Of a stretch of DNA of 46,682 nt, positions 1 through 46,682 are shown piece by piece. The position numbers and the translations under genes are program-made. This DNA comes from an uncultured Granulosicoccaceae bacterium. GTDB taxonomy: Bacteria; Pseudomonadota; Gammaproteobacteria; Granulosicoccales; Granulosicoccaceae. Position 1 is the stretch's first letter. Every line of letters starts with the position of its first letter. The DNA lies in assembly GCA_938003855.1 (NCBI GenBank), contig CALKXD010000244.1, forward strand, positions 1 through 46,682, in the 5' to 3' direction. The notes under the pieces are model-generated. The model was not told the origin of the DNA, ran no database searches, and was given only the letters and a program-made list of their open reading frames with translations.

Positions 1-130
1 ACCACTCAGGCACGCAATCTTTTGCCGACCATATGTAGTTACTTAAGAACAACTAAGCGCCTACATGTGGTAGGCAAAATCTCACGCACCTGAATGATCC
101 TCGCGACACCCTGTTTCTGGATAGGCACTA
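1..130 (-). repeat. Truncated copy of the 168-bp palindromic element (left contig end)
   Basis: Reverse complement of the element seen twice at the right end. Position 130 corresponds to 46354 and position 1 to 46483, with no gap in the alignment. The central 22 bases (loop) and both inner arms are present. The outer ~35 bases of one arm are cut off by the start of the window. One inner-arm change (accatatgtag against accacatgtag in the right-end copies) still allows a G-U type pair. No transposase is nearby, so it looks like a non-autonomous, MITE-like repeat. Confidence 0.85.
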
Positions 131-486
131 GCTATTAGGCATGCTATCGAATGTTCGGTTTATTAAGTTGCATGGTCAATAAATGTTTTTACTATACAAG
201 TCAACTTGAGTCAGGTGGCGTCAGCGGTGGATGGCGGGCTTTAATGGAGAAAACTGTCAATCAACACTGCCCTTTGATTCTTGACGGAAAGATATTTGCG
301 AGCTGTCAAACTTAGTTGGCTTTTATAGAGTGAGTGGGTCTGGCAGTACAGATAGATTTCTTGCCTGGAGCCGTGGATTACTAAAGTCTGGTGACTCTCG
401 CGTCAACGATGTTGGGATATTTATAATTGACGGCATTGGTCTGGCGTTACTGTTTGTGAGTGTGGTGGTCATGTAAAAGGAATTTG
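131..486. other. Intergenic stretch without a supported gene
   Basis: The DNA between the repeat and mtnK is AT-richer than its surroundings. An open frame runs on the plus strand from 285 to the stop at 474-476, 63 codons, and its last ~20 residues are strongly hydrophobic (VGIFIIDGIGLALLFVSVVV). It has no good start codon with a ribosome site; the only candidate is a GTG at 330. It may be the tail of a broken membrane protein or chance. No RNA gene seen. Confidence 0.4.
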
Positions 487-1746
487 TCAGGCAGCGGGTA
501 GTCGCTGGTGAAATCGGCGACTGACTGCGTCGACATTGCTGAAGCCGGCTCGCCCTAGTATTAAATCACGTCCTAGCGTCAGTGCATGTGACTCGCATTG
601 CGCACGTAGATCAGGGTCGGAGATATCTTCAAATTCGGCGTTATGTGCCAGCCCCAGTATGCGTCGGTGCATTTCCACACCCGCAAAGCCCAGCGCATCC
701 CGCCAGATGGTTTTAAGGCGATGGTTGAGTGCTAATTCTGAAGCACTTGCACGATTGCCTACCACTGTTTCCGGGTAGAGTATTCCTAATCGCTCGGTGT
801 CCCACAGGCGGCTGAACTCTTGTATGAATACCGTCCAGGTATCGTTTGCGACATCCAGAATCCAGTTTCGATGTTCGTCTCGTTCTCCGGGTCGGTTTGC
901 GTGGCCGATCTGTGAACAGGCGGCCATCCATAGATTGCTCAGGTACATGCCGATATCAAAGCCCATTGGACCATACAGCGCAAACTCAGGATCGATAACG
1001 CGGGCATTGTCTTCGTGCACCATCACTGACCCTGTGTGCAGGTCTCCGTGTAACATGGTTTCCGCGCGGGTGCAAAAATCCATTTTTAGATGTTGAACCT
1101 GGAGTTTCAGTGTTTCATCGGCGCGTAAGCTGGCGACCAGGCTATCGAGTTGCGGTGTGGTATGGCGATTCTGGTCAGCGTCGAAATAAGGCTCGGTAAA
1201 TACCAGGCTCTCGGTGATATCACATAGCTCGACGTTGCCGGCAAACAATTGCAGATCTGCTTTGCGCTCTTTTGCAGGCAGGCAAAGGTCCGACCCACGG
1301 AACAGGGTTCTCGCCATAAACCGGCCAATGTGCAAGGCGAGGTCTTGATGTCGGGCGCCGTTTATCAGGCTTTGTCGCAAAATGACATGTGGGCTGAAAA
1401 ACTCCATTGCAATCAGCGCCTGAGGTTCATCAAAGTGAATCACCTCGGGTACGCGACCGGGGTCTCGCTGTTGCTGGCGGCAAAGCGCATGGTATTCGAA
1501 ATAGCTTCGCTTAAGTGGTAGCGGCCAGCTTTCACCGACCAGGCGCACATACGGCAGTGCCTGTTTAACGATCAGTGTTTTTGTTGCGCCTTCGACAATG
1601 AACACCAGATTCAGATTGCCGTCGCCTACTTCGCGGCAGTGCCATTGGTGGGCTTCACCACCGAGTTGTCTGGCGATATCCGGTATCTCTGCCAGTCTGT
1701 CGGGCAGTGTTTCGGGGGTTAGCGGTTGATATTCGGTGGTGACCAT
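487..1746 (-). CDS. mtnK: S-methyl-5-thioribose kinase
   Basis: Phosphorylates 5-methylthioribose to 5-methylthioribose 1-phosphate, the entry step of the methionine salvage pathway, in the cytoplasm. The 419-residue protein has the aminoglycoside-phosphotransferase/choline-kinase fold. A nucleotide-binding DGNLN stands at residues 42-46, a likely ATP-contact lysine at K61, the MtnK-type catalytic loop HGDLHTGS at 233-240 (catalytic D235), and the metal-binding DPEF at 252-255 followed by YGPMGFDIG. Length fits the family (about 400). The usual partner mtnA is not in this window, so the gene is an orphan here unless its partner lies beyond the left repeat. Downstream of its stop is the contig-end repeat. 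Confidence 0.93.
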   Translation of the reverse strand: MVTTEYQPLTPETLPDRLAEIPDIARQLGGEAHQWHCREVGDGNLNLVFIVEGATKTLIVKQALPYVRLVGESWPLPLKRSYFEYHALCRQQQRDPGRVPEVIHFDEPQALIAMEFFSPHVILRQSLINGARHQDLALHIGRFMARTLFRGSDLCLPAKERKADLQLFAGNVELCDITESLVFTEPYFDADQNRHTTPQLDSLVASLRADETLKLQVQHLKMDFCTRAETMLHGDLHTGSVMVHEDNARVIDPEFALYGPMGFDIGMYLSNLWMAACSQIGHANRPGERDEHRNWILDVANDTWTVFIQEFSRLWDTERLGILYPETVVGNRASASELALNHRLKTIWRDALGFAGVEMHRRILGLAHNAEFEDISDPDLRAQCESHALTLGRDLILGRAGFSNVDAVSRRFHQRLPAA

Positions 1747-1928
1747 AATCGTCGTACGCTGCTGTGACCGTCATTTATTGTACAGAAGCAGGAGTCTGTT
1801 GCCAGCCATGGATTGCTGCGCTTGTTGCTGTTACAGGACAAGGGAATAGCTTCACTTTAAGCTACTCTCCGGGATGTGTTGCGGCTTTGTCGGGTGTCGG
1901 TTTTTTGCGCGAGCACCGCTTCCGGTGT

Positions 1929-3233
1929 TTATGATCCCAGTTCTGGCAGAAATGTCACCACTTCGGGTATAGCGATAACCAGAATGATCATCACCAGCAG
2001 CGCCAGGCAAAAAGGCAATACCCCCAAAAAAACCTGTGCCAGCGGTACATCTTTGGAGAGGCCTTTTATCACAAAAACGTTAATACCCATGGGTGGCGTG
2101 ATTAGTGCCAGTTCGACCACCAGCACCACCAGTACGCCAAACCACACCGGGTCGAATCCCATGTTTGTCACAATAGGGAAAAAAATCGGCACTGACAGAA
2201 TAATCATTGCCATGGTGTCGAGAAAAGCGCCAAGTAAAATATAGATGCCAACAATCAGCGCGATGGTTAACAGGGGAGAGAGCGCCTGTTCGACCACCCA
2301 GTTGCCCATCAGTGCCGGTGTGCCGCTGAGGGATAGAAATCCCGAAAAAAGAATCGCACCGATAAGGATCAGGAAAATCATTGATGTTGTTTGCGCGGTA
2401 TCTGTCAGGCTTGCACCGATTTGCCTGAAGCTAAGGCGGCGCATCAGTGCGCCAATCAGCAGTGCACCCACAGCGCCAAAGCCAGCGGCCTCTGTCGGGG
2501 TGAAGACGCCGCTATAGATGCCACCAATAACCAGTATAAACAGCAATATCGTTGGCCAGACTTTGCTGAACGCAGAGCCAGCCGGTTCTGCGGCGGGAGC
2601 GTCGGTGATCAGCGGGGCGGATTTTGGGTCCAGCCGTGTCATGATAACCACAGTGATCATAAAAAACAGTGTTAGAAGAATGCCCGGTATGATGCCAGCC
2701 AGAAATAACTCACTGATGCTGGTCTCGGTGAGGATGCCGTAGATCAGCATGATCACACTGGGGGGGATTAATATACCAATGGTGCCGCCAGCGGCAATAC
2801 TGCCTGTTGCCAACCTTCCGCTATAGCCAAAGCGCCGCATCTCCGGTAATGCAACACGGCCCATTGTGGCCGCCGTCGCGAGTGATGACCCACACACCGC
2901 GCCAAAGGCGGCACAGGCTGCGATACTGGCATGTGCGAGGCCGCCGCGTCGGTGGTGCAGCCAGGTATTAAATGCCGCAAACAGATCTGATGAAATACCG
3001 GATTTTGATGCAAAGGTTCCCATCAGAACAAACAGCGGGATAACGCTGAGATCAAAACTTTGTGCGGACTCATAAACCGATAGGCCCGCCAGTGCCAGTG
3101 CGCCGTCTATACCGATGATCATAGTGGTGCCGAAAATGGCTACCGCCGACATGGCCAGTCCGAGGTGCGCGCCCAGTATCAGTAGTAAAAATAGTAAACC
3201 GAATACCAGCGGAACCAGGATCTCAATGGGCAT
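1929..3233 (-). CDS. TRAP transporter large permease subunit (DctM family)
   Basis: The large, ion-coupled membrane subunit of a tripartite ATP-independent periplasmic transporter. It works in the inner membrane with the small subunit and the binding protein just upstream. The 434 residues are nearly all hydrophobic, consistent with about 12 membrane segments, and show DctM features such as AAGGTIGILIPPSV near residue 145 and the C-terminal ITPPMGINVFV. Its ATG shares one base with the stop of the small subunit (TGATG), so the two are translationally coupled. Context next to sulfatase genes suggests a sulfated organic anion as substrate. That is inference; the sequence does not show specificity. 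Confidence 0.93.
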   Translation of the reverse strand: MPIEILVPLVFGLLFLLLILGAHLGLAMSAVAIFGTTMIIGIDGALALAGLSVYESAQSFDLSVIPLFVLMGTFASKSGISSDLFAAFNTWLHHRRGGLAHASIAACAAFGAVCGSSLATAATMGRVALPEMRRFGYSGRLATGSIAAGGTIGILIPPSVIMLIYGILTETSISELFLAGIIPGILLTLFFMITVVIMTRLDPKSAPLITDAPAAEPAGSAFSKVWPTILLFILVIGGIYSGVFTPTEAAGFGAVGALLIGALMRRLSFRQIGASLTDTAQTTSMIFLILIGAILFSGFLSLSGTPALMGNWVVEQALSPLLTIALIVGIYILLGAFLDTMAMIILSVPIFFPIVTNMGFDPVWFGVLVVLVVELALITPPMGINVFVIKGLSKDVPLAQVFLGVLPFCLALLVMIILVIAIPEVVTFLPELGS

Positions 3234-3754
3234 CAGGAGGGGCTGCCGTTGCTGCTGTCATCGTCATTAACATTAAAGAGAGCATTGATCAGGCGGAGAA
3301 AAAGCACCAGCAGCAGTAAAACAATACCCGCAGACATAACGATTGCGGTTGGCCAGTAGGGTATTTCAAGTATCTGGGTGTACTCCTGCTCCTGCAGTAT
3401 TTCAACTGTTTTAATAATCAGTTGCCGGGCGAGCAGTGCGGTTATGGAAACAGCCAGAATCAGATTTACAATCACCGACAGCCGTTTCACGGGTTGTGGA
3501 AACAGTGACTGAAATGTTTCGACCGCAATATGCCTGCGGTGTATTTCGGTGAGTGCCAGAGCACTGAAGACCAGCACCCCCATCAGCAGTTCAACCACCT
3601 CGACTGTGCCAACCAGGGCGCGACCGAAGAATGTTCTGCCAATGACATCAGTGAAAGTGGTGGCCATAATGACCACCAGTGTCAGTGAGGACAGCCAGCC
3701 GAGCAGTTTGGCGGCACGTGTTGTGACAATAGAAATCAGCCGGTGTCCGCTCAT
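3233..3754 (-). CDS. TRAP transporter small permease subunit (DctQ family)
   Basis: Small membrane subunit of the TRAP system, 173 residues with four hydrophobic segments (about 13-33, 48-67, 90-112, 133-155), the standard DctQ plan. The signature-like LMGVLVFSALALTEIHRRHIAVE falls around 55-80. It overlaps dctM by one base and lies 182 bases downstream of dctP in the same direction. The last ~15 residues are polar and acidic, cytoplasmic by the usual topology. Confidence 0.9.
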   Translation of the reverse strand: MSGHRLISIVTTRAAKLLGWLSSLTLVVIMATTFTDVIGRTFFGRALVGTVEVVELLMGVLVFSALALTEIHRRHIAVETFQSLFPQPVKRLSVIVNLILAVSITALLARQLIIKTVEILQEQEYTQILEIPYWPTAIVMSAGIVLLLLVLFLRLINALFNVNDDDSSNGSPS

Positions 3755-3800
3755 CTAGAAAACGCTCAGACGCAGGTGGCTGATGGAGTCTCGCAGGATT

Positions 3801-3818
3801 GATAGATCGCAGTCTATC
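3801..3818. other. Short perfect hairpin between dctP and dctQ
   Basis: The arms gataga and tctatc are perfectly complementary around the 6-base loop tcgcag. It lies within the 182-base gap that separates the binding-protein gene from the permease genes. Such gaps often hold a structure that stabilises or attenuates the transcript, so that binding protein is made in excess. No T-run follows on the minus strand, so a true terminator is not claimed. Confidence 0.25.
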
Positions 3819-3936
3819 CGGAGTCGCCAGGGTGTTGTGGTCAGCGACCTGTAGGCGGTGACAGTTGTTGTTCCTGTGGAGACTCGTGCCATGATTGCCG
3901 GTGAGCGGTTACTGCCGGAAGCCGTATGCGCTAACG

Positions 3937-4956
3937 CTACTTAAGCCCGGATACCGTCGCGTGATAGTCATCCAGCAGCGCCTGTCCGTCTAGGCCTGCT
4001 TCGTTTGCCTTTGCGATCCATTCGTCGGTAATGGGCTGGATTAATGCTTTGAGTTTCGCAACGTCTTCATCGGACATGGTGGTGATAACGTTACCCGCAG
4101 CGGTAGCGGCATCCAGACCCGATTGCTCAACGCTGTCCCACTTCTGCGATATAAATCGCGAACCCCATTCCCCTGATACTTTCGTGACCGCTTGCTTCTG
4201 GCTATCGGTCAGTTTTTTCCAGGTTTTCGGGCTCATGGTCATATAGAAAATACCGGCGTATGTGCCGCCAGGTACCACCATGTGGTGGGAGGAAACATCC
4301 GCGAGGCGGAATCCTTTCACGGATTCCCAGGGAAACTGGGAGACATCAATGGTGCCCTTTGACATTGCTTCGTTGGTCTGTCCGGGAGGCATACTGACCG
4401 GTACCGCTCCTATCATTTCCGCGATCTTGACGCCATTGCCGCCAACGCGAATTTTCTTGTCTTTGAAGTCGGCCAGTGATGTGAGTGGTTTGCTGCTGTG
4501 ATACAAGTGTGGAGCGTGTGCAAACAACGCCAGTAGTTTGGTGTCGCTGGTGTCCTCTGCCATAAAGCCGTGCTTTTCGTACCATTGCCAGGCGGCGACG
4601 CCTGCTTTTTCCGCAGTGGGTGCTGCAAACGGTGTTTCGACCGCCATAAGCTTCCAGAAGCGTTTCGGGTGATAGGCCGCCACAGAGTAGGCAATATCGA
4701 CGACACCGTTTTTAGCCAGGTCGTACTGGCCGTTGGGTTTGGCCAGAGGCGCGGTCATGATCTCGACCTCCAGCTCGCCGTTGGAGGCGGATTCCAGTTC
4801 ATCTGCCCAGGCGCGTAGTGTGGAAGTCATGTGGTGGACTGGCGGTAGCCAGTTTGCGACGCGTAGCTTAGTGGTTGCAGCAAGTGCCTGTGCAGGCAGT
4901 ACGGCACCCAGAACCAACACAGATAGTGCAGTGGAAAGAACGATACGTCTTTTCAT
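3937..4956 (-). CDS. TRAP transporter periplasmic solute-binding protein (DctP family)
   Basis: Periplasmic receptor that delivers ligand to the DctQM permease. Residues 1-26 form a signal peptide (MKRR, a hydrophobic stretch, then AQALA). The 339-residue length and the motifs KIRVGG (about 165) and MPPGQTNEAMSKGTIDVS (about 188-205) fit the DctP fold. The conserved arginine at R167 normally binds the ligand carboxylate, so a carboxylated (possibly also sulfated) organic acid is plausible. The gene is first in the transporter operon and is transcribed divergently from tetR across the inverted repeat at 5067-5090. Confidence 0.92.
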   Translation of the reverse strand: MKRRIVLSTALSVLVLGAVLPAQALAATTKLRVANWLPPVHHMTSTLRAWADELESASNGELEVEIMTAPLAKPNGQYDLAKNGVVDIAYSVAAYHPKRFWKLMAVETPFAAPTAEKAGVAAWQWYEKHGFMAEDTSDTKLLALFAHAPHLYHSSKPLTSLADFKDKKIRVGGNGVKIAEMIGAVPVSMPPGQTNEAMSKGTIDVSQFPWESVKGFRLADVSSHHMVVPGGTYAGIFYMTMSPKTWKKLTDSQKQAVTKVSGEWGSRFISQKWDSVEQSGLDAATAAGNVITTMSDEDVAKLKALIQPITDEWIAKANEAGLDGQALLDDYHATVSGLK

Positions 4957-5066
4957 TTTTTTGCCTCCGTTGTGCCGACTGCGGGATCGGCAGGGTTGCT
5001 GATGTGTAGCGATCGATACTTCACGACATAGAACCAGAGTACGGTTTGCGTTGTATTTGTGTCAAT

Positions 5067-5090
5067 AAAAAAGAATCTGTATTCTTTTTT
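5067..5090. promoter_or_regulatory. Perfect 10-bp inverted repeat, candidate TetR operator
   Basis: The arms aaaaaagaat and attctttttt are exact reverse complements separated by ctgt, 24 bases in all. The site lies between the divergent starts of dctP (4956) and tetR (5141), upstream of a TATGCT-like -10 element near 5105. TetR-family proteins usually bind such a dyad next to their own gene, so one site could control both operons. Confidence 0.55.
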
Positions 5091-5140
5091 AAGTGGAAAC
5101 CTATATGCTATGTCTACGTTTTTGTGGTGAGTTCTGAGCG

Positions 5141-5833
5141 ATGTCAAAACAGTTGGGGCTGATAGCGGGGCAGACAATCGACTCTCTACGCGGAGATATT
5201 CCGGGTGTCTATGCCGCCAGGCAGAAGCGCAGTGTGCGTATCCGGGACAGTTTCATCAACGCTGGCGTAGAAGCCTTGAACAACACCCGACTGACTGACC
5301 TGACTATTGCGCAACTGTGTGACAGAAGCGGAAACTCCGTCGGGGCTTTCTATACCCGTTTTCAAGATAAGGATGCCTATTTCCGCGCCCTTCGAGGATA
5401 CGCTATTGAATCTCATGATCAGGTAGCGACAACGCGTTTTAATCTGGAAGTATTAGCAAACTATGGGGCTGCAGAGACGCTGGATGCACTGGTCGATCTG
5501 ATGGTTGATATATTTACCAGTCGTTTCCGTGGTGTGTTACGGGAATCGTTGGTATTAATACTGGAGCCGGATGATCCCTGGGCACCGATGCGCGGCTCGG
5601 CGTTGAAGATTGTATCGGTGCTGGAAGACAGTCTGGTTGACAGCTTTGCGGACTGTACCGCCAGTGAAACCAAACGCAGATGCCGCTTTTGCTTCCAGTT
5701 AATTGTTGGAGTATTGCAGAATGATCTGGTCAATGATTATCATGTTTTCACGACCCAGGACAATTCGCTTCGTCATGGCCTTAAAGAAGCAGTTTGTGCC
5801 TATATGGGCTTGCGACGTCACACGGAATCCTAG
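5141..5833 (+). CDS. TetR/AcrR family transcriptional regulator
   Basis: Likely ligand-responsive repressor of the sulfate-ester locus. The 230-residue protein has an N-terminal helix-turn-helix at about residues 30-75, with the pattern IRDSFINAGVEAL ... LTIAQLCDRSGNSVGAFYTRF ... KDAYFRAL typical of TetR. The C-terminal ~150 residues form the variable ligand-binding and dimer domain. It is first in a plus-strand operon: its TAG stop is directly followed by the ATG of the sulfatase. The dyad at 5067-5090 is the likely operator. The ligand is unknown; a sulfated substrate or its desulfated product is the obvious candidate. Confidence 0.9.
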   Translation: MSKQLGLIAGQTIDSLRGDIPGVYAARQKRSVRIRDSFINAGVEALNNTRLTDLTIAQLCDRSGNSVGAFYTRFQDKDAYFRALRGYAIESHDQVATTRFNLEVLANYGAAETLDALVDLMVDIFTSRFRGVLRESLVLILEPDDPWAPMRGSALKIVSVLEDSLVDSFADCTASETKRRCRFCFQLIVGVLQNDLVNDYHVFTTQDNSLRHGLKEAVCAYMGLRRHTES

Positions 5834-7321
5834 ATGAATAAAAAACCCAATGTGGTGTTGATCTTTACTGATAACCAGCAGGCGTCGACACTTGGCTGTT
5901 ACGGTAATTCAGAGGTGCACACACCTAACCTTGATCGACTGGCCAGTCAGGGGATGAAGTTTGATAACGCCTTTTGTCCTAATGCATTTTGCTCACCGTG
6001 CCGGGCTTCAGTACTGACTGGTACACTACCATCGCAACACGGTGTGCATTCGTGGATCGATGATAGAAACATGCCCGACTGGCCTGCCGGCTGGCATGCT
6101 CTGAACGGCTTGCAAACCCTGCCGGGCCTGCTGCAGAACGATGGGTACACCACCGCGCTGGTAGGTAAGTACCATCTGGGCGAACCAACTACCCCGGCGC
6201 AGGGGTTTGATCATTGGGTCACTCTCGAAGACGGACACGTGCGTAGTTTTTACCGCAACCGGATATTTGACAATGGTCGTGTCTACGATCAGCCGGGTCA
6301 TTCGGTCGATTTTTTTACCGGTAAAGCCAAAGAGTTTATGGCGGAGCAAGTAGCGTCCGACAACCCTTTCTTTTTATTTCTGCCGTATCCTGCGCCGTAT
6401 GGGCATTGGCCAGCGACTAAAGAAACCGACGAGAATCGTCACACCGCACGCTACGCAGATTGTCCGATGAATTCGGTTCCGCGCCAGGCCCTCAGCAAAA
6501 AAGCGGTCGAGGGTTTCCTGATGAATCAGGCCGGTTCTTCGGCTGATCTTGATTTTTCTATGTTGATGCGTGCTCCCAACGATCTCCCCACGCTACGTAA
6601 TTATTATTCGCAGATCTCAATGGTTGATGATGGCGTCGGCGAGATTATGACGTTGTTGAATGCACTGGGTATCGAAGAAAACACCTTGCTGATCTTCACC
6701 ACAGATCACGGGTTGTCTGTCGGGCAGCACGGTTTCTGGGGGCATGGTGGATCGAGCTTTCCATCCAACCTGCATCGGGCGGCGCATTCAATTCCGTTGA
6801 TTGTGCGCCAGCAAGGACTGGTAGCTGAGGCAGAGGTGTCAAACCTGATGGTGTCAAATATGGATTTATTCTCTACCATTCTGGATCACACTGGTGTTGC
6901 CACCGGTGTGTCTGCCGGAGCGCTACCGAGTCGCAACCTGATGCCGGTATTGAAGGGTGAGGCGCCGGTCGACTGGGGTGATGATGCGGTGTACTCAGAG
7001 CAGGAGGAAACACGCGTCATCAGAACCCGCAAGTGGGCCTTGTTCAAGCGCTTTGACGGTCCAACTAATCGGGGTATCAACGACGAACTGTACGACGTCG
7101 AAAACGATCCGCAGGAAACCCGCAACCTGTCGGGGCTGGAAGCGTATCAAGAGATTGAAGCAGAACTCAGCACTAAGCTGACTGATTTCTTTCGCAGGCA
7201 TGTCCGTGCTGAAGCAGACTTATGGACAGGTGGCGTCCCGATTCAAAATTCCATGCGACAGTCTTTCTGGAGAGATGCCTGGGGCGAGCAATGGGCACCG
7301 GTCTATGAGTATGACGCGTAA
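5834..7321 (+). CDS. Type I (S1-family) sulfatase, cytoplasmic
   Basis: Hydrolyses a sulfate (or related) ester using a formylglycine made from cysteine. The sulfatase signature CSPCR occupies residues 53-57, so C53 is the residue to be converted. Metal-ligand positions are visible as TDN at 12-14 and TDHG near 296. A GKYHLG motif (about 112-117) supplies the usual lysine and histidine. At 495 residues it is a normal length, and the C-terminal half carries an ELYDVENDPQETRNL segment typical of the family. There is no signal peptide, so the substrate must reach the cytoplasm. It is followed within 20 bases by its own maturation enzyme. The substrate cannot be told from sequence. Confidence 0.92.
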   Translation: MNKKPNVVLIFTDNQQASTLGCYGNSEVHTPNLDRLASQGMKFDNAFCPNAFCSPCRASVLTGTLPSQHGVHSWIDDRNMPDWPAGWHALNGLQTLPGLLQNDGYTTALVGKYHLGEPTTPAQGFDHWVTLEDGHVRSFYRNRIFDNGRVYDQPGHSVDFFTGKAKEFMAEQVASDNPFFLFLPYPAPYGHWPATKETDENRHTARYADCPMNSVPRQALSKKAVEGFLMNQAGSSADLDFSMLMRAPNDLPTLRNYYSQISMVDDGVGEIMTLLNALGIEENTLLIFTTDHGLSVGQHGFWGHGGSSFPSNLHRAAHSIPLIVRQQGLVAEAEVSNLMVSNMDLFSTILDHTGVATGVSAGALPSRNLMPVLKGEAPVDWGDDAVYSEQEETRVIRTRKWALFKRFDGPTNRGINDELYDVENDPQETRNLSGLEAYQEIEAELSTKLTDFFRRHVRAEADLWTGGVPIQNSMRQSFWRDAWGEQWAPVYEYDA

Positions 7322-7340
7322 ATCGGTGATTCGCTAACCC

Positions 7341-8318
7341 ATGGTGAGTATCATAAAGACACCTGGAACTTGCTGTCTGCCCCGGTATACGGAACATGCA
7401 CGGATCTGCCCCGATGACAGCACCCCGATGACTGCAACACAGCGCCGCCCCGATGCTGTATCCGGCACTGATATCAGAGTCGCTGGTGACTGGTTCGATA
7501 TGGGGGCCGCAGACGCGCCTCACCCTGCAGATGGCGAGGGACCGGTTCGATCTGTCCGGGTAGATCAATTCATGCTGGCGTCCACAGTCGTCAGCAATCT
7601 GGATTTTCGGCAATTTACCGATGCGACAAACTACCTGACGGATGCAGAGCGGGCGGGGTCGTCGTTTGTTTTTCACTTATTTCTTAAAAGCGTAACGGGT
7701 ACGCCTGCATTCAGTGTGGCGCCGTGGTGGCGTGAAGTGGCCGGTGCATGTTGGCAGGCGCCGGAAGGACCGGACAGTAATCTTGGTGAACGCTGGGATC
7801 ATCCCGTGGTGCACGTTACACGCAACGATGCTCTGCAATATTGCCGGTGGTCAGGTGCGCGGCTACCTACCGAGGCCGAATGGGAATTTGCAGCACGGGC
7901 AGGGTTGGCATCGCAGCCCTACCCCTGGGGAAGTGAGCTACTGCCTGATGGCCGGCATTGCTGCAATATCTGGCAGGGGGAGTTCCCCAATATCAATACC
8001 GGTAGCGACGGCTTTGCAGGCACCGCTCCGGTCAACGCCTATATCGCCAATGCCTATGGGTTTTATAATATGTCGGGCAATGTTTGGGAATGGGTCGCTG
8101 ACCGGTTTACGAACCTGCACTCGCCCCGCGCGGTTAAAAACCCGCGTGGTCCGTTGAACGGTGACCGCTTTGTAGCAAAGGGCGGGTCTTATCTTTGTCA
8201 TGAATCGTATTGCCTGCGCTACCGGACTTCTTCCCGACAGGCTTTGCCGGCCAGTGTGGCTGCCGGTAATCTAGGTTTCAGGATTGCGCGCGATTTGCCT
8301 GACACCGTCACTCTATAA
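7341..8318 (+). CDS. Formylglycine-generating enzyme (SUMF1/FGE family)
   Basis: Oxidises the sulfatase cysteine to formylglycine with oxygen. It is a true FGE rather than a generic family member: GGSYLCHESYCLRYR at about 281-295 holds both active-site cysteines (C286 and C291), as in the aerobic copper enzyme. The domain starts near residue 45 (VAGDWFDMG) and includes RLPTEAEWEFAARAG (174-188), YPWG and NMSGNVWEWVAD (243-254). The start is uncertain: ATG 7341 adds a ~30-residue tail without a ribosome site, and ATG 7428 is an alternative. No signal peptide, matching the cytoplasmic sulfatase. It lies between the two sulfatases in the operon. Confidence 0.93.
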   Translation: MVSIIKTPGTCCLPRYTEHARICPDDSTPMTATQRRPDAVSGTDIRVAGDWFDMGAADAPHPADGEGPVRSVRVDQFMLASTVVSNLDFRQFTDATNYLTDAERAGSSFVFHLFLKSVTGTPAFSVAPWWREVAGACWQAPEGPDSNLGERWDHPVVHVTRNDALQYCRWSGARLPTEAEWEFAARAGLASQPYPWGSELLPDGRHCCNIWQGEFPNINTGSDGFAGTAPVNAYIANAYGFYNMSGNVWEWVADRFTNLHSPRAVKNPRGPLNGDRFVAKGGSYLCHESYCLRYRTSSRQALPASVAAGNLGFRIARDLPDTVTL

Positions 8319-8333
8319 ATTAACCGTGACCCC

Positions 8334-10226
8334 ATGAACCTTGACGATACTTTGATTTCCGCGTTACAAAAACACACGTCTGCTGCCAATAAGGCGTGGG
8401 CTGCTGCGTTGCCATTGAATGACCGGGCCGATTTTGTTGCGGCGACCAAAGGTCACATTGCCAGTTTGCCGGTAGGCGGTGTGGCGGCACCCGGCGGCAG
8501 AGTCGCCTGGGATATAGCCGATTATGACTTTCTGGATACAGAGTGCCCGCAGACCGCCAATCCCTCGTTGTGGCGTATGGCTCAGTTGAACAAAATATCC
8601 GGTCTGTTTGAAGTAGCGCCGGATGTCTGGCAGGCACGCGCCTGCGATTACGCCAATATGTCGGTTATTAAGGGCCGCACCGGGTGGATATTGATCGATC
8701 CGTTAATGGCACGTGAGACTTCGGCGGCAGCACTGAAGATGGTTAACGATGCACTCGGTGCAAGGCCGGTGAGCGCTGTTGTCGTCACGCATACACACCC
8801 TGATCACTTTGGCGGACTGAAGGGGGTCACCGGTGATGATGCTGACAATTATCCTCCGATTTATGCGCCAGTCGGGTTCATGGCCTATGCAGCAGCCGAG
8901 GGGGTACTGGGCGGTAATCATACCTCTCGTCGTGCGACTTATCAGTTCGGTATTACACTGGGCGCCAGTGCTACCGGTGTCATTGACGGCGGCATTGGAA
9001 AAACGGTTGCCAAGGGCCGGCGTACATTTGTTGAGCCGACACACTATATAGAGCACACTGGTCAGGAAGTTCTGATCGATGGTGTCCGGTTTATATTTCA
9101 AATGGCGTCGGGGACTGAAGCGCCTGCTGAATTTACGTTTTTCCTGCCTGATCATAAAGTACTGTGCATGGCTGAGGTCTGCACCCGGACGATGCATAAT
9201 ATTCTACCGCCGCGCGGTGCACAGGCACGAGACGCCTTGCTTTGGGCAAGGACTATTGATGAAGCAATAGAGCGGTTTGCGGATGATGCAGATGTCGTGA
9301 TGAATTGCCACAACTGGCCTGTGTGGGGCAGGGAGGCGGTAGTGCTGTACCTCGAAGAGCAGCGCGATATCTATAAATATATTCACGATCAAACGCTGCG
9401 TCTTGCCAATCTGGGGCACACACCTGACGAGATTGCCGAATTGATCGTCGAGCCGGACTGGTTGTCCAGAAAATTTCACGCCAGAGGCTATTACGGCACC
9501 CTGGCGTTTAATGCCAGGGCCGTATATCAGTATTATTATGGCTTTTTTGACGGGCAACCGGTGAATCTAGATCCCCTGTCACCGGCACGGTTAGCGCAGC
9601 ATATTGTTGACGCTATTGGCGGTGTGGAAAAGGCCATTGAGCAGGCGCAGGCGGCGATTAGACAGGATCAGCTTCAATGGGCAGCTACGCTGCTGAATTA
9701 TCTGGTCTTCGCCGATGCTGATCTTCCGCAAGTACGCGCATTGCTGGTAGAGGTGTATCGTCATCAGGGGTATAGGGCGGAGTCTGGTATTATGCGTAAC
9801 ATCTATCTCACCGGTGCTAAAGAACTAGACGGGGGTGTGACAGCGCTGCCTATGGCGGGCGGGCGCAATGAAGATCTCGCCGCAACCTTGAGCCTTGCTG
9901 ACTGGTTCGATGCCTATGCGGTGCGTTTAAACCCTGAGCGTGCCAGAGATGTAAACCTCACACTGAATTTCACCGTCGATGCCAGAACAGCCTGTGTCTG
10001 GGTTGTCCGGCAGACTGAGTTTGCCCGTGTCGACTATGCCTGTGATGCGGCTGATGTGTCGGTGGTTATTTCGCTGCGGCAACTTGAGGCGCTTGCCGGA
10101 GGGAAGCTCAGCGTTACTGAGGCAGTGCAGGGCGGAGCGTTGATAACCGGTCAGCGTGAGTTACTGGACACCTGGCTCGACCTCCACGATACCTTCGATC
10201 TCTGGTTTAACATTGTGACCCCCTGA
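8334..10226 (+). CDS. SdsA-type alkylsulfatase (metallo-beta-lactamase fold)
   Basis: Type III sulfatase that cleaves alkyl sulfate esters to alcohol and sulfate with two zinc ions. The zinc motif THTHPDHFGG supplies H153, H155, D157 and H158. Further ligands are likely in MAEVCTRTMHN (about 281) and CHNWPVWG (about 326). The order is the one known for SdsA1 and BDS1: catalytic domain, a helical dimerisation domain (about 380-500), and a C-terminal SCP2-like domain (about 520-630) that binds the alkyl chain. 630 residues fit the family. Unlike secreted SdsA1 it has no signal peptide. It starts 15 bases after the FGE gene. It does not need formylglycine, so the locus carries two unrelated desulfation chemistries. 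Confidence 0.92.
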   Translation: MNLDDTLISALQKHTSAANKAWAAALPLNDRADFVAATKGHIASLPVGGVAAPGGRVAWDIADYDFLDTECPQTANPSLWRMAQLNKISGLFEVAPDVWQARACDYANMSVIKGRTGWILIDPLMARETSAAALKMVNDALGARPVSAVVVTHTHPDHFGGLKGVTGDDADNYPPIYAPVGFMAYAAAEGVLGGNHTSRRATYQFGITLGASATGVIDGGIGKTVAKGRRTFVEPTHYIEHTGQEVLIDGVRFIFQMASGTEAPAEFTFFLPDHKVLCMAEVCTRTMHNILPPRGAQARDALLWARTIDEAIERFADDADVVMNCHNWPVWGREAVVLYLEEQRDIYKYIHDQTLRLANLGHTPDEIAELIVEPDWLSRKFHARGYYGTLAFNARAVYQYYYGFFDGQPVNLDPLSPARLAQHIVDAIGGVEKAIEQAQAAIRQDQLQWAATLLNYLVFADADLPQVRALLVEVYRHQGYRAESGIMRNIYLTGAKELDGGVTALPMAGGRNEDLAATLSLADWFDAYAVRLNPERARDVNLTLNFTVDARTACVWVVRQTEFARVDYACDAADVSVVISLRQLEALAGGKLSVTEAVQGGALITGQRELLDTWLDLHDTFDLWFNIVTP

Positions 10227-10241
10227 ACTGCGGATCGAACA

Positions 10242-11297
10242 ATGACTGCATCACGAACTGATATACATCCAACACCAACGGCATGGACAGTTCGGAGCGC
10301 GCAGGCCTTGCGTCAACGGGTTAATGATAAGATGCGCGTCCGGCAACGCTGGCTTGCTCCAGTCGCACGGTTGCCGGTTAAATGGGCAACCAGCTTTGCT
10401 TATCATGTATTGAAGCGCCCGGTGTACCAGCAGCGACTGCAGCGTGTAGCAGGCAGAATGAATCAGCATGCAGATACCGCGTTTAATGGCTATACCCCGG
10501 TTGCCGGCGATGTTTTTGCGGCAGCCTACTTTAAGGCGGGGACCAACTGGCTCATGCATATGTGTTATCAAGTTATTGAGCACGGTGAAGGTGAGTTTGA
10601 TCATATACAGGATGTCATGCCATGGCCGGACGCCGCACAGCCCCGGTTCTGGATGAATCTGTTTGATTCAACAGCCTATCAGTCGCGGAGCGGTCATCGC
10701 GTGATAAAAACGCACTTGCCAGCCAACAAGGTGCCCGTTAGTGATCAGGCCAGGTATATTGCAGTGACCCGGGACCCGAAAGACTGCGCTGCATCCGGGT
10801 ACTATTTTTTCAGGACGCTGTTTTTCGGGCCGGCCGCACCACCACCGTCGCTGTGGTTGACCCATATGGCGTCAAAAGAGGCGGCGTTCGGGCGCTGGGA
10901 CGCCTTTACTGACTCGTGGTTCCGGCTACGCAATAAGCCTAACGTACTATTTCTACGCTTTGAGTCTATAAAGAAAGATCCGCTGGCGGCTGTTAGACAA
11001 ATTGCAGCATTTCTTGATGTTAAGTTGTCAGACGAGGCGCTGGACAAAGTTGTGAAGAAAACCTCTTTCAGCGCAATGAAAGCTATTAATCACCGTTTTT
11101 TTCCAGTATCCCAATCGATGTGGACCAGCAGTAGCGGTTCCATTATCCGTAAAGGTCAAAGTGGCGATGGTGTTGAGTTATTCGATGCAAAGCACTTGCG
11201 GGAATTCGATCACGATATGGCGGCGGGACTCAAACGCATAGGGTCTGAATTTCCGTATGCAAAACACTATGCATTGCGTGATGAAAAACCTCAATAA
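10242..11297 (+). CDS. PAPS-dependent sulfotransferase
   Basis: Transfers sulfate from 3'-phosphoadenosine 5'-phosphosulfate to an alcohol or amine. The 5'-phosphosulfate loop is FKAGTNW (97-103, K98). The 3'-phosphate site is RDPKDCAASGYYFF (177-190, R177 and S185). A C-terminal SIIRKGQSGD corresponds to the RKG element of the Sulfotransfer_1 family. KTHLP follows the first strand as usual. 351 residues. It starts 15 bases after the alkylsulfatase and is the last gene of the plus-strand operon. A sulfate-adding enzyme in an operon of sulfate-removing enzymes is unexpected; the acceptor is unknown. Confidence 0.9.
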   Translation: MTASRTDIHPTPTAWTVRSAQALRQRVNDKMRVRQRWLAPVARLPVKWATSFAYHVLKRPVYQQRLQRVAGRMNQHADTAFNGYTPVAGDVFAAAYFKAGTNWLMHMCYQVIEHGEGEFDHIQDVMPWPDAAQPRFWMNLFDSTAYQSRSGHRVIKTHLPANKVPVSDQARYIAVTRDPKDCAASGYYFFRTLFFGPAAPPPSLWLTHMASKEAAFGRWDAFTDSWFRLRNKPNVLFLRFESIKKDPLAAVRQIAAFLDVKLSDEALDKVVKKTSFSAMKAINHRFFPVSQSMWTSSSGSIIRKGQSGDGVELFDAKHLREFDHDMAAGLKRIGSEFPYAKHYALRDEKPQ

Positions 11298-11367
11298 ACC
11301 GGTGAACCGGCCTCTGCACAGAGAGCTGTAATATAATCGCCGCCGGTATTGTCGCTGGTGGCTTGCA

Positions 11368-12240
11368 TCATTGCTTGCGGAAGAGTTTAGTTAACTCGGG
11401 TATGTAGCGATCCACCCCTGCTTCAGCAGACGTCGAGCTGATAGCATCCTGGATGCCACTTGCAATCAGGCGTGCAGCGCCGGATGCATCTGCCATATCA
11501 TTGTAGTAGGTGATATCCTTCAGGGCGTTGGCGATAGTGAACGGTACGTTGCTGGCGTCAGCATCTGTGATGAACGGAGATACCCGTTGCAAGGCGGCAC
11601 CGGCACCGCCGCCGCCGGCCAGTACCTCGACAAAAATAGTTGGATCGACACCGGCGTCTGTGGCGTGAGCTGCGGCCTCGGCAATTAATGCCATTGACCC
11701 GATTGAGACGAAGTTGTGCAACAGTTTCATGCGGTGGCCGTCGCCTATACCGCCAACGTGGTCGACTCTTTCGGTGAAGGATGCCAGCAGCGGTTGTACT
11801 TTTTCAAGCACCGTTGCGTCACCACCAACCAGTAGATTCAGCGTGCCTTCATGGGCTTGTTTGGAGAGTTTGGTCATTGGCGCGTCAATGAAGTCAGCGT
11901 CTACTTTATTGACGGCTGCGGCCATTTTCAGTGACATCTCCGGTAGTGATGTCGAGCAATCAATGACGATTGACCCAGCTTGCAATCCGTTGATTATCCC
12001 ATCCGGACCGGTCACTACCGCCTCGACCTGGGGCGCTCCGGTGACGCACACAATGACCACATCGCTGCTTGCGGCGACTTCAGCGGCACTGCTGCAGGCG
12101 ATAGCACCCAGCCCGAGAATTTCGTCGACGGGTTGATTCCCAGAATGATGCATGAACCGCAGTGGAAAGCCGCCACGGCTGAGCACATTGCGTGCAATCC
12201 CGTGGCCCATCAGGCCAACGCCGATTAGTCCGATATCCAT
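11368..12240 (-). CDS. NAD(P)-dependent beta-hydroxyacid dehydrogenase (3-HIBADH/GarR family)
   Basis: Oxidises a beta-hydroxyacid (3-hydroxyisobutyrate, tartronate semialdehyde or a related compound) or runs in reverse. The N-terminal Rossmann motif GLIGVGLMGHGIARN (4-18) binds the cofactor. DCSTSLPEMS and DAPMTKLSKQAHEGTLNLLVGG (substrate-binding region) and GHRMKLLHNF with the catalytic lysine follow in the family order. The usual GGVxGAExGTL element reads TKLSKQAHEGTL here, so the substrate may differ from standard members. 290 residues. It is convergent with the sulfotransferase gene, with 70 bases between, so its role in the sulfate-ester pathway (handling the released hydroxyacid) is only a positional guess. 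Confidence 0.87.
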   Translation of the reverse strand: MDIGLIGVGLMGHGIARNVLSRGGFPLRFMHHSGNQPVDEILGLGAIACSSAAEVAASSDVVIVCVTGAPQVEAVVTGPDGIINGLQAGSIVIDCSTSLPEMSLKMAAAVNKVDADFIDAPMTKLSKQAHEGTLNLLVGGDATVLEKVQPLLASFTERVDHVGGIGDGHRMKLLHNFVSIGSMALIAEAAAHATDAGVDPTIFVEVLAGGGGAGAALQRVSPFITDADASNVPFTIANALKDITYYNDMADASGAARLIASGIQDAISSTSAEAGVDRYIPELTKLFRKQ

Positions 12241-12593
12241 AAATGGGTCCCCGAATGGTTAAATACCGCGTCTAGCAAGACCGTGTTCTTGATGACGGTG
12301 TGAAGAATCAAGAATAACATCTGCGCGGTCGGTATTTGTAGTTTGAATAAAACTTCAATGCGGCAATCTTCTCCGGTCAGACACACTGATCAAGCGTTGT
12401 CGGGAACATTCGACTGACCTTGGTGCAGTTGCATAGAGGCATCAGTATGTGAGTTTGGATAGACCTGTTCTCCCGCCTCGGATTGTGTTGAAATTCCAGA
12501 TCACCCGGGTGGGCTTGAATCGGTCTGTTTTAACTTTATTGTGTTTTAATACACACGGTAGCTAAGCGCGTTATTCACACAAGGAAGAAAAAA
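12241..12593. other. Intergenic region between two divergent genes
   Basis: It carries the promoters for the dehydrogenase on the minus strand and the small exported protein on the plus strand. A T/A-rich stretch at about 12530-12560 (tttaactttattgtgtttta) followed by taagcgcgtt is a plausible promoter for the plus-strand gene. No open frame of note, no RNA gene seen. Confidence 0.35.
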
Positions 12594-12983
12594 ATGAAAA
12601 ACGGAATTTTCGCCGTCATGGTGACGATTGCGCTCTGTGGCACGGCATTGAGAGCCGCCGACTTTCAACTGCCGTTTGGCTTGCCTGTAATGCGAGACGC
12701 CCGGTTGCTCATCACTGATAGTTTTGATTCCCCCAGTGGCGACAGAGAAGAATCAATAACCCGTTTTGCAACGAATGCTTCTCCTCAGGACATTGACGCG
12801 TTTTACCGAGGTGCGCTGGAGGCAGTGGGATTTAAAGTCTATTCCGGCTATGACAAAGGCGACCGGACCTATGCGGCGGGCAAACGTGACAGAGATCGAA
12901 TCACCGTTTCAGCAAAAAGTAACAGTGCCGAAGTTGAGCCTGGTGAGGTCGAGATACTGATCGTTGCCAAGTACGATAAATGA
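12594..12983 (+). CDS. Small exported protein of unknown function
   Basis: Not recognised as a named family. 129 residues with a clear signal peptide (MKNGIFAVMVTIALCGTALRA, likely cut before ADF), giving a ~108-residue periplasmic or secreted product. An AAGGAAG ribosome site stands ideally before the ATG, which makes the gene convincing. The mature part has the pattern of small periplasmic domains with a segment like SPQDIDAFYRGALEAVGFKV (about 64-83), an amphipathic helix followed by a glycine turn. It contains no cysteine after the signal. It stands alone between a dehydrogenase and a LysR gene. Confidence 0.8.
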   Translation: MKNGIFAVMVTIALCGTALRAADFQLPFGLPVMRDARLLITDSFDSPSGDREESITRFATNASPQDIDAFYRGALEAVGFKVYSGYDKGDRTYAAGKRDRDRITVSAKSNSAEVEPGEVEILIVAKYDK

Positions 12984-13180
12984 CAGCATTTTTGCGTCTG
13001 CCTTGTGGTTATCGGGCCAACGGGTATCTTTTTTGAAGGTCGCTACGACCAGAGGTGGTTAGACCTGGAAATACATCTTCTGCAATAAACAGGTTCATCG
13101 GCAGACTTGTCTTTTGTGGATTGATATCGGGTATGTTTCTGTGTGAGATGGTTTAAGAATAATCACGCATCGGACTAAAG

Positions 13181-14110
13181 TCAGGCGGGTTGAGATTTCT
13201 GTACCAGGGGCTTATCGCGAGTGTTATCCCTGCCGATTTTGGCGAGTAAAAACTCCAGGAGTACCCGTGTTCGCTGTGGCATATAGCGAGCCGTGGGATA
13301 AACAATGGAAATACCACGTGGTTTTAGTTCGTAGGCTTGTAGCAGCGGTACAAGGCGGCCTGAGTCCAGCGAAGACTTTGCCAGAAAATCCGGTATTCTG
13401 ACGATACCTAACCCGTGCTCTGCAGCCTCCACCATAAATGCGCCGTCGTGCGAATTCATCGTCGCCGTTAACGGTACGCTGATTTTTTTACCGCCAGGTG
13501 AGATGAATGTCCATTTGGGCCGCTTCGACGAGCCGAATTGAATGATTCGATGGCCCTGGATGTCGTGCGGTTTTTTGATAGGTGTGTTGGCTTCCAGGTA
13601 ATCGGGGCTTGCGCAGTACACATGGCGTGTCTGGCAGAGCTCACGGGCGATCAGTGATGAATCCTGTAGCTCTGAAATTCTTACCACCAGATCGAACTGC
13701 TCGGCGATGACGTCGACAATTCTATCGCTGAACTCCACGTTAAGATGCACGGACGGGTGGTGTGTGGCGAACTCCAGCAGTGTGCTGCTTAGGCTGACTC
13801 TGCCAAAGTAAAGTGGCACCGAGAGTTTGATTTCGCCGCGAATTTCCAGCGCCTCGTTGCGAATGCTGGCGTCGAATTCATCAAAGACGGTAAGAACACG
13901 CAGGCCACGTTCGTAGTATTCGCGACCGGTTTCGGTGAGTGCCCACTGGCGAGTAGTTCGCGCGATCAGCACCGCTTGCATTCGCTCCTCAAGCAGTCGT
14001 AGTTTGCGGCTCATGGCCGATTTTGCAATGCCGGCTTGGCCGGCCGCCTTACCGATACTGCCAAGCTCGACAATCTGCACAAACGCTCGAAGGTCCTCAA
14101 TCTGGCCCAT
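13181..14110 (-). CDS. LysR family transcriptional regulator
   Basis: 309-residue regulator. The open frame extends 29 codons upstream to 14197, but the LysR domain begins exactly at the ATG at 14110 (MGQIEDLRAFVQIVELGS), so that start is chosen. The winged helix-turn-helix spans about 3-62 with SIGKAAGQAGIAKSAMSRKLRLLEE, and the periplasmic-binding-like effector domain follows from about 88. It resembles the one-cysteine-poor AaeR/DsdC-like branch acting on aromatic or oxidative signals, but the ligand is not readable. It is divergent from the CDGSH/glutamate-synthase gene, and the dyad at 14145-14170 in between is a likely binding site. Confidence 0.9.
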   Translation of the reverse strand: MGQIEDLRAFVQIVELGSIGKAAGQAGIAKSAMSRKLRLLEERMQAVLIARTTRQWALTETGREYYERGLRVLTVFDEFDASIRNEALEIRGEIKLSVPLYFGRVSLSSTLLEFATHHPSVHLNVEFSDRIVDVIAEQFDLVVRISELQDSSLIARELCQTRHVYCASPDYLEANTPIKKPHDIQGHRIIQFGSSKRPKWTFISPGGKKISVPLTATMNSHDGAFMVEAAEHGLGIVRIPDFLAKSSLDSGRLVPLLQAYELKPRGISIVYPTARYMPQRTRVLLEFLLAKIGRDNTRDKPLVQKSQPA

Positions 14111-14144
14111 AAATGTACTATTTATTAGAACAATAATTTCTATA

Positions 14145-14170
14145 TTGCATAGCTGTTCAAATTTATGCAA
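14145..14170. promoter_or_regulatory. Inverted repeat in the LysR divergent promoter region
   Basis: TTGCATA and TATGCAA are perfect 7-base complements separated by 12 bases. The site lies 35-60 bases upstream of the lysR start and about 130 bases upstream of the divergent gene. This is the usual place and geometry for a LysR-type recognition site, with an AT-rich surround. Confidence 0.42.
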
Positions 14171-14298
14171 CCCTGTATTCTTTGTTGACTTGTACATATT
14201 TCGATATCGATCGAATTTGAAACTCGCGAGGGTATGCCTCCGGCGCCCGTTTTCAACGGCAGTTAATAGATGCCGGTAACCACTGAAGGATGCTAAAA

Positions 14299-15834
14299 AT
14301 GAACGCTACTGACACCCCGGTCATTGCTGCAACGATACCTGCCAAGATTGCACTTGAAGCGGGTAAAGACTATTTCTGGTGTCGCTGTGGTCGCTCTGCG
14401 ACACAGCCGTTTTGCGATGGGTCGCATCGAGGGTCATCTATCACACCATTGAAATTTACTGCAGAAAGTACCGGGGACGCAGCGCTGTGCCAGTGTAAGG
14501 CGAGTGGCAATGCGCCATTTTGCGATGGCAGTCATGCAAGCCTGGGCAAACTTGCTGCCGGCGATGCCGCCCCTGTGACGGCCGGAGGTATTCCCTCTGC
14601 CGCACCGACGCCGGAAGAACCCACTGTATTGAGGATTCACGAACTGGCGCGAGAGGGTTTGTCAAAATCCGGCCATCATGGCGAGATGGGCTCGATGGGG
14701 GTACCTCGCAAAGATCTGCCGCATTGGGACGACATCCAGGTTCTACCGGCGCAACTGGCACAGAAACCACTGCTGGACGAGAGCGCTGTTGCTACCCGTG
14801 TCACTATCGGTCCGCGAGCTACCAGACCGCTGTCACTGGAAATACCTCTGTTTGTGTCCGATATGAGCTTCGGCGCGTTATCTGAGGAAGCGAAAACCGC
14901 ACTGGCGCGTGGTGCTGAACTTGCCGGAACCGGTATCTGCTCTGGCGAAGGCGGCATGCTGGACGAAGAGCAGGCTGAGAATTCGCGTTACTTCTATGAG
15001 CTGGCTTCTGCTCAGTTCGGCTGGAGTCCGGATTTGGTCGAGCGTGTACAAGCGTTCCATTTTAAAGGCGGTCAGGGAGCTAAAACCGGAACTGGCGGGC
15101 ATCTGCCGGGCGACAAGGTGCAAGGCAAGATCGCCCGGGTACGTGGACTGCAACCGGGTCACAGTGCCGTGTCCCCGGCAACGTTTACGGACCTGCACAC
15201 CGCAGCGGATTTTCGTCGGCTTGCAGATGAGGTACGCGAGCGATCAGGCGGTATTCCAATCGGCTTTAAGCTGTCGGCAAACCGTATAGAAGACGACATC
15301 GACTTCGCGCTGGAGGCCAGCGCCGACTATATTATTCTAGATGGCAGGGGCGGTGGCACCGGTGCGGCTCCATTGATTTTCCGGGATCATATATCGGTTC
15401 CAACCATTCCCGCGCTGGCCCGTGCCCGCAAGCACCTGGATGCAAAAACCGGTGGGGAGGTCACATTGGTGATAACCGGTGGTTTGCGTGTCGCCGAAGA
15501 CTTTGTGAAAGCGATGGCGCTCGGCGCCGATGCAGTGGCGGTATCTAACTCTGCGATGCAGGCCGTTGGATGTATCGCCGCGAGGATGTGCAATTCGAAC
15601 AACTGCCCGGTCGGGGTGGCGACACAGAAACCAGAGCTGCGGGCTCGATTGCATGTGCAAACCGGGGCGGAAAAATTGTCCCGCTACTTCACTGCCAGTG
15701 TGCAGTTAATGCAGGTACTGGCCCGGGCCTGTGGTCACGACAATTTAAGTAAACTGTGTGCAGACGACATTACTACCTGGAAGCGGGAAATGGCTGATCT
15801 CAGCGGGGTTAGCTACGCCGGTGTTGTCCGCTGA
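14299..15834 (+). CDS. Two-CDGSH iron-sulfur protein fused to an FMN glutamate-synthase domain
   Basis: A fusion oxidoreductase of unknown reaction. ATG 14299 is preferred over 14290 because GAAGGA at 14285-14290 is correctly spaced only for the former. Two complete CDGSH sites come first: C28, C30, C39, H43 and C64, C66, C75, H79, each expected to bind a 2Fe-2S cluster. From about residue 120 to 500 follows a glutamate-synthase large-subunit FMN barrel (HHGEMGSMGVPRKDLPHWDDI, KGGQGAKTGTGGHLPGDKV, LDGRGGGTGAAP). C425, C431 and C436 match its 3Fe-4S site. The amidotransferase domain is absent, so it is not a complete glutamate synthase. It heads an operon with two glutathionyl-hydroquinone reductases. 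Confidence 0.9.
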   Translation: MNATDTPVIAATIPAKIALEAGKDYFWCRCGRSATQPFCDGSHRGSSITPLKFTAESTGDAALCQCKASGNAPFCDGSHASLGKLAAGDAAPVTAGGIPSAAPTPEEPTVLRIHELAREGLSKSGHHGEMGSMGVPRKDLPHWDDIQVLPAQLAQKPLLDESAVATRVTIGPRATRPLSLEIPLFVSDMSFGALSEEAKTALARGAELAGTGICSGEGGMLDEEQAENSRYFYELASAQFGWSPDLVERVQAFHFKGGQGAKTGTGGHLPGDKVQGKIARVRGLQPGHSAVSPATFTDLHTAADFRRLADEVRERSGGIPIGFKLSANRIEDDIDFALEASADYIILDGRGGGTGAAPLIFRDHISVPTIPALARARKHLDAKTGGEVTLVITGGLRVAEDFVKAMALGADAVAVSNSAMQAVGCIAARMCNSNNCPVGVATQKPELRARLHVQTGAEKLSRYFTASVQLMQVLARACGHDNLSKLCADDITTWKREMADLSGVSYAGVVR

Positions 15835-15892
15835 CGGCAATAATCTTCAACGGTACAATATTGCAAATCATTCGATAGAAACGGGATCATAT

Positions 15893-16873
15893 ATGGGACT
15901 TCTACAGAACGGTCAATGGGTCGATCAATGGTACGACACTGAATCGACCGGTGGGCGCTTTGTCCGGAAATTGCCGCAGTTTCGTCACTGGATAACCCCT
16001 GACGGCTCGGCGGGTCCAAGTGGTGAAGGCGGATTTACTGCGCAGCCGGGCCGCTATCATTTGTATGTGTCGATGGCCTGTCCCTGGGCCCACCGGACGT
16101 TGATCTTCCGTGCGCTCAAAGGCCTTGAAGATATGATCAGTGTATCGACGGTGCATTGGTACATGGCCGATAAGGGCTGGACATTTCAATCCGGTGACGG
16201 CGTCGTGCCGGATACGGTGAATGGTGCTGAGTACATGTATCAGGTCTATACCGCAGCGATGCCTGATTACTCAGGCCGGGTTACCGTGCCGGTGTTGTGG
16301 GATAAAAAAACCAGCACCATCGTCTCCAATGAATCGCCTGAAATTATCCGCATGTTTAATTCAGCGTTTGATGCTCTGGGCGCGACACCAACCGATTACT
16401 ACCCGCAAGCGTTGCGCCCCGAAATTGATCTTTTGAATGATCGCATTTACGAGTCAGTGAACAACGGGGTTTATAAGTGCGGGTTTGCAACCTCACAGGA
16501 AGCCTATGATGAAGCAATCGTGCCGTTGTTCGAGACGCTTGACTGGCTGGATGAGCGACTGGCGACTCAACGTTATTTAACCGGTAGCACGATTACCGAA
16601 GCCGACTGGAGATTGTTTACCACACTGGTGCGATTTGATCCGGTTTATGTAGGTCATTTCAAATGTAATGTCAGGCGCATCAACGATTATAAACACCTGG
16701 CGGGCTATGTGCGCGATCTATACCAGCAACCCGGTATCAGCGATACCGTTAATATGGCGCATATTAAAAATCACTACTATGCAAGTCACGAGACAATCAA
16801 CCCATCGCGTATAGTGCCAATGGGTCCGGAAACTGATTTTATGGCTGCTCACAACCGTGCCCGTTTTAACTAG
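15893..16873 (+). CDS. Glutathionyl-hydroquinone reductase (YqjG/ECM4 type), first copy
   Basis: Xi-class glutathione transferase that reduces glutathionyl-hydroquinones, freeing hydroquinone and GSSG. The open frame begins at 15758 inside the upstream gene, but the conserved N-terminus starts at ATG 15893 (MGLLQNGQWVDQWYDT), giving 326 residues, the usual size. The catalytic cysteine is C63 in ACPWAHR, the GHR signature. PGRYHLYVS precedes it, and VNNGVYKCGFATSQEAYDEA and ITEADWRLFTTLVRFDPVY mark the C-terminal helical domain. It starts 58 bases after the CDGSH/glutamate-synthase gene and probably shares its transcript. Confidence 0.93.
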   Translation: MGLLQNGQWVDQWYDTESTGGRFVRKLPQFRHWITPDGSAGPSGEGGFTAQPGRYHLYVSMACPWAHRTLIFRALKGLEDMISVSTVHWYMADKGWTFQSGDGVVPDTVNGAEYMYQVYTAAMPDYSGRVTVPVLWDKKTSTIVSNESPEIIRMFNSAFDALGATPTDYYPQALRPEIDLLNDRIYESVNNGVYKCGFATSQEAYDEAIVPLFETLDWLDERLATQRYLTGSTITEADWRLFTTLVRFDPVYVGHFKCNVRRINDYKHLAGYVRDLYQQPGISDTVNMAHIKNHYYASHETINPSRIVPMGPETDFMAAHNRARFN

Positions 16874-17001
16874 CGTGCCGCACTGTCAGGTAACGGCATT
16901 TATTTATAGATTGCCTGACAGTTATCGTGCGGTTAACCGGGTTTTGCCGGATTTTTCGTACATCGGGTACTGCCCGTTACAAGAGGTGTGGGAGACAAGC
17001 A

Positions 17002-18057
17002 ATGTCCGCTAAACGGACAGATAACTCGATAGAAGAATCGCAACAACACGCACAGACGCGCCGATCGCAAGGCGAGTTTGTACGTGGTATCAGCGGCTTT
17101 CGCTACGCGCTGGGCGACGCTGATTTTCCAGCGGAACCCGGCCGCTATCATTTATTTGTGGCATTCAATTGCCCCTGGTGCCATCGGGTAACGCTTGCGC
17201 GTAATGTGCTTGGACTACAGGACAGTATTACCCTTGATGTCGCTTTCCCGGGGCGCACAGACGATCAAGACCCGGTGGCTGCTAATCTATGGGAGTTTAA
17301 CCCGGAGCGCGTCGCATCACTGACGGGCGCGCCGCTGGCCGGTTGCACTGCGGATACCGCGACCGGTAAAGACTATCGACTGGTCATGCAGATTTATGCC
17401 GCCGAAGGGGCGAGTGAGACCTCTGTGCCGATACTCTATGACAAAAAAACCAGCCGAATAGTAAACAACGAGAGTGCTGAAATTATTCGCATGCTGAATG
17501 AGCAGGCCACAGCGCTGGGCAGTTCCATAGCTGAGACTGATCGCTGGAATCACTATCCGTCGACTCAGCCGGTACGAGAGCAGATTGACGCACTTAACGC
17601 CGGTATTTATACAGACATTAACAACGGTGCTTATAAAGCGGGATTTTCAAGTGATCAGGCCGTTTATGCGGCAGCGTTTGAACGTTATTTTGCGGCACTG
17701 GCCCGGCTTGAATCGACATTGAAATCTGATCAGCGTCTATTTCTTACCGGCAATAACTTCACCGAAGCGGATTTGCGTCTTTTTCCGACGCTGTATCGGC
17801 ACGATCCTGTCTATTATCTGCGAATGAAACTGAATGGCGCCAGGGTTCTGGATTTTCCTTATCTATGGCGTTGGCTCTGCCGGGTGTATGCACTGCCGGG
17901 GGTTGCGCAAAGTAGTTCCCTCGAGCATTGCCGGCAGGGATATTTCGGTAGATCGTGGAATAACGTCGTGCCCTTAGGCCCGACTTATCCCATGTCTTAC
18001 CCGGAGGCCTATCTGCACCCTGAACTGGCGGGTGTGTCTGGCTTTGTCGATGAATAG
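17002..18057 (+). CDS. Glutathionyl-hydroquinone reductase homologue, second copy
   Basis: A diverged tandem paralogue of the preceding gene, 351 residues from ATG 17002, which has a GGAG ribosome site; the open frame itself extends to 16927. The active site reads NCPWCHR (C57 and C60) instead of ACPWAHR, so it has a thioredoxin-like CxxC pair rather than a single cysteine. INNGAYKAGFSSDQAVYAAAF and TEADLRLFPTLYRHDPVYYL align with the GHR C-terminal domain. The N-terminal WVDQWYDT element of the first copy is missing. A different glutathione-dependent substrate, or a disulfide mechanism, is possible. Confidence 0.88.
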   Translation: MSAKRTDNSIEESQQHAQTRRSQGEFVRGISGFRYALGDADFPAEPGRYHLFVAFNCPWCHRVTLARNVLGLQDSITLDVAFPGRTDDQDPVAANLWEFNPERVASLTGAPLAGCTADTATGKDYRLVMQIYAAEGASETSVPILYDKKTSRIVNNESAEIIRMLNEQATALGSSIAETDRWNHYPSTQPVREQIDALNAGIYTDINNGAYKAGFSSDQAVYAAAFERYFAALARLESTLKSDQRLFLTGNNFTEADLRLFPTLYRHDPVYYLRMKLNGARVLDFPYLWRWLCRVYALPGVAQSSSLEHCRQGYFGRSWNNVVPLGPTYPMSYPEAYLHPELAGVSGFVDE

Positions 18058-18801
18058 GAAAAGAGCGCATTGCGTCACAGTCACTTTTACGCTTTGGCTC
18101 TGATACCCGACGGTTAAAGTAAGGAGGGTCAGCCGTGCATGCTGCAGGGCCTACCAAGGACTGATTATTTGGCCGGCTGCCGCTTGTCGGCTCGCTTCTT
18201 TCAAATAGATAGGTAGCCCATGATGAAATCACAGTGCCATTAGTTAATTTGCATCGATGGCTGCTGCTATCCCCGGGGGATTTCCTTTCTCAGTTGTTGC
18301 ACTGTATACCGCTTTCTCTGCCATCCCGGGGAAATAGAAAACCCTCGATAGGGCAGAGAATTATACCGGCGCGATACGCGCAGAACCCAACTGCAGTCTT
18401 CGCGGCAAATTGCGTAATCTGGCTTGCAGTGGTTGCACTCATTGTAAGTGTTGTTGCCGCGATAAGTTAAACACCGGTGTGTTATCGGTGTATGCGGTAA
18501 CGGCAATTTGTTGAAATGTGCGGGTATCCGCCAGGCTGACTGGCCCGACGCTGAGAAGGTTCAAGGGCCGTCAATGATGATTTGGACGTGGCCTGCACAG
18601 AATATCGCCACTGTGGGATGCGTGCGCCGATCCGGTTAACCGCAACACATTTGCAGGCCGATTGATTGAAACCACCCCGATGAGACTCACTTTCATCCGA
18701 CACAGTGAAAAAAGCGATCGGCGACCCGCATATCTGCCCGGTGGCTCTCAATAAAACGTTGTGAGCGTCGTTACAGAGGGTTCAGACTTTGGTAGTAGAA
18801 C
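18058..18801. other. Gene-poor 0.74-kb stretch
   Basis: No convincing complete gene on either strand. It holds a short hairpin with arms ttctctgcc and ggcagagaa (about 18312-18362), an isolated 78-codon frame at 18234-18470 with a hydrophobic end but no ribosome site, and the 24-codon histidine-phosphatase-like fragment at 18680. It looks like decayed or recombined DNA between the GHR operon and the Mrr-like gene. Confidence 0.4.
18680..18754 (+). pseudogene. Possible N-terminal remnant of a histidine phosphatase
   Basis: The frame from ATG 18680 reads MRLTFIRHSEKSD and then stops after 24 codons. A hydrophobic first strand followed directly by R-H-(S/G)-E is the opening of phosphoglycerate-mutase-like phosphatases. 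Nothing downstream continues the family in another frame that I can see. With only about a dozen matching residues, this may be coincidence. Confidence 0.25.
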
Positions 18802-19383
18802 ATGCCAGGCGCTAACTCTTTTGCCGATTACATCCAGGCCCTTTATTCTGCGCTGATGCTGACCATCGCATTCTGGGGTTTATTGCAACTTGGCCCCGTG
18901 CTGGTGGCGGCGTCTGACCTCCAGTGGATTACGGTGCGTGACGCCGTCGTTGCCAGATCCTACTCGCACTGGGCCTGGCTTGCCGGTGGCGTTGTTGCAT
19001 TTTACCGCTGCCGCTCAATTCGCAATACCCGAGATAGAAATCTTCATCAGCTTGACTGGGAGCAGTTTGAAGTGCTGGTGGCTGACGTGTATCGCCGCAA
19101 TGGTTACCGCGTTGAAGCACGGCAAAAAAAAGGGGCGGATGGTGGCATTGATTTTCACGCGGTTAAACGTGGCAAGCACTATATTGTGCAGTGCAAGCGC
19201 TGGAGCAATCGTGTTGGTGTACCAGTGGTGCGTGAAATGGCGGGCGTACTGGCGGCGCAGAGCCGCGTGGCCGGGGTGATCATTGTAACCAACAACAGCT
19301 TTACCAGCGAGGCGATTGCATTTGCCAGTAACAAGGCGATTGAACTGGTCAATGGTGATCAACTGCAACGCATGATGCGCTAA
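18802..19383 (+). CDS. Membrane-anchored Mrr-like restriction endonuclease-fold protein
   Basis: A 193-residue protein with two hydrophobic segments (about 13-37 and 56-68) followed by an Mrr_cat nuclease domain (85-190). The PD-(D/E)xK active site is visible as E87/E90 in DWEQFEVLVADVYRRNGY, D117 in GADGGIDF and Q130-C131-K132 in IVQCKRW. It has the length and order of the DUF2034/Mrr proteins with N-terminal membrane helices found near housekeeping genes. No methylase or specificity gene lies nearby, so a classical restriction system is unlikely. A role in handling DNA at the membrane is inferred only from the architecture. Confidence 0.85.
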   Translation: MPGANSFADYIQALYSALMLTIAFWGLLQLGPVLVAASDLQWITVRDAVVARSYSHWAWLAGGVVAFYRCRSIRNTRDRNLHQLDWEQFEVLVADVYRRNGYRVEARQKKGADGGIDFHAVKRGKHYIVQCKRWSNRVGVPVVREMAGVLAAQSRVAGVIIVTNNSFTSEAIAFASNKAIELVNGDQLQRMMR

Positions 19384-19387
19384 CAGC

Positions 19388-19408
19388 GGTGTCGGGTTAT
19401 CCGGCACC
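19388..19408 (+). terminator. Hairpin just after the Mrr-like gene
   Basis: The arms GGTGTCGG and CCGGCACC (one G-T pair) lie around a short loop 7 bases after the stop codon, followed by a weak ggctttatc tract. It may end the Mrr-like transcript in the convergent gap before proS. Confidence 0.3.
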
Positions 19409-19598
19409 GGCTTTATCAGTGTGGCGGGGCGCAGTGCTAGCGCAGGTAAAAGATAGAGAGCAGAGGGTGCTTATCGGCAGACACCAGCAGGTGGGACTTT
19501 TATTGAACCCGACGCTGACTGCCGCAATGCCGGGTGGTATTTGTGCCGGGGACTTATGCCGCAACACAAAGGTCGCGGCATCGCGGCTACCGGCAATA

Positions 19599-21314
19599 TC
19601 AGTTGTCTATTTTTGATTGTAAAAATGCCAGCACGTCATCGCGTGCGATATCGGTAGAGTCGTCATCGCTGCGGCCTTTGTACTCAACGGTCCCTTTCTC
19701 CAGCCCTTTGTCGCTCATCACAACGCGCATCGGGATGCCGATCAGTTCCATGTCGGCGAACATCACACCGGGGCGGTTGTCACGATCATCGAACAGTACA
19801 TCGATGCCTGCGGTTTTTAACTCGGTATAAAGCTTTTCTGCTTCGAGGCGCAGGTTGTCTGAGCGTCGCATATTTATCGGCACGATCACCACCTGGAACG
19901 GTGCGATAGGCATTGGCCAGATGATGCCGCGGTCATCATGGTTCTGCTCGATGGCAGCGGCGGCAACACGGGTGATACCAATGCCGTAGCAACCCATCGA
20001 CATAAGCTTGTCTTTACCGTTTTCATCGAGCACGGTGGCGTTAAGCGCTTTGCTGTATTTGTCACCGAGCTGGAAGATATGGCCAACTTCGATGCCTCGC
20101 ATGATTTGCAGCTCGCCGGCACCATCGGGTGACGGGTCACCCGCCTCTATGTTGCGAAGGTCAGCCACTTCCGGGGTTGGCACATCGCGCCCCCAGTTGA
20201 TGCCGAAGTAGTGCTTGTCTTCGATGTTAGCACCGGCACCGAAGTCTGACATCACAGCTACTGAGCGGTCAGCGATGACTGGCATTGGCAGATTGACCGG
20301 GCCCAGTGAACCGGGGCCGGCACCAACGGTGCTGCGTATTTCGGCTTCTTCTGCAAACGCCAGTGGTGTCATCACGAGTGGATGATTGTTCGCCTTCACT
20401 TCGTTGAGCTGATGATCGCCGCGCACCAGCAGTGCGATTAGTTCGTGGTCACATTCGTCGGACGCTTTGCAGATTAGTGTTTTAATGGTTTTTTCAATCG
20501 GCAGATCAAAGTTATCGACCAGCGCCTGTATGGTTTTGGTGTCGGGAGTATCGACCAGGGTCATCTCCTGTCCGGGGGCGGGCAGGGTCTCGTTGCAGAC
20601 CGCTTCGGCTTTTTCGAGGTTGGCGGCGTAATCGCTTTGCGTGGAATAGGCGATAGCGTCTTCGCCACTGTCGGCCAGTACATGGAACTCCTTTGATCCC
20701 GAGCCACCAATTGCGCCGCTGTCAGCTTCTACCGGGCGAAACTTCAGATGCATACGGGTGAATATATTGGTGTAGGCCTGATGCATATCTTCGAAGGTTT
20801 GCTGCAGTGACTCCGGTGAGATATGGAATGAGTAGGCGTCCTTCATGATGAACTCACGGCTGCGCATAACACCAAAGCGCGGTCTGACCTCATCGCGGAA
20901 TTTGGTTTGGATCTGGTAGTAGTTAACCGGCAGTTGCTTGTAACTGCGCAAATCGCGACGCGCTATATCGGTAATTACTTCTTCGTGAGTCGGTCCCATG
21001 CAGTAGTCGCGGCCGTGGCGATCGTGAAAGCGCAACAGTTCCGGACCGAACTCGCCCCAGCGCCCGGATTCCACCCATAGCTCGGAGGGCTGCACGGCAG
21101 GCATCAGTAATTCAGCGCCGCCGGCATCGTTCATTTCCTCGCGGACGATTGTCTCAATTTTACGTAACACCCGCAGGCCAATTGGCATCCACGTATAGAG
21201 GCCAGCCGCCAGACGGCGAATCATACCGGCACGTAACATTAGCTGATGACTGATCACTTCAGCGTCAGCAGGTGATTCCTTGGTGGTACTCAGCTGTAAC
21301 TGACTGGTGCGCAT
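19599..21314 (-). CDS. proS: Proline--tRNA ligase (bacterial type, with editing domain)
   Basis: Charges tRNA-Pro in the cytoplasm. Class II synthetase motifs are present: motif 1 around [19 protein letters not shown] (27-45), motif 2 in [21 protein letters not shown] (about 137-157), and motif 3 near [14 protein letters not shown] (about 444). An INS editing domain is inserted at about 225-400, and the C-terminal anticodon-binding domain holds [21 protein letters not shown]. 571 residues is the exact bacterial long-form length. The start [13 protein letters not shown] is canonical. It stands alone and is convergent with the Mrr-like gene. Confidence 0.98.
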
Positions 21315-21672
21315 GGTTATTTGGCCTTGGAGGGGTTGTTAATGACGTAGTTAGCCGCATGTTGTACGATAGCGACTGAGGGCCAGCATTGTCACATGAT
21401 GGCGATGCCGCGGCTACTGCCTACAGCATGTGGACAGAGTGCACCGAGTGTCAAATTGATGACAACTCTCAGATATCGTTAAGCAGCTGTTGTGGTCATT
21501 TGTCAACGATGTCTGCGTGGCTCACGTGTTGAACTATCCTTAGAGCTAAATGTAGTCGACATTTCGGGTCGCAGCGCTTCATCGATTCTCCGGGCATGAC
21601 ATTCTGTATGCCACCGAGACGATGCATAGCGCTGGTCCGGGACATGAAAACAAAAGGTTTTCCGCGATTAAA
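21315..21672. promoter_or_regulatory. Divergent promoter region between proS and the AI-2E permease
   Basis: The region carries the promoters of both genes. Two small dyads are visible: AAATGT-agtcg-ACATTT at 21548-21564 (perfect 6-base arms) and TGTCA-aattga-TGACA at 21449-21464. Either could be an operator; nothing ties them to a regulator. No T-box or other known leader was recognised upstream of proS. Confidence 0.3.
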
Positions 21673-22776
21673 ATGATCGAACCAATCCGTGAGTGGTATC
21701 ACAGAAACTTCTCTGATCCGCAAGCCGTAATTCTGGCGCTGCTGCTGATTTCTGCATTTATGCTGATCTGGCTGCTCGGTGAAATTCTGGCACCCGTGAT
21801 GATTGCGCTGGTGTTCGCCTATCTGCTGGACGGGGTGGTGACCTTCATGCAGCGCTATCACATTCCCAGGCCGCTGGCGGCGGCCACTGTGATGCTGATG
21901 TTTGTATTTTTCTGTTTGCTGTTGTTGTTCGGGGTGATGCCGTTACTGTCGCAGCAAGTGACATCTCTGATCAAAGAACTACCCAACATGATCGCAGCGG
22001 GTCAGCAGCAATTGCAGCGCTTACCCGAGTTGTATCCCGCCATCTTCACCGCTGAGCAGATCAACGAAGTGATTGGCAATGTGCGTAGCCAGGTCGGGCA
22101 GCTTGGTCAGAGCTTCCTGTCTTATTCAATTGCCAGCGCGCTCAACCTGTTTGCCCTGGCCATCTATGTGGTGCTGGTCCCGCTCATCGTATTTTTTGCC
22201 CTGAAAGACAAAGAAGTACTGTTGGTCTGGGCGCGAGGCTTTATGCCAAATAAAAGCCAGCTTGCCGAGAAAGTCTGGGAGCAGGCTGATGGCAAGATCG
22301 CCAACTACATACGCGGCAAGTTTATCGAGATTGTGATCGTTTGGCTGGTGACGTATATCACCTTCGCCGTAATGGATCTCAACTATGCCGTGCTGCTGAG
22401 TTTTCTGGTTGGTATATCGGTGATTATTCCGTTTGTCGGTGCCGTGGTTGTGACGTTGCCGATTGCAATCATTGCGTATTTTCAGTGGGGCTTCTCTGCA
22501 AAACTGGGCTACCTGCTGGCGAGCTATCAAGTCATACAAATTCTTGATGGCAACGTGCTGGTGCCGTTGTTGTTCTCAGAGGTCGTCGACCTGCATCCGC
22601 TGGCTATCATTGTGTCGGTTCTTTTCTTTGGCGGTCTGTGGGGCTTGTGGGGGGTATTCTTTGCGATTCCGCTGGCGGCGTTGACGCAGGCCGTGCTTGA
22701 GGCGTGGCCGCGGCATCGGGGCGGCGCACTTGAACTGCCGGATAAAAGCTCTGACGATCAAGAACAGGCAGCTTAA
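21673..22776 (+). CDS. AI-2E family transporter / PerM-like permease
   Basis: Polytopic inner-membrane protein of the AI-2 exporter (UPF0118) superfamily, 367 residues from ATG 21673. The open frame extends 17 codons to 21622, but family members begin like MIEPIREWYHRNFSDPQA. About eight hydrophobic segments come in the typical grouping, with a soluble helical insert (about 85-150). The C-terminal FFGGLWGLWGVFFAIPLAAL motif is diagnostic. The true substrate of gammaproteobacterial members is not established. It is convergent with bcp. Confidence 0.9.
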   Translation: MIEPIREWYHRNFSDPQAVILALLLISAFMLIWLLGEILAPVMIALVFAYLLDGVVTFMQRYHIPRPLAAATVMLMFVFFCLLLLFGVMPLLSQQVTSLIKELPNMIAAGQQQLQRLPELYPAIFTAEQINEVIGNVRSQVGQLGQSFLSYSIASALNLFALAIYVVLVPLIVFFALKDKEVLLVWARGFMPNKSQLAEKVWEQADGKIANYIRGKFIEIVIVWLVTYITFAVMDLNYAVLLSFLVGISVIIPFVGAVVVTLPIAIIAYFQWGFSAKLGYLLASYQVIQILDGNVLVPLLFSEVVDLHPLAIIVSVLFFGGLWGLWGVFFAIPLAALTQAVLEAWPRHRGGALELPDKSSDDQEQAA

Positions 22777-22823
22777 ACTGCCGTCTGATTAACCCCGTCG
22801 GTTACCACCGCCAGGCGCTGGCG

Positions 22824-23294
22824 TCAGCCCGTAATCTCAGTGACGGCAGCCAGCACATCGGCGACGTGTCCTTTCACTTTGACTTTTCGCCATTGCTGGC
22901 GCAGTACGCCTTTTTCATCGATCAAAAAGGTGCTGCGCTCTATACCTTCAAACTCCCTGCCGTACATTTTTTTCAGCTTGATCACATCGAATGCCTGACA
23001 GACTTTGCCGTGCTCGTCAGACAGTAGGTCGAAGTTCAGTTCCTGTTTGGCTTTGAATTTCTCGTGTGATTTTATGGTGTCCCGGGAAACCCCCAGAATA
23101 ATCGCATTGCAGGCGTCAAACTGGTCTTTTGAGTCGCGGAAATCGTGTGCTTCGGAGGTGCAGCCGGGGGTGCTGTCGCGCGGGTAGAAATACAATATGA
23201 CATTCGAGCCCAAAAGCCCGGTTGAAGCGATGGTCTGCCCACCGGTAGCGGGCAGAGACCAATGAGGAGATTCTGTACTGACGACCGGAGGCAT
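22824..23294 (-). CDS. bcp: Thioredoxin-dependent peroxiredoxin, Bcp/PrxQ type
   Basis: Reduces hydroperoxides in the cytoplasm. 156 residues with the thioredoxin fold. The peroxidatic cysteine is C45 in YPRDSTPGCTSEAHDFRD, with the supporting threonine (T42) and P43. The resolving cysteine that many Bcp proteins carry five residues later (C50) is a histidine here, so this is either a one-cysteine form or resolved by C62 or another cysteine. It is divergent from dapA, a common gammaproteobacterial neighbour. Confidence 0.94.
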   Translation of the reverse strand: MPPVVSTESPHWSLPATGGQTIASTGLLGSNVILYFYPRDSTPGCTSEAHDFRDSKDQFDACNAIILGVSRDTIKSHEKFKAKQELNFDLLSDEHGKVCQAFDVIKLKKMYGREFEGIERSTFLIDEKGVLRQQWRKVKVKGHVADVLAAVTEITG

Positions 23295-23449
23295 GCTGGC
23301 TGCTCTGTGTGCTTGCGAGTGGATAAGGACGCCGCCGTGCTTGTCAGTTCAGGAGTCGACCAGTAAGCTTGGTGGCACAGCGGTTTTGGTGAGTGCCGCC
23401 AACTCTCTTCTCTTCAATTAAAACCAGAATTTTTCTTCGAGGCAAGCAA

Positions 23450-24328
23450 ATGTTTCAGGGCAGCATCGTTGCAATCGTGACCCCAATGTTGGACGACGGA
23501 GCGGTCGACTTCGATTCACTGCAATCGCTGGTGAAATTCCATATCAAAGAGGGCACAGACGCTATTGTGTCGGTTGGCACCACGGGTGAGTCGGCGACCC
23601 TGAGCATGGAAGAGCACTCTGCGGTGATCAAAAAGACTATCGAGTTTGCCGCGGGTCAGATACCGATCATTGCCGGTACCGGCGCTAACTCAACCACTGA
23701 GGCGCTGGAGTTGACTGAAAACGCCAGAAAGGCCGGGGCAGCCGCCTGTCTGCTGGTGACGCCCTACTACAATAAGCCACCGCAGGAGGGCCTGTACCAG
23801 CATTTTCGAAAAATAGCTGAAGCGGTGGACATACCACAGATACTTTATAACGTGCCGGGTCGAACAAGTGTGGATATGTCGCCGCAGACTACGGCCCGCC
23901 TTGCCGAAATTGATAACATCATCGGCACTAAAGAAGCGCGGGGCACGGTCGAGCGCATCGAAGAATTAGTAAAAATCTGTCCGCCGGGGTTTCGAATCTT
24001 CACCGGTGATGACGGAACCGCCATGGAGAGTATTTTAGCCGGTGCACATGGCAACATCTCGGTGACTGCCAACGTCGCGCCTGCGTTGATGCATCAGATG
24101 TGTCAGGCGGCGCTTGAAAAAGACGACGCCACAGCCAGGGCGATTGACGCGAAACTGACCGACCTGAACAGTGCTTTGTTTATTGAATCAAGCCCGATTC
24201 CGGTTAAGTGGGCTCTGCAGCAAATGGAATTGGTGGGAGCAGGTATCCGATTGCCATTGGTGCCATTGAATCCAACATGCTACAGCGACGTTGCTGCAGC
24301 ATTAAAAAAAGCGGGAGTTCACGGTTGA
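23450..24328 (+). CDS. dapA: 4-hydroxy-tetrahydrodipicolinate synthase
   Basis: Condenses pyruvate with aspartate semialdehyde in the lysine and diaminopimelate pathway. The open frame runs from 23393, but ATG 23450 (MFQGSIVAIVTPM) matches the family start and gives 292 residues. Active-site features: GTTGES (T44-T45 region), the tyrosine in LYNVPGRTS (about 132-140), and the Schiff-base lysine in GTKEARG (about 161). The stop codon overlaps the TTG start of bamC by four bases, so the two are co-translated. Confidence 0.97.
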   Translation: MFQGSIVAIVTPMLDDGAVDFDSLQSLVKFHIKEGTDAIVSVGTTGESATLSMEEHSAVIKKTIEFAAGQIPIIAGTGANSTTEALELTENARKAGAAACLLVTPYYNKPPQEGLYQHFRKIAEAVDIPQILYNVPGRTSVDMSPQTTARLAEIDNIIGTKEARGTVERIEELVKICPPGFRIFTGDDGTAMESILAGAHGNISVTANVAPALMHQMCQAALEKDDATARAIDAKLTDLNSALFIESSPIPVKWALQQMELVGAGIRLPLVPLNPTCYSDVAAALKKAGVHG

Positions 24329-25038
24329 AAAGTGTGTTAACGAGATCAGCGGCGTGTCGTCTGATCGCAGTACCGGCGTTACTGATGACGCTGTCTGCCT
24401 GCAGTATGCTGAGTGATAAGGGGCCGGAGAAGGACTACCTGAAGGCACCCACCGGACGCGCACTGGAATTACCCCCTGAACTTGGCGTCGGTGAGGTTAA
24501 AGAGCCTCGCATTCAATTGCCAAAACTGAATCAACCTGTAGTCGCCTCCCCTGAATGCCAGCCCTGCGCAATCGGTGCCGAAGAATTACATCGCGATGCC
24601 GATTTACCGGCTGGTAGTGTGGTGCCCGGTACTGCAGCGGGCAGATTGGTTCGCAGTGGCGATATCACCTGGCTGGAACTGGAAGCGAGTCCGGAGAGAA
24701 CCTGGGGTATGCTGCAGCAGTACGTGCGCATGAAGGGGTTGTCAATACAGAGTGCTCAGCCACGTGAAGGCCTCATTGAAACCGATTGGTCGGACGTTAA
24801 TGGTTCAGATCCGTTCAGCGCTTTGTCTGCACCGTTTAAGACCCGATCAACAGGCACGCTTGGGCGTTTTCGATTCGGCTTCCGGCTGGAGCGTACACCA
24901 AAGGATAACTCGCGTGTGTTTGTCCGTCACGAAGCCGTGCTGGCGCGCTCGACTGGCAACGAACTGGAAGTGAGCGATCCTGAAGTGTCCAACCGACTGC
25001 TGATGGATATACTTAAAACCGGTAACTCCGGCAGCTGA
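24325..25038 (+). CDS. bamC: Outer membrane assembly lipoprotein BamC (NlpB)
   Basis: Lipoprotein of the BAM complex that inserts beta-barrel proteins into the outer membrane. The frame is open from 24208 inside dapA, but the protein proper begins at TTG 24325, which overlaps the dapA stop in ATTGA. From there come basic residues, a hydrophobic stretch and the lipobox LSAC, with the lipidated cysteine at about residue 26. The mature part starts with an unstructured segment containing DYLKAPTGRALELPPELG, the BamD-binding type lasso, then a helix-grip domain (VRSGDITWLELEASPERTWGMLQQYVRMKGL). 237 residues, shorter than the E. coli protein (344), so the second helix-grip domain appears to be lacking. 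Position after dapA is the classic order. Confidence 0.88.
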   Translation: MKSVLTRSAACRLIAVPALLMTLSACSMLSDKGPEKDYLKAPTGRALELPPELGVGEVKEPRIQLPKLNQPVVASPECQPCAIGAEELHRDADLPAGSVVPGTAAGRLVRSGDITWLELEASPERTWGMLQQYVRMKGLSIQSAQPREGLIETDWSDVNGSDPFSALSAPFKTRSTGTLGRFRFGFRLERTPKDNSRVFVRHEAVLARSTGNELEVSDPEVSNRLLMDILKTGNSGS

Positions 25039-25089
25039 TGCTACTGACTGATCGACAAACGGTGACGCTATAAATACCGTGGCCTGCTA

Positions 25090-25857
25090 ATGAGTGTTCA
25101 ATTGGTGAGCCTTGGTAGCGGCAGCAATGGCAATGCCACCCTGGTTCGTGTCAGAGATACCTTGTTACTGATTGATGCGGGTTTTTCGGCAAAGATCATC
25201 TGCCAGCGACTCGAATCTATCGGTATTTCTCCCAACGACCTGGCCGCGATTCTGGTCTCGCACGAGCATTCGGATCATGTCAAGGGTGTGCCGGTAATGG
25301 CGCGCAAGTTCGGTATGCCCGTGTGGTTGACCCACGGAACCTATCGCCGCCTTAAAGACAAAAATATGCCGGTGGTAGAGCACTTTCATCCGCATGGATC
25401 TTTTTGCATCGGTGATGCAAAAGTCACCCCTTTCCCGATTCCGCACGATGCTGCCGAGCCTTGTCAGTTCATTGTCAGTGACGGTCGCAGGCGCTTTGCT
25501 ATTGCCACAGATATGGGCTGCGTGACGCCCTACATCAGTGAGTTGCTTGAGGGGGTTGATGCCTTGTTGCTGGAGGCTAACTACGACGGACAGATGTTAC
25601 GAAACGGCGTGTATCCCTATGCACTGCAATCACGAATTGACGGGCGCTATGGTCACTTGAGCAATGAGCAGTCCGCAGACCTGGCGGCATCGATTGAGCA
25701 CCCGGGTTTGCAAAAACTGTTTCTTGGTCACTTGAGTGAAAACAACAATACGCCGGACAGTGCGCTCGACTCCGTCGCCAATCGTTTGCGTCGTGGTGCT
25801 GATGATGTCTGTGTGCTGAAGCGGGCGTCAGTCAGTGATTGGTTTGAGGTGGTCTAG
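25090..25857 (+). CDS. Metallo-beta-lactamase fold hydrolase, WalJ/YycJ type
   Basis: 255-residue cytoplasmic hydrolase, likely a nuclease-like phosphodiesterase of the YycJ branch. The zinc motif is SHEHSDHVKG (about 57-66) with the early GSGSNGNATLV. Later ligands include ATDMGCVT (D near 140) and LEANYD, and the C-terminal LFLGHLSENNNTP is the family hallmark. It lies 51 bases after bamC in the same direction and may share the dapA-bamC transcript. Confidence 0.9.
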   Translation: MSVQLVSLGSGSNGNATLVRVRDTLLLIDAGFSAKIICQRLESIGISPNDLAAILVSHEHSDHVKGVPVMARKFGMPVWLTHGTYRRLKDKNMPVVEHFHPHGSFCIGDAKVTPFPIPHDAAEPCQFIVSDGRRRFAIATDMGCVTPYISELLEGVDALLLEANYDGQMLRNGVYPYALQSRIDGRYGHLSNEQSADLAASIEHPGLQKLFLGHLSENNNTPDSALDSVANRLRRGADDVCVLKRASVSDWFEVV

Positions 25858-25923
25858 AATCTTTTACCCCTGCCCAAACGCGGTATGCCTGTCGGCCTTG
25901 ATGCGTATGTCGGGTAGCAGTCA

Positions 25924-26370
25924 GTGAAGATCTGGGTCGATGCTGATGCCTGTCCCGGGGTCATTAAAGAGATCCTGTTTAAAGCGTCCAGACGAACCCG
26001 GGTGCCGCTGACACTGGTGGCGAACCATGCGATGTCAGTGCCTAAACTTCAGTGGGTGGATCTGCTGCAGGTGGAGTCCGGCTTTGACGTTGCTGACAAC
26101 GAAATTGTTAAACGGCTGGAGACAGGGGATCTGGTGATCACCGGAGACATACCGCTGGCCGCAGAGGTCGTCGAAGCCGGTGGCCATGCACTTAATCCGC
26201 GCGGTGAGCGCTACACCAAAGACAACATCCGGCAGCGCCTGAACATGCGGGATTTCATGGATACCCTGCGATCAAGCGGTGTCGATACCGGCGGGCCAAC
26301 TGCTTTCAGTCCGGCTGATCGCCGTGAATTTGCTAACCAGTTAGATCGATTTCTGCAGCAGCACCGGTAG
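25924..26370 (+). CDS. YaiI/YqxD family protein (UPF0178, DUF188)
   Basis: 148-residue conserved protein with a PIN-like fold; function not established. It begins with GTG at 25924 and the hallmark [17 protein letters not shown], continues with LVANHAM, and carries [21 protein letters not shown] and the tail [19 protein letters not shown]. The conserved aspartates of the first motif and D in TGDIPLA suggest a metal site. It follows the WalJ-like gene by 66 bases. Confidence 0.93.
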
Positions 26371-26706
26371 TAGGCCGGATGCCGGCAAAGTGTTGCCGGG
26401 TAGCCTTGCGCTCCGCAATTGCGGTAATCTCGACAGAGTAATACGCCCAGATTTCCTGCCGGCAGTCCCTATGCCGGGTAAATTGCCGACGACCCGGTTT
26501 TTGACCCGGCGATGCATCTGGCACTCGAGCAACCGGCGCAGACCACCAGCCTGACCGATCCGGGTTATTCAGGCGCGCCTGCCGGTGTGCCGACAACGGT
26601 GGCTGCGCGCCCGACGTGAACTCGATGAGGCGATTGCCCGGATGGAATCGCGGGCTCTGGAAGAATTGATGTGCTTTGGTGAACAGCTGATTGCTGTACC
26701 CGTCCT
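26371..26706. pseudogene. Gene remnant with frameshifts (unrecognised)
   Basis: No intact gene fits here, but two adjacent plus-strand frames read like protein. Frame A (26482-26619) gives VFDPAMHLALEQPAQTTSL and more before a stop. Frame B, one base off, gives RRELDEAIARMESRALEELM and ends at the TAA at 26708. Joined by a single-base shift near 26605 they would form one C-terminal piece. I do not recognise the family. It lies between yaiI and the NUDIX gene and touches the stop of the latter. Confidence 0.3.
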
Positions 26707-27246
26707 TTAAGCCAGCCCTTTAAGCTTAAGTAATCCGTAAGCGCAGACGGTGGTGGCGTCTTTGATTTGCCCGGAGACCAGCATGTGTTCGAACTCGTCG
26801 AGCGTAAAACGCTTGCTGATTAAATCTTCCTCCTCGGCATCGGGTGTGGCTGATGACTGCTGCAGGTCACCGGCCAGATAGATATGGAAGCCCTGATTGG
26901 CGTACCCGTAACATGGGTACTGGAAGCCGACGTAGGTCATGGTGTTGGCGATCAGTCCGGTTTCTTCACGTAGCTCACCGGCGGCCAGTGCAGCCGGATC
27001 TGCCTCGGGGCTGCCCTCCCATGAGCCCTGTGGTAACTCCCAAAACCGCGCTTGCACCGGGTAGCGATATTGCTCGACAAGGGTGATGTGGCGATCCTGA
27101 ATCGGTGCAATGACCACGAAGTGTGGTTTCTCGACTACTCCGTATATGCCTTCGGCGCCGCTGGCCCTGACGACTTTGTCTTCCCTGACGGTCATCCATT
27201 TATTTTTATAGACAATGTTGCTGGCGACTTGCTTGATGTCAGTCAT
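26707..27246 (-). CDS. NUDIX hydrolase, ADP-ribose pyrophosphatase-like
   Basis: Cleaves nucleoside diphosphate derivatives such as ADP-ribose. ATG 27246 (MTDIKQVASNIVYKNKWMTVREDKV) is chosen over 27270 because this is the usual start of the family; this gives 179 residues. The NUDIX box lies in SPEADPAALAAGELREETGL (about 76-95), with the metal-binding REET glutamates intact; the first arginine of the consensus is glycine. VEQYRYPVQARFWELPQG precedes it as in NudF-like enzymes. Confidence 0.88.
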   Translation of the reverse strand: MTDIKQVASNIVYKNKWMTVREDKVVRASGAEGIYGVVEKPHFVVIAPIQDRHITLVEQYRYPVQARFWELPQGSWEGSPEADPAALAAGELREETGLIANTMTYVGFQYPCYGYANQGFHIYLAGDLQQSSATPDAEEEDLISKRFTLDEFEHMLVSGQIKDATTVCAYGLLKLKGLA

Positions 27247-27294
27247 CGGGTAGTCACGATGCGGTTGCAAACCGTTTCATAGAACGGGGCGCAT

Positions 27295-28002
27295 TCAGGT
27301 GACTTGCTGTTCGAGCTCGGAGACCAGCCCGGCGGGGAGATCAAGCGCGTTGCGGAACTGTTCCAGCCAAGCGGCTTCTTTGTCATTGGCGGTGTCGATA
27401 ATAATACGCGCTGCCAGATACATCTCGTGGCCGGTGGCGGCAGAGTCGGCGAGCGCCGCCAATGCCTCAGGGCTCACTTCCGATTCTATTTCCGTGCGCA
27501 GAAAAGCCAGCACATCGTCGTCGAGTTGCTGATCCCCCATTTTTTCCATAATTGATTTTTTTTCTGCGGCGTCGATATGCCCATCGGCACGGGCAGCGGC
27601 GATCATGGTGCGCAGCAAAACAATGCTGCGGCTTTGCAGGGGATCGCCATCGAGTTCGCTGATCGGTACGGCGGTGCCGGTGTCAGCCGGTTCAATTTTA
27701 GTCACCGCACCGCTCTGCACGTTTTCCTGCCAGCGTTGCCAGGCGTTATAGGCGAGGCCACCGACCGCCGCCACACTACCCACCTTAAGTGCGGCTTCGC
27801 CCACCCGGCGGCCGGTACGTGTGCCCAGTAAAATAGCCAGCGCCCCCGCCGCCAGCGCGCCTTTTTGCATGCCGTCGATCATCGCGTCACGTTCCGGGCC
27901 GCTGTCCGGTAGGTTAAGGTGCTGCTCGGCCTGGTTTAAGCCTTTAGCCGCTATTTGCTTGCCGTCGATCAGCATTGAATCAAGAACGCCTTTCGCATCC
28001 AT
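27295..28002 (-). CDS. DUF533 inner-membrane protein (YebE-like)
   Basis: Function unknown. 235 residues: an N-terminal helical part, two short hydrophobic glycine/alanine-rich segments (about 47-60 and 73-86), then a TerB-like acidic helical domain (about 125-230) with AAARADGHIDAAEKKSIMEKM, the hallmark of the family. Membrane association is likely. It is next to the NUDIX gene in the same direction, with 48 bases between. Confidence 0.88.
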   Translation of the reverse strand: MDAKGVLDSMLIDGKQIAAKGLNQAEQHLNLPDSGPERDAMIDGMQKGALAAGALAILLGTRTGRRVGEAALKVGSVAAVGGLAYNAWQRWQENVQSGAVTKIEPADTGTAVPISELDGDPLQSRSIVLLRTMIAAARADGHIDAAEKKSIMEKMGDQQLDDDVLAFLRTEIESEVSPEALAALADSAATGHEMYLAARIIIDTANDKEAAWLEQFRNALDLPAGLVSELEQQVT

Positions 28003-28158
28003 TTAGGGTGACTCCACGGTGGTGATGATTAGTTGGGGCTATGTTAAGCATGTGGCGGTGATATTGCCAATATCCGACGTTGCGGGTTTGTGTGTCAGGG
28101 GCAGCGCGGCCCGTCATTGCGCGACCTGGTTATTGTGCTTCGGCGATGGCAGCGGCGA

Positions 28159-28860
28159 TCACTGATTTTTTTTCCATTGCTCGTACTCCTGCAACGTCTT
28201 TTCACCGGGTGGATACAGGCCTACGATACTGCGTCCGCCGGCTACCTGCCGGGTTACCCATTTTTCAAACGCGTCCATGCCGTCAGCCTCATGTGCGATC
28301 TCGGCGGCAATTTCGGATGGAATCACGATAACGCCATCGCCGTCGCCGACAATCACATCGTTCGGGTAAACAGCCACTGACCCGCAACCGATCGGCACAT
28401 TCAGATCGACTGCGTGGTGGCGGGTGAGGTTGGGAGGTGCCGAAGGCGATGCGCAAAACACCGGCATAGACAGGGCCGCAATGGATTCGGAATCACGTAA
28501 GCCACCATCGGTAACGATGCCGGCACAGCCTCTGACCTGTAGCCTGGCGGCCAGTATAGAGCCAGCCGAGGCGGCGCTGGCATCGCCGCGGCAATCCATG
28601 ACCAGTACCTGATCTTCCGGTATCTGCTCAACGGCGACGCGTTGTGGGTGGTCGGGATCACGGAATATTTCCATGACATCGATGTCTTCGCGAGCTGGGA
28701 TATAGCGCAGCGTGTAGGCGTGTCCGACCATTCTTACACTATTGGTGTTGAGTCGGCGGACTCCCTGCACAAACACGTTGCGCAAGCCGCGCTTGAACAA
28801 TAGTGTGCACAAGGTTGCCGTACCGACGGCCATGAAGATATCACGGGTCGCGTTATCCAT
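28159..28860 (-). CDS. RraA-like / hydroxymethyl-oxoglutarate aldolase family protein
   Basis: 233-residue member of the RraA fold, which includes RNase E inhibitors and class II 4-hydroxy-4-methyl-2-oxoglutarate/oxaloacetate aldolases. The strand-loop VMDCRGDASAASAGSILAAR (about 77-96) and the metal/substrate loop GIVTDGGLRDSESI (about 104-117) with R112 and D113 are intact. VYPNDVIVGDGDGVIVIPSEIA follows. The D..D region and the extra C-terminal ~40 residues resemble the catabolic aldolase-like members rather than the ~160-residue RraA regulator. Confidence 0.87.
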   Translation of the reverse strand: MDNATRDIFMAVGTATLCTLLFKRGLRNVFVQGVRRLNTNSVRMVGHAYTLRYIPAREDIDVMEIFRDPDHPQRVAVEQIPEDQVLVMDCRGDASAASAGSILAARLQVRGCAGIVTDGGLRDSESIAALSMPVFCASPSAPPNLTRHHAVDLNVPIGCGSVAVYPNDVIVGDGDGVIVIPSEIAAEIAHEADGMDAFEKWVTRQVAGGRSIVGLYPPGEKTLQEYEQWKKNQ

Positions 28861-29014
28861 ACGTAGCTGCCTTCAGTGAGCGGAGCGTGTTGCGTCTGCC
28901 AGTGTACTGAAGCGCGGGCCCGGAGTCACCGCAGACTGACGCGGCGTTGTGCGGTATAGCGGTGATAATCAAGTGCCATCGTTCGGGGGCAGCGGGGTGT
29001 TTTGACGGTGGTGC

Positions 29015-30871
29015 TTAGAGATACATCAGGTTTAGAACACCAATGCTGACAATCATATAGAGCACCGTCATCACACTGCCAGCGCGGACAAAGTCGAATA
29101 TCCGGTATCCGCCCGGACCCATGATCAGGGCGTTAACCTGATGCGTTGGCAGTAAAAATGAGTTTGAGGTTGCCACTGCCACGGTCAAAGCAAACATCGC
29201 CGGGTCAGCGCCGGTGGCCACTGCCATATTAACCGCCAGTGGCACTAGCAACACTGTGGCGCCCACGTTAGACATAAATAACGAGAAAACAGTGGCGAGC
29301 AGGGCGACGACAGTCTGTAATTCCCACGCGGCGACGTTATCGAGGTACTGCAACACCAGTGCGGCAATCCAGGCGGCGGCACCCGACAGTTCTACAGCAT
29401 GGCCGAGCGGTATCAGGCTGCCCAGCAGGAAGACTGTTTTCCAGCTGACCGCGTTGTAGGCTTCGTCCATCGAGATTGCGCCGGTAACCACCATACCGAT
29501 GGCACCGAACAATAGAGATATTGCGATAGGAAAGTCTGAGAACAGCACCAGCAGCATCGATGCAACAAAGAAAAACAACGCCTGGCGCATTTTACCGGGA
29601 CGCAGTTCTTCGTCGAGGCGGTCGGTGACAACTGCGTAGTCGTTGTCGTTGCGGAGCTTTTTTAGATCTACCCAACTGGTGTGGACCACCAGCGTATCAC
29701 CACCTTGCAGGGGTGTTTCACGAAAGCCCTCGTCGAGTACGTAACCGGCCCGGTAGATGCGCAGCGTGCTGAGTCCGCCTTCCTGCTTCAGGCGCAGATC
29801 GGATGTGGTCTGGCCCACCAGAGACGAACCCGGTGGCACCACGATCTCGGCAATGCCGGTTTCCTGTGCGTTCATGACGCTGGCAAAAATACTTTCGTGC
29901 TTAATGATTTTAAGTTTGTATTTGCGGGCGAAGCTTATTAGTTCGCGCTTGCTGCACATCACCCCTAGGTAGGTGTCAACCCAGATCACCTGCTTGCCAC
30001 TGGGTACGACGGTGATGTGGTTGTCCATTTTCAGCGCCAGAATAGACGGGGCGGATTCCAGTGTGCGTTCGATCTGCAGAATAGTCATACCAACCAGCGG
30101 GCTGTCGATGGTCGCCTGCAGTTCGTAGAGCTCGCCGGATAATTCGTACACGCGTTTGAAATAGTCATTGGTGCGTGTGGTATCGCGGATAACGGTCTTG
30201 CGATCACGGGGCAGCACAAAGCGACCGAGCAGAATAAAAAACAGCAGGCCGGTCAGTGTCAGCGCAAGTCCGACGGGGGCGACGTCAAACAGATGAAAGG
30301 TACTCATCTGATTTTCGGCGGGCAGCGCTTTGTTGGAAGACAGCACCAGGTCATTCAGCATGATCAATGAGCTTGATCCAACCATGGTGATTGATCCGCC
30401 CAGCATTACACAAAAACCCATTGGCATCAGAATGCGTGACGCCGGCAGGCCGCTGACACGCGCGATGCGGTTAGCCACCGGTAAAAACAATGCTGCGGCG
30501 CCAATATTCTGAACAAAGCCCGACAGCAAAGCGGCGGAACCTGCCAGTAATCCGGTGATTCGCGATTCCTTGTTTTTACCGCGCGCCAGAATCCAGCTTG
30601 CGACGTAGCTCATCGTGCCGGTTTTATCGAGGCCGGTGCCTATGATCATAGTGGCCACAATTGACATCACCGCACTACTGGAAAAGCCGTCGAATAACAT
30701 TGACGAGGGCAGGATAGGATCGACACCGGGTATTGCGCTTGAAAAGCCCAGCGCGACCAGGACCACCAGTGCCGCCACATCGATGCGCAATACTTCTGTG
30801 ACCAGTAGAATCACGGTGAGCGCAAGCAGGCAGAGCGCAACAATTATTTCCGGGGTCAATGCAGTAGTCAA
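29015..30871 (-). CDS. SLC13/DASS family permease with central RCK_C domains
   Basis: 618-residue inner-membrane transporter, likely sodium-coupled uptake of a di- or tricarboxylate or sulfate. The two halves of about five to six membrane segments (1-205 and 400-618) flank a soluble region (about 210-395) with two TrkA-C/RCK_C-like domains, seen as repeats ending in VVPPGSSLVGQT and LQGGDTLVVH. Motifs GSSSLIMLNDL (first half) and NVGATVLLVPLAVNMA and LPTHQVNALIMGPGGY (second half) are typical. Substrate is not readable; sulfate is worth testing given the sulfate-ester genes 20 kb away. Confidence 0.9.
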   Translation of the reverse strand: MTTALTPEIIVALCLLALTVILLVTEVLRIDVAALVVLVALGFSSAIPGVDPILPSSMLFDGFSSSAVMSIVATMIIGTGLDKTGTMSYVASWILARGKNKESRITGLLAGSAALLSGFVQNIGAAALFLPVANRIARVSGLPASRILMPMGFCVMLGGSITMVGSSSLIMLNDLVLSSNKALPAENQMSTFHLFDVAPVGLALTLTGLLFFILLGRFVLPRDRKTVIRDTTRTNDYFKRVYELSGELYELQATIDSPLVGMTILQIERTLESAPSILALKMDNHITVVPSGKQVIWVDTYLGVMCSKRELISFARKYKLKIIKHESIFASVMNAQETGIAEIVVPPGSSLVGQTTSDLRLKQEGGLSTLRIYRAGYVLDEGFRETPLQGGDTLVVHTSWVDLKKLRNDNDYAVVTDRLDEELRPGKMRQALFFFVASMLLVLFSDFPIAISLLFGAIGMVVTGAISMDEAYNAVSWKTVFLLGSLIPLGHAVELSGAAAWIAALVLQYLDNVAAWELQTVVALLATVFSLFMSNVGATVLLVPLAVNMAVATGADPAMFALTVAVATSNSFLLPTHQVNALIMGPGGYRIFDFVRAGSVMTVLYMIVSIGVLNLMYL

Positions 30872-31568
30872 AACAGTAGCCAGCTTGAGCAGCGTGTGTA
30901 GGCCGGCTCGACGATGACCCGGTGATAGAAGAAAACAGCTTATAGATGATTGTTGACAAGCCGGTAACAGGTACTAACCGCAGCGCTGATCACTACCTGG
31001 CTCGGGCTGTTTTACAGTTACGTTGCTGCCAATGGTGAGTGAAGGCGTTGCACGCCTGCGCTGATCGCGCACGCTCAACAGGCAGCGATTATGGACATTC
31101 GCACAGCACCTGAAAAGGCTTGTGGCGGAAAACATTTGTGACTTGTTTTCCATGTTTAGAACCGACTGGAGATTTTCATCCAAGCCGTTACCACAGTAGC
31201 GACTACTGTGCCGGTTTTTCAGGTGTATTGAACGGATACCGGTGTAGCGCAATCTGCGTAGGCGGGAAGCTACCGGGTTGACGCGTGGTGGCTTTTTCGC
31301 CGCGATTAGCGTGGCTCTATTAAAGGCAGGGAACATTGCCAAGCAGGTAAATGCAGAGTGGCGAAATGATTCACTGACTCAACGCCGAATTAAACCGGTC
31401 AGGAAACGCTCACTGCCCTTCTCCGTGGGGCGCTGCGATATACTAAGGCGGCAGCGGTAATCGGCGTGTCGTGGTGATGATGCAGGGTAGCCCCGATAAG
31501 ACGCCTAGAATTTTGATTTACCGATACCTATTCCACAACGGGGTGGTACACAGCAGGGGGTTGTCCCC
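30872..31568. other. 0.7-kb region with no supported gene
   Basis: Between the SLC13 permease (minus) and the ABC exporter (plus). Only frames without ribosome sites or family resemblance are present. A perfect dyad CACAGTAG-cga-CTACTGTG at 31192-31210 is followed by ccggtttttc, which resembles an intrinsic terminator on the plus strand, but no gene precedes it. This leaves room for a small RNA that I cannot define from sequence alone. Confidence 0.35.
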
Positions 31569-33482
31569 GTGTCAGTGCCAGCGTTGTCTTTCCGATTGAC
31601 TCACTCAGGTGACGAGCAGTTGATGATTGACCTCTACAATCGATTCACCATTGCCGCTTTGGATCTGGTGCGGCCGTATTCCTCATCGGCCACGCCGCCG
31701 ACCGGACAGGTGTGGTCCTATCTGAAAGCGCACGTCGGTCCGCTGCGGCGGGTACTGGCACTGAGTGTCTGCATTACAGTTGTCAGTGCCTGTATCGAGG
31801 TCTGGCTGATCAGTTATGCCGGACAAGTGATTGATACCCTGGCCGCTGTCGAACCACGGGACCTGTGGCAATTGCACGGGGCTGAACTGACCGTCGCAGC
31901 GTTAGTGGTACTGCTGTTGCGGCCGGCCACGCAACTGGCTCGGCACGCGGTGAACGATATCGGCTTTCAGTGTAATGCTGCCACCCTGTTTCGCTGGCGA
32001 GCGCATGAACATCTTTCGCAGCAGTCAGTCGGGTGGTTTCAGGAGGATTTAACCGGCCGCACCGCAACGCGACTGGTGGATATCGGTAATTACGCGTCCG
32101 ACATTATTTATCAGGCGTTTAATGCGATGGCATTCGGATTGGTGTACATGGTCGGGATTGTGATTCTGATGGCGGGCACCGATGCACGGCTCGCGCTACC
32201 GCTGTTTATCTGGCTGGCGCTCTATATGTGGCTGATGATCAGTGTTATCCCGCGCATGGTGCGTGCGCAACAGATGTTTCAAAGTGCCAAATCGGCGCTG
32301 GTGGGGGTGGTGGTCGACAGCTTTTCTAATATCGACACGCTCAAGCTGTTTGCCGGGCGTGATCTCATTATCGATGATCACAAAGCGGCGCTCGAGCATA
32401 CGCGGCAAGCGTTGTTTCGCACCCGCCAGATCGCCGTGTCACTGCGCACAGTGATCTCAGTGCTTGAGGGCGTGATCATGGTTGGCTTTGTCGGTTATGG
32501 TATCTGGTTGTGGTCACAGGGTGTCGCTTCCATCGGACTGATTGGTGCGGCAATCGCGCTCAGTCTTAGAATTACCACCATGGCTGAGTGGCTGTTTGAT
32601 GCCGTGTGGGTCATTTTTCTGCGTGTTGGCAGTCTGCGTGAAGCCTTGAAAACCGTGGCACAACCGTTGTCGATACCTGTCACTGCAGAGGCACCTGAGT
32701 TAGCGGTTACCGCCGGAGAAATTTCGATTCGCAATGTGAGTCATCACTACGGGCTAAATCGGGGTGGACTGGACGGCATCTCGCTGACGATTAACTCCGG
32801 CGAAAAGGTCGCGCTGGTGGGGCGGTCTGGCGCGGGCAAGTCAACCCTGGTCAATTTGATTCTGCGCTTTCACGAAGTCGAGCGCGGTCAGATCTGCATT
32901 GACGGACAGGACATCCGCCGTGTCGAGCAAGACAGCTTGCGTGCTGCCATTGGCATGGTAAGCCAGCAGGCGGCGCTGCTGAATCGGTCGGTACGGGATA
33001 ATATTGCTCTGGGCCGAGGCACCATCGATCAAGCGCAGATTGAGGCGGCTGCCATCGAGGCACGTGCGCATGAATTTATTGTGCAGCTAAAAGATTCTGC
33101 AGGTCGCACCGGATACGATGCGCATGTGGGGGAACGAGGTATCAAGCTCTCCGGTGGTCAGCGACAAAGAATAGCGCTGGCGCGGGTGATACTGAAAAGT
33201 GCCCCGGTACTGATTCTGGATGAAGCCACCAGTGCACTCGACAGCGAGGTGGAAGCCGAGATCCAGTTGGCGTTGAATGGCGTGATGCACAACAAGACCG
33301 TTATCGCGATTGCCCACCGGCTGTCCACCATCGCGCAGATGGATCGAATCATTGTGATTGATGAAGGCAAGGTTGTGGAAGAGGGCAGGCATCAGCAATT
33401 GCTGCAGGCCAATGGTCTATACGCCACCTTCTGGAACCGTCAATCCGGCGGTTTTATCGGCATTGATCCAGGCGCTAAATAA
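31569..33482 (+). CDS. ABC exporter, fused permease and ATPase (MsbA-like)
   Basis: A half-transporter that works as a homodimer in the inner membrane. The 637 residues comprise six membrane segments (about 50-345) and an ATPase domain (about 385-625). Walker A is GRSGAGKST (~417), the Q-loop is SQQAALL, the signature LSGGQRQRIALAR, Walker B VLILDEATSALD and the H-loop IAHRLSTI: all active residues present. It starts with GTG 31569, eight bases after AGGGGG. An alternative ATG is at 31623. Lipid, peptide or drug export is possible; no dedicated partner is adjacent. Confidence 0.9.
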   Translation: MSVPALSFRLTHSGDEQLMIDLYNRFTIAALDLVRPYSSSATPPTGQVWSYLKAHVGPLRRVLALSVCITVVSACIEVWLISYAGQVIDTLAAVEPRDLWQLHGAELTVAALVVLLLRPATQLARHAVNDIGFQCNAATLFRWRAHEHLSQQSVGWFQEDLTGRTATRLVDIGNYASDIIYQAFNAMAFGLVYMVGIVILMAGTDARLALPLFIWLALYMWLMISVIPRMVRAQQMFQSAKSALVGVVVDSFSNIDTLKLFAGRDLIIDDHKAALEHTRQALFRTRQIAVSLRTVISVLEGVIMVGFVGYGIWLWSQGVASIGLIGAAIALSLRITTMAEWLFDAVWVIFLRVGSLREALKTVAQPLSIPVTAEAPELAVTAGEISIRNVSHHYGLNRGGLDGISLTINSGEKVALVGRSGAGKSTLVNLILRFHEVERGQICIDGQDIRRVEQDSLRAAIGMVSQQAALLNRSVRDNIALGRGTIDQAQIEAAAIEARAHEFIVQLKDSAGRTGYDAHVGERGIKLSGGQRQRIALARVILKSAPVLILDEATSALDSEVEAEIQLALNGVMHNKTVIAIAHRLSTIAQMDRIIVIDEGKVVEEGRHQQLLQANGLYATFWNRQSGGFIGIDPGAK

Positions 33483-33612
33483 TCGCTGGTGGCCTTATCT
33501 GCTGCGTTTCGGGCTGACAGGCCGGGCAAGGGCCGCTTTTAGCGGTCGGATCGAAATTCGTTCCTGTATACTGAAACGGCCGAGTTCTGTGCCCACTACA
33601 CCGGAGAATAGT

Positions 33613-35193
33613 ATGGTGAAATTCAGTCGTTCGTTGCTGCTGGTCAATGCAGCCTTTATTGGCTCGCTGTCGTCAGCGGCGGTACAGGCGGAAACATTTG
33701 CCTGGGCGGGTAAGACCGATCCGCAAACCATGGACCCTCATGCAACCAATACCGCACCGGTTCTCGGTTTTCTAAATAACGTTTACGAAGGCCTGGTGCG
33801 TCGTAACAAAGAAATGAAAATCGAGCCGTCACTGGCTGCCAGCTGGGAGCAACTGGGTGCCGACGGCTGGCGCTTCAACCTGCGCCAGGACGTGACTTTT
33901 CATGATGGGGCAGCGTTTACCGCCGATGATGTATTGTTCTCTTATGAGCGTGCTTCATCCGAAGACTCCGACGTGCGGTCCTGGTTTGCGCCAGTAAAAA
34001 GCGTCAGTGTGGTCGACGAGCACACGATTGATTTTCTCACCAATGCACCTAACCCGCTGTTCCCCGATTCAATTGCCAATTTCATGATCATGGATCGGGA
34101 CTGGGCCACTGCCAACAAAGCCGAGCGGCCGTCCAAGGAAGCAGAGAACTTCGCTACCCGCAACGTCAACGGTACCGGTGCTTTCACGATTGTCGAACGC
34201 GACCCGGGTGTGCGGACCACATTGGCGCCGTTTGCCGGTTGGTGGGATACCCTCGAGAGCAACATTACCGAAGCAGTCTTCACTCCCATTGGTCAAAGTG
34301 CGACCGGTATGGCGGCGTTGCTGTCGGGTGAAATTGACTTTATCTCGCCTATCCCGCTGCAGGATGTTCCACGGATGAAAGAGCGTTCCGGTTTCACAGT
34401 GCATGAAGGCGTCGAAGCGCGGGTTCTGATGTTTGGTTTTTCGCAGAAATCCGATTCATTAAAGTTCTCGGACGATGTCAGTGGTAAAAACCCGTTTAAG
34501 GATGTGCGTGTACGCAAAGCGGCGTATCAGGCCGTCAACGTTGATGCGCTGATCAAAAAGATTATGCGTGGCAATGCACAGCCGGCTTCGCAGTTAGTGT
34601 CTGACGCCATGAAAGGCTATTCGTCAGCCAATGCTGATCGTTTGAGCTATGACCCGGATGTCGCTAAGGCGTTGCTGGCAGACGCTGGTTACCCGGAAGG
34701 CTTCAGCTTTGGTTTGCAGTGTCCTAATGATCGCTACATCAACGACGAGGCGATCTGCAAAGCGGCCGCATCGATGTTTGCCAAGGTCGGGCTGAATGCC
34801 AAGCTGACGAGCATGCCAGTGCGAAACTACTGGCCCGAGTTGCGAGAGTCGAACTTCGATATGTACTTGCTGGGCTGGTCGCCGGGTACCTTTGATGCCG
34901 AGCATCCGATACGCTTTCTGGCCAGCACGCCTAACAAGGAAAAAAAGCTGGGTAGCTGGAATTTCGGGGCTTATTCCAATGCGCGAGTAGATGAACTGCT
35001 ACCGATGGTGCAGACCGAGCTCGACGATGCCAGGCGACAATCAATGATTGATGAAATCACCGCGACGCTGCAACAGGAAGTCGCCTACATCCCGATGTAT
35101 GTACAGCCATTGATCTGGGCATCGAAAGACAACATCAAGCTTACCCAGCGGACGGATAACTTTTTTATCCTGCGCTGGGTAACCGTCGAGTAG
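33613..35193 (+). CDS. ABC transporter substrate-binding protein, family 5 (peptide type)
   Basis: Periplasmic receptor for di/oligopeptides or similar ligands, 526 residues. The open frame begins far upstream in the previous gene, but ATG 33613 has GGAG at the right distance and opens a signal peptide (MVKFSRSLLLVNAAFIG ... VQA, cut before ETF). The SBP_bac_5 pattern is clear: TDPQTMDPHATNTAP, YEGLVRRNKEMKIEPSLAASWE, FHDGAAFTADDVLFSYERA and FKDVRVRKAAYQAVN. It stands on the plus strand, while the matching permease and ATPase genes (36551-40187) are on the minus strand. Confidence 0.93.
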   Translation: MVKFSRSLLLVNAAFIGSLSSAAVQAETFAWAGKTDPQTMDPHATNTAPVLGFLNNVYEGLVRRNKEMKIEPSLAASWEQLGADGWRFNLRQDVTFHDGAAFTADDVLFSYERASSEDSDVRSWFAPVKSVSVVDEHTIDFLTNAPNPLFPDSIANFMIMDRDWATANKAERPSKEAENFATRNVNGTGAFTIVERDPGVRTTLAPFAGWWDTLESNITEAVFTPIGQSATGMAALLSGEIDFISPIPLQDVPRMKERSGFTVHEGVEARVLMFGFSQKSDSLKFSDDVSGKNPFKDVRVRKAAYQAVNVDALIKKIMRGNAQPASQLVSDAMKGYSSANADRLSYDPDVAKALLADAGYPEGFSFGLQCPNDRYINDEAICKAAASMFAKVGLNAKLTSMPVRNYWPELRESNFDMYLLGWSPGTFDAEHPIRFLASTPNKEKKLGSWNFGAYSNARVDELLPMVQTELDDARRQSMIDEITATLQQEVAYIPMYVQPLIWASKDNIKLTQRTDNFFILRWVTVE

Positions 35194-35226
35194 GTACCCG
35201 TATTGTGAGCCGGTAGCGGTGACAGG

Positions 35227-35859
35227 GTGGCCTATACACTTTATAGTTGGAACACTCCCAACGGACAGAAGGTCAGCATTGCGCTCGAAGAAGCGGGTGC
35301 TGACTACAGACTGATCCCGGTTGATATCAGCCGGGGTCAGCAAAACTCCGCCGAGTTTCGGCAGCGTTCACCGGATGCAAAAATTCCGGTGCTGGTGGTG
35401 CCATCGCAGACGCCAACGGTGCTGTTTGAATCGGGCGCGATCCTGTTGTACCTGGCCCGCCAGTTCCCGACATTGCATGGCTCGGATGAGCAAGACCGCG
35501 AGCAAGTAGTCTCCTGGACCTTCTGGCAAGTCGGGCAGCTGGGGCCGCTGATTGGTCAGTTTGGACGTTTCAGCGGTCTGTCACCGGTTAACGACGATGC
35601 AGTCTCACTGCTGAATACGTCGGTGAAGCGTTGTTTTTCTGTGCTCGAAACGCGGCTTTGTGACTCTGTATGGCTGGCTGGAAGCCGCTTTACTGTCGCC
35701 GATATAGCAAGCTATCCATGGGTGGCGTCACCGCAAAGCTATCTGCAGCGGTTTTCAGTTGAATGGCGCCGCGACTATCCCGCGGTTGCTGCATGGGCTG
35801 ATAAAATAACGCAGCGCCCGGCCGTACTGCGCGCGTTGAGCAGTTATCTGCCAGACTGA
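35227..35859 (+). CDS. Glutathione S-transferase family protein (YfcG/Nu-like)
   Basis: 210-residue GST with an N-terminal thioredoxin fold (1-80) and a C-terminal helical domain. It starts with GTG 35227. YSWNTPNGQKVSIALEE carries the T-P-N motif near residue 10 used by the Nu-class disulfide-reducing enzymes (YfcG, YghU). ESGAILLYLARQFP is the glutathione gamma-glutamyl site. KIPVLV supplies the cis-proline. It lies 33 bases after the binding-protein gene. Confidence 0.88.
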   Translation: MAYTLYSWNTPNGQKVSIALEEAGADYRLIPVDISRGQQNSAEFRQRSPDAKIPVLVVPSQTPTVLFESGAILLYLARQFPTLHGSDEQDREQVVSWTFWQVGQLGPLIGQFGRFSGLSPVNDDAVSLLNTSVKRCFSVLETRLCDSVWLAGSRFTVADIASYPWVASPQSYLQRFSVEWRRDYPAVAAWADKITQRPAVLRALSSYLPD

Positions 35860-35980
35860 TTGGAACTGCCCGGTACCCGGAGCAGTTACCGTTGGTTGGT
35901 TTAACTGCGAGTTACCAGAGAAGCACACAAAAATCCCTGCACTATTGAAAAAAGCCAGCCCACACCGGTCGGCCGATGCC

Positions 35981-36529
35981 TTAGTCCAGCGGAAACTCGT
36001 CCGCCAGAATGGCGTAGAGTTCCATGTCTTCGTAGCTGCCTTCTTTTAGAACATACTCTTTCATGGTGGCGTTGTGCGTCATACCGATTTTTTGCATGAC
36101 AGCACCGGATGCCGGATTTTTTGTTAAGTGCTGTGCTTCTATACGATGTAAATGTAGCCCGGTAAAACCAAAGTGCAGTAGCTCGCGAGCAGCCTCGGTG
36201 CAATAGCCCTGGCCCCAGTGTTCGACACCCATCCAGTATCCTAGTGTGCCGCGATTGTGCTTGCGATTGATAATCAGGCCGCAGCACCCGATAAGTATTT
36301 GTGTTGGCTTGCTGCAGATCGCAAACGTTGCGTGCGTTTGCTTTTCCCAGCCAGGTGTTAATGAGGCGATCCAGCTAGTTGCCATGCGGTATTCGTAGGG
36401 ATGTGGAATGCTCTCTGTCATTGCCGCGATGCGGTAATCGCCGGCCAGCGTTTGAACAGTACTGGCATCTGATGACTGCAGTGGACGCAGAAGCAGGCGT
36501 TTGCTGGTGAGGTTTGGCTGAGCGTTCAT
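35981..36529 (-). CDS. GNAT acetyltransferase, RimJ/RimL-like
   Basis: 182-residue acetyl-CoA-dependent N-acetyltransferase. Family features: N-terminal LTSKRLLLRPLQSSDA, GYWMGVEHWGQGYCTEAARELLHFGF (the acetyl-CoA loop Q/RxxGxG/A-like GQGYCTEA, about 105-130) and LHRIEAQHLTKNPASGAVMQKIG. It probably modifies an amino acid, antibiotic or ribosomal protein N-terminus; substrate unknown. It is 21 bases downstream of the ABC ATPase gene and may be in that operon. Confidence 0.88.
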   Translation of the reverse strand: MNAQPNLTSKRLLLRPLQSSDASTVQTLAGDYRIAAMTESIPHPYEYRMATSWIASLTPGWEKQTHATFAICSKPTQILIGCCGLIINRKHNRGTLGYWMGVEHWGQGYCTEAARELLHFGFTGLHLHRIEAQHLTKNPASGAVMQKIGMTHNATMKEYVLKEGSYEDMELYAILADEFPLD

Positions 36530-36550
36530 GTGACTGCTCTGTGAGTACGG

Positions 36551-38293
36551 TTAACGGGCATTGAGGTGCGAGAGCGATGGTGTTTCGCGCAACAGTTGCT
36601 GACTGTAAGGGGCGGCAGGTTCCCTGAAAAACCGGTCGGTATTGGATATTTCTACCAGTTTACCGTTTTTTAATACCAGCAGCCGGTCGGTCATTTGCCG
36701 GATAACGGCCAGGTTATGACTGATAAACAGTATAGACAAGCCAAAGGCTTCCTGTAGGTCTTTGAGCAGATTGAGTATCTGTGCCTGAATAGAAACGTCG
36801 AGTGCTGATGTGGGTTCGTCACAGATTAAAAAATCAGGCCGGGCAACCAGTGCTCTGGCAACAGCTATCCGTTGGCGCTGTCCACCGGAAAACTGATGTG
36901 GATACTTGAGCATTGCGCGCTGCGGCATTTCTACCAGTTCCAGCACCGAGGCGACCAGTTGACGGATGTGCGCCCGGTTTCGGGCCAGCTTATAGAATCG
37001 GATCGGTTCGGCTATTATTTGTTCCACCGTCAGGCGATTGTTCAGTGACGAGTAGGGGTCCTGGAAGATCATCTGTATTTCACGGCGCACTGGATGTTTG
37101 CGGTGTCGCTTGCTGCCCGGTGGCAGTGGTTGCCCGCGAAATCTCAGTTCACCGGCCGAGGGATCGACCAGCCCGACGATGGATTTGGCCAGCGTCGATT
37201 TACCGCTGCCACTTTCGCCGACAATCCCGAGTACCTCACCGGCGTGCATGTCGAAATTAATGTTGCTCAGCGCTTTAACGCCTGATCTGCTCTGAAACCA
37301 ACCGGGTTGGCCGGACTGAAAAGTTACCTCGAGATCTTTGACGGCGAGCACCGGTGTGGTGCTGGCGGTCGTACCGGTATCGCTGCTCTGATGACCGGAC
37401 AGCAGCCAGTCGGAGGCCAGCTTTGCAGAGGCACCGTCGACTTGCCAGTGGTCATCGCCGTCAATGATGGAATCATCTGTGACAATATTATTAAAGCGGT
37501 GCAGGCGCTGCTCTAAGCGGGGCACGGCGGCCATCAGTGCCCGCGTGTAGTTGTCTGTCGGTTGCATCAGGACCTGACGGGTGTCACCGCTTTCAATAAC
37601 ACGGCCTGAACGCAGCACCGTCACCTGATCAGTGATCTCACTGATAACACCGATGTCGTGGGTGATTAGTATGAAGCCGACACCACGGTCTTTCGCCAAT
37701 GTACGGATAAGTGCGAGTATCTGCTTTTGCACTGAGACATCAAGTGCGGTAGTGGGTTCGTCAGCGATGATCAACTCGGGTTGCGTGCAAAGCGCCAGCG
37801 CGATCACCACACGCTGTCGCATACCACCGGAAAACTGATGCGGGTAGTCGTCGATGCGTTGCTTTGCATCACTCAAACCGGTTTCCTCCAGCAGTTGAAT
37901 GGCCTGCGTTCGAGCGTCGTCTGCGGTTACATCCGAGTGCTGGCGGATGGTTTCGATGAGCTGATCGGCGACCGTCAGTAACGGGTTGAGACTCGTTTGC
38001 GGGTCTTGAAAAATCATGCTGATGCGATTGCCGCGCACGCGGTGGTACTGATTGTTGTCGAGTGCCAGCAGGTTTTCACCGGCTAGATTGATGCTGCCGG
38101 AACCTATGTAGCCGGGGCTTTGTAGCAGGCCCATAACGGCAGCACCAATGGTGGTCTTGCCCGCACCGGACTCGCCCACCAATCCATGTATCTCTCCGGC
38201 CTGTACCTCGAGACTGACATTGTTAGTGGCGGTGAAGTTACCGAAGCGGGTGGGAAACTTTACGGTCAGGCCGATTATCTCGAGCAGTGCCAT
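36551..38293 (-). CDS. Peptide ABC importer ATPase, two ATPase domains fused
   Basis: A DppD and a DppF type ATPase in one 580-residue chain, as in YejF. First half: Walker A GESGAGKTT (~40), signature FSGGMRQRVVIAL, Walker B LIIADEPTTALD. Second half: GESGSGKST (~355), signature FSGGQRQRIAVAR, Walker B FLICDEPTSALD. Each domain ends with an oligopeptide/dipeptide-transporter C-terminal element. A ~60-residue linker (about 265-325) joins them. Its ATG overlaps the upstream permease stop (TAATG). Confidence 0.94.
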   Translation of the reverse strand: MALLEIIGLTVKFPTRFGNFTATNNVSLEVQAGEIHGLVGESGAGKTTIGAAVMGLLQSPGYIGSGSINLAGENLLALDNNQYHRVRGNRISMIFQDPQTSLNPLLTVADQLIETIRQHSDVTADDARTQAIQLLEETGLSDAKQRIDDYPHQFSGGMRQRVVIALALCTQPELIIADEPTTALDVSVQKQILALIRTLAKDRGVGFILITHDIGVISEITDQVTVLRSGRVIESGDTRQVLMQPTDNYTRALMAAVPRLEQRLHRFNNIVTDDSIIDGDDHWQVDGASAKLASDWLLSGHQSSDTGTTASTTPVLAVKDLEVTFQSGQPGWFQSRSGVKALSNINFDMHAGEVLGIVGESGSGKSTLAKSIVGLVDPSAGELRFRGQPLPPGSKRHRKHPVRREIQMIFQDPYSSLNNRLTVEQIIAEPIRFYKLARNRAHIRQLVASVLELVEMPQRAMLKYPHQFSGGQRQRIAVARALVARPDFLICDEPTSALDVSIQAQILNLLKDLQEAFGLSILFISHNLAVIRQMTDRLLVLKNGKLVEISNTDRFFREPAAPYSQQLLRETPSLSHLNAR

Positions 38294-39210
38294 TAACGCA
38301 GCCTCGGGTTAAGCGCATCACGCAGGAAGTCACCTAGAATATTGACCGCAACAATCATGATGATCAGTGTCAGGCTGGGGAACAGTACCACCCACCATTC
38401 ACCGGAAAACAGATACTCGGTGCCGATCCGGATTAGCGTACCCAGCGACGGCTGATTAGGCGGAACACCAACACCGAGAAACGACAGCGTGGCTTCGAGC
38501 AGAATAGCGACCGCCAGATCAATGGTGAGTATGACCATCAGCGGGCCGAGTATATTCGGCAATATATGCACTACCATAATCCGCAGTGGGTGCATGCCCA
38601 TAATGATTGCTGCCTGCACATATTCTTTGCTCTTTTCTACAAAGGTAGAAGCGCGCGCGGTGCGTGCGAAATTGACCCACAGCGATAGACCGATGGCAAT
38701 GGTGAGTACCACAATCATCAGGTTGTCGTGTGACTCGCGCGGCAGGATTCCGCGTGCGATGCCATCGATCAATAATGCCGTGAGTATCGCTGGCAGGCTT
38801 AGCTGTACATCAGCAATGCGCATTACGATTGAATCGAATCTACCACCCAGATAGCCCGCCAGCACACCGACGGTAATCCCTAGAATACTGGCAAAGCCTA
38901 TCGACAATAGCCCGACCAGCAGGGACAGCCGTGTGCCATACAGAATGGCAGAGAATAAATCGCGGCCCTGATCGTCGGTGCCGATAATAAAGCGCGTGTC
39001 GCCGTCCTCACTCCATGCCGGTGGTAACAGCGAGTCAAGCAGATCAATACTGGCGATATCATAGGGATCGTAGGGGGCAATCCAGGGGGCCAGTGCGGCA
39101 CCACCCAGACACAGCAGCGCCACCAGTGCTGCCAGTTGCGCAATGCGATTGTGCAGGAACAGATACAGTAATTCGTTTTCGATGGCGTAGCGACGCAGTG
39201 CGGTAAACAT
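38293..39210 (-). CDS. Peptide ABC importer permease, DppC type
   Basis: Inner-membrane permease, 305 residues with six membrane segments. The N-terminal OppC region (ALAPWIAPYDPYD) precedes FIIGTDDQGRDLFSAILYGTRLSL, characteristic of the C subunit. The EAA loop is visible in the region of EATLSFLGVGVPPNQPSLGTL. The start shares a base with the stop of dppB (TGATG), and its stop overlaps the ATPase start. Confidence 0.94.
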   Translation of the reverse strand: MFTALRRYAIENELLYLFLHNRIAQLAALVALLCLGGAALAPWIAPYDPYDIASIDLLDSLLPPAWSEDGDTRFIIGTDDQGRDLFSAILYGTRLSLLVGLLSIGFASILGITVGVLAGYLGGRFDSIVMRIADVQLSLPAILTALLIDGIARGILPRESHDNLMIVVLTIAIGLSLWVNFARTARASTFVEKSKEYVQAAIIMGMHPLRIMVVHILPNILGPLMVILTIDLAVAILLEATLSFLGVGVPPNQPSLGTLIRIGTEYLFSGEWWVVLFPSLTLIIMIVAVNILGDFLRDALNPRLR

Positions 39211-40187
39211 CAGTTGGCCTCACTCGCTAGTCGAACCCGCGGGTCGATAAAAAAGTACAGCATATCGACAATCAGGTTGATGATCACAAACATCATAGCG
39301 ATCAACACAAGGTATACCGACATCACCGGGATATCTACGTAGCGAATAGAGTCGAGAAACAGCAAGCCCATGCCCGGCCATTGGAATACTGATTCAGTGA
39401 CAATGGAAAAAGCGATTATGCCGCCAAGTTGCAGCCCGATAATGGTAATGACCGGAATCAGCGTATTGCGAAAGGCATGGTTGAAATACAGAGAGCGGTA
39501 ATTTATACCGCGCGCCGTGGCAAACTTGATGTAGTCGGTTTTAAGGACATCCTGCATTTCGGCTCGTACCAATCGCATCGTCAGTGTTAGCTGATAGACA
39601 CCGAGTGTCAGTGCCGGTAACAGCATTGACTTGAGTCCGTCCAGGGTAAGAAAGCTGGTTTTCCACCAACCCAGCGCAATGGTATCGCCGCGTCCAAAGG
39701 TAGGCAGCCAACCCAGTTTTACGCCAAATAGATAGATTAAAAATATGCCAATGACAAACGTGGGAATTGATATGCCCACCAAAGTAGTGACCAGCAGGGT
39801 ATTGGCCAGCGCACCGCCGCGTTTGATCGCCGTGTAGATACCCGCCGGTATGCCAATCAACAGTGAGATCAGCAGAGACACAAAGCCTAGTTCCAGGGTG
39901 GCTGGCAGGCGGGTCAGAATCATTTCACTGACGGGTTGTCGGGTTCGATAGGAGTAGCCGAAATCGGCGCTGGCCAGCTTGCCGATAAAACGCACAAACT
40001 GTGTGGGGATTGAATCGTTAAGCCCGAGCCGCTCTCTGATGCGTTCTTGATCTTCGATTGATGTTTCCTGCCCCACCATTTGTGCGACCGGATCTCCGAC
40101 AAACCGGAACAAGGCAAACGCGATCAGGCTGACCGCCAGCATGACGAACAGAGATTGCAGAAGACGGCGTGAAATAAAGGTTAGCAT
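39210..40187 (-). CDS. Peptide ABC importer permease, DppB type
   Basis: Inner-membrane permease, 325 residues, first gene of the minus-strand B-C-(DF)-GNAT operon. The start MLTFISRRLLQSLFVMLAVSLIAFALFRFVGDP is the standard DppB opening. RERLGLNDSIPTQFVRF and the EAA loop region ARGINYRSLYFNHAFRNTLIPV (about 230-250) match the family. It has six membrane segments. The operon carries no binding-protein gene; the one at 33613 is the nearest candidate. Confidence 0.94.
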   Translation of the reverse strand: MLTFISRRLLQSLFVMLAVSLIAFALFRFVGDPVAQMVGQETSIEDQERIRERLGLNDSIPTQFVRFIGKLASADFGYSYRTRQPVSEMILTRLPATLELGFVSLLISLLIGIPAGIYTAIKRGGALANTLLVTTLVGISIPTFVIGIFLIYLFGVKLGWLPTFGRGDTIALGWWKTSFLTLDGLKSMLLPALTLGVYQLTLTMRLVRAEMQDVLKTDYIKFATARGINYRSLYFNHAFRNTLIPVITIIGLQLGGIIAFSIVTESVFQWPGMGLLFLDSIRYVDIPVMSVYLVLIAMMFVIINLIVDMLYFFIDPRVRLASEAN

Positions 40188-40448
40188 GACTGGATGATAC
40201 AGCAGGTTTACGCGCGGTTGGGGTTGATAGCAACCGGTGATGCTGTGACGATGATCATGCTGTCGACAGGTCTACCGACTAAGTTGTCAGAGCCGGGTGT
40301 TATTGATTGACGGTCGATTTTCCGCTTATCTGTAACCGTGGAATGTCTGTCGGGCAGGACGGTCATTGACAGAAATTATAGTTATTCGTTGACTCCGCTC
40401 GTGCGTTAGTGCAACCATTTTCGGTAGCGATGCAATAGGAGGATAGCA

Positions 40449-41942
40449 ATGAAACGTCAAAAACTGCTTTTCAGTTGTCTAACGTTGGGTGGTGTGCTGG
40501 CGATGCCCGGTCTTCAGGCACAGGAACTGAAACTGGTGACAGACTACGCCGCCGGTGTCTGTGATGGATCGATGAAAAGTGAAGTGCTTGTTGGCGATGC
40601 TGTGCAGCGTGCGCGTGACGCTGAGGCGCTCAATATCATAAATACCCTCGATGAAAAAGGTGCCCTGGCGGCGGCCAGGCAACTGGATGCGGCTGATCAG
40701 TCTCAGCGCTGTCTGCCACTGGCCGGAGTCCCCATTGTCGTGAAAGACAATACCCATGTAGCGGGTTTGCCGAGTACCGCGGGCACCCCGGCTCTGCGTG
40801 GGTTTGTTCCCGGGCAGGATGCTCCGGTTGTTGCCCGGCTTCGTGCAGCAGGCGCGATTGTGTTGGCTAAAACCAGCATGCATGAGTTGGCGTTTGGTGT
40901 GTCCGGTTATAATCCGGTATTTCAGACCGGCCCGCAAGCCGGTGTTCGCAATGCCTATAAGCCATCGCATGCGGCGGGCGGGTCATCTTCCGGAACAGGC
41001 GCGGCCATTGGTGCCAGGGTGGTTGCTGCCGGTCTGGGTACCGATACCGGCGGCTCTGTGCGCATCCCCTGTGCTTTTAACGGCTGCGCCAGTTTGCGTC
41101 CATCGATTGGACGCTACAGTGCCGATGGCATCGCACCGATATCCCACACACGGGACACACCGGGACCGATGGCGTTGAGCATGGCTGACATCGAACTGCT
41201 GGATCGCGTGATAACTGATTCTCCGGCGGTGCAGGCTGCATCGCTCTCCGGTGTGAGAATCGGTCTGGTGGCAGAGACTCTCGCCAACATCGATGACGAC
41301 ACCTCGGCGGTTTTTTCGGTGGTACTGCAAAAGCTGCGTGCTGCGGGTGTTGATATTGTTGAACTCGATGCGCCTGAGCTTGCGAGCCTGAATTCGGCCG
41401 TTGGCTTTCCGGTGGCTCTGTATGAAGCTTACGACGATATGGCGTCCTACCTGGACAGATATAACACCGGCGTGTCAATGGAGCAGTTGGCGGCGCAAAT
41501 TGTCAGCCCCGATGTCAAAGGCACTTACGATGGTCTGGTACTGACCCGCAAACTGCCCGGGCCTGACAATACTCTGGTGGATGCAAAACCGGTCTATGAT
41601 GAGGCCCTCGCTAAGGGACTTCCGCATTTGCAGGGGTTCTACAAATCGCTTTTTGCTGACAATAAATTAGAGGCTATTGTTTTTCCCACAGTGCCGGTGG
41701 TGGCGATGCCGGCGGGACCGGAGTCCAGTAGCCTGGCCAATTTTGGACTGGTAATTCAAAATACCGATCCGGCCGGCAACGCAGGGATTCCCGGTCTGCA
41801 AGTGCCGGCAGGGCTCGGTGCTGCCAGCGGTTTGCCCGTGGGTATAGAGCTGGACGGCCCGAGGGGCAGTGACCGGCGTTTGATTGAACTTGGTCTGGCT
41901 ATCGAGACAATACTGGGACGACTGCCAATGCCTGGCCAATGA
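40449..41942 (+). CDS. Exported amidase (amidase signature family)
   Basis: Hydrolyses an amide bond, likely in the periplasm. Residues 1-25 form a signal peptide (MKRQKLLF, hydrophobic, then GLQAQ). The catalytic lysine is K99 in PIVVKDN. The cis-serine lies in AAGGSSSGTGA (about 176-186). The nucleophile is S203 in GTDTGGSVRIP. All three members of the Ser-cisSer-Lys triad are therefore present. 497 residues is the family norm, and the C-terminal GLPVGIELDGPRGSDRRL is typical. AGGAGG before the ATG is a strong ribosome site. It is divergent from the peptide importer operon, so its product could feed that importer. Confidence 0.93.
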   Translation: MKRQKLLFSCLTLGGVLAMPGLQAQELKLVTDYAAGVCDGSMKSEVLVGDAVQRARDAEALNIINTLDEKGALAAARQLDAADQSQRCLPLAGVPIVVKDNTHVAGLPSTAGTPALRGFVPGQDAPVVARLRAAGAIVLAKTSMHELAFGVSGYNPVFQTGPQAGVRNAYKPSHAAGGSSSGTGAAIGARVVAAGLGTDTGGSVRIPCAFNGCASLRPSIGRYSADGIAPISHTRDTPGPMALSMADIELLDRVITDSPAVQAASLSGVRIGLVAETLANIDDDTSAVFSVVLQKLRAAGVDIVELDAPELASLNSAVGFPVALYEAYDDMASYLDRYNTGVSMEQLAAQIVSPDVKGTYDGLVLTRKLPGPDNTLVDAKPVYDEALAKGLPHLQGFYKSLFADNKLEAIVFPTVPVVAMPAGPESSSLANFGLVIQNTDPAGNAGIPGLQVPAGLGAASGLPVGIELDGPRGSDRRLIELGLAIETILGRLPMPGQ

Positions 41943-41987
41943 CCATGCGTCGCGCCTGCCGGGTCAGACTCTAGAGTGCTGTCGGGT

Positions 41988-42006
41988 GGCCCCCGTGAAA
42001 GGGGCC
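41988..42006. terminator. GC-rich hairpin in a convergent gap
   Basis: GGCCCC and GGGGCC form a perfect 6-base stem with a 7-base loop, followed by ttgtaaac. It lies between the convergent amidase gene and the small gene at 42032, the right place to end the amidase transcript. The T-tract is poor. Confidence 0.4.
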
Positions 42007-42031
42007 TTGTAAACAGGTGGCGTGTGTTAAT

Positions 42032-42355
42032 TCAGGCCGCCTTGGCGGGTGGTGCGGCGATGTAGCCGCGTTCTATCGCGGTTTCCATAGCGTTGGCGGC
42101 GTCGACCAGTTCGGTGAATGATCGTCGCAATGCGGTCAGTGATTTAATTTCGTCATCGGTTGGCATGCCGTTGCGATTTTGCGACAGGTCAATCAGAGAC
42201 TTAATGTATTCGGCACGGACTTCCGCAATCATCGTGACGATCGGCTGCAGAGTGTCCATATCCATTTCCTGGATAACCGGACTGATAGTTTCGCGATTAA
42301 TAGTGCGCCGTTCCTGCTCTAAGGTGAGCAGTAGGCGTTGGTTGTTACGGTCCAT
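42032..42355 (-). CDS. Small cytoplasmic protein of unknown function
   Basis: 107 residues, not recognised. It is largely helical, with a polar N-terminus (MDRNNQRLLLTLEQERRTI), a heptad-like middle (about 40-62) and an alanine/proline tail. A GGGGTG ribosome site at good distance and a balanced amino-acid content support a real gene. No membrane segment, no cysteines. It lies between the amidase and the M20 gene, on the strand of the latter. Confidence 0.7.
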   Translation of the reverse strand: MDRNNQRLLLTLEQERRTINRETISPVIQEMDMDTLQPIVTMIAEVRAEYIKSLIDLSQNRNGMPTDDEIKSLTALRRSFTELVDAANAMETAIERGYIAAPPAKAA

Positions 42356-42450
42356 GTTTTTTCACCCCTACACCCACTAACGGCATTGTCTGCCGAAGGC
42401 TTAACAGAATAGCTCTGCATCGTTTCTATGCAGCGGACTGGCGTTTGCTG

Positions 42451-43752
42451 CTAGTCCGGTTTGCATAAAAGCGAGACGAGTGAGCTGGCCATGACCTTGG
42501 CAGAGTCGATCATGTCGTCGATACCAACGTATTCATCGGGTTGGTGTGCCAGATCAAGTATGCCCGGGCCATAGGCGATGCAGTTTTTCAACCGACCGAT
42601 GCGGTCTATGTGTTTTTGATCATAGGTGCCGGGGGAAATCACGTAGTCGGGATCGCAGCCGATTTCCTGCTTAATAGCGTCGGCCACAGCGCCGACAACC
42701 GGTGCGTCGCGTTCAGTCATGGTGGGTAACACCGAAAACATATCCCGCATTTCGTAACGGAAGCTGTCACGGTCGCGGCCAACGGCATCGAGGACCGATT
42801 TTATCTCGGCGCGTACGTCGTCTATATTTTCTTCCATCAGAAAACGGCGATCGAGCACCAGTCTGCAGCGGTCCGGCACCAGGGCCGAAGGCAGGCCGGT
42901 GTAACCGTCTTCGGGTTCGGGCAGGCCGCCGTGAATTGAATTGATGTTGAGGGTGGACTGCCTGGCTCCCTCCGGGACGACTGGCATTGCCGTATGCTTT
43001 TTTGCCAGTTGCGGGAACAGGTCGGTTTCCATGGCATTGATCACTGCTCCCATATGCCGTACCGCGCAATCCCCCTGAAACGGCATCGAACCATGTGCGA
43101 TATGACCAAATGTTTCTACTTCTGTCCAGAGGACCCCGCGGTGGCCCAGGCAGATACGGTCCTTGTTGAGCGGTTCGGGTATGATCACATGCTGCACGCG
43201 CTGCGGGTCGAACCAGCCGTGCTCCGCGAGATAGGCGACGCCGCCGAAACCACCGGATTCCTCGTCACAGGTACCGGAGATCTCAACAGCGCCGGCATAA
43301 TCGGGGAATACCTCGATGAACGCTTCTGCGGCAATAATAGAGGCGGCCAGTCCGCCTTTCATATCGCAGGCGCCGCGACCAAATACTTTTCCATCTTTGA
43401 CAACACCGGCAAACGGGTCAACGGTCCAGCCGTCACCGGGTTCAACAACATCGGTGTGGGAGTTGAAGTGAACGCACTCACCCGGTTTGCTGCCCTGGTG
43501 GCGGGCGATAATGTTCCAGCGTGGGAAGCGGTCGCTGTCGCCCAGTGCCTGCTCAGCGCGCACCAGATCGATGGTGAAATCGCGCATCGAAAGCCTCGCT
43601 TTGAGAAACTCGCAGATCTCAAGGTAGCCTTCACCGGGAGGATTTATCGTTGGAAACGCGATTAACGCACAGGTCAGGTCGACCAGATCATCTCGGGCAG
43701 CATCAATACGGGTGCGCAATTTTTCAAGCTGTTGTTCTCGGTGGTCGGTCAT
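42451..43752 (-). CDS. M20 family deacylase (acetylornithine deacetylase / desuccinylase-like)
   Basis: Zinc-dependent amidohydrolase, 433 residues from ATG 43752 (MTDHREQQLEKLRTRIDAARDD); the 54 upstream codons open to 43914 look non-coding. Metal and catalytic residues are all visible: FNSHTDVVEPGDGW (H and D, about 103), GRGACDMKGG (bridging D), CDEESGG (catalytic E and metal E), and the late histidine is likely in LAHQPDEYV. A dimerisation domain is inserted at about 190-310. It is probably the ArgE/DapE class, but specific substrate is uncertain. Confidence 0.92.
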   Translation of the reverse strand: MTDHREQQLEKLRTRIDAARDDLVDLTCALIAFPTINPPGEGYLEICEFLKARLSMRDFTIDLVRAEQALGDSDRFPRWNIIARHQGSKPGECVHFNSHTDVVEPGDGWTVDPFAGVVKDGKVFGRGACDMKGGLAASIIAAEAFIEVFPDYAGAVEISGTCDEESGGFGGVAYLAEHGWFDPQRVQHVIIPEPLNKDRICLGHRGVLWTEVETFGHIAHGSMPFQGDCAVRHMGAVINAMETDLFPQLAKKHTAMPVVPEGARQSTLNINSIHGGLPEPEDGYTGLPSALVPDRCRLVLDRRFLMEENIDDVRAEIKSVLDAVGRDRDSFRYEMRDMFSVLPTMTERDAPVVGAVADAIKQEIGCDPDYVISPGTYDQKHIDRIGRLKNCIAYGPGILDLAHQPDEYVGIDDMIDSAKVMASSLVSLLCKPD

Positions 43753-44253
43753 CGCGGTTTCCTGCTGCTTATCCTGAGGTGCCGGCCGTTTGTCCGGGGT
43801 GCTCTCTCGCTTGCCAGGGGTCAGTCTATCAAGTTCGCAGTGGCTGTGTGTGCCGTCAATAGCGGAGAGCCGGTTGCGGAAATTGAATCGGGAGAGTGTC
43901 ACAGGCGATGACATTCAGCGGGATCGGTGTTGTGCGGTGGCAGACGGTTGTGGTGGGGTGGAGTTCCGGCTGCGGCGTTGCTAATAATGAGGTTGTTATT
44001 GCCCTGAGGCTTGCTGTGGCATGCTGACAGCTGCCGGTGTGAATGCGTGTTCCAGGGATTCAAGTGCCGGGGCGTGTGGTCATGGCGGCAGTGCGCGGTG
44101 GAAAAACCGATTGCCGGGCCGGCAGTTGAACGGTGCGGTGTGATGCAGGCCGCATCGGTCAGCGCGGCAGGCATCCGTCAATGCCGCCAGCGAGTAACGG
44201 TAACCGGGTGGAGGCTTGCGAACCCTCCTGGTCAAAGGGTTCGTGGTGTTTTG
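43753..44253. other. 0.5-kb gap with no supported gene
   Basis: Between the M20 start and the ftsZ-like stop. It contains the M20 promoter and, at its right end, a perfect 8-base dyad CGAACCCT-cctggtcaa-AGGGTTCG at 44219-44243. A wider pair, cgagtaac and gttactcg, flanks it (about 44190-44260). The structure just after the ftsZ-like stop may act as a transcript end, although no T-run follows on the minus strand. No open frame has coding character. Confidence 0.35.
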
Positions 44254-45723
44254 TTACTCGACCAGATCGGAATACTTCTGGAAGTCTTCCGGCAGTTCCA
44301 GTACGCCGTTGGATTCGACCACTTCGACCGTTTCCGGCGCGGGCTTACTGATCAATTGATTGACAAAAAATACCGTTAGCAATACGGCGGCAATACCGGC
44401 AACCAACCGTGTTCCGCGCACCGAATTCACTGCTTTCTGCTGATCATTTGCGGCGATGGTCTGTGTCGCAACCGGTGTGGAATTCCGGTTCGCTGCTGTG
44501 CGCTGCAACTTTGCTTTGATCTTTGCCACACCGGTTAGCAGACCGTTGGTGTTGCTGTTTGCTGCAGAGCGAAGCTGTGCTTCCTGCAGGGTGGTTCGTG
44601 CCATCGGGGTTCTGCAGCCGTTGCAGGTACTGTTGACAGCCGCGCGTGTGTTAGTCAGATTGGCTGCCTGTTGTGGGCGGTTCTCTGCCCTGGGGTCGAC
44701 GAATTGCTGGTTCGCAGCCGATTGTTCGATGGACAGTGGTTCACTGGCTGCGACCGGATCGGGCAGGGCACGTTCCAGACCGGTTGCCACCACGGTGACG
44801 CGTATTTCGTCTGACATGCTCGCATCAATCGAGGTGCCGATAACAACATTGGCTTCATCGGCGGTTATCTGATTCAGTATATCCCCTACCACCTGAAAGT
44901 CACCCATAGACAGATTTGCGCCACCGGTGATGTTGGCCAGTACGCCTCGTGCACCACGCAGATTGACTCCGTCGATAAGCGGGCTTTCGCTGGCCGCAAT
45001 GGCCGCATCGCGGGCACGAAACTCGCCGACGCCCCGCCCGGAGCTCATCATCGCTTCACCCATCTCACTCATCACTGCACGGACGTCGGCGAAATCGACG
45101 TTGATCAAGCCGGGGTTGGTGACCAGTTCGGCGATACTCTGTACCGCATTGGTTAACACATCGTTGGAAGCCGCAAACGCTTCCAGCAAAGTTGTGTTTG
45201 CACCAAGGTGTGTGAGTAGATTTTCGTTCGGTACAACAATCAGTGAGTCGACATAGTTGCGCAGATCGTTAATGCCCAACTCTGCCACCTGCATTCTTTT
45301 GTTGCCTTCAAAGTTGAAGGGCTTGGTGACAACGGCGACGGTCAGCACGCCAAGCTCTCTGGCGATCTGTGCAATCACAGGGATGGCTCCGGTGCCGGTA
45401 CCGCCGCCCATTCCAGCAGTCAGAAATAACATGTCTGCGTTGCTGATTGAGTTGGCGATTACCTCTCTGTCTTCCTCAGCGGCAAGTCTGCCGACGTGAG
45501 GATTAGTACCGGCGCCTAGACCGCGGGTGATGTCGCTGCCCAGCTGGATAACGTTGTCGGGTTTGAATCTGGAGAGTGCTTGTGCATCTGTGTTGACGCA
45601 CATGAAGTCGACGCCGCAGATGTCGGCGTTGATCATTTGCTCAACTGCGTTGCAGCCACCGCCACCAATACCAATAAGCTTTATTACCGCTGATTGATAG
45701 TGATTCAGGTCAGGTTGAATCAT
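44254..45723 (-). CDS. FtsZ paralogue with a C-terminal transmembrane anchor
   Basis: Tubulin-like GTPase. The frame is open to 45954, but FtsZ homology starts at ATG 45723 with a GGGAAC ribosome site; 489 residues. The core is nearly canonical: GIGGGGCNAV (18-27), NTDAQAL (44-50), the GTP loop MGGGTGTG (105-112), and the synergy loop NVDFADVR (208-215) with D210 and D213. From about 318 the protein departs from FtsZ: a low-complexity linker with CNGC at 367-370, a basic helix-prone stretch (400-415), a transmembrane segment at 438-457, and an acidic tail to residue 489. The conserved D-x-P-x-F-L-R end that binds FtsA and ZipA is missing. No ftsA, ftsQ or murein genes adjoin it. Charge pattern suggests the tail is periplasmic. 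Confidence 0.93.
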   Translation of the reverse strand: MIQPDLNHYQSAVIKLIGIGGGGCNAVEQMINADICGVDFMCVNTDAQALSRFKPDNVIQLGSDITRGLGAGTNPHVGRLAAEEDREVIANSISNADMLFLTAGMGGGTGTGAIPVIAQIARELGVLTVAVVTKPFNFEGNKRMQVAELGINDLRNYVDSLIVVPNENLLTHLGANTTLLEAFAASNDVLTNAVQSIAELVTNPGLINVDFADVRAVMSEMGEAMMSSGRGVGEFRARDAAIAASESPLIDGVNLRGARGVLANITGGANLSMGDFQVVGDILNQITADEANVVIGTSIDASMSDEIRVTVVATGLERALPDPVAASEPLSIEQSAANQQFVDPRAENRPQQAANLTNTRAAVNSTCNGCRTPMARTTLQEAQLRSAANSNTNGLLTGVAKIKAKLQRTAANRNSTPVATQTIAANDQQKAVNSVRGTRLVAGIAAVLLTVFFVNQLISKPAPETVEVVESNGVLELPEDFQKYSDLVE

Positions 45724-45996
45724 AGAGTTCCCTGCCACTTGCAATTGGGATGTATGTTTAATATCGGCCCTGCGGGAACCGGGTCGATCTCTGTTAAATT
45801 GCTGTAACGCATGTGGTGAATGGTGCAGTAAGCGCGCCATGTGATTGTGATGTAGCATACATAACTGTGGAGCTATGACAGTCATTGACCGGTAACCTGA
45901 TCGTCGCTGTCGCAGTACACTTCGCGGGCCTGCCCGGTCGTGTTCAATCATCAAATGCTGTGCCGTTCAGTAACCGCTGTTTAACATAACTAGAAG

Positions 45997-46344
45997 ATGC
46001 CGATGTCGAACAAGTTCCCGGAATGTCCGGAGTGCCAGTCAGCTTATGTCTATGTCGATGGCGAGATGCTGGTTTGTCCGGAATGTGCGCACGAGTGGTT
46101 TGAAAAACCCGCGGACAGCAGTGACGATACCGAGGTTGTCAGAGATGCCAATGGCAATCCGCTGCAGGACGGTGATACCGTAACGGTAATCAAGGATCTG
46201 AAGGTCAAGGGATCGTCGTCAGTGGTTAAGGTGGGTACGCGTGTCAAGAATATTCGACTCGTCGACGGTGATCATGATATCGACTGTAAAATAGACGGTA
46301 TCGGCGCGATGAAGCTTAAATCGCAGTTTGTGAAAAAGGCCTGA
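45997..46344 (+). CDS. yjdM: Zinc-ribbon protein PhnA/YjdM
   Basis: 115-residue homologue of E. coli YjdM (PhnA family), whose cellular role is unclear; the phosphonoacetate-hydrolase label belongs to another protein. A zinc ribbon is formed by C10, C13, C27 and C30 (CPECQ ... VCPECAHEW). The rest is the family's beta-barrel domain with [23 protein letters not shown] and [28 protein letters not shown] 45997 or 46003 may be used. It is divergent from the ftsZ-like gene with 273 bases between. Confidence 0.96.
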
Positions 46345-46350
46345 ACCTCT

Positions 46351-46518
46351 AATTAGTGCCTATCCAGAAACAGGGCGTCGCGAGGATCATTCAGGTGCGT
46401 GAGATTTTGCCTACCACATGTAGGCGCTTAGTTGTTCTTAAGTAACTACATGTGGTCGGTAAAAGATTGCGTGCCTGAGTGGTACGCAGTAGCGCTTGTT
46501 TCTAGATGGGCACTAATT
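46351..46518 (+). repeat. Palindromic 168-bp element, right-end copy 1
   Basis: The unit is 73 + 22 + 73 bases: two arms complementary to each other around the loop gcgcttagttgttcttaagtaa. By hand count 52 of 73 arm positions pair, perfectly at the outer 10 bases (AATTAGTGCC) and in the 11 bases next to the loop (accacatgtag). It carries no reading frame. The last four bases AATT are also the first four of copy 2. The features fit a fold-back, MITE-like element moved by a transposase in trans. Confidence 0.85.
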
Positions 46519-46682
46519 AGTGCCTATCCAGAAACAGGGTGTCGCGAGGATCATTCAGGTGGGTGAGATTCTGCCTACCACAGGTAGGCGCTTAGTTGTT
46601 CTTAAGTAACTACCCGTGGTCGGCAAAAGAGTGCGCGCCTGAGTGGCACGCAGTAGCGCTTGTTTCCGGATGGGCACCAATT
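46515..46682 (+). repeat. Palindromic 168-bp element, right-end copy 2
   Basis: Same length and layout as copy 1, starting in its AATT. It differs from copy 1 at about a dozen positions. One difference pair is compensatory: T-A at unit positions 69 and 100 in copy 1 is G-C here (46583 and 46614). The copy ends exactly at the window end. Confidence 0.85.

Follow-up and report, generated by a model that had tools for sequence, protein, structure and literature searches.

Near the start of the window, i.e., the whole 46,682 nt stretch of DNA analyzed, which is a single contig (C244) of an uncultured Granulosicoccaceae bacterium genome (6.8 Mb, 312 contigs, 98% complete), the three genes of a TRAP importer are divergent from a co-directional run of five genes encoding a TetR-type regulator (tetR), an S1 formylglycine sulfatase (sulf), a formylglycine-generating enzyme (FGE), an SdsA-type zinc alkylsulfatase (sdsA) and a PAPS-type sulfotransferase (ST), with a predicted operator in between (Table 1). 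Profile searches against Pfam and NCBIfam confirmed the named genes, the regulator by way of its orthologues, all of them intact, and with them the gene set listed in the first-pass annotation, the range of which (3233-11297) leaves out the large TRAP membrane subunit. The tight spacing described there holds as well: the consecutive gaps within the run are 0 (tetR-sulf), 19 (sulf-FGE), 15 (FGE-sdsA) and 15 nt (sdsA-ST), and none of the terminator-like matches of the region (19, as compared to 10.6 in shuffles) falls inside these 0-19 nt gaps. The closest relatives of the genome are MAGs named uncultured Granulosicoccaceae and one Bugula-associated Chromatiales genome; Granulosicoccus is found on kelp and seagrass, and its family is known from algal hosts (PMC9238374).

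Table 1. Features of the sulfatase locus, with positions given in the coordinates of the window.
Feature	Position	Strand	Evidence
TRAP large membrane subunit M (DctM)	1929..3233	-	PF06808 322 bits; TIGR00786 over cut-off
TRAP small membrane subunit Q (DctQ)	3233..3754	-	PF04290 79 bits
TRAP solute-binding protein P (DctP), with signal peptide	3937..4956	-	PF03480 107 bits
Palindrome AAGAATCTGTATTCTT, 16 bp, predicted TetR-type operator	5071..5086	.	Divergent promoter between TRAP and tetR
TetR-family regulator (divergent member)	5141..5833	+	TetR_N 19 bits, below cut-off (28.8 and 28.3 bits in orthologues); alignment
S1 formylglycine sulfatase, no signal peptide	5834..7321	+	PF00884 166 bits; CSPCR residues 53-57
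Formylglycine-generating enzyme (FGE)	7341..8318	+	PF03781 232 bits; PDB FGEs E ~1e-92
SdsA-type zinc alkylsulfatase, no signal peptide	8334..10226	+	Alkyl_sulf_dimr 156 bits, Alkyl_sulf_C, Lactamase_B
PAPS-type cytosolic sulfotransferase (ST)	10242..11297	+	PF00685 (Sulfotransfer_1) 132 bits; SULT structures

The sulfatase carries the C/S-x-P-x-R signature of the S1 class as CSPCR, which is invariant across 31 homologues, and its fold matches S1 sulfatases with Z scores of up to 36.7; the nearest solved ones are mostly carbohydrate sulfatases (S1_25, S1_16, S1_19, S1_11), all of them so distant that the sulfatase itself does not decide the question of the substrate. As the genome encodes 15 S1 sulfatases, the use of sulfate esters is general there. 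Identification as a choline sulfatase (BetC, TIGR03417) was rejected, the score being 143 bits with a cut-off of 433, and a separate protein of the genome passes that cut-off (578 bits); plasmid-borne spread was rejected too, given that plasmid homologues of the sulfatase are just 26-34% identical and none was found for the sulfotransferase. The maturase retains the paired active-site cysteines of aerobic FGEs (CHESYC, aligned with CHRSYC of the solved enzymes), and FGEs adjoining this sulfatase form one clade as opposed to other FGEs (support 95/98), so that calling it the sulfatase's own FGE is right as far as a clade travelling with this sulfatase is meant, but the genome encodes at least two true FGEs. 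The SdsA-type protein matches the structures of SdsA1, a sec-alkylsulfatase and YjcS over its full length, and combines the HxHxDH metallo-beta-lactamase core (THTHPDHFGG) with the dimerisation and C-terminal domains, as type III (SdsA) alkylsulfatases do. The motifs YFKAGTN, KTHLP (KSHLP in G011), RDPKDCAASGYY and RKGxSGDG are found in the four sulfotransferase orthologues, and the predicted protein, in which the P-loop lysine, the catalytic histidine and the 3'-phosphate loop are kept, fits a PAPS-dependent cytosolic sulfotransferase.

Unlike the binding protein P, which has a clear signal peptide, none was found in the sulfatase, FGE, SdsA-type protein or sulfotransferase, and start correction is unable to add one because in-frame stops lie 3, 6, 18 and 18 nt, respectively, upstream of their starts; the claim of enzymes without signal peptides has thus withstood the very test proposed for it, and a cytosolic location of all four is borne out. 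Gene copies of the relatives are free of internal stops, and dN/dS between species is 0.03-0.11, a range that covers only the pairs with computable dS, as dS is saturated in most pairs.

Several other features of the surroundings might be recorded here. An S-methyl-5-thioribose kinase gene (window 487-1746, TIGR01767 499 bits) lies 182 nt after TRAP M on the same strand, and it was not found at the locus in any relative examined. Elsewhere in the window, a single frame at 14290-15834 combines, as judged by eye, two CDGSH-type motifs with an FMN glutamate-synthase-like domain after them, adjacent glutathione-transferase-like genes occupy 15758-16873 and 16927-18057 (the second is confirmed by Pfam, the first has no NCBIfam match), and an FtsZ-like protein whose C terminus carries a long extension was seen by eye at 44254-45954, as was a similar one (L144 3405-5201) on the sdsA contig of a relative, G001.

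The regulator scores 19.1 bits against TetR_N, i.e., below the Pfam cut-off of 24, and its orthologues at two loci outside the family (L050 and L054) exceed this cut-off with 28.8 and 28.3 bits. The palindrome is present in a single copy in the 6.8 Mb genome (12-base exact search) and at the equivalent position in four relatives (G001, G003, G007 and G010); by number, one palindrome per genome is close to chance, and the weight comes from the common position in five genomes. Its core, GAATnnnnATTC, recurs in the tetR promoters of a further relative (G004), of two Rhizobiaceae loci (L048 and L049) and of one from the Rhodobacteraceae (L054), as well as, with one mismatch, in L050, while in G040 (L035 5500-5860) tetR is absent between TRAP and the sulfatase and the right arm of the palindrome is degraded. 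The search for a wider regulon with the exact palindrome gave one genomic site, hence no second target at exact-match stringency. Judged from these sequence comparisons, the palindrome would be a putative operator serving autoregulation as well as control of the importer and the enzymes, and this predicted element, shared and conserved, supports the view that the genes form one regulated unit.

Within the relatives sample, a sulfatase orthologue is found in 14 of the 143 genomes (the window's genome counted), and the arrangements around it vary. TRAP M orthologues 85-88% identical to that of the window occupy the equivalent place in G003, G007 and G040. In both G007 and G003, TRAP is divergent from a tetR-led run, which reads tetR-sulf-FGE-ST-GMC in the former (sdsA missing at the locus) and tetR-sulf-sdsA-ST-GMC in the latter (FGE missing), GMC denoting a GMC alcohol oxidoreductase; G011 shows sulf-FGE-sdsA-ST-GMC at a contig edge; one contig of G001 holds TRAP divergent from tetR-sulf and the FGE start, and another the rest of the FGE (residues 85-320) with sdsA, ST being missing; and in G004, tetR is divergent from sulf-TRAP P-Q-M-GMC, with sulf to GMC in one direction (an order joined from two contigs, which share ~54 identical bases where they overlap within the P gene). 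The GMC gene, present at the locus in G003, G004, G007 and G011 and, in L055/L056, placed in divergent orientation to the sulfatase run, recurs often enough to be a regular member that is missing from the window's locus. The window's genome does have a 69%-identical GMC copy on contig C223 beside an MFS transporter, which is not clearly the moved gene of the window, considering this neighbor and the absence of the exact palindrome. Choline dehydrogenase is a family that the GMC enzyme resembles, scoring 498 bits and thereby staying under the cut-off of 605.

The sulfotransferase has an orthologue in just 4 of the 143 relatives (again with the window's genome counted), always at the sulfatase locus (4/4, plus a fragment in G002), and a phylum sample of 398 genomes added no others, so it is limited to the window's genus in the genomes searched. 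In G002 (L152 1-2115), a TRAP M fragment abuts the C-terminal part of the sulfotransferase and a full-length GMC gene, which is either the remnant of a deleted locus or an assembly join. The core of the locus is made up of the regulator, the tripartite importer, the sulfatase and the maturase, and SdsA, ST and GMC are genus-level accessories, gained and lost separately. The conservation of the block across genomes, which the first-pass annotation had asked for, therefore applies to this core; the full set as a unit is not borne out, the complete TRAP-tetR-sulf-FGE-sdsA-ST run being seen in the window only. The full set is narrower than was implied, and the core wider.

Outside the family, the Rhizobiaceae loci (L048/L049) have a different TRAP importer divergent from tetR-sulf-FGE, and in L050 and L054 the run divergent from tetR comprises a phosphoesterase-like gene along with TctC, TctB, TctA and the sulfatase (TctC and TctA were named by Pfam in L054, the L050 genes by similarity to those of L054, and TctB by position), with an FGE next to the sulfatase in L050, while L054 has, behind tetR, a radical-SAM/SPASM protein of the anaerobic maturase type. 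Radical-SAM maturase-like neighbors of this type are likewise seen with Anaerolineae and Desulfobacterales homologues, and in L065 and L067 (the latter an Anaerolineales MAG). A third TRAP type is located a few genes downstream of the sulfatase in L032, where the sulfatase is accompanied by an alkanesulfonate-monooxygenase-like protein and a flavin reductase. The Rhizobiaceae and Rhodobacterales loci thus retain the regulator and the sulfatase and exchange the importer (for another TRAP or TctCBA) or the maturase (for the radical-SAM protein), and five arrangements (the window's genus, G004, L048/L049, L050/L054 and L032) couple an importer with the sulfatase, so that gene neighborhoods in several lineages bear out the proposed tie between the two. 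Two further assemblies stand apart: in a Sulfitobacter MAG (L053 12413-19401), the orthologous sulfatase-FGE pair lies close to a second S1 sulfatase, an alkylsulfatase-like protein, a TAXI-type TRAP and an IclR regulator, so that the two sulfatase chemistries and a TRAP are brought together separately there, and an Anaerolineales MAG (L067 6476-11021) has three tandem sulfatase paralogues beside its radical-SAM maturase-like gene.

As to what is imported, the best fold matches of P (Z 25-29.5, among the matches listed) include structures of TarP bound to coumarate, cinnamate, ferulate, caffeate and 4-hydroxyphenylacetate, together with marine solute-binding proteins titled aromatic-acid-specific, and four further entries not classed by ligand (4p56, 4n6d, 4nap and 5im2); the next structural group begins at Z 24.0. 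Sequence and Foldseek comparisons agree with this grouping (the nearest solved structures being 4p56, TarP and 5iga/5i7i), and P, modeled with moderate confidence (pLDDT 73.9, loops <50), is accordingly a predicted member of the aromatic-acid TRAP binding-protein (TarP) group by both fold and sequence. L048 and L032 have binding proteins from other TRAP subgroups, so the aromatic assignment may hold for the window's genus only.

Taken together, the locus is a real, conserved and probably co-regulated module, and our main reading, to which a probability of roughly 60% might be assigned, is that this TetR-controlled divergent unit imports a small sulfated organic acid whole, desulfates it in the cytosol and then oxidizes the freed hydroxyl. 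The regulator would bind the palindrome and repress both directions until the substrate or a product is present; the importer, the class of which is clear, would take this sulfate ester through the inner membrane; the adjoining FGE, by its family and active-site residues, would turn the CSPCR cysteine of the sulfatase into formylglycine in the cytosol; the sulfatase would then free sulfate via S-O cleavage, with the SdsA-type enzyme adding C-O cleavage for an alkyl ester, whether that of the compound itself or that of a related one; and the freed alcohol or phenol would be oxidized, in relatives by the GMC flavoprotein of the run, a step for which the window's genome may use the 69%-identical copy found elsewhere. 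Both sulfur and carbon are likely gained. The sulfotransferase is poorly suited to a simple degradation route and may serve detoxifying re-sulfation, hydroxyl activation for elimination or a separate task; tentatively, re-sulfation of a product or an intermediate, e.g., for detoxification, would be the likeliest of these. Since P is nearest to binders of aromatic acids such as coumarate and cinnamate, an aryl-sulfate acid is favored over an osmolyte or a sugar, and aryl sulfates of phenolic acids rank first among the substrate classes, with perhaps one chance in three; zosteric acid may be mentioned as an example of such a substrate and is not a finding. Nothing in the analysis shows a substrate bearing two kinds of sulfate ester, as had been suggested at first.

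Among the other explanations, the one that survives best, while still unlikely, is that there is no single pathway and the functional unit is TRAP-tetR-sulf-FGE, with sdsA and ST being hitch-hikers inserted downstream: the two genes are indeed patchy (cf. the 4 of 143 relatives, window's genome included, with ST), but ST keeps to the locus wherever it occurs (the G002 fragment included), both genes are under purifying selection where this is computable, and the 15 nt gaps of the window go along with an sdsA-ST order retained in G000, G003 and G011. Somewhat less probable still is sulfur scavenging, in which the importer, the S1 sulfatase and SdsA would be broad-specificity tools of sulfate supply with no carbon route. 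The two chemistries lie side by side in the window, and the L032 sulfatase with its alkanesulfonate-monooxygenase-like protein, flavin reductase and TRAP, as well as L053 with its SdsA-like protein, second S1 sulfatase and TAXI-type TRAP, would suit such a role; sulfate, however, is plentiful in seawater and therefore seldom scarce for a marine bacterium, the predicted operator is single-copy in the genome, and the conserved alcohol oxidoreductase suggests that the carbon part is used. Catabolism of a sulfated sugar, in which the sulfatase would have an imported sulfated sugar acid, monosaccharide or disaccharide as its substrate, would agree with the carbohydrate sulfatases being the closest solved ones, with the algal hosts of the family (PMC9238374) and with the different TRAP group of the L048 binding protein, but it seems improbable given that the scanned neighbors include neither a glycoside hydrolase nor a sugar kinase or isomerase and that P is nearest to aromatic-acid binders, not to sugar-acid ones. 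Import and conversion of choline-O-sulfate or another sulfated osmolyte, with GMC acting as the choline dehydrogenase of the Bet pathway, is very improbable, and the osmolyte substrates put forward in the first-pass annotation with it, because the weak choline sulfatase match, the choline dehydrogenase resemblance of GMC and a distant sulfatase homologue adjoining a BCCT transporter (L064) are outweighed by scores far under the TIGR03417 cut-off for the sulfatase and below the choline dehydrogenase cut-offs for GMC, by another genomic protein that does qualify as a choline sulfatase, and by the grouping of P with aromatic-acid binders.

Import of a sulfated organic acid followed by cytosolic desulfation, our preferred reading, could also be stated more boldly, although this extension is speculative and doubtful as a whole: an exchangeable and widespread marine module, consisting of a TetR-type regulator with the GAATnnnnATTC operator, a secondary tripartite importer (TRAP or TctCBA), one cytosolic sulfatase orthologous throughout and the maturase that belongs to it, would import organosulfates whole, and in the window's genus it would serve sulfated phenolic acids of seagrass or seaweed, with the sulfotransferase re-sulfating an intermediate in a deliberate cycle. 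We know of no importer for such seagrass or seaweed compounds. Sulfate esters are plentiful in marine organic matter, the bacterial uptake of small intact ones is poorly known, and the locus provides a precise and testable handle on it: one importer, one predicted operator and a sulfatase with its maturase, all conserved, with parts swapped, in two classes of bacteria. If true, the reading would define TRAP- or TctCBA-linked organosulfate uptake and provide an orphan sulfatase group with substrates.

In the papers searched, no description of such a gene set was found, in agreement with the initial statement that no characterized pathway with it was known, yet some known systems are close in part. 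The ats operon of Pseudomonas takes up sulfate esters through an ABC importer (AtsRBC), has a cytosolic arylsulfatase (AtsA) and is regulated by sulfur supply; it is not known to us to include an FGE gene, or one for SdsA, a sulfotransferase or GMC. The likeness lies in a dedicated importer adjoining a cytosolic S1 sulfatase, whereas the importer is TRAP in the window and TRAP or TctCBA in the relatives, not ABC, and the window has a local TetR-type regulator. The choline-O-sulfate pathway BetC-BetA-BetB (PMC5870055) similarly pairs a cytosolic S1 sulfatase acting on a small imported ester with a subsequent GMC dehydrogenase, but the sulfatase and GMC described here are below the family cut-offs, the genome has a separate BetC, and the locus adds a maturase and a TRAP importer. 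SdsA1, YjcS and the sec-alkylsulfatase share full-length homology, the zinc motif, and the dimerisation and C-terminal domains with the SdsA-type enzyme, which differs in having no signal peptide and in sitting in a TRAP-sulfatase locus. TarPQM and other aromatic-acid TRAP transporters (for R. palustris, PMC3610893) have the binding protein closest to P in fold and sequence; P is, however, only ~21-28% identical to this group, its ligand is a predicted one, and its partner genes are sulfatases instead of those of lignin-monomer catabolism. An importer next to a cytosolic sulfatase is, in sum, an already known kind of arrangement, and the locus is a variant of it.

Follow-up and report, generated by a model that had tools for sequence, protein, structure and literature searches.

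Repeat units at the two ends of the contig

The window analysed here is the whole of contig CALKXD010000244.1 (C244; 46,682 nucleotides), from a 6.84 Mb assembly in 312 contigs of an uncultured Granulosicoccaceae bacterium. Its right end holds a direct repeat with a period of 164 nt and 93% identity (46349–46512 versus 46513–46676), which in exact register comprises two complete 160-bp cores on the plus strand, identified from the repeat and from end-motif matches. The first (46355–46514) and the second (46519–46678) both begin with AGTGCC and end with GGCACT or, in the second unit, whose final base is altered, with GGCACC. The tetranucleotide AATT is present before (46351–46354), between (46515–46518) and after (46679–46682, the final four bases of the contig) the two units, which are arranged head to tail with one AATT common to both. 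The left end of the contig opens inside a third, oppositely oriented unit, truncated by the contig start to about 129 of its 160 bp (1–129, minus strand, end motif at 112–129). This unit is followed by AGCT (130–133) instead of AATT, and the arms 1–130 and 46354–46483 form an inverted repeat that is 98% complementary. A preliminary description of this DNA had proposed two full copies sharing an AATT junction and a truncated inverted copy at base 1, and both are confirmed at these positions. It had also given the unit as 168 bp: the repeat stands, but not this length, which corresponds to the 160-bp element flanked by an AATT at either side.

The element is preceded by a PhnA/YjdM-like gene of 115 amino acids (45997–46344, plus strand; Pfam YjdM, 1.6e-34, and zinc ribbon, 1.6e-14), a neighbour lying outside it. 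The stop codon of this gene is 6 bp before the first AATT, and the first unit starts 10 bp past the stop, AATT counted. Further upstream is an FtsZ-family gene on the minus strand (44254–45954), listed with 566 amino acids from a TTG; its tubulin domain begins only at residue 91, and the true start may be further inside. A search of the window for Rfam families at gathering score gave no matches, and no tRNA was found in it.

The first unit folds back along its whole length. Its minimum free energy is −98.1 kcal/mol when folded as RNA (z −14.3) and −43.2 when folded as DNA (z −9.7), values that none of 200 dinucleotide shuffles reached in either case. The folding thus greatly exceeds chance expectation, in line with the earlier proposal that each unit can form one long hairpin.

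Copy number and genomic distribution

A genome-wide count of copies, which the preliminary description had called for, was made with the end motif AGTGCCYATCCRGAAACA, allowing up to two mismatches. It gave 81 forward and 79 reverse matches in the window's own genome, and none on either strand for a reversed-pattern control. In this genome we gathered 77 copies or pieces, distributed over 58 contigs, and the copy number in this genome is about 75. The 168-bp query matches 15 of 57 genomes, namely the own genome, 12 of 13 others of the same genus, two of 22 others of the same family and none of the remaining 21. The possibility raised earlier that the element occurs only here is thus not borne out.

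No copy among 136 lies inside an ORF, as judged with a home-made codon-usage gene caller, which also gave the following gene orientations. The neighbouring genes of 69 own-genome copies are convergent in 23 cases, co-directional in 18, divergent in three and undecided in 25; convergent (7) and divergent (8) pairs are about equally frequent among the 32 gene pairs of the window.

Several variants of the element were observed. Two own-genome copies of about 194 bp (L068:1117–1311 and L093:1580–1773) contain the middle of the element twice, with overlapping model ranges, and genome G001 has a subfamily of about 175 bp with a larger central loop (L120, L122–L125, L047 and L056). Full-length relatives, covering positions 1–160 of the model, are found in another order, in the Alteromonadaceae MAG DT_4 (L248:83–238 and L293:4697–4863; E-values 4e-15 and 7e-13), which suggests horizontal spread.

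Since 21 of the 77 own-genome pieces are no more than 250 bp away from a contig end, and seven run into it, the presence of the element at both ends of the window is unsurprising. The earlier view that the same element brackets the contig is correct as to the arrangement, but not as to a biological unit: the bracketing reflects assembly breaks at a repeat, and the element explains part of the contig breaks seen in these marine genomes. That the end arrangement itself is an assembly artefact seems to us quite unlikely. The closeness of so many pieces to contig ends would favour it, as would contig C174, which terminates with an artificial-looking mirrored flank; against it, a tandem pair is located inside contig C185 (L002, 24759–25081 of 29640), with sequence continuing on both sides, and the two units of the window differ at about 7% of their positions, unlike a repeat-induced loop. 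In the last ~380 bp of C174 (L003), a flanking sequence is followed by two direct units and then by its own exact reverse complement, suggesting that the assembly artificially folded back here or that both orientations of the element are mixed at one site. This case was seen by eye and missed by our scan for mirrored flanks, which compares single-unit flanks and listed L112 only.

Target site and its duplication

The 4-mers to the left and right are identical in 59 of the 116 complete copies for which both flanks are readable, and not identical in the other 57. Re-pairing the right-hand 4-mers at random gives an expectation of 27.0 ± 3.8 identical pairs, with a maximum of 41 in 2000 shuffles, and flank matches of this kind are seen at length 4 alone. 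Outward from the element edge, 92 non-tandem copies display the profile A (0.92), R (0.94), Y (0.95), T (0.85) and A (0.83), followed by a weak G and a decay to background by about +8. The element is therefore flanked by a 4-bp duplication of ARYT within the target T|ARYT|A; two variants of this tetranucleotide, AATT and AGCT, are palindromic. The AATT preference suspected in the preliminary description is one variant of this wider rule.

We considered whether AATT might be part of the element and rejected it, as AGCT, AATT, AGTT, GATT and CATT alternate at this position and match between the two sides. An extended inverted repeat in place of a duplication was suggested by the palindromes AATT and AGCT and by one copy (L023) flanked by AAGT and ACTT. 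Among the 18 copies that are informative on this point, 12 fit a direct and six an inverted repeat better (three and three for the six from the own genome, where L023 is the clearest exception), and this option was set aside given the 12 copies that favour a direct repeat and whole insertion sequences (IS) with AGTT on both sides.

At 15 of 240 element sides a coding-like frame ends on a TAG composed of the target T and the AG of the element, and at five a frame ends at T-AR. For two genes that end at the element, most orthologues are a few residues longer. A tally of empty sites, with five stops among 15, is unreliable, some right-hand flanks having been out of register. Precise targeting of stop codons was considered and not retained, and we read these cases instead as tolerated insertion at gene ends. 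Comparison with relatives also provides an empty site: of eight orthologues of the gene that ends at the L008 copy, from eight other genomes, none carries the element at its end or within the next 57 bases. For the gene in L010, two of nine orthologue loci (in G013 and G002) have a copy slightly downstream, and that of G002 represents an independent event, because the opposite end of the element comes first.

A probable partner insertion sequence with the same ends

A possible partner was sought through end motifs whose inner bases are unlike those of the element, which led to L169, where an element edge and AGCT are followed by a new interior with a transposase, and then through a protein search, which retrieved full elements. 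Two same-genus genomes carry an IS that combines the terminal repeats of the element with a transposase, one of 1680 bp flanked by AGTT on both sides (L196:147–1826) and one of 1666 bp flanked by AATT and AGTT (L195:531–2196). Further examples are L220:5745–7428 (AGCT/AGCT) and L238:1596–3272 (AGTT/AGTT). Among the matches listed, the named genomes with the same ends around an ISNCY transposase include Vreelandella rituensis (AGCT/AGCT) and Desulfosarcina widdelii (AGTT/AGTT), and plasmid records add a Marinobacter IS (L355, AGCT/AGCT) and ISRm17 of Sinorhizobium meliloti (L356). The partner ISs are about 1.67 kb long, with identical 4-bp flanks in four of them, and the autonomous elements L195, L196, L220, L238 and L355 match the short element at the ends alone. 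An IS with matching termini had been predicted from the window, and it indeed exists within the genus, in two genomes, as well as in Vreelandella, Desulfosarcina, Marinobacter and Sinorhizobium, but the terminus proposed for it, AATTAGTGCC, was wrong, the actual IS end being AGTGCC.

The transposases of L196 and L195 exceed the cut-off of the NCBIfam model transpos_ISNCY_1 (396.7 and 389.2 bits, cut-off 325), that of Pfam DDE_Tnp_1 (56.1 and 45.4 bits, cut-off 23) and also that of Pfam DUF772. The transposase of L169, truncated by the contig, scores 307.9 bits, below the transpos_ISNCY_1 cut-off of 325. Neither a protein search nor the family model gave a match to an ISNCY transposase in the window's own genome, and three partial matches considered as candidate IS ends (L054, L076 and L087) have no transposase among their adjoining ORFs.

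Both ends of the element are AGTGCCYATCCAGAAACA. It is short and non-coding, has terminal inverted repeats and a flanking duplication, and occurs in dispersed copies alongside an autonomous element with the same ends, the features by which a type II MITE is recognised. The suggestion that it is a MITE, made earlier from the window, is upheld by the high copy number, the lack of coding capacity, the identical ends, the 4-bp duplication, a site that is empty in relatives and the IS with the same ends. Very probably, then, this is a non-autonomous type II MITE, mobilised at T|ARYT|A by an ISNCY/ISDol1-like DDE transposase. Such a transposase, of the transpos_ISNCY_1 family, would recognise AGTGCCYATCCAGAAACA at both ends of the MITE, and insertion at T|ARYT|A would duplicate ARYT. 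As the own genome gave no ISNCY transposase match, the partner IS and the MITE are matched across species. We infer mobilisation of the MITE in trans by an ISNCY transposase, whose source has either disappeared from the window's genome or is missing from its assembly.

A different reading would make the element a REP/BIME or REPIN-type repeat, with a RAYT of the Y1 HUH type as its transposase, and not a MITE with the terminal inverted repeats of a DDE IS. In favour of this, the element is short, palindromic and intergenic, and copies are often found near the 3' ends of genes or between convergent ones, the latter in 23 of the 69 own-genome copies. REP/RAYT insertions, however, are not known to leave a target duplication such as the 4-bp one found here at a fixed target, and the ends are common to DDE insertion sequences, which makes this origin extremely unlikely.

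Tandem arrays

For a MITE with AG...CT ends, each insertion would remake the target T-ARYT-AG at both of its edges, and further insertions at these remade edges, whether of the MITE or of the IS, would produce head-to-tail arrays whose units are separated by a single ARYT. Since each insertion remakes T|ARYT|A at its own edges, the two earlier suggestions about AATT, a target preference and insertion next to an existing copy, are one and the same fact, the second following from the first, and the sharing of one ARYT by tandem units has the same explanation.

The window has 19 TARYTA sites, which scales to about 2,800 in the genome, and some 75 copies would supply about 150 of these. Target choice alone would thus be expected to yield a few tandem insertions, roughly estimated at about two. 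Five tandem pairs were found in the own genome (L001–L005), one of them with a partial second unit. Junctions of other compositions were also observed: in L128 of G002, two units in opposite orientation, only 62% alike, meet at one AGCT, and in a related genome an IS adjoins a MITE edge, with one ARYT in common, in L169 (MITE-AGCT-IS) and in L196 (MITE-AGTT-IS-AGTT).

Tandem units could in principle have arisen by local duplication, through slippage or unequal recombination, and not by repeated insertion. Duplication of the element together with one target copy would also leave a shared ARYT, and the two units of L002 resemble one another to the same degree as they do their closest copies elsewhere (0.964 each). 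The paired units of the own genome are, nevertheless, only 0.899–0.964 identical, and in its complete pairs (four of four), as well as in L098 of G012, one unit or both resemble some copy located elsewhere as much as, or more than, the adjoining unit. Against local duplication stand also the inverted, dissimilar units of L128 with their common AGCT, and the IS and MITE that have an ARYT in common in L169 and L196; L002 perhaps apart, we consider it very unlikely. Repeated insertion at rebuilt targets gives a simple rule for head-to-tail arrays, in which an insertion with AG...CT ends restores the target at its left and right edges.

In the plasmid of Marinobacter sp. M3C (L355, 613–620), two IS ends meet across one AGCT, an arrangement in which the IS stacks head to tail.

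Hairpin folding and a possible role of the palindrome

The copies might be preserved because they are transcribed into hairpins with an RNA function, as terminators, 3'-end stabilisers or small RNAs. The low energy of the RNA fold and the position of copies near gene 3' ends would agree with this, as would the consensus stem of the own genome, with nine G-T versus two A-C mismatches, and the excess of G-T over A-C in 115 of 116 copies, a count that rests on non-independent copies. New stem variants, however, favour G-T only in G012 (34 versus 5 cells; 15 versus 4 distinct); they are even in the own genome (85 G-T versus 80 A-C cells, 28 versus 33 distinct, in 60 copies), and amount to 12 versus 13 in G013 and 13 versus 9 in G001. 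The first RNAalifold stem gave only 21 pairs and favours G-T by construction, so that the final tests used a score without credit for G-T together with the counts of new variants, which have no consistent sign. Furthermore, the three terminator-like matches within 46300–46682 are short internal stems, and no such match in this region spans the whole hairpin with a T-run behind it. An RNA function thus appears unlikely, and we conclude that the own-genome copies are decaying, with no visible sign that an RNA stem is under selection.

Distant bacteria carry other short elements with these ends, which form a comparative set for a possible role of hairpin interiors in MITE transposition. For 17 elements, that of the window included and several of them mutually related, the interiors were folded after removal of 20 bp from each end. 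Ten surpass every one of 200 shuffles in stability, and seven fall short of that level, including three that are not unusual (21, 29 and 66 shuffles as low). The inner hairpins of four elements with ISNCY ends (L228, L233, L234 and L267) look like widespread palindromic repeats (GTCATTGCGAGCG... and TCATTCCGGCGAATGCCGG...). As a speculative proposal, and one that we regard as rather improbable, ISDol1-group transposases in Gammaproteobacteria and Desulfobacterota might repeatedly recruit unrelated long palindromes into the space between the same two ends, with a self-complementary interior, as a cruciform or single-strand hairpin, helping to join the ends. If so, the fold-back architecture would be a selected feature of transposition and not a by-product.

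Comparison with known systems

In the literature covered on MITEs, on ISNCY/ISDol1 and on the Granulosicoccaceae, which mostly does not extend to subscription papers, we found no description of the element. The MITE family is new, from a poorly described IS group for which a target (T|ARYT|A), the length of the duplication and a non-autonomous partner are now described; elements of this kind are known.

The closest named relative is ISRm17 of S. meliloti, placed in the ISDol1 group of ISNCY (PMC10194956). It has the same terminal repeat, AGTGCCC[A/G]TCCATAAAC, with ends 1666 bp apart in L356, and its transposase is about 43% identical to that of L196. Unlike the MITE, ISRm17 carries a transposase, and the one copy examined is flanked by GCCT on the left and AGCC on the right, with no clean 4-bp duplication.

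The IS1202 family, formerly under ISNCY, also has some members with duplications of 3–5 bp (PMC10132070). We considered membership of the partner IS in this family and rejected it, as the outer ends of the Acinetobacter members described there are TGT...ACA, whereas those of the partner are AGT...ACT. The partner transposase matches transpos_ISNCY_1 and DDE_Tnp_1.

Prokaryotic type II MITEs such as Chunjie and QMITE2, as reviewed in PMC10969869, are alike in being shorter than 500 bp, with terminal inverted repeats and flanking direct repeats, and they too are present in tens of copies that are mostly intergenic and hairpin-forming. The MITE of the window differs from them in its ends and its IS group, and in its well-defined target of 4 bp, T|ARYT|A, which it rebuilds at its own edges.
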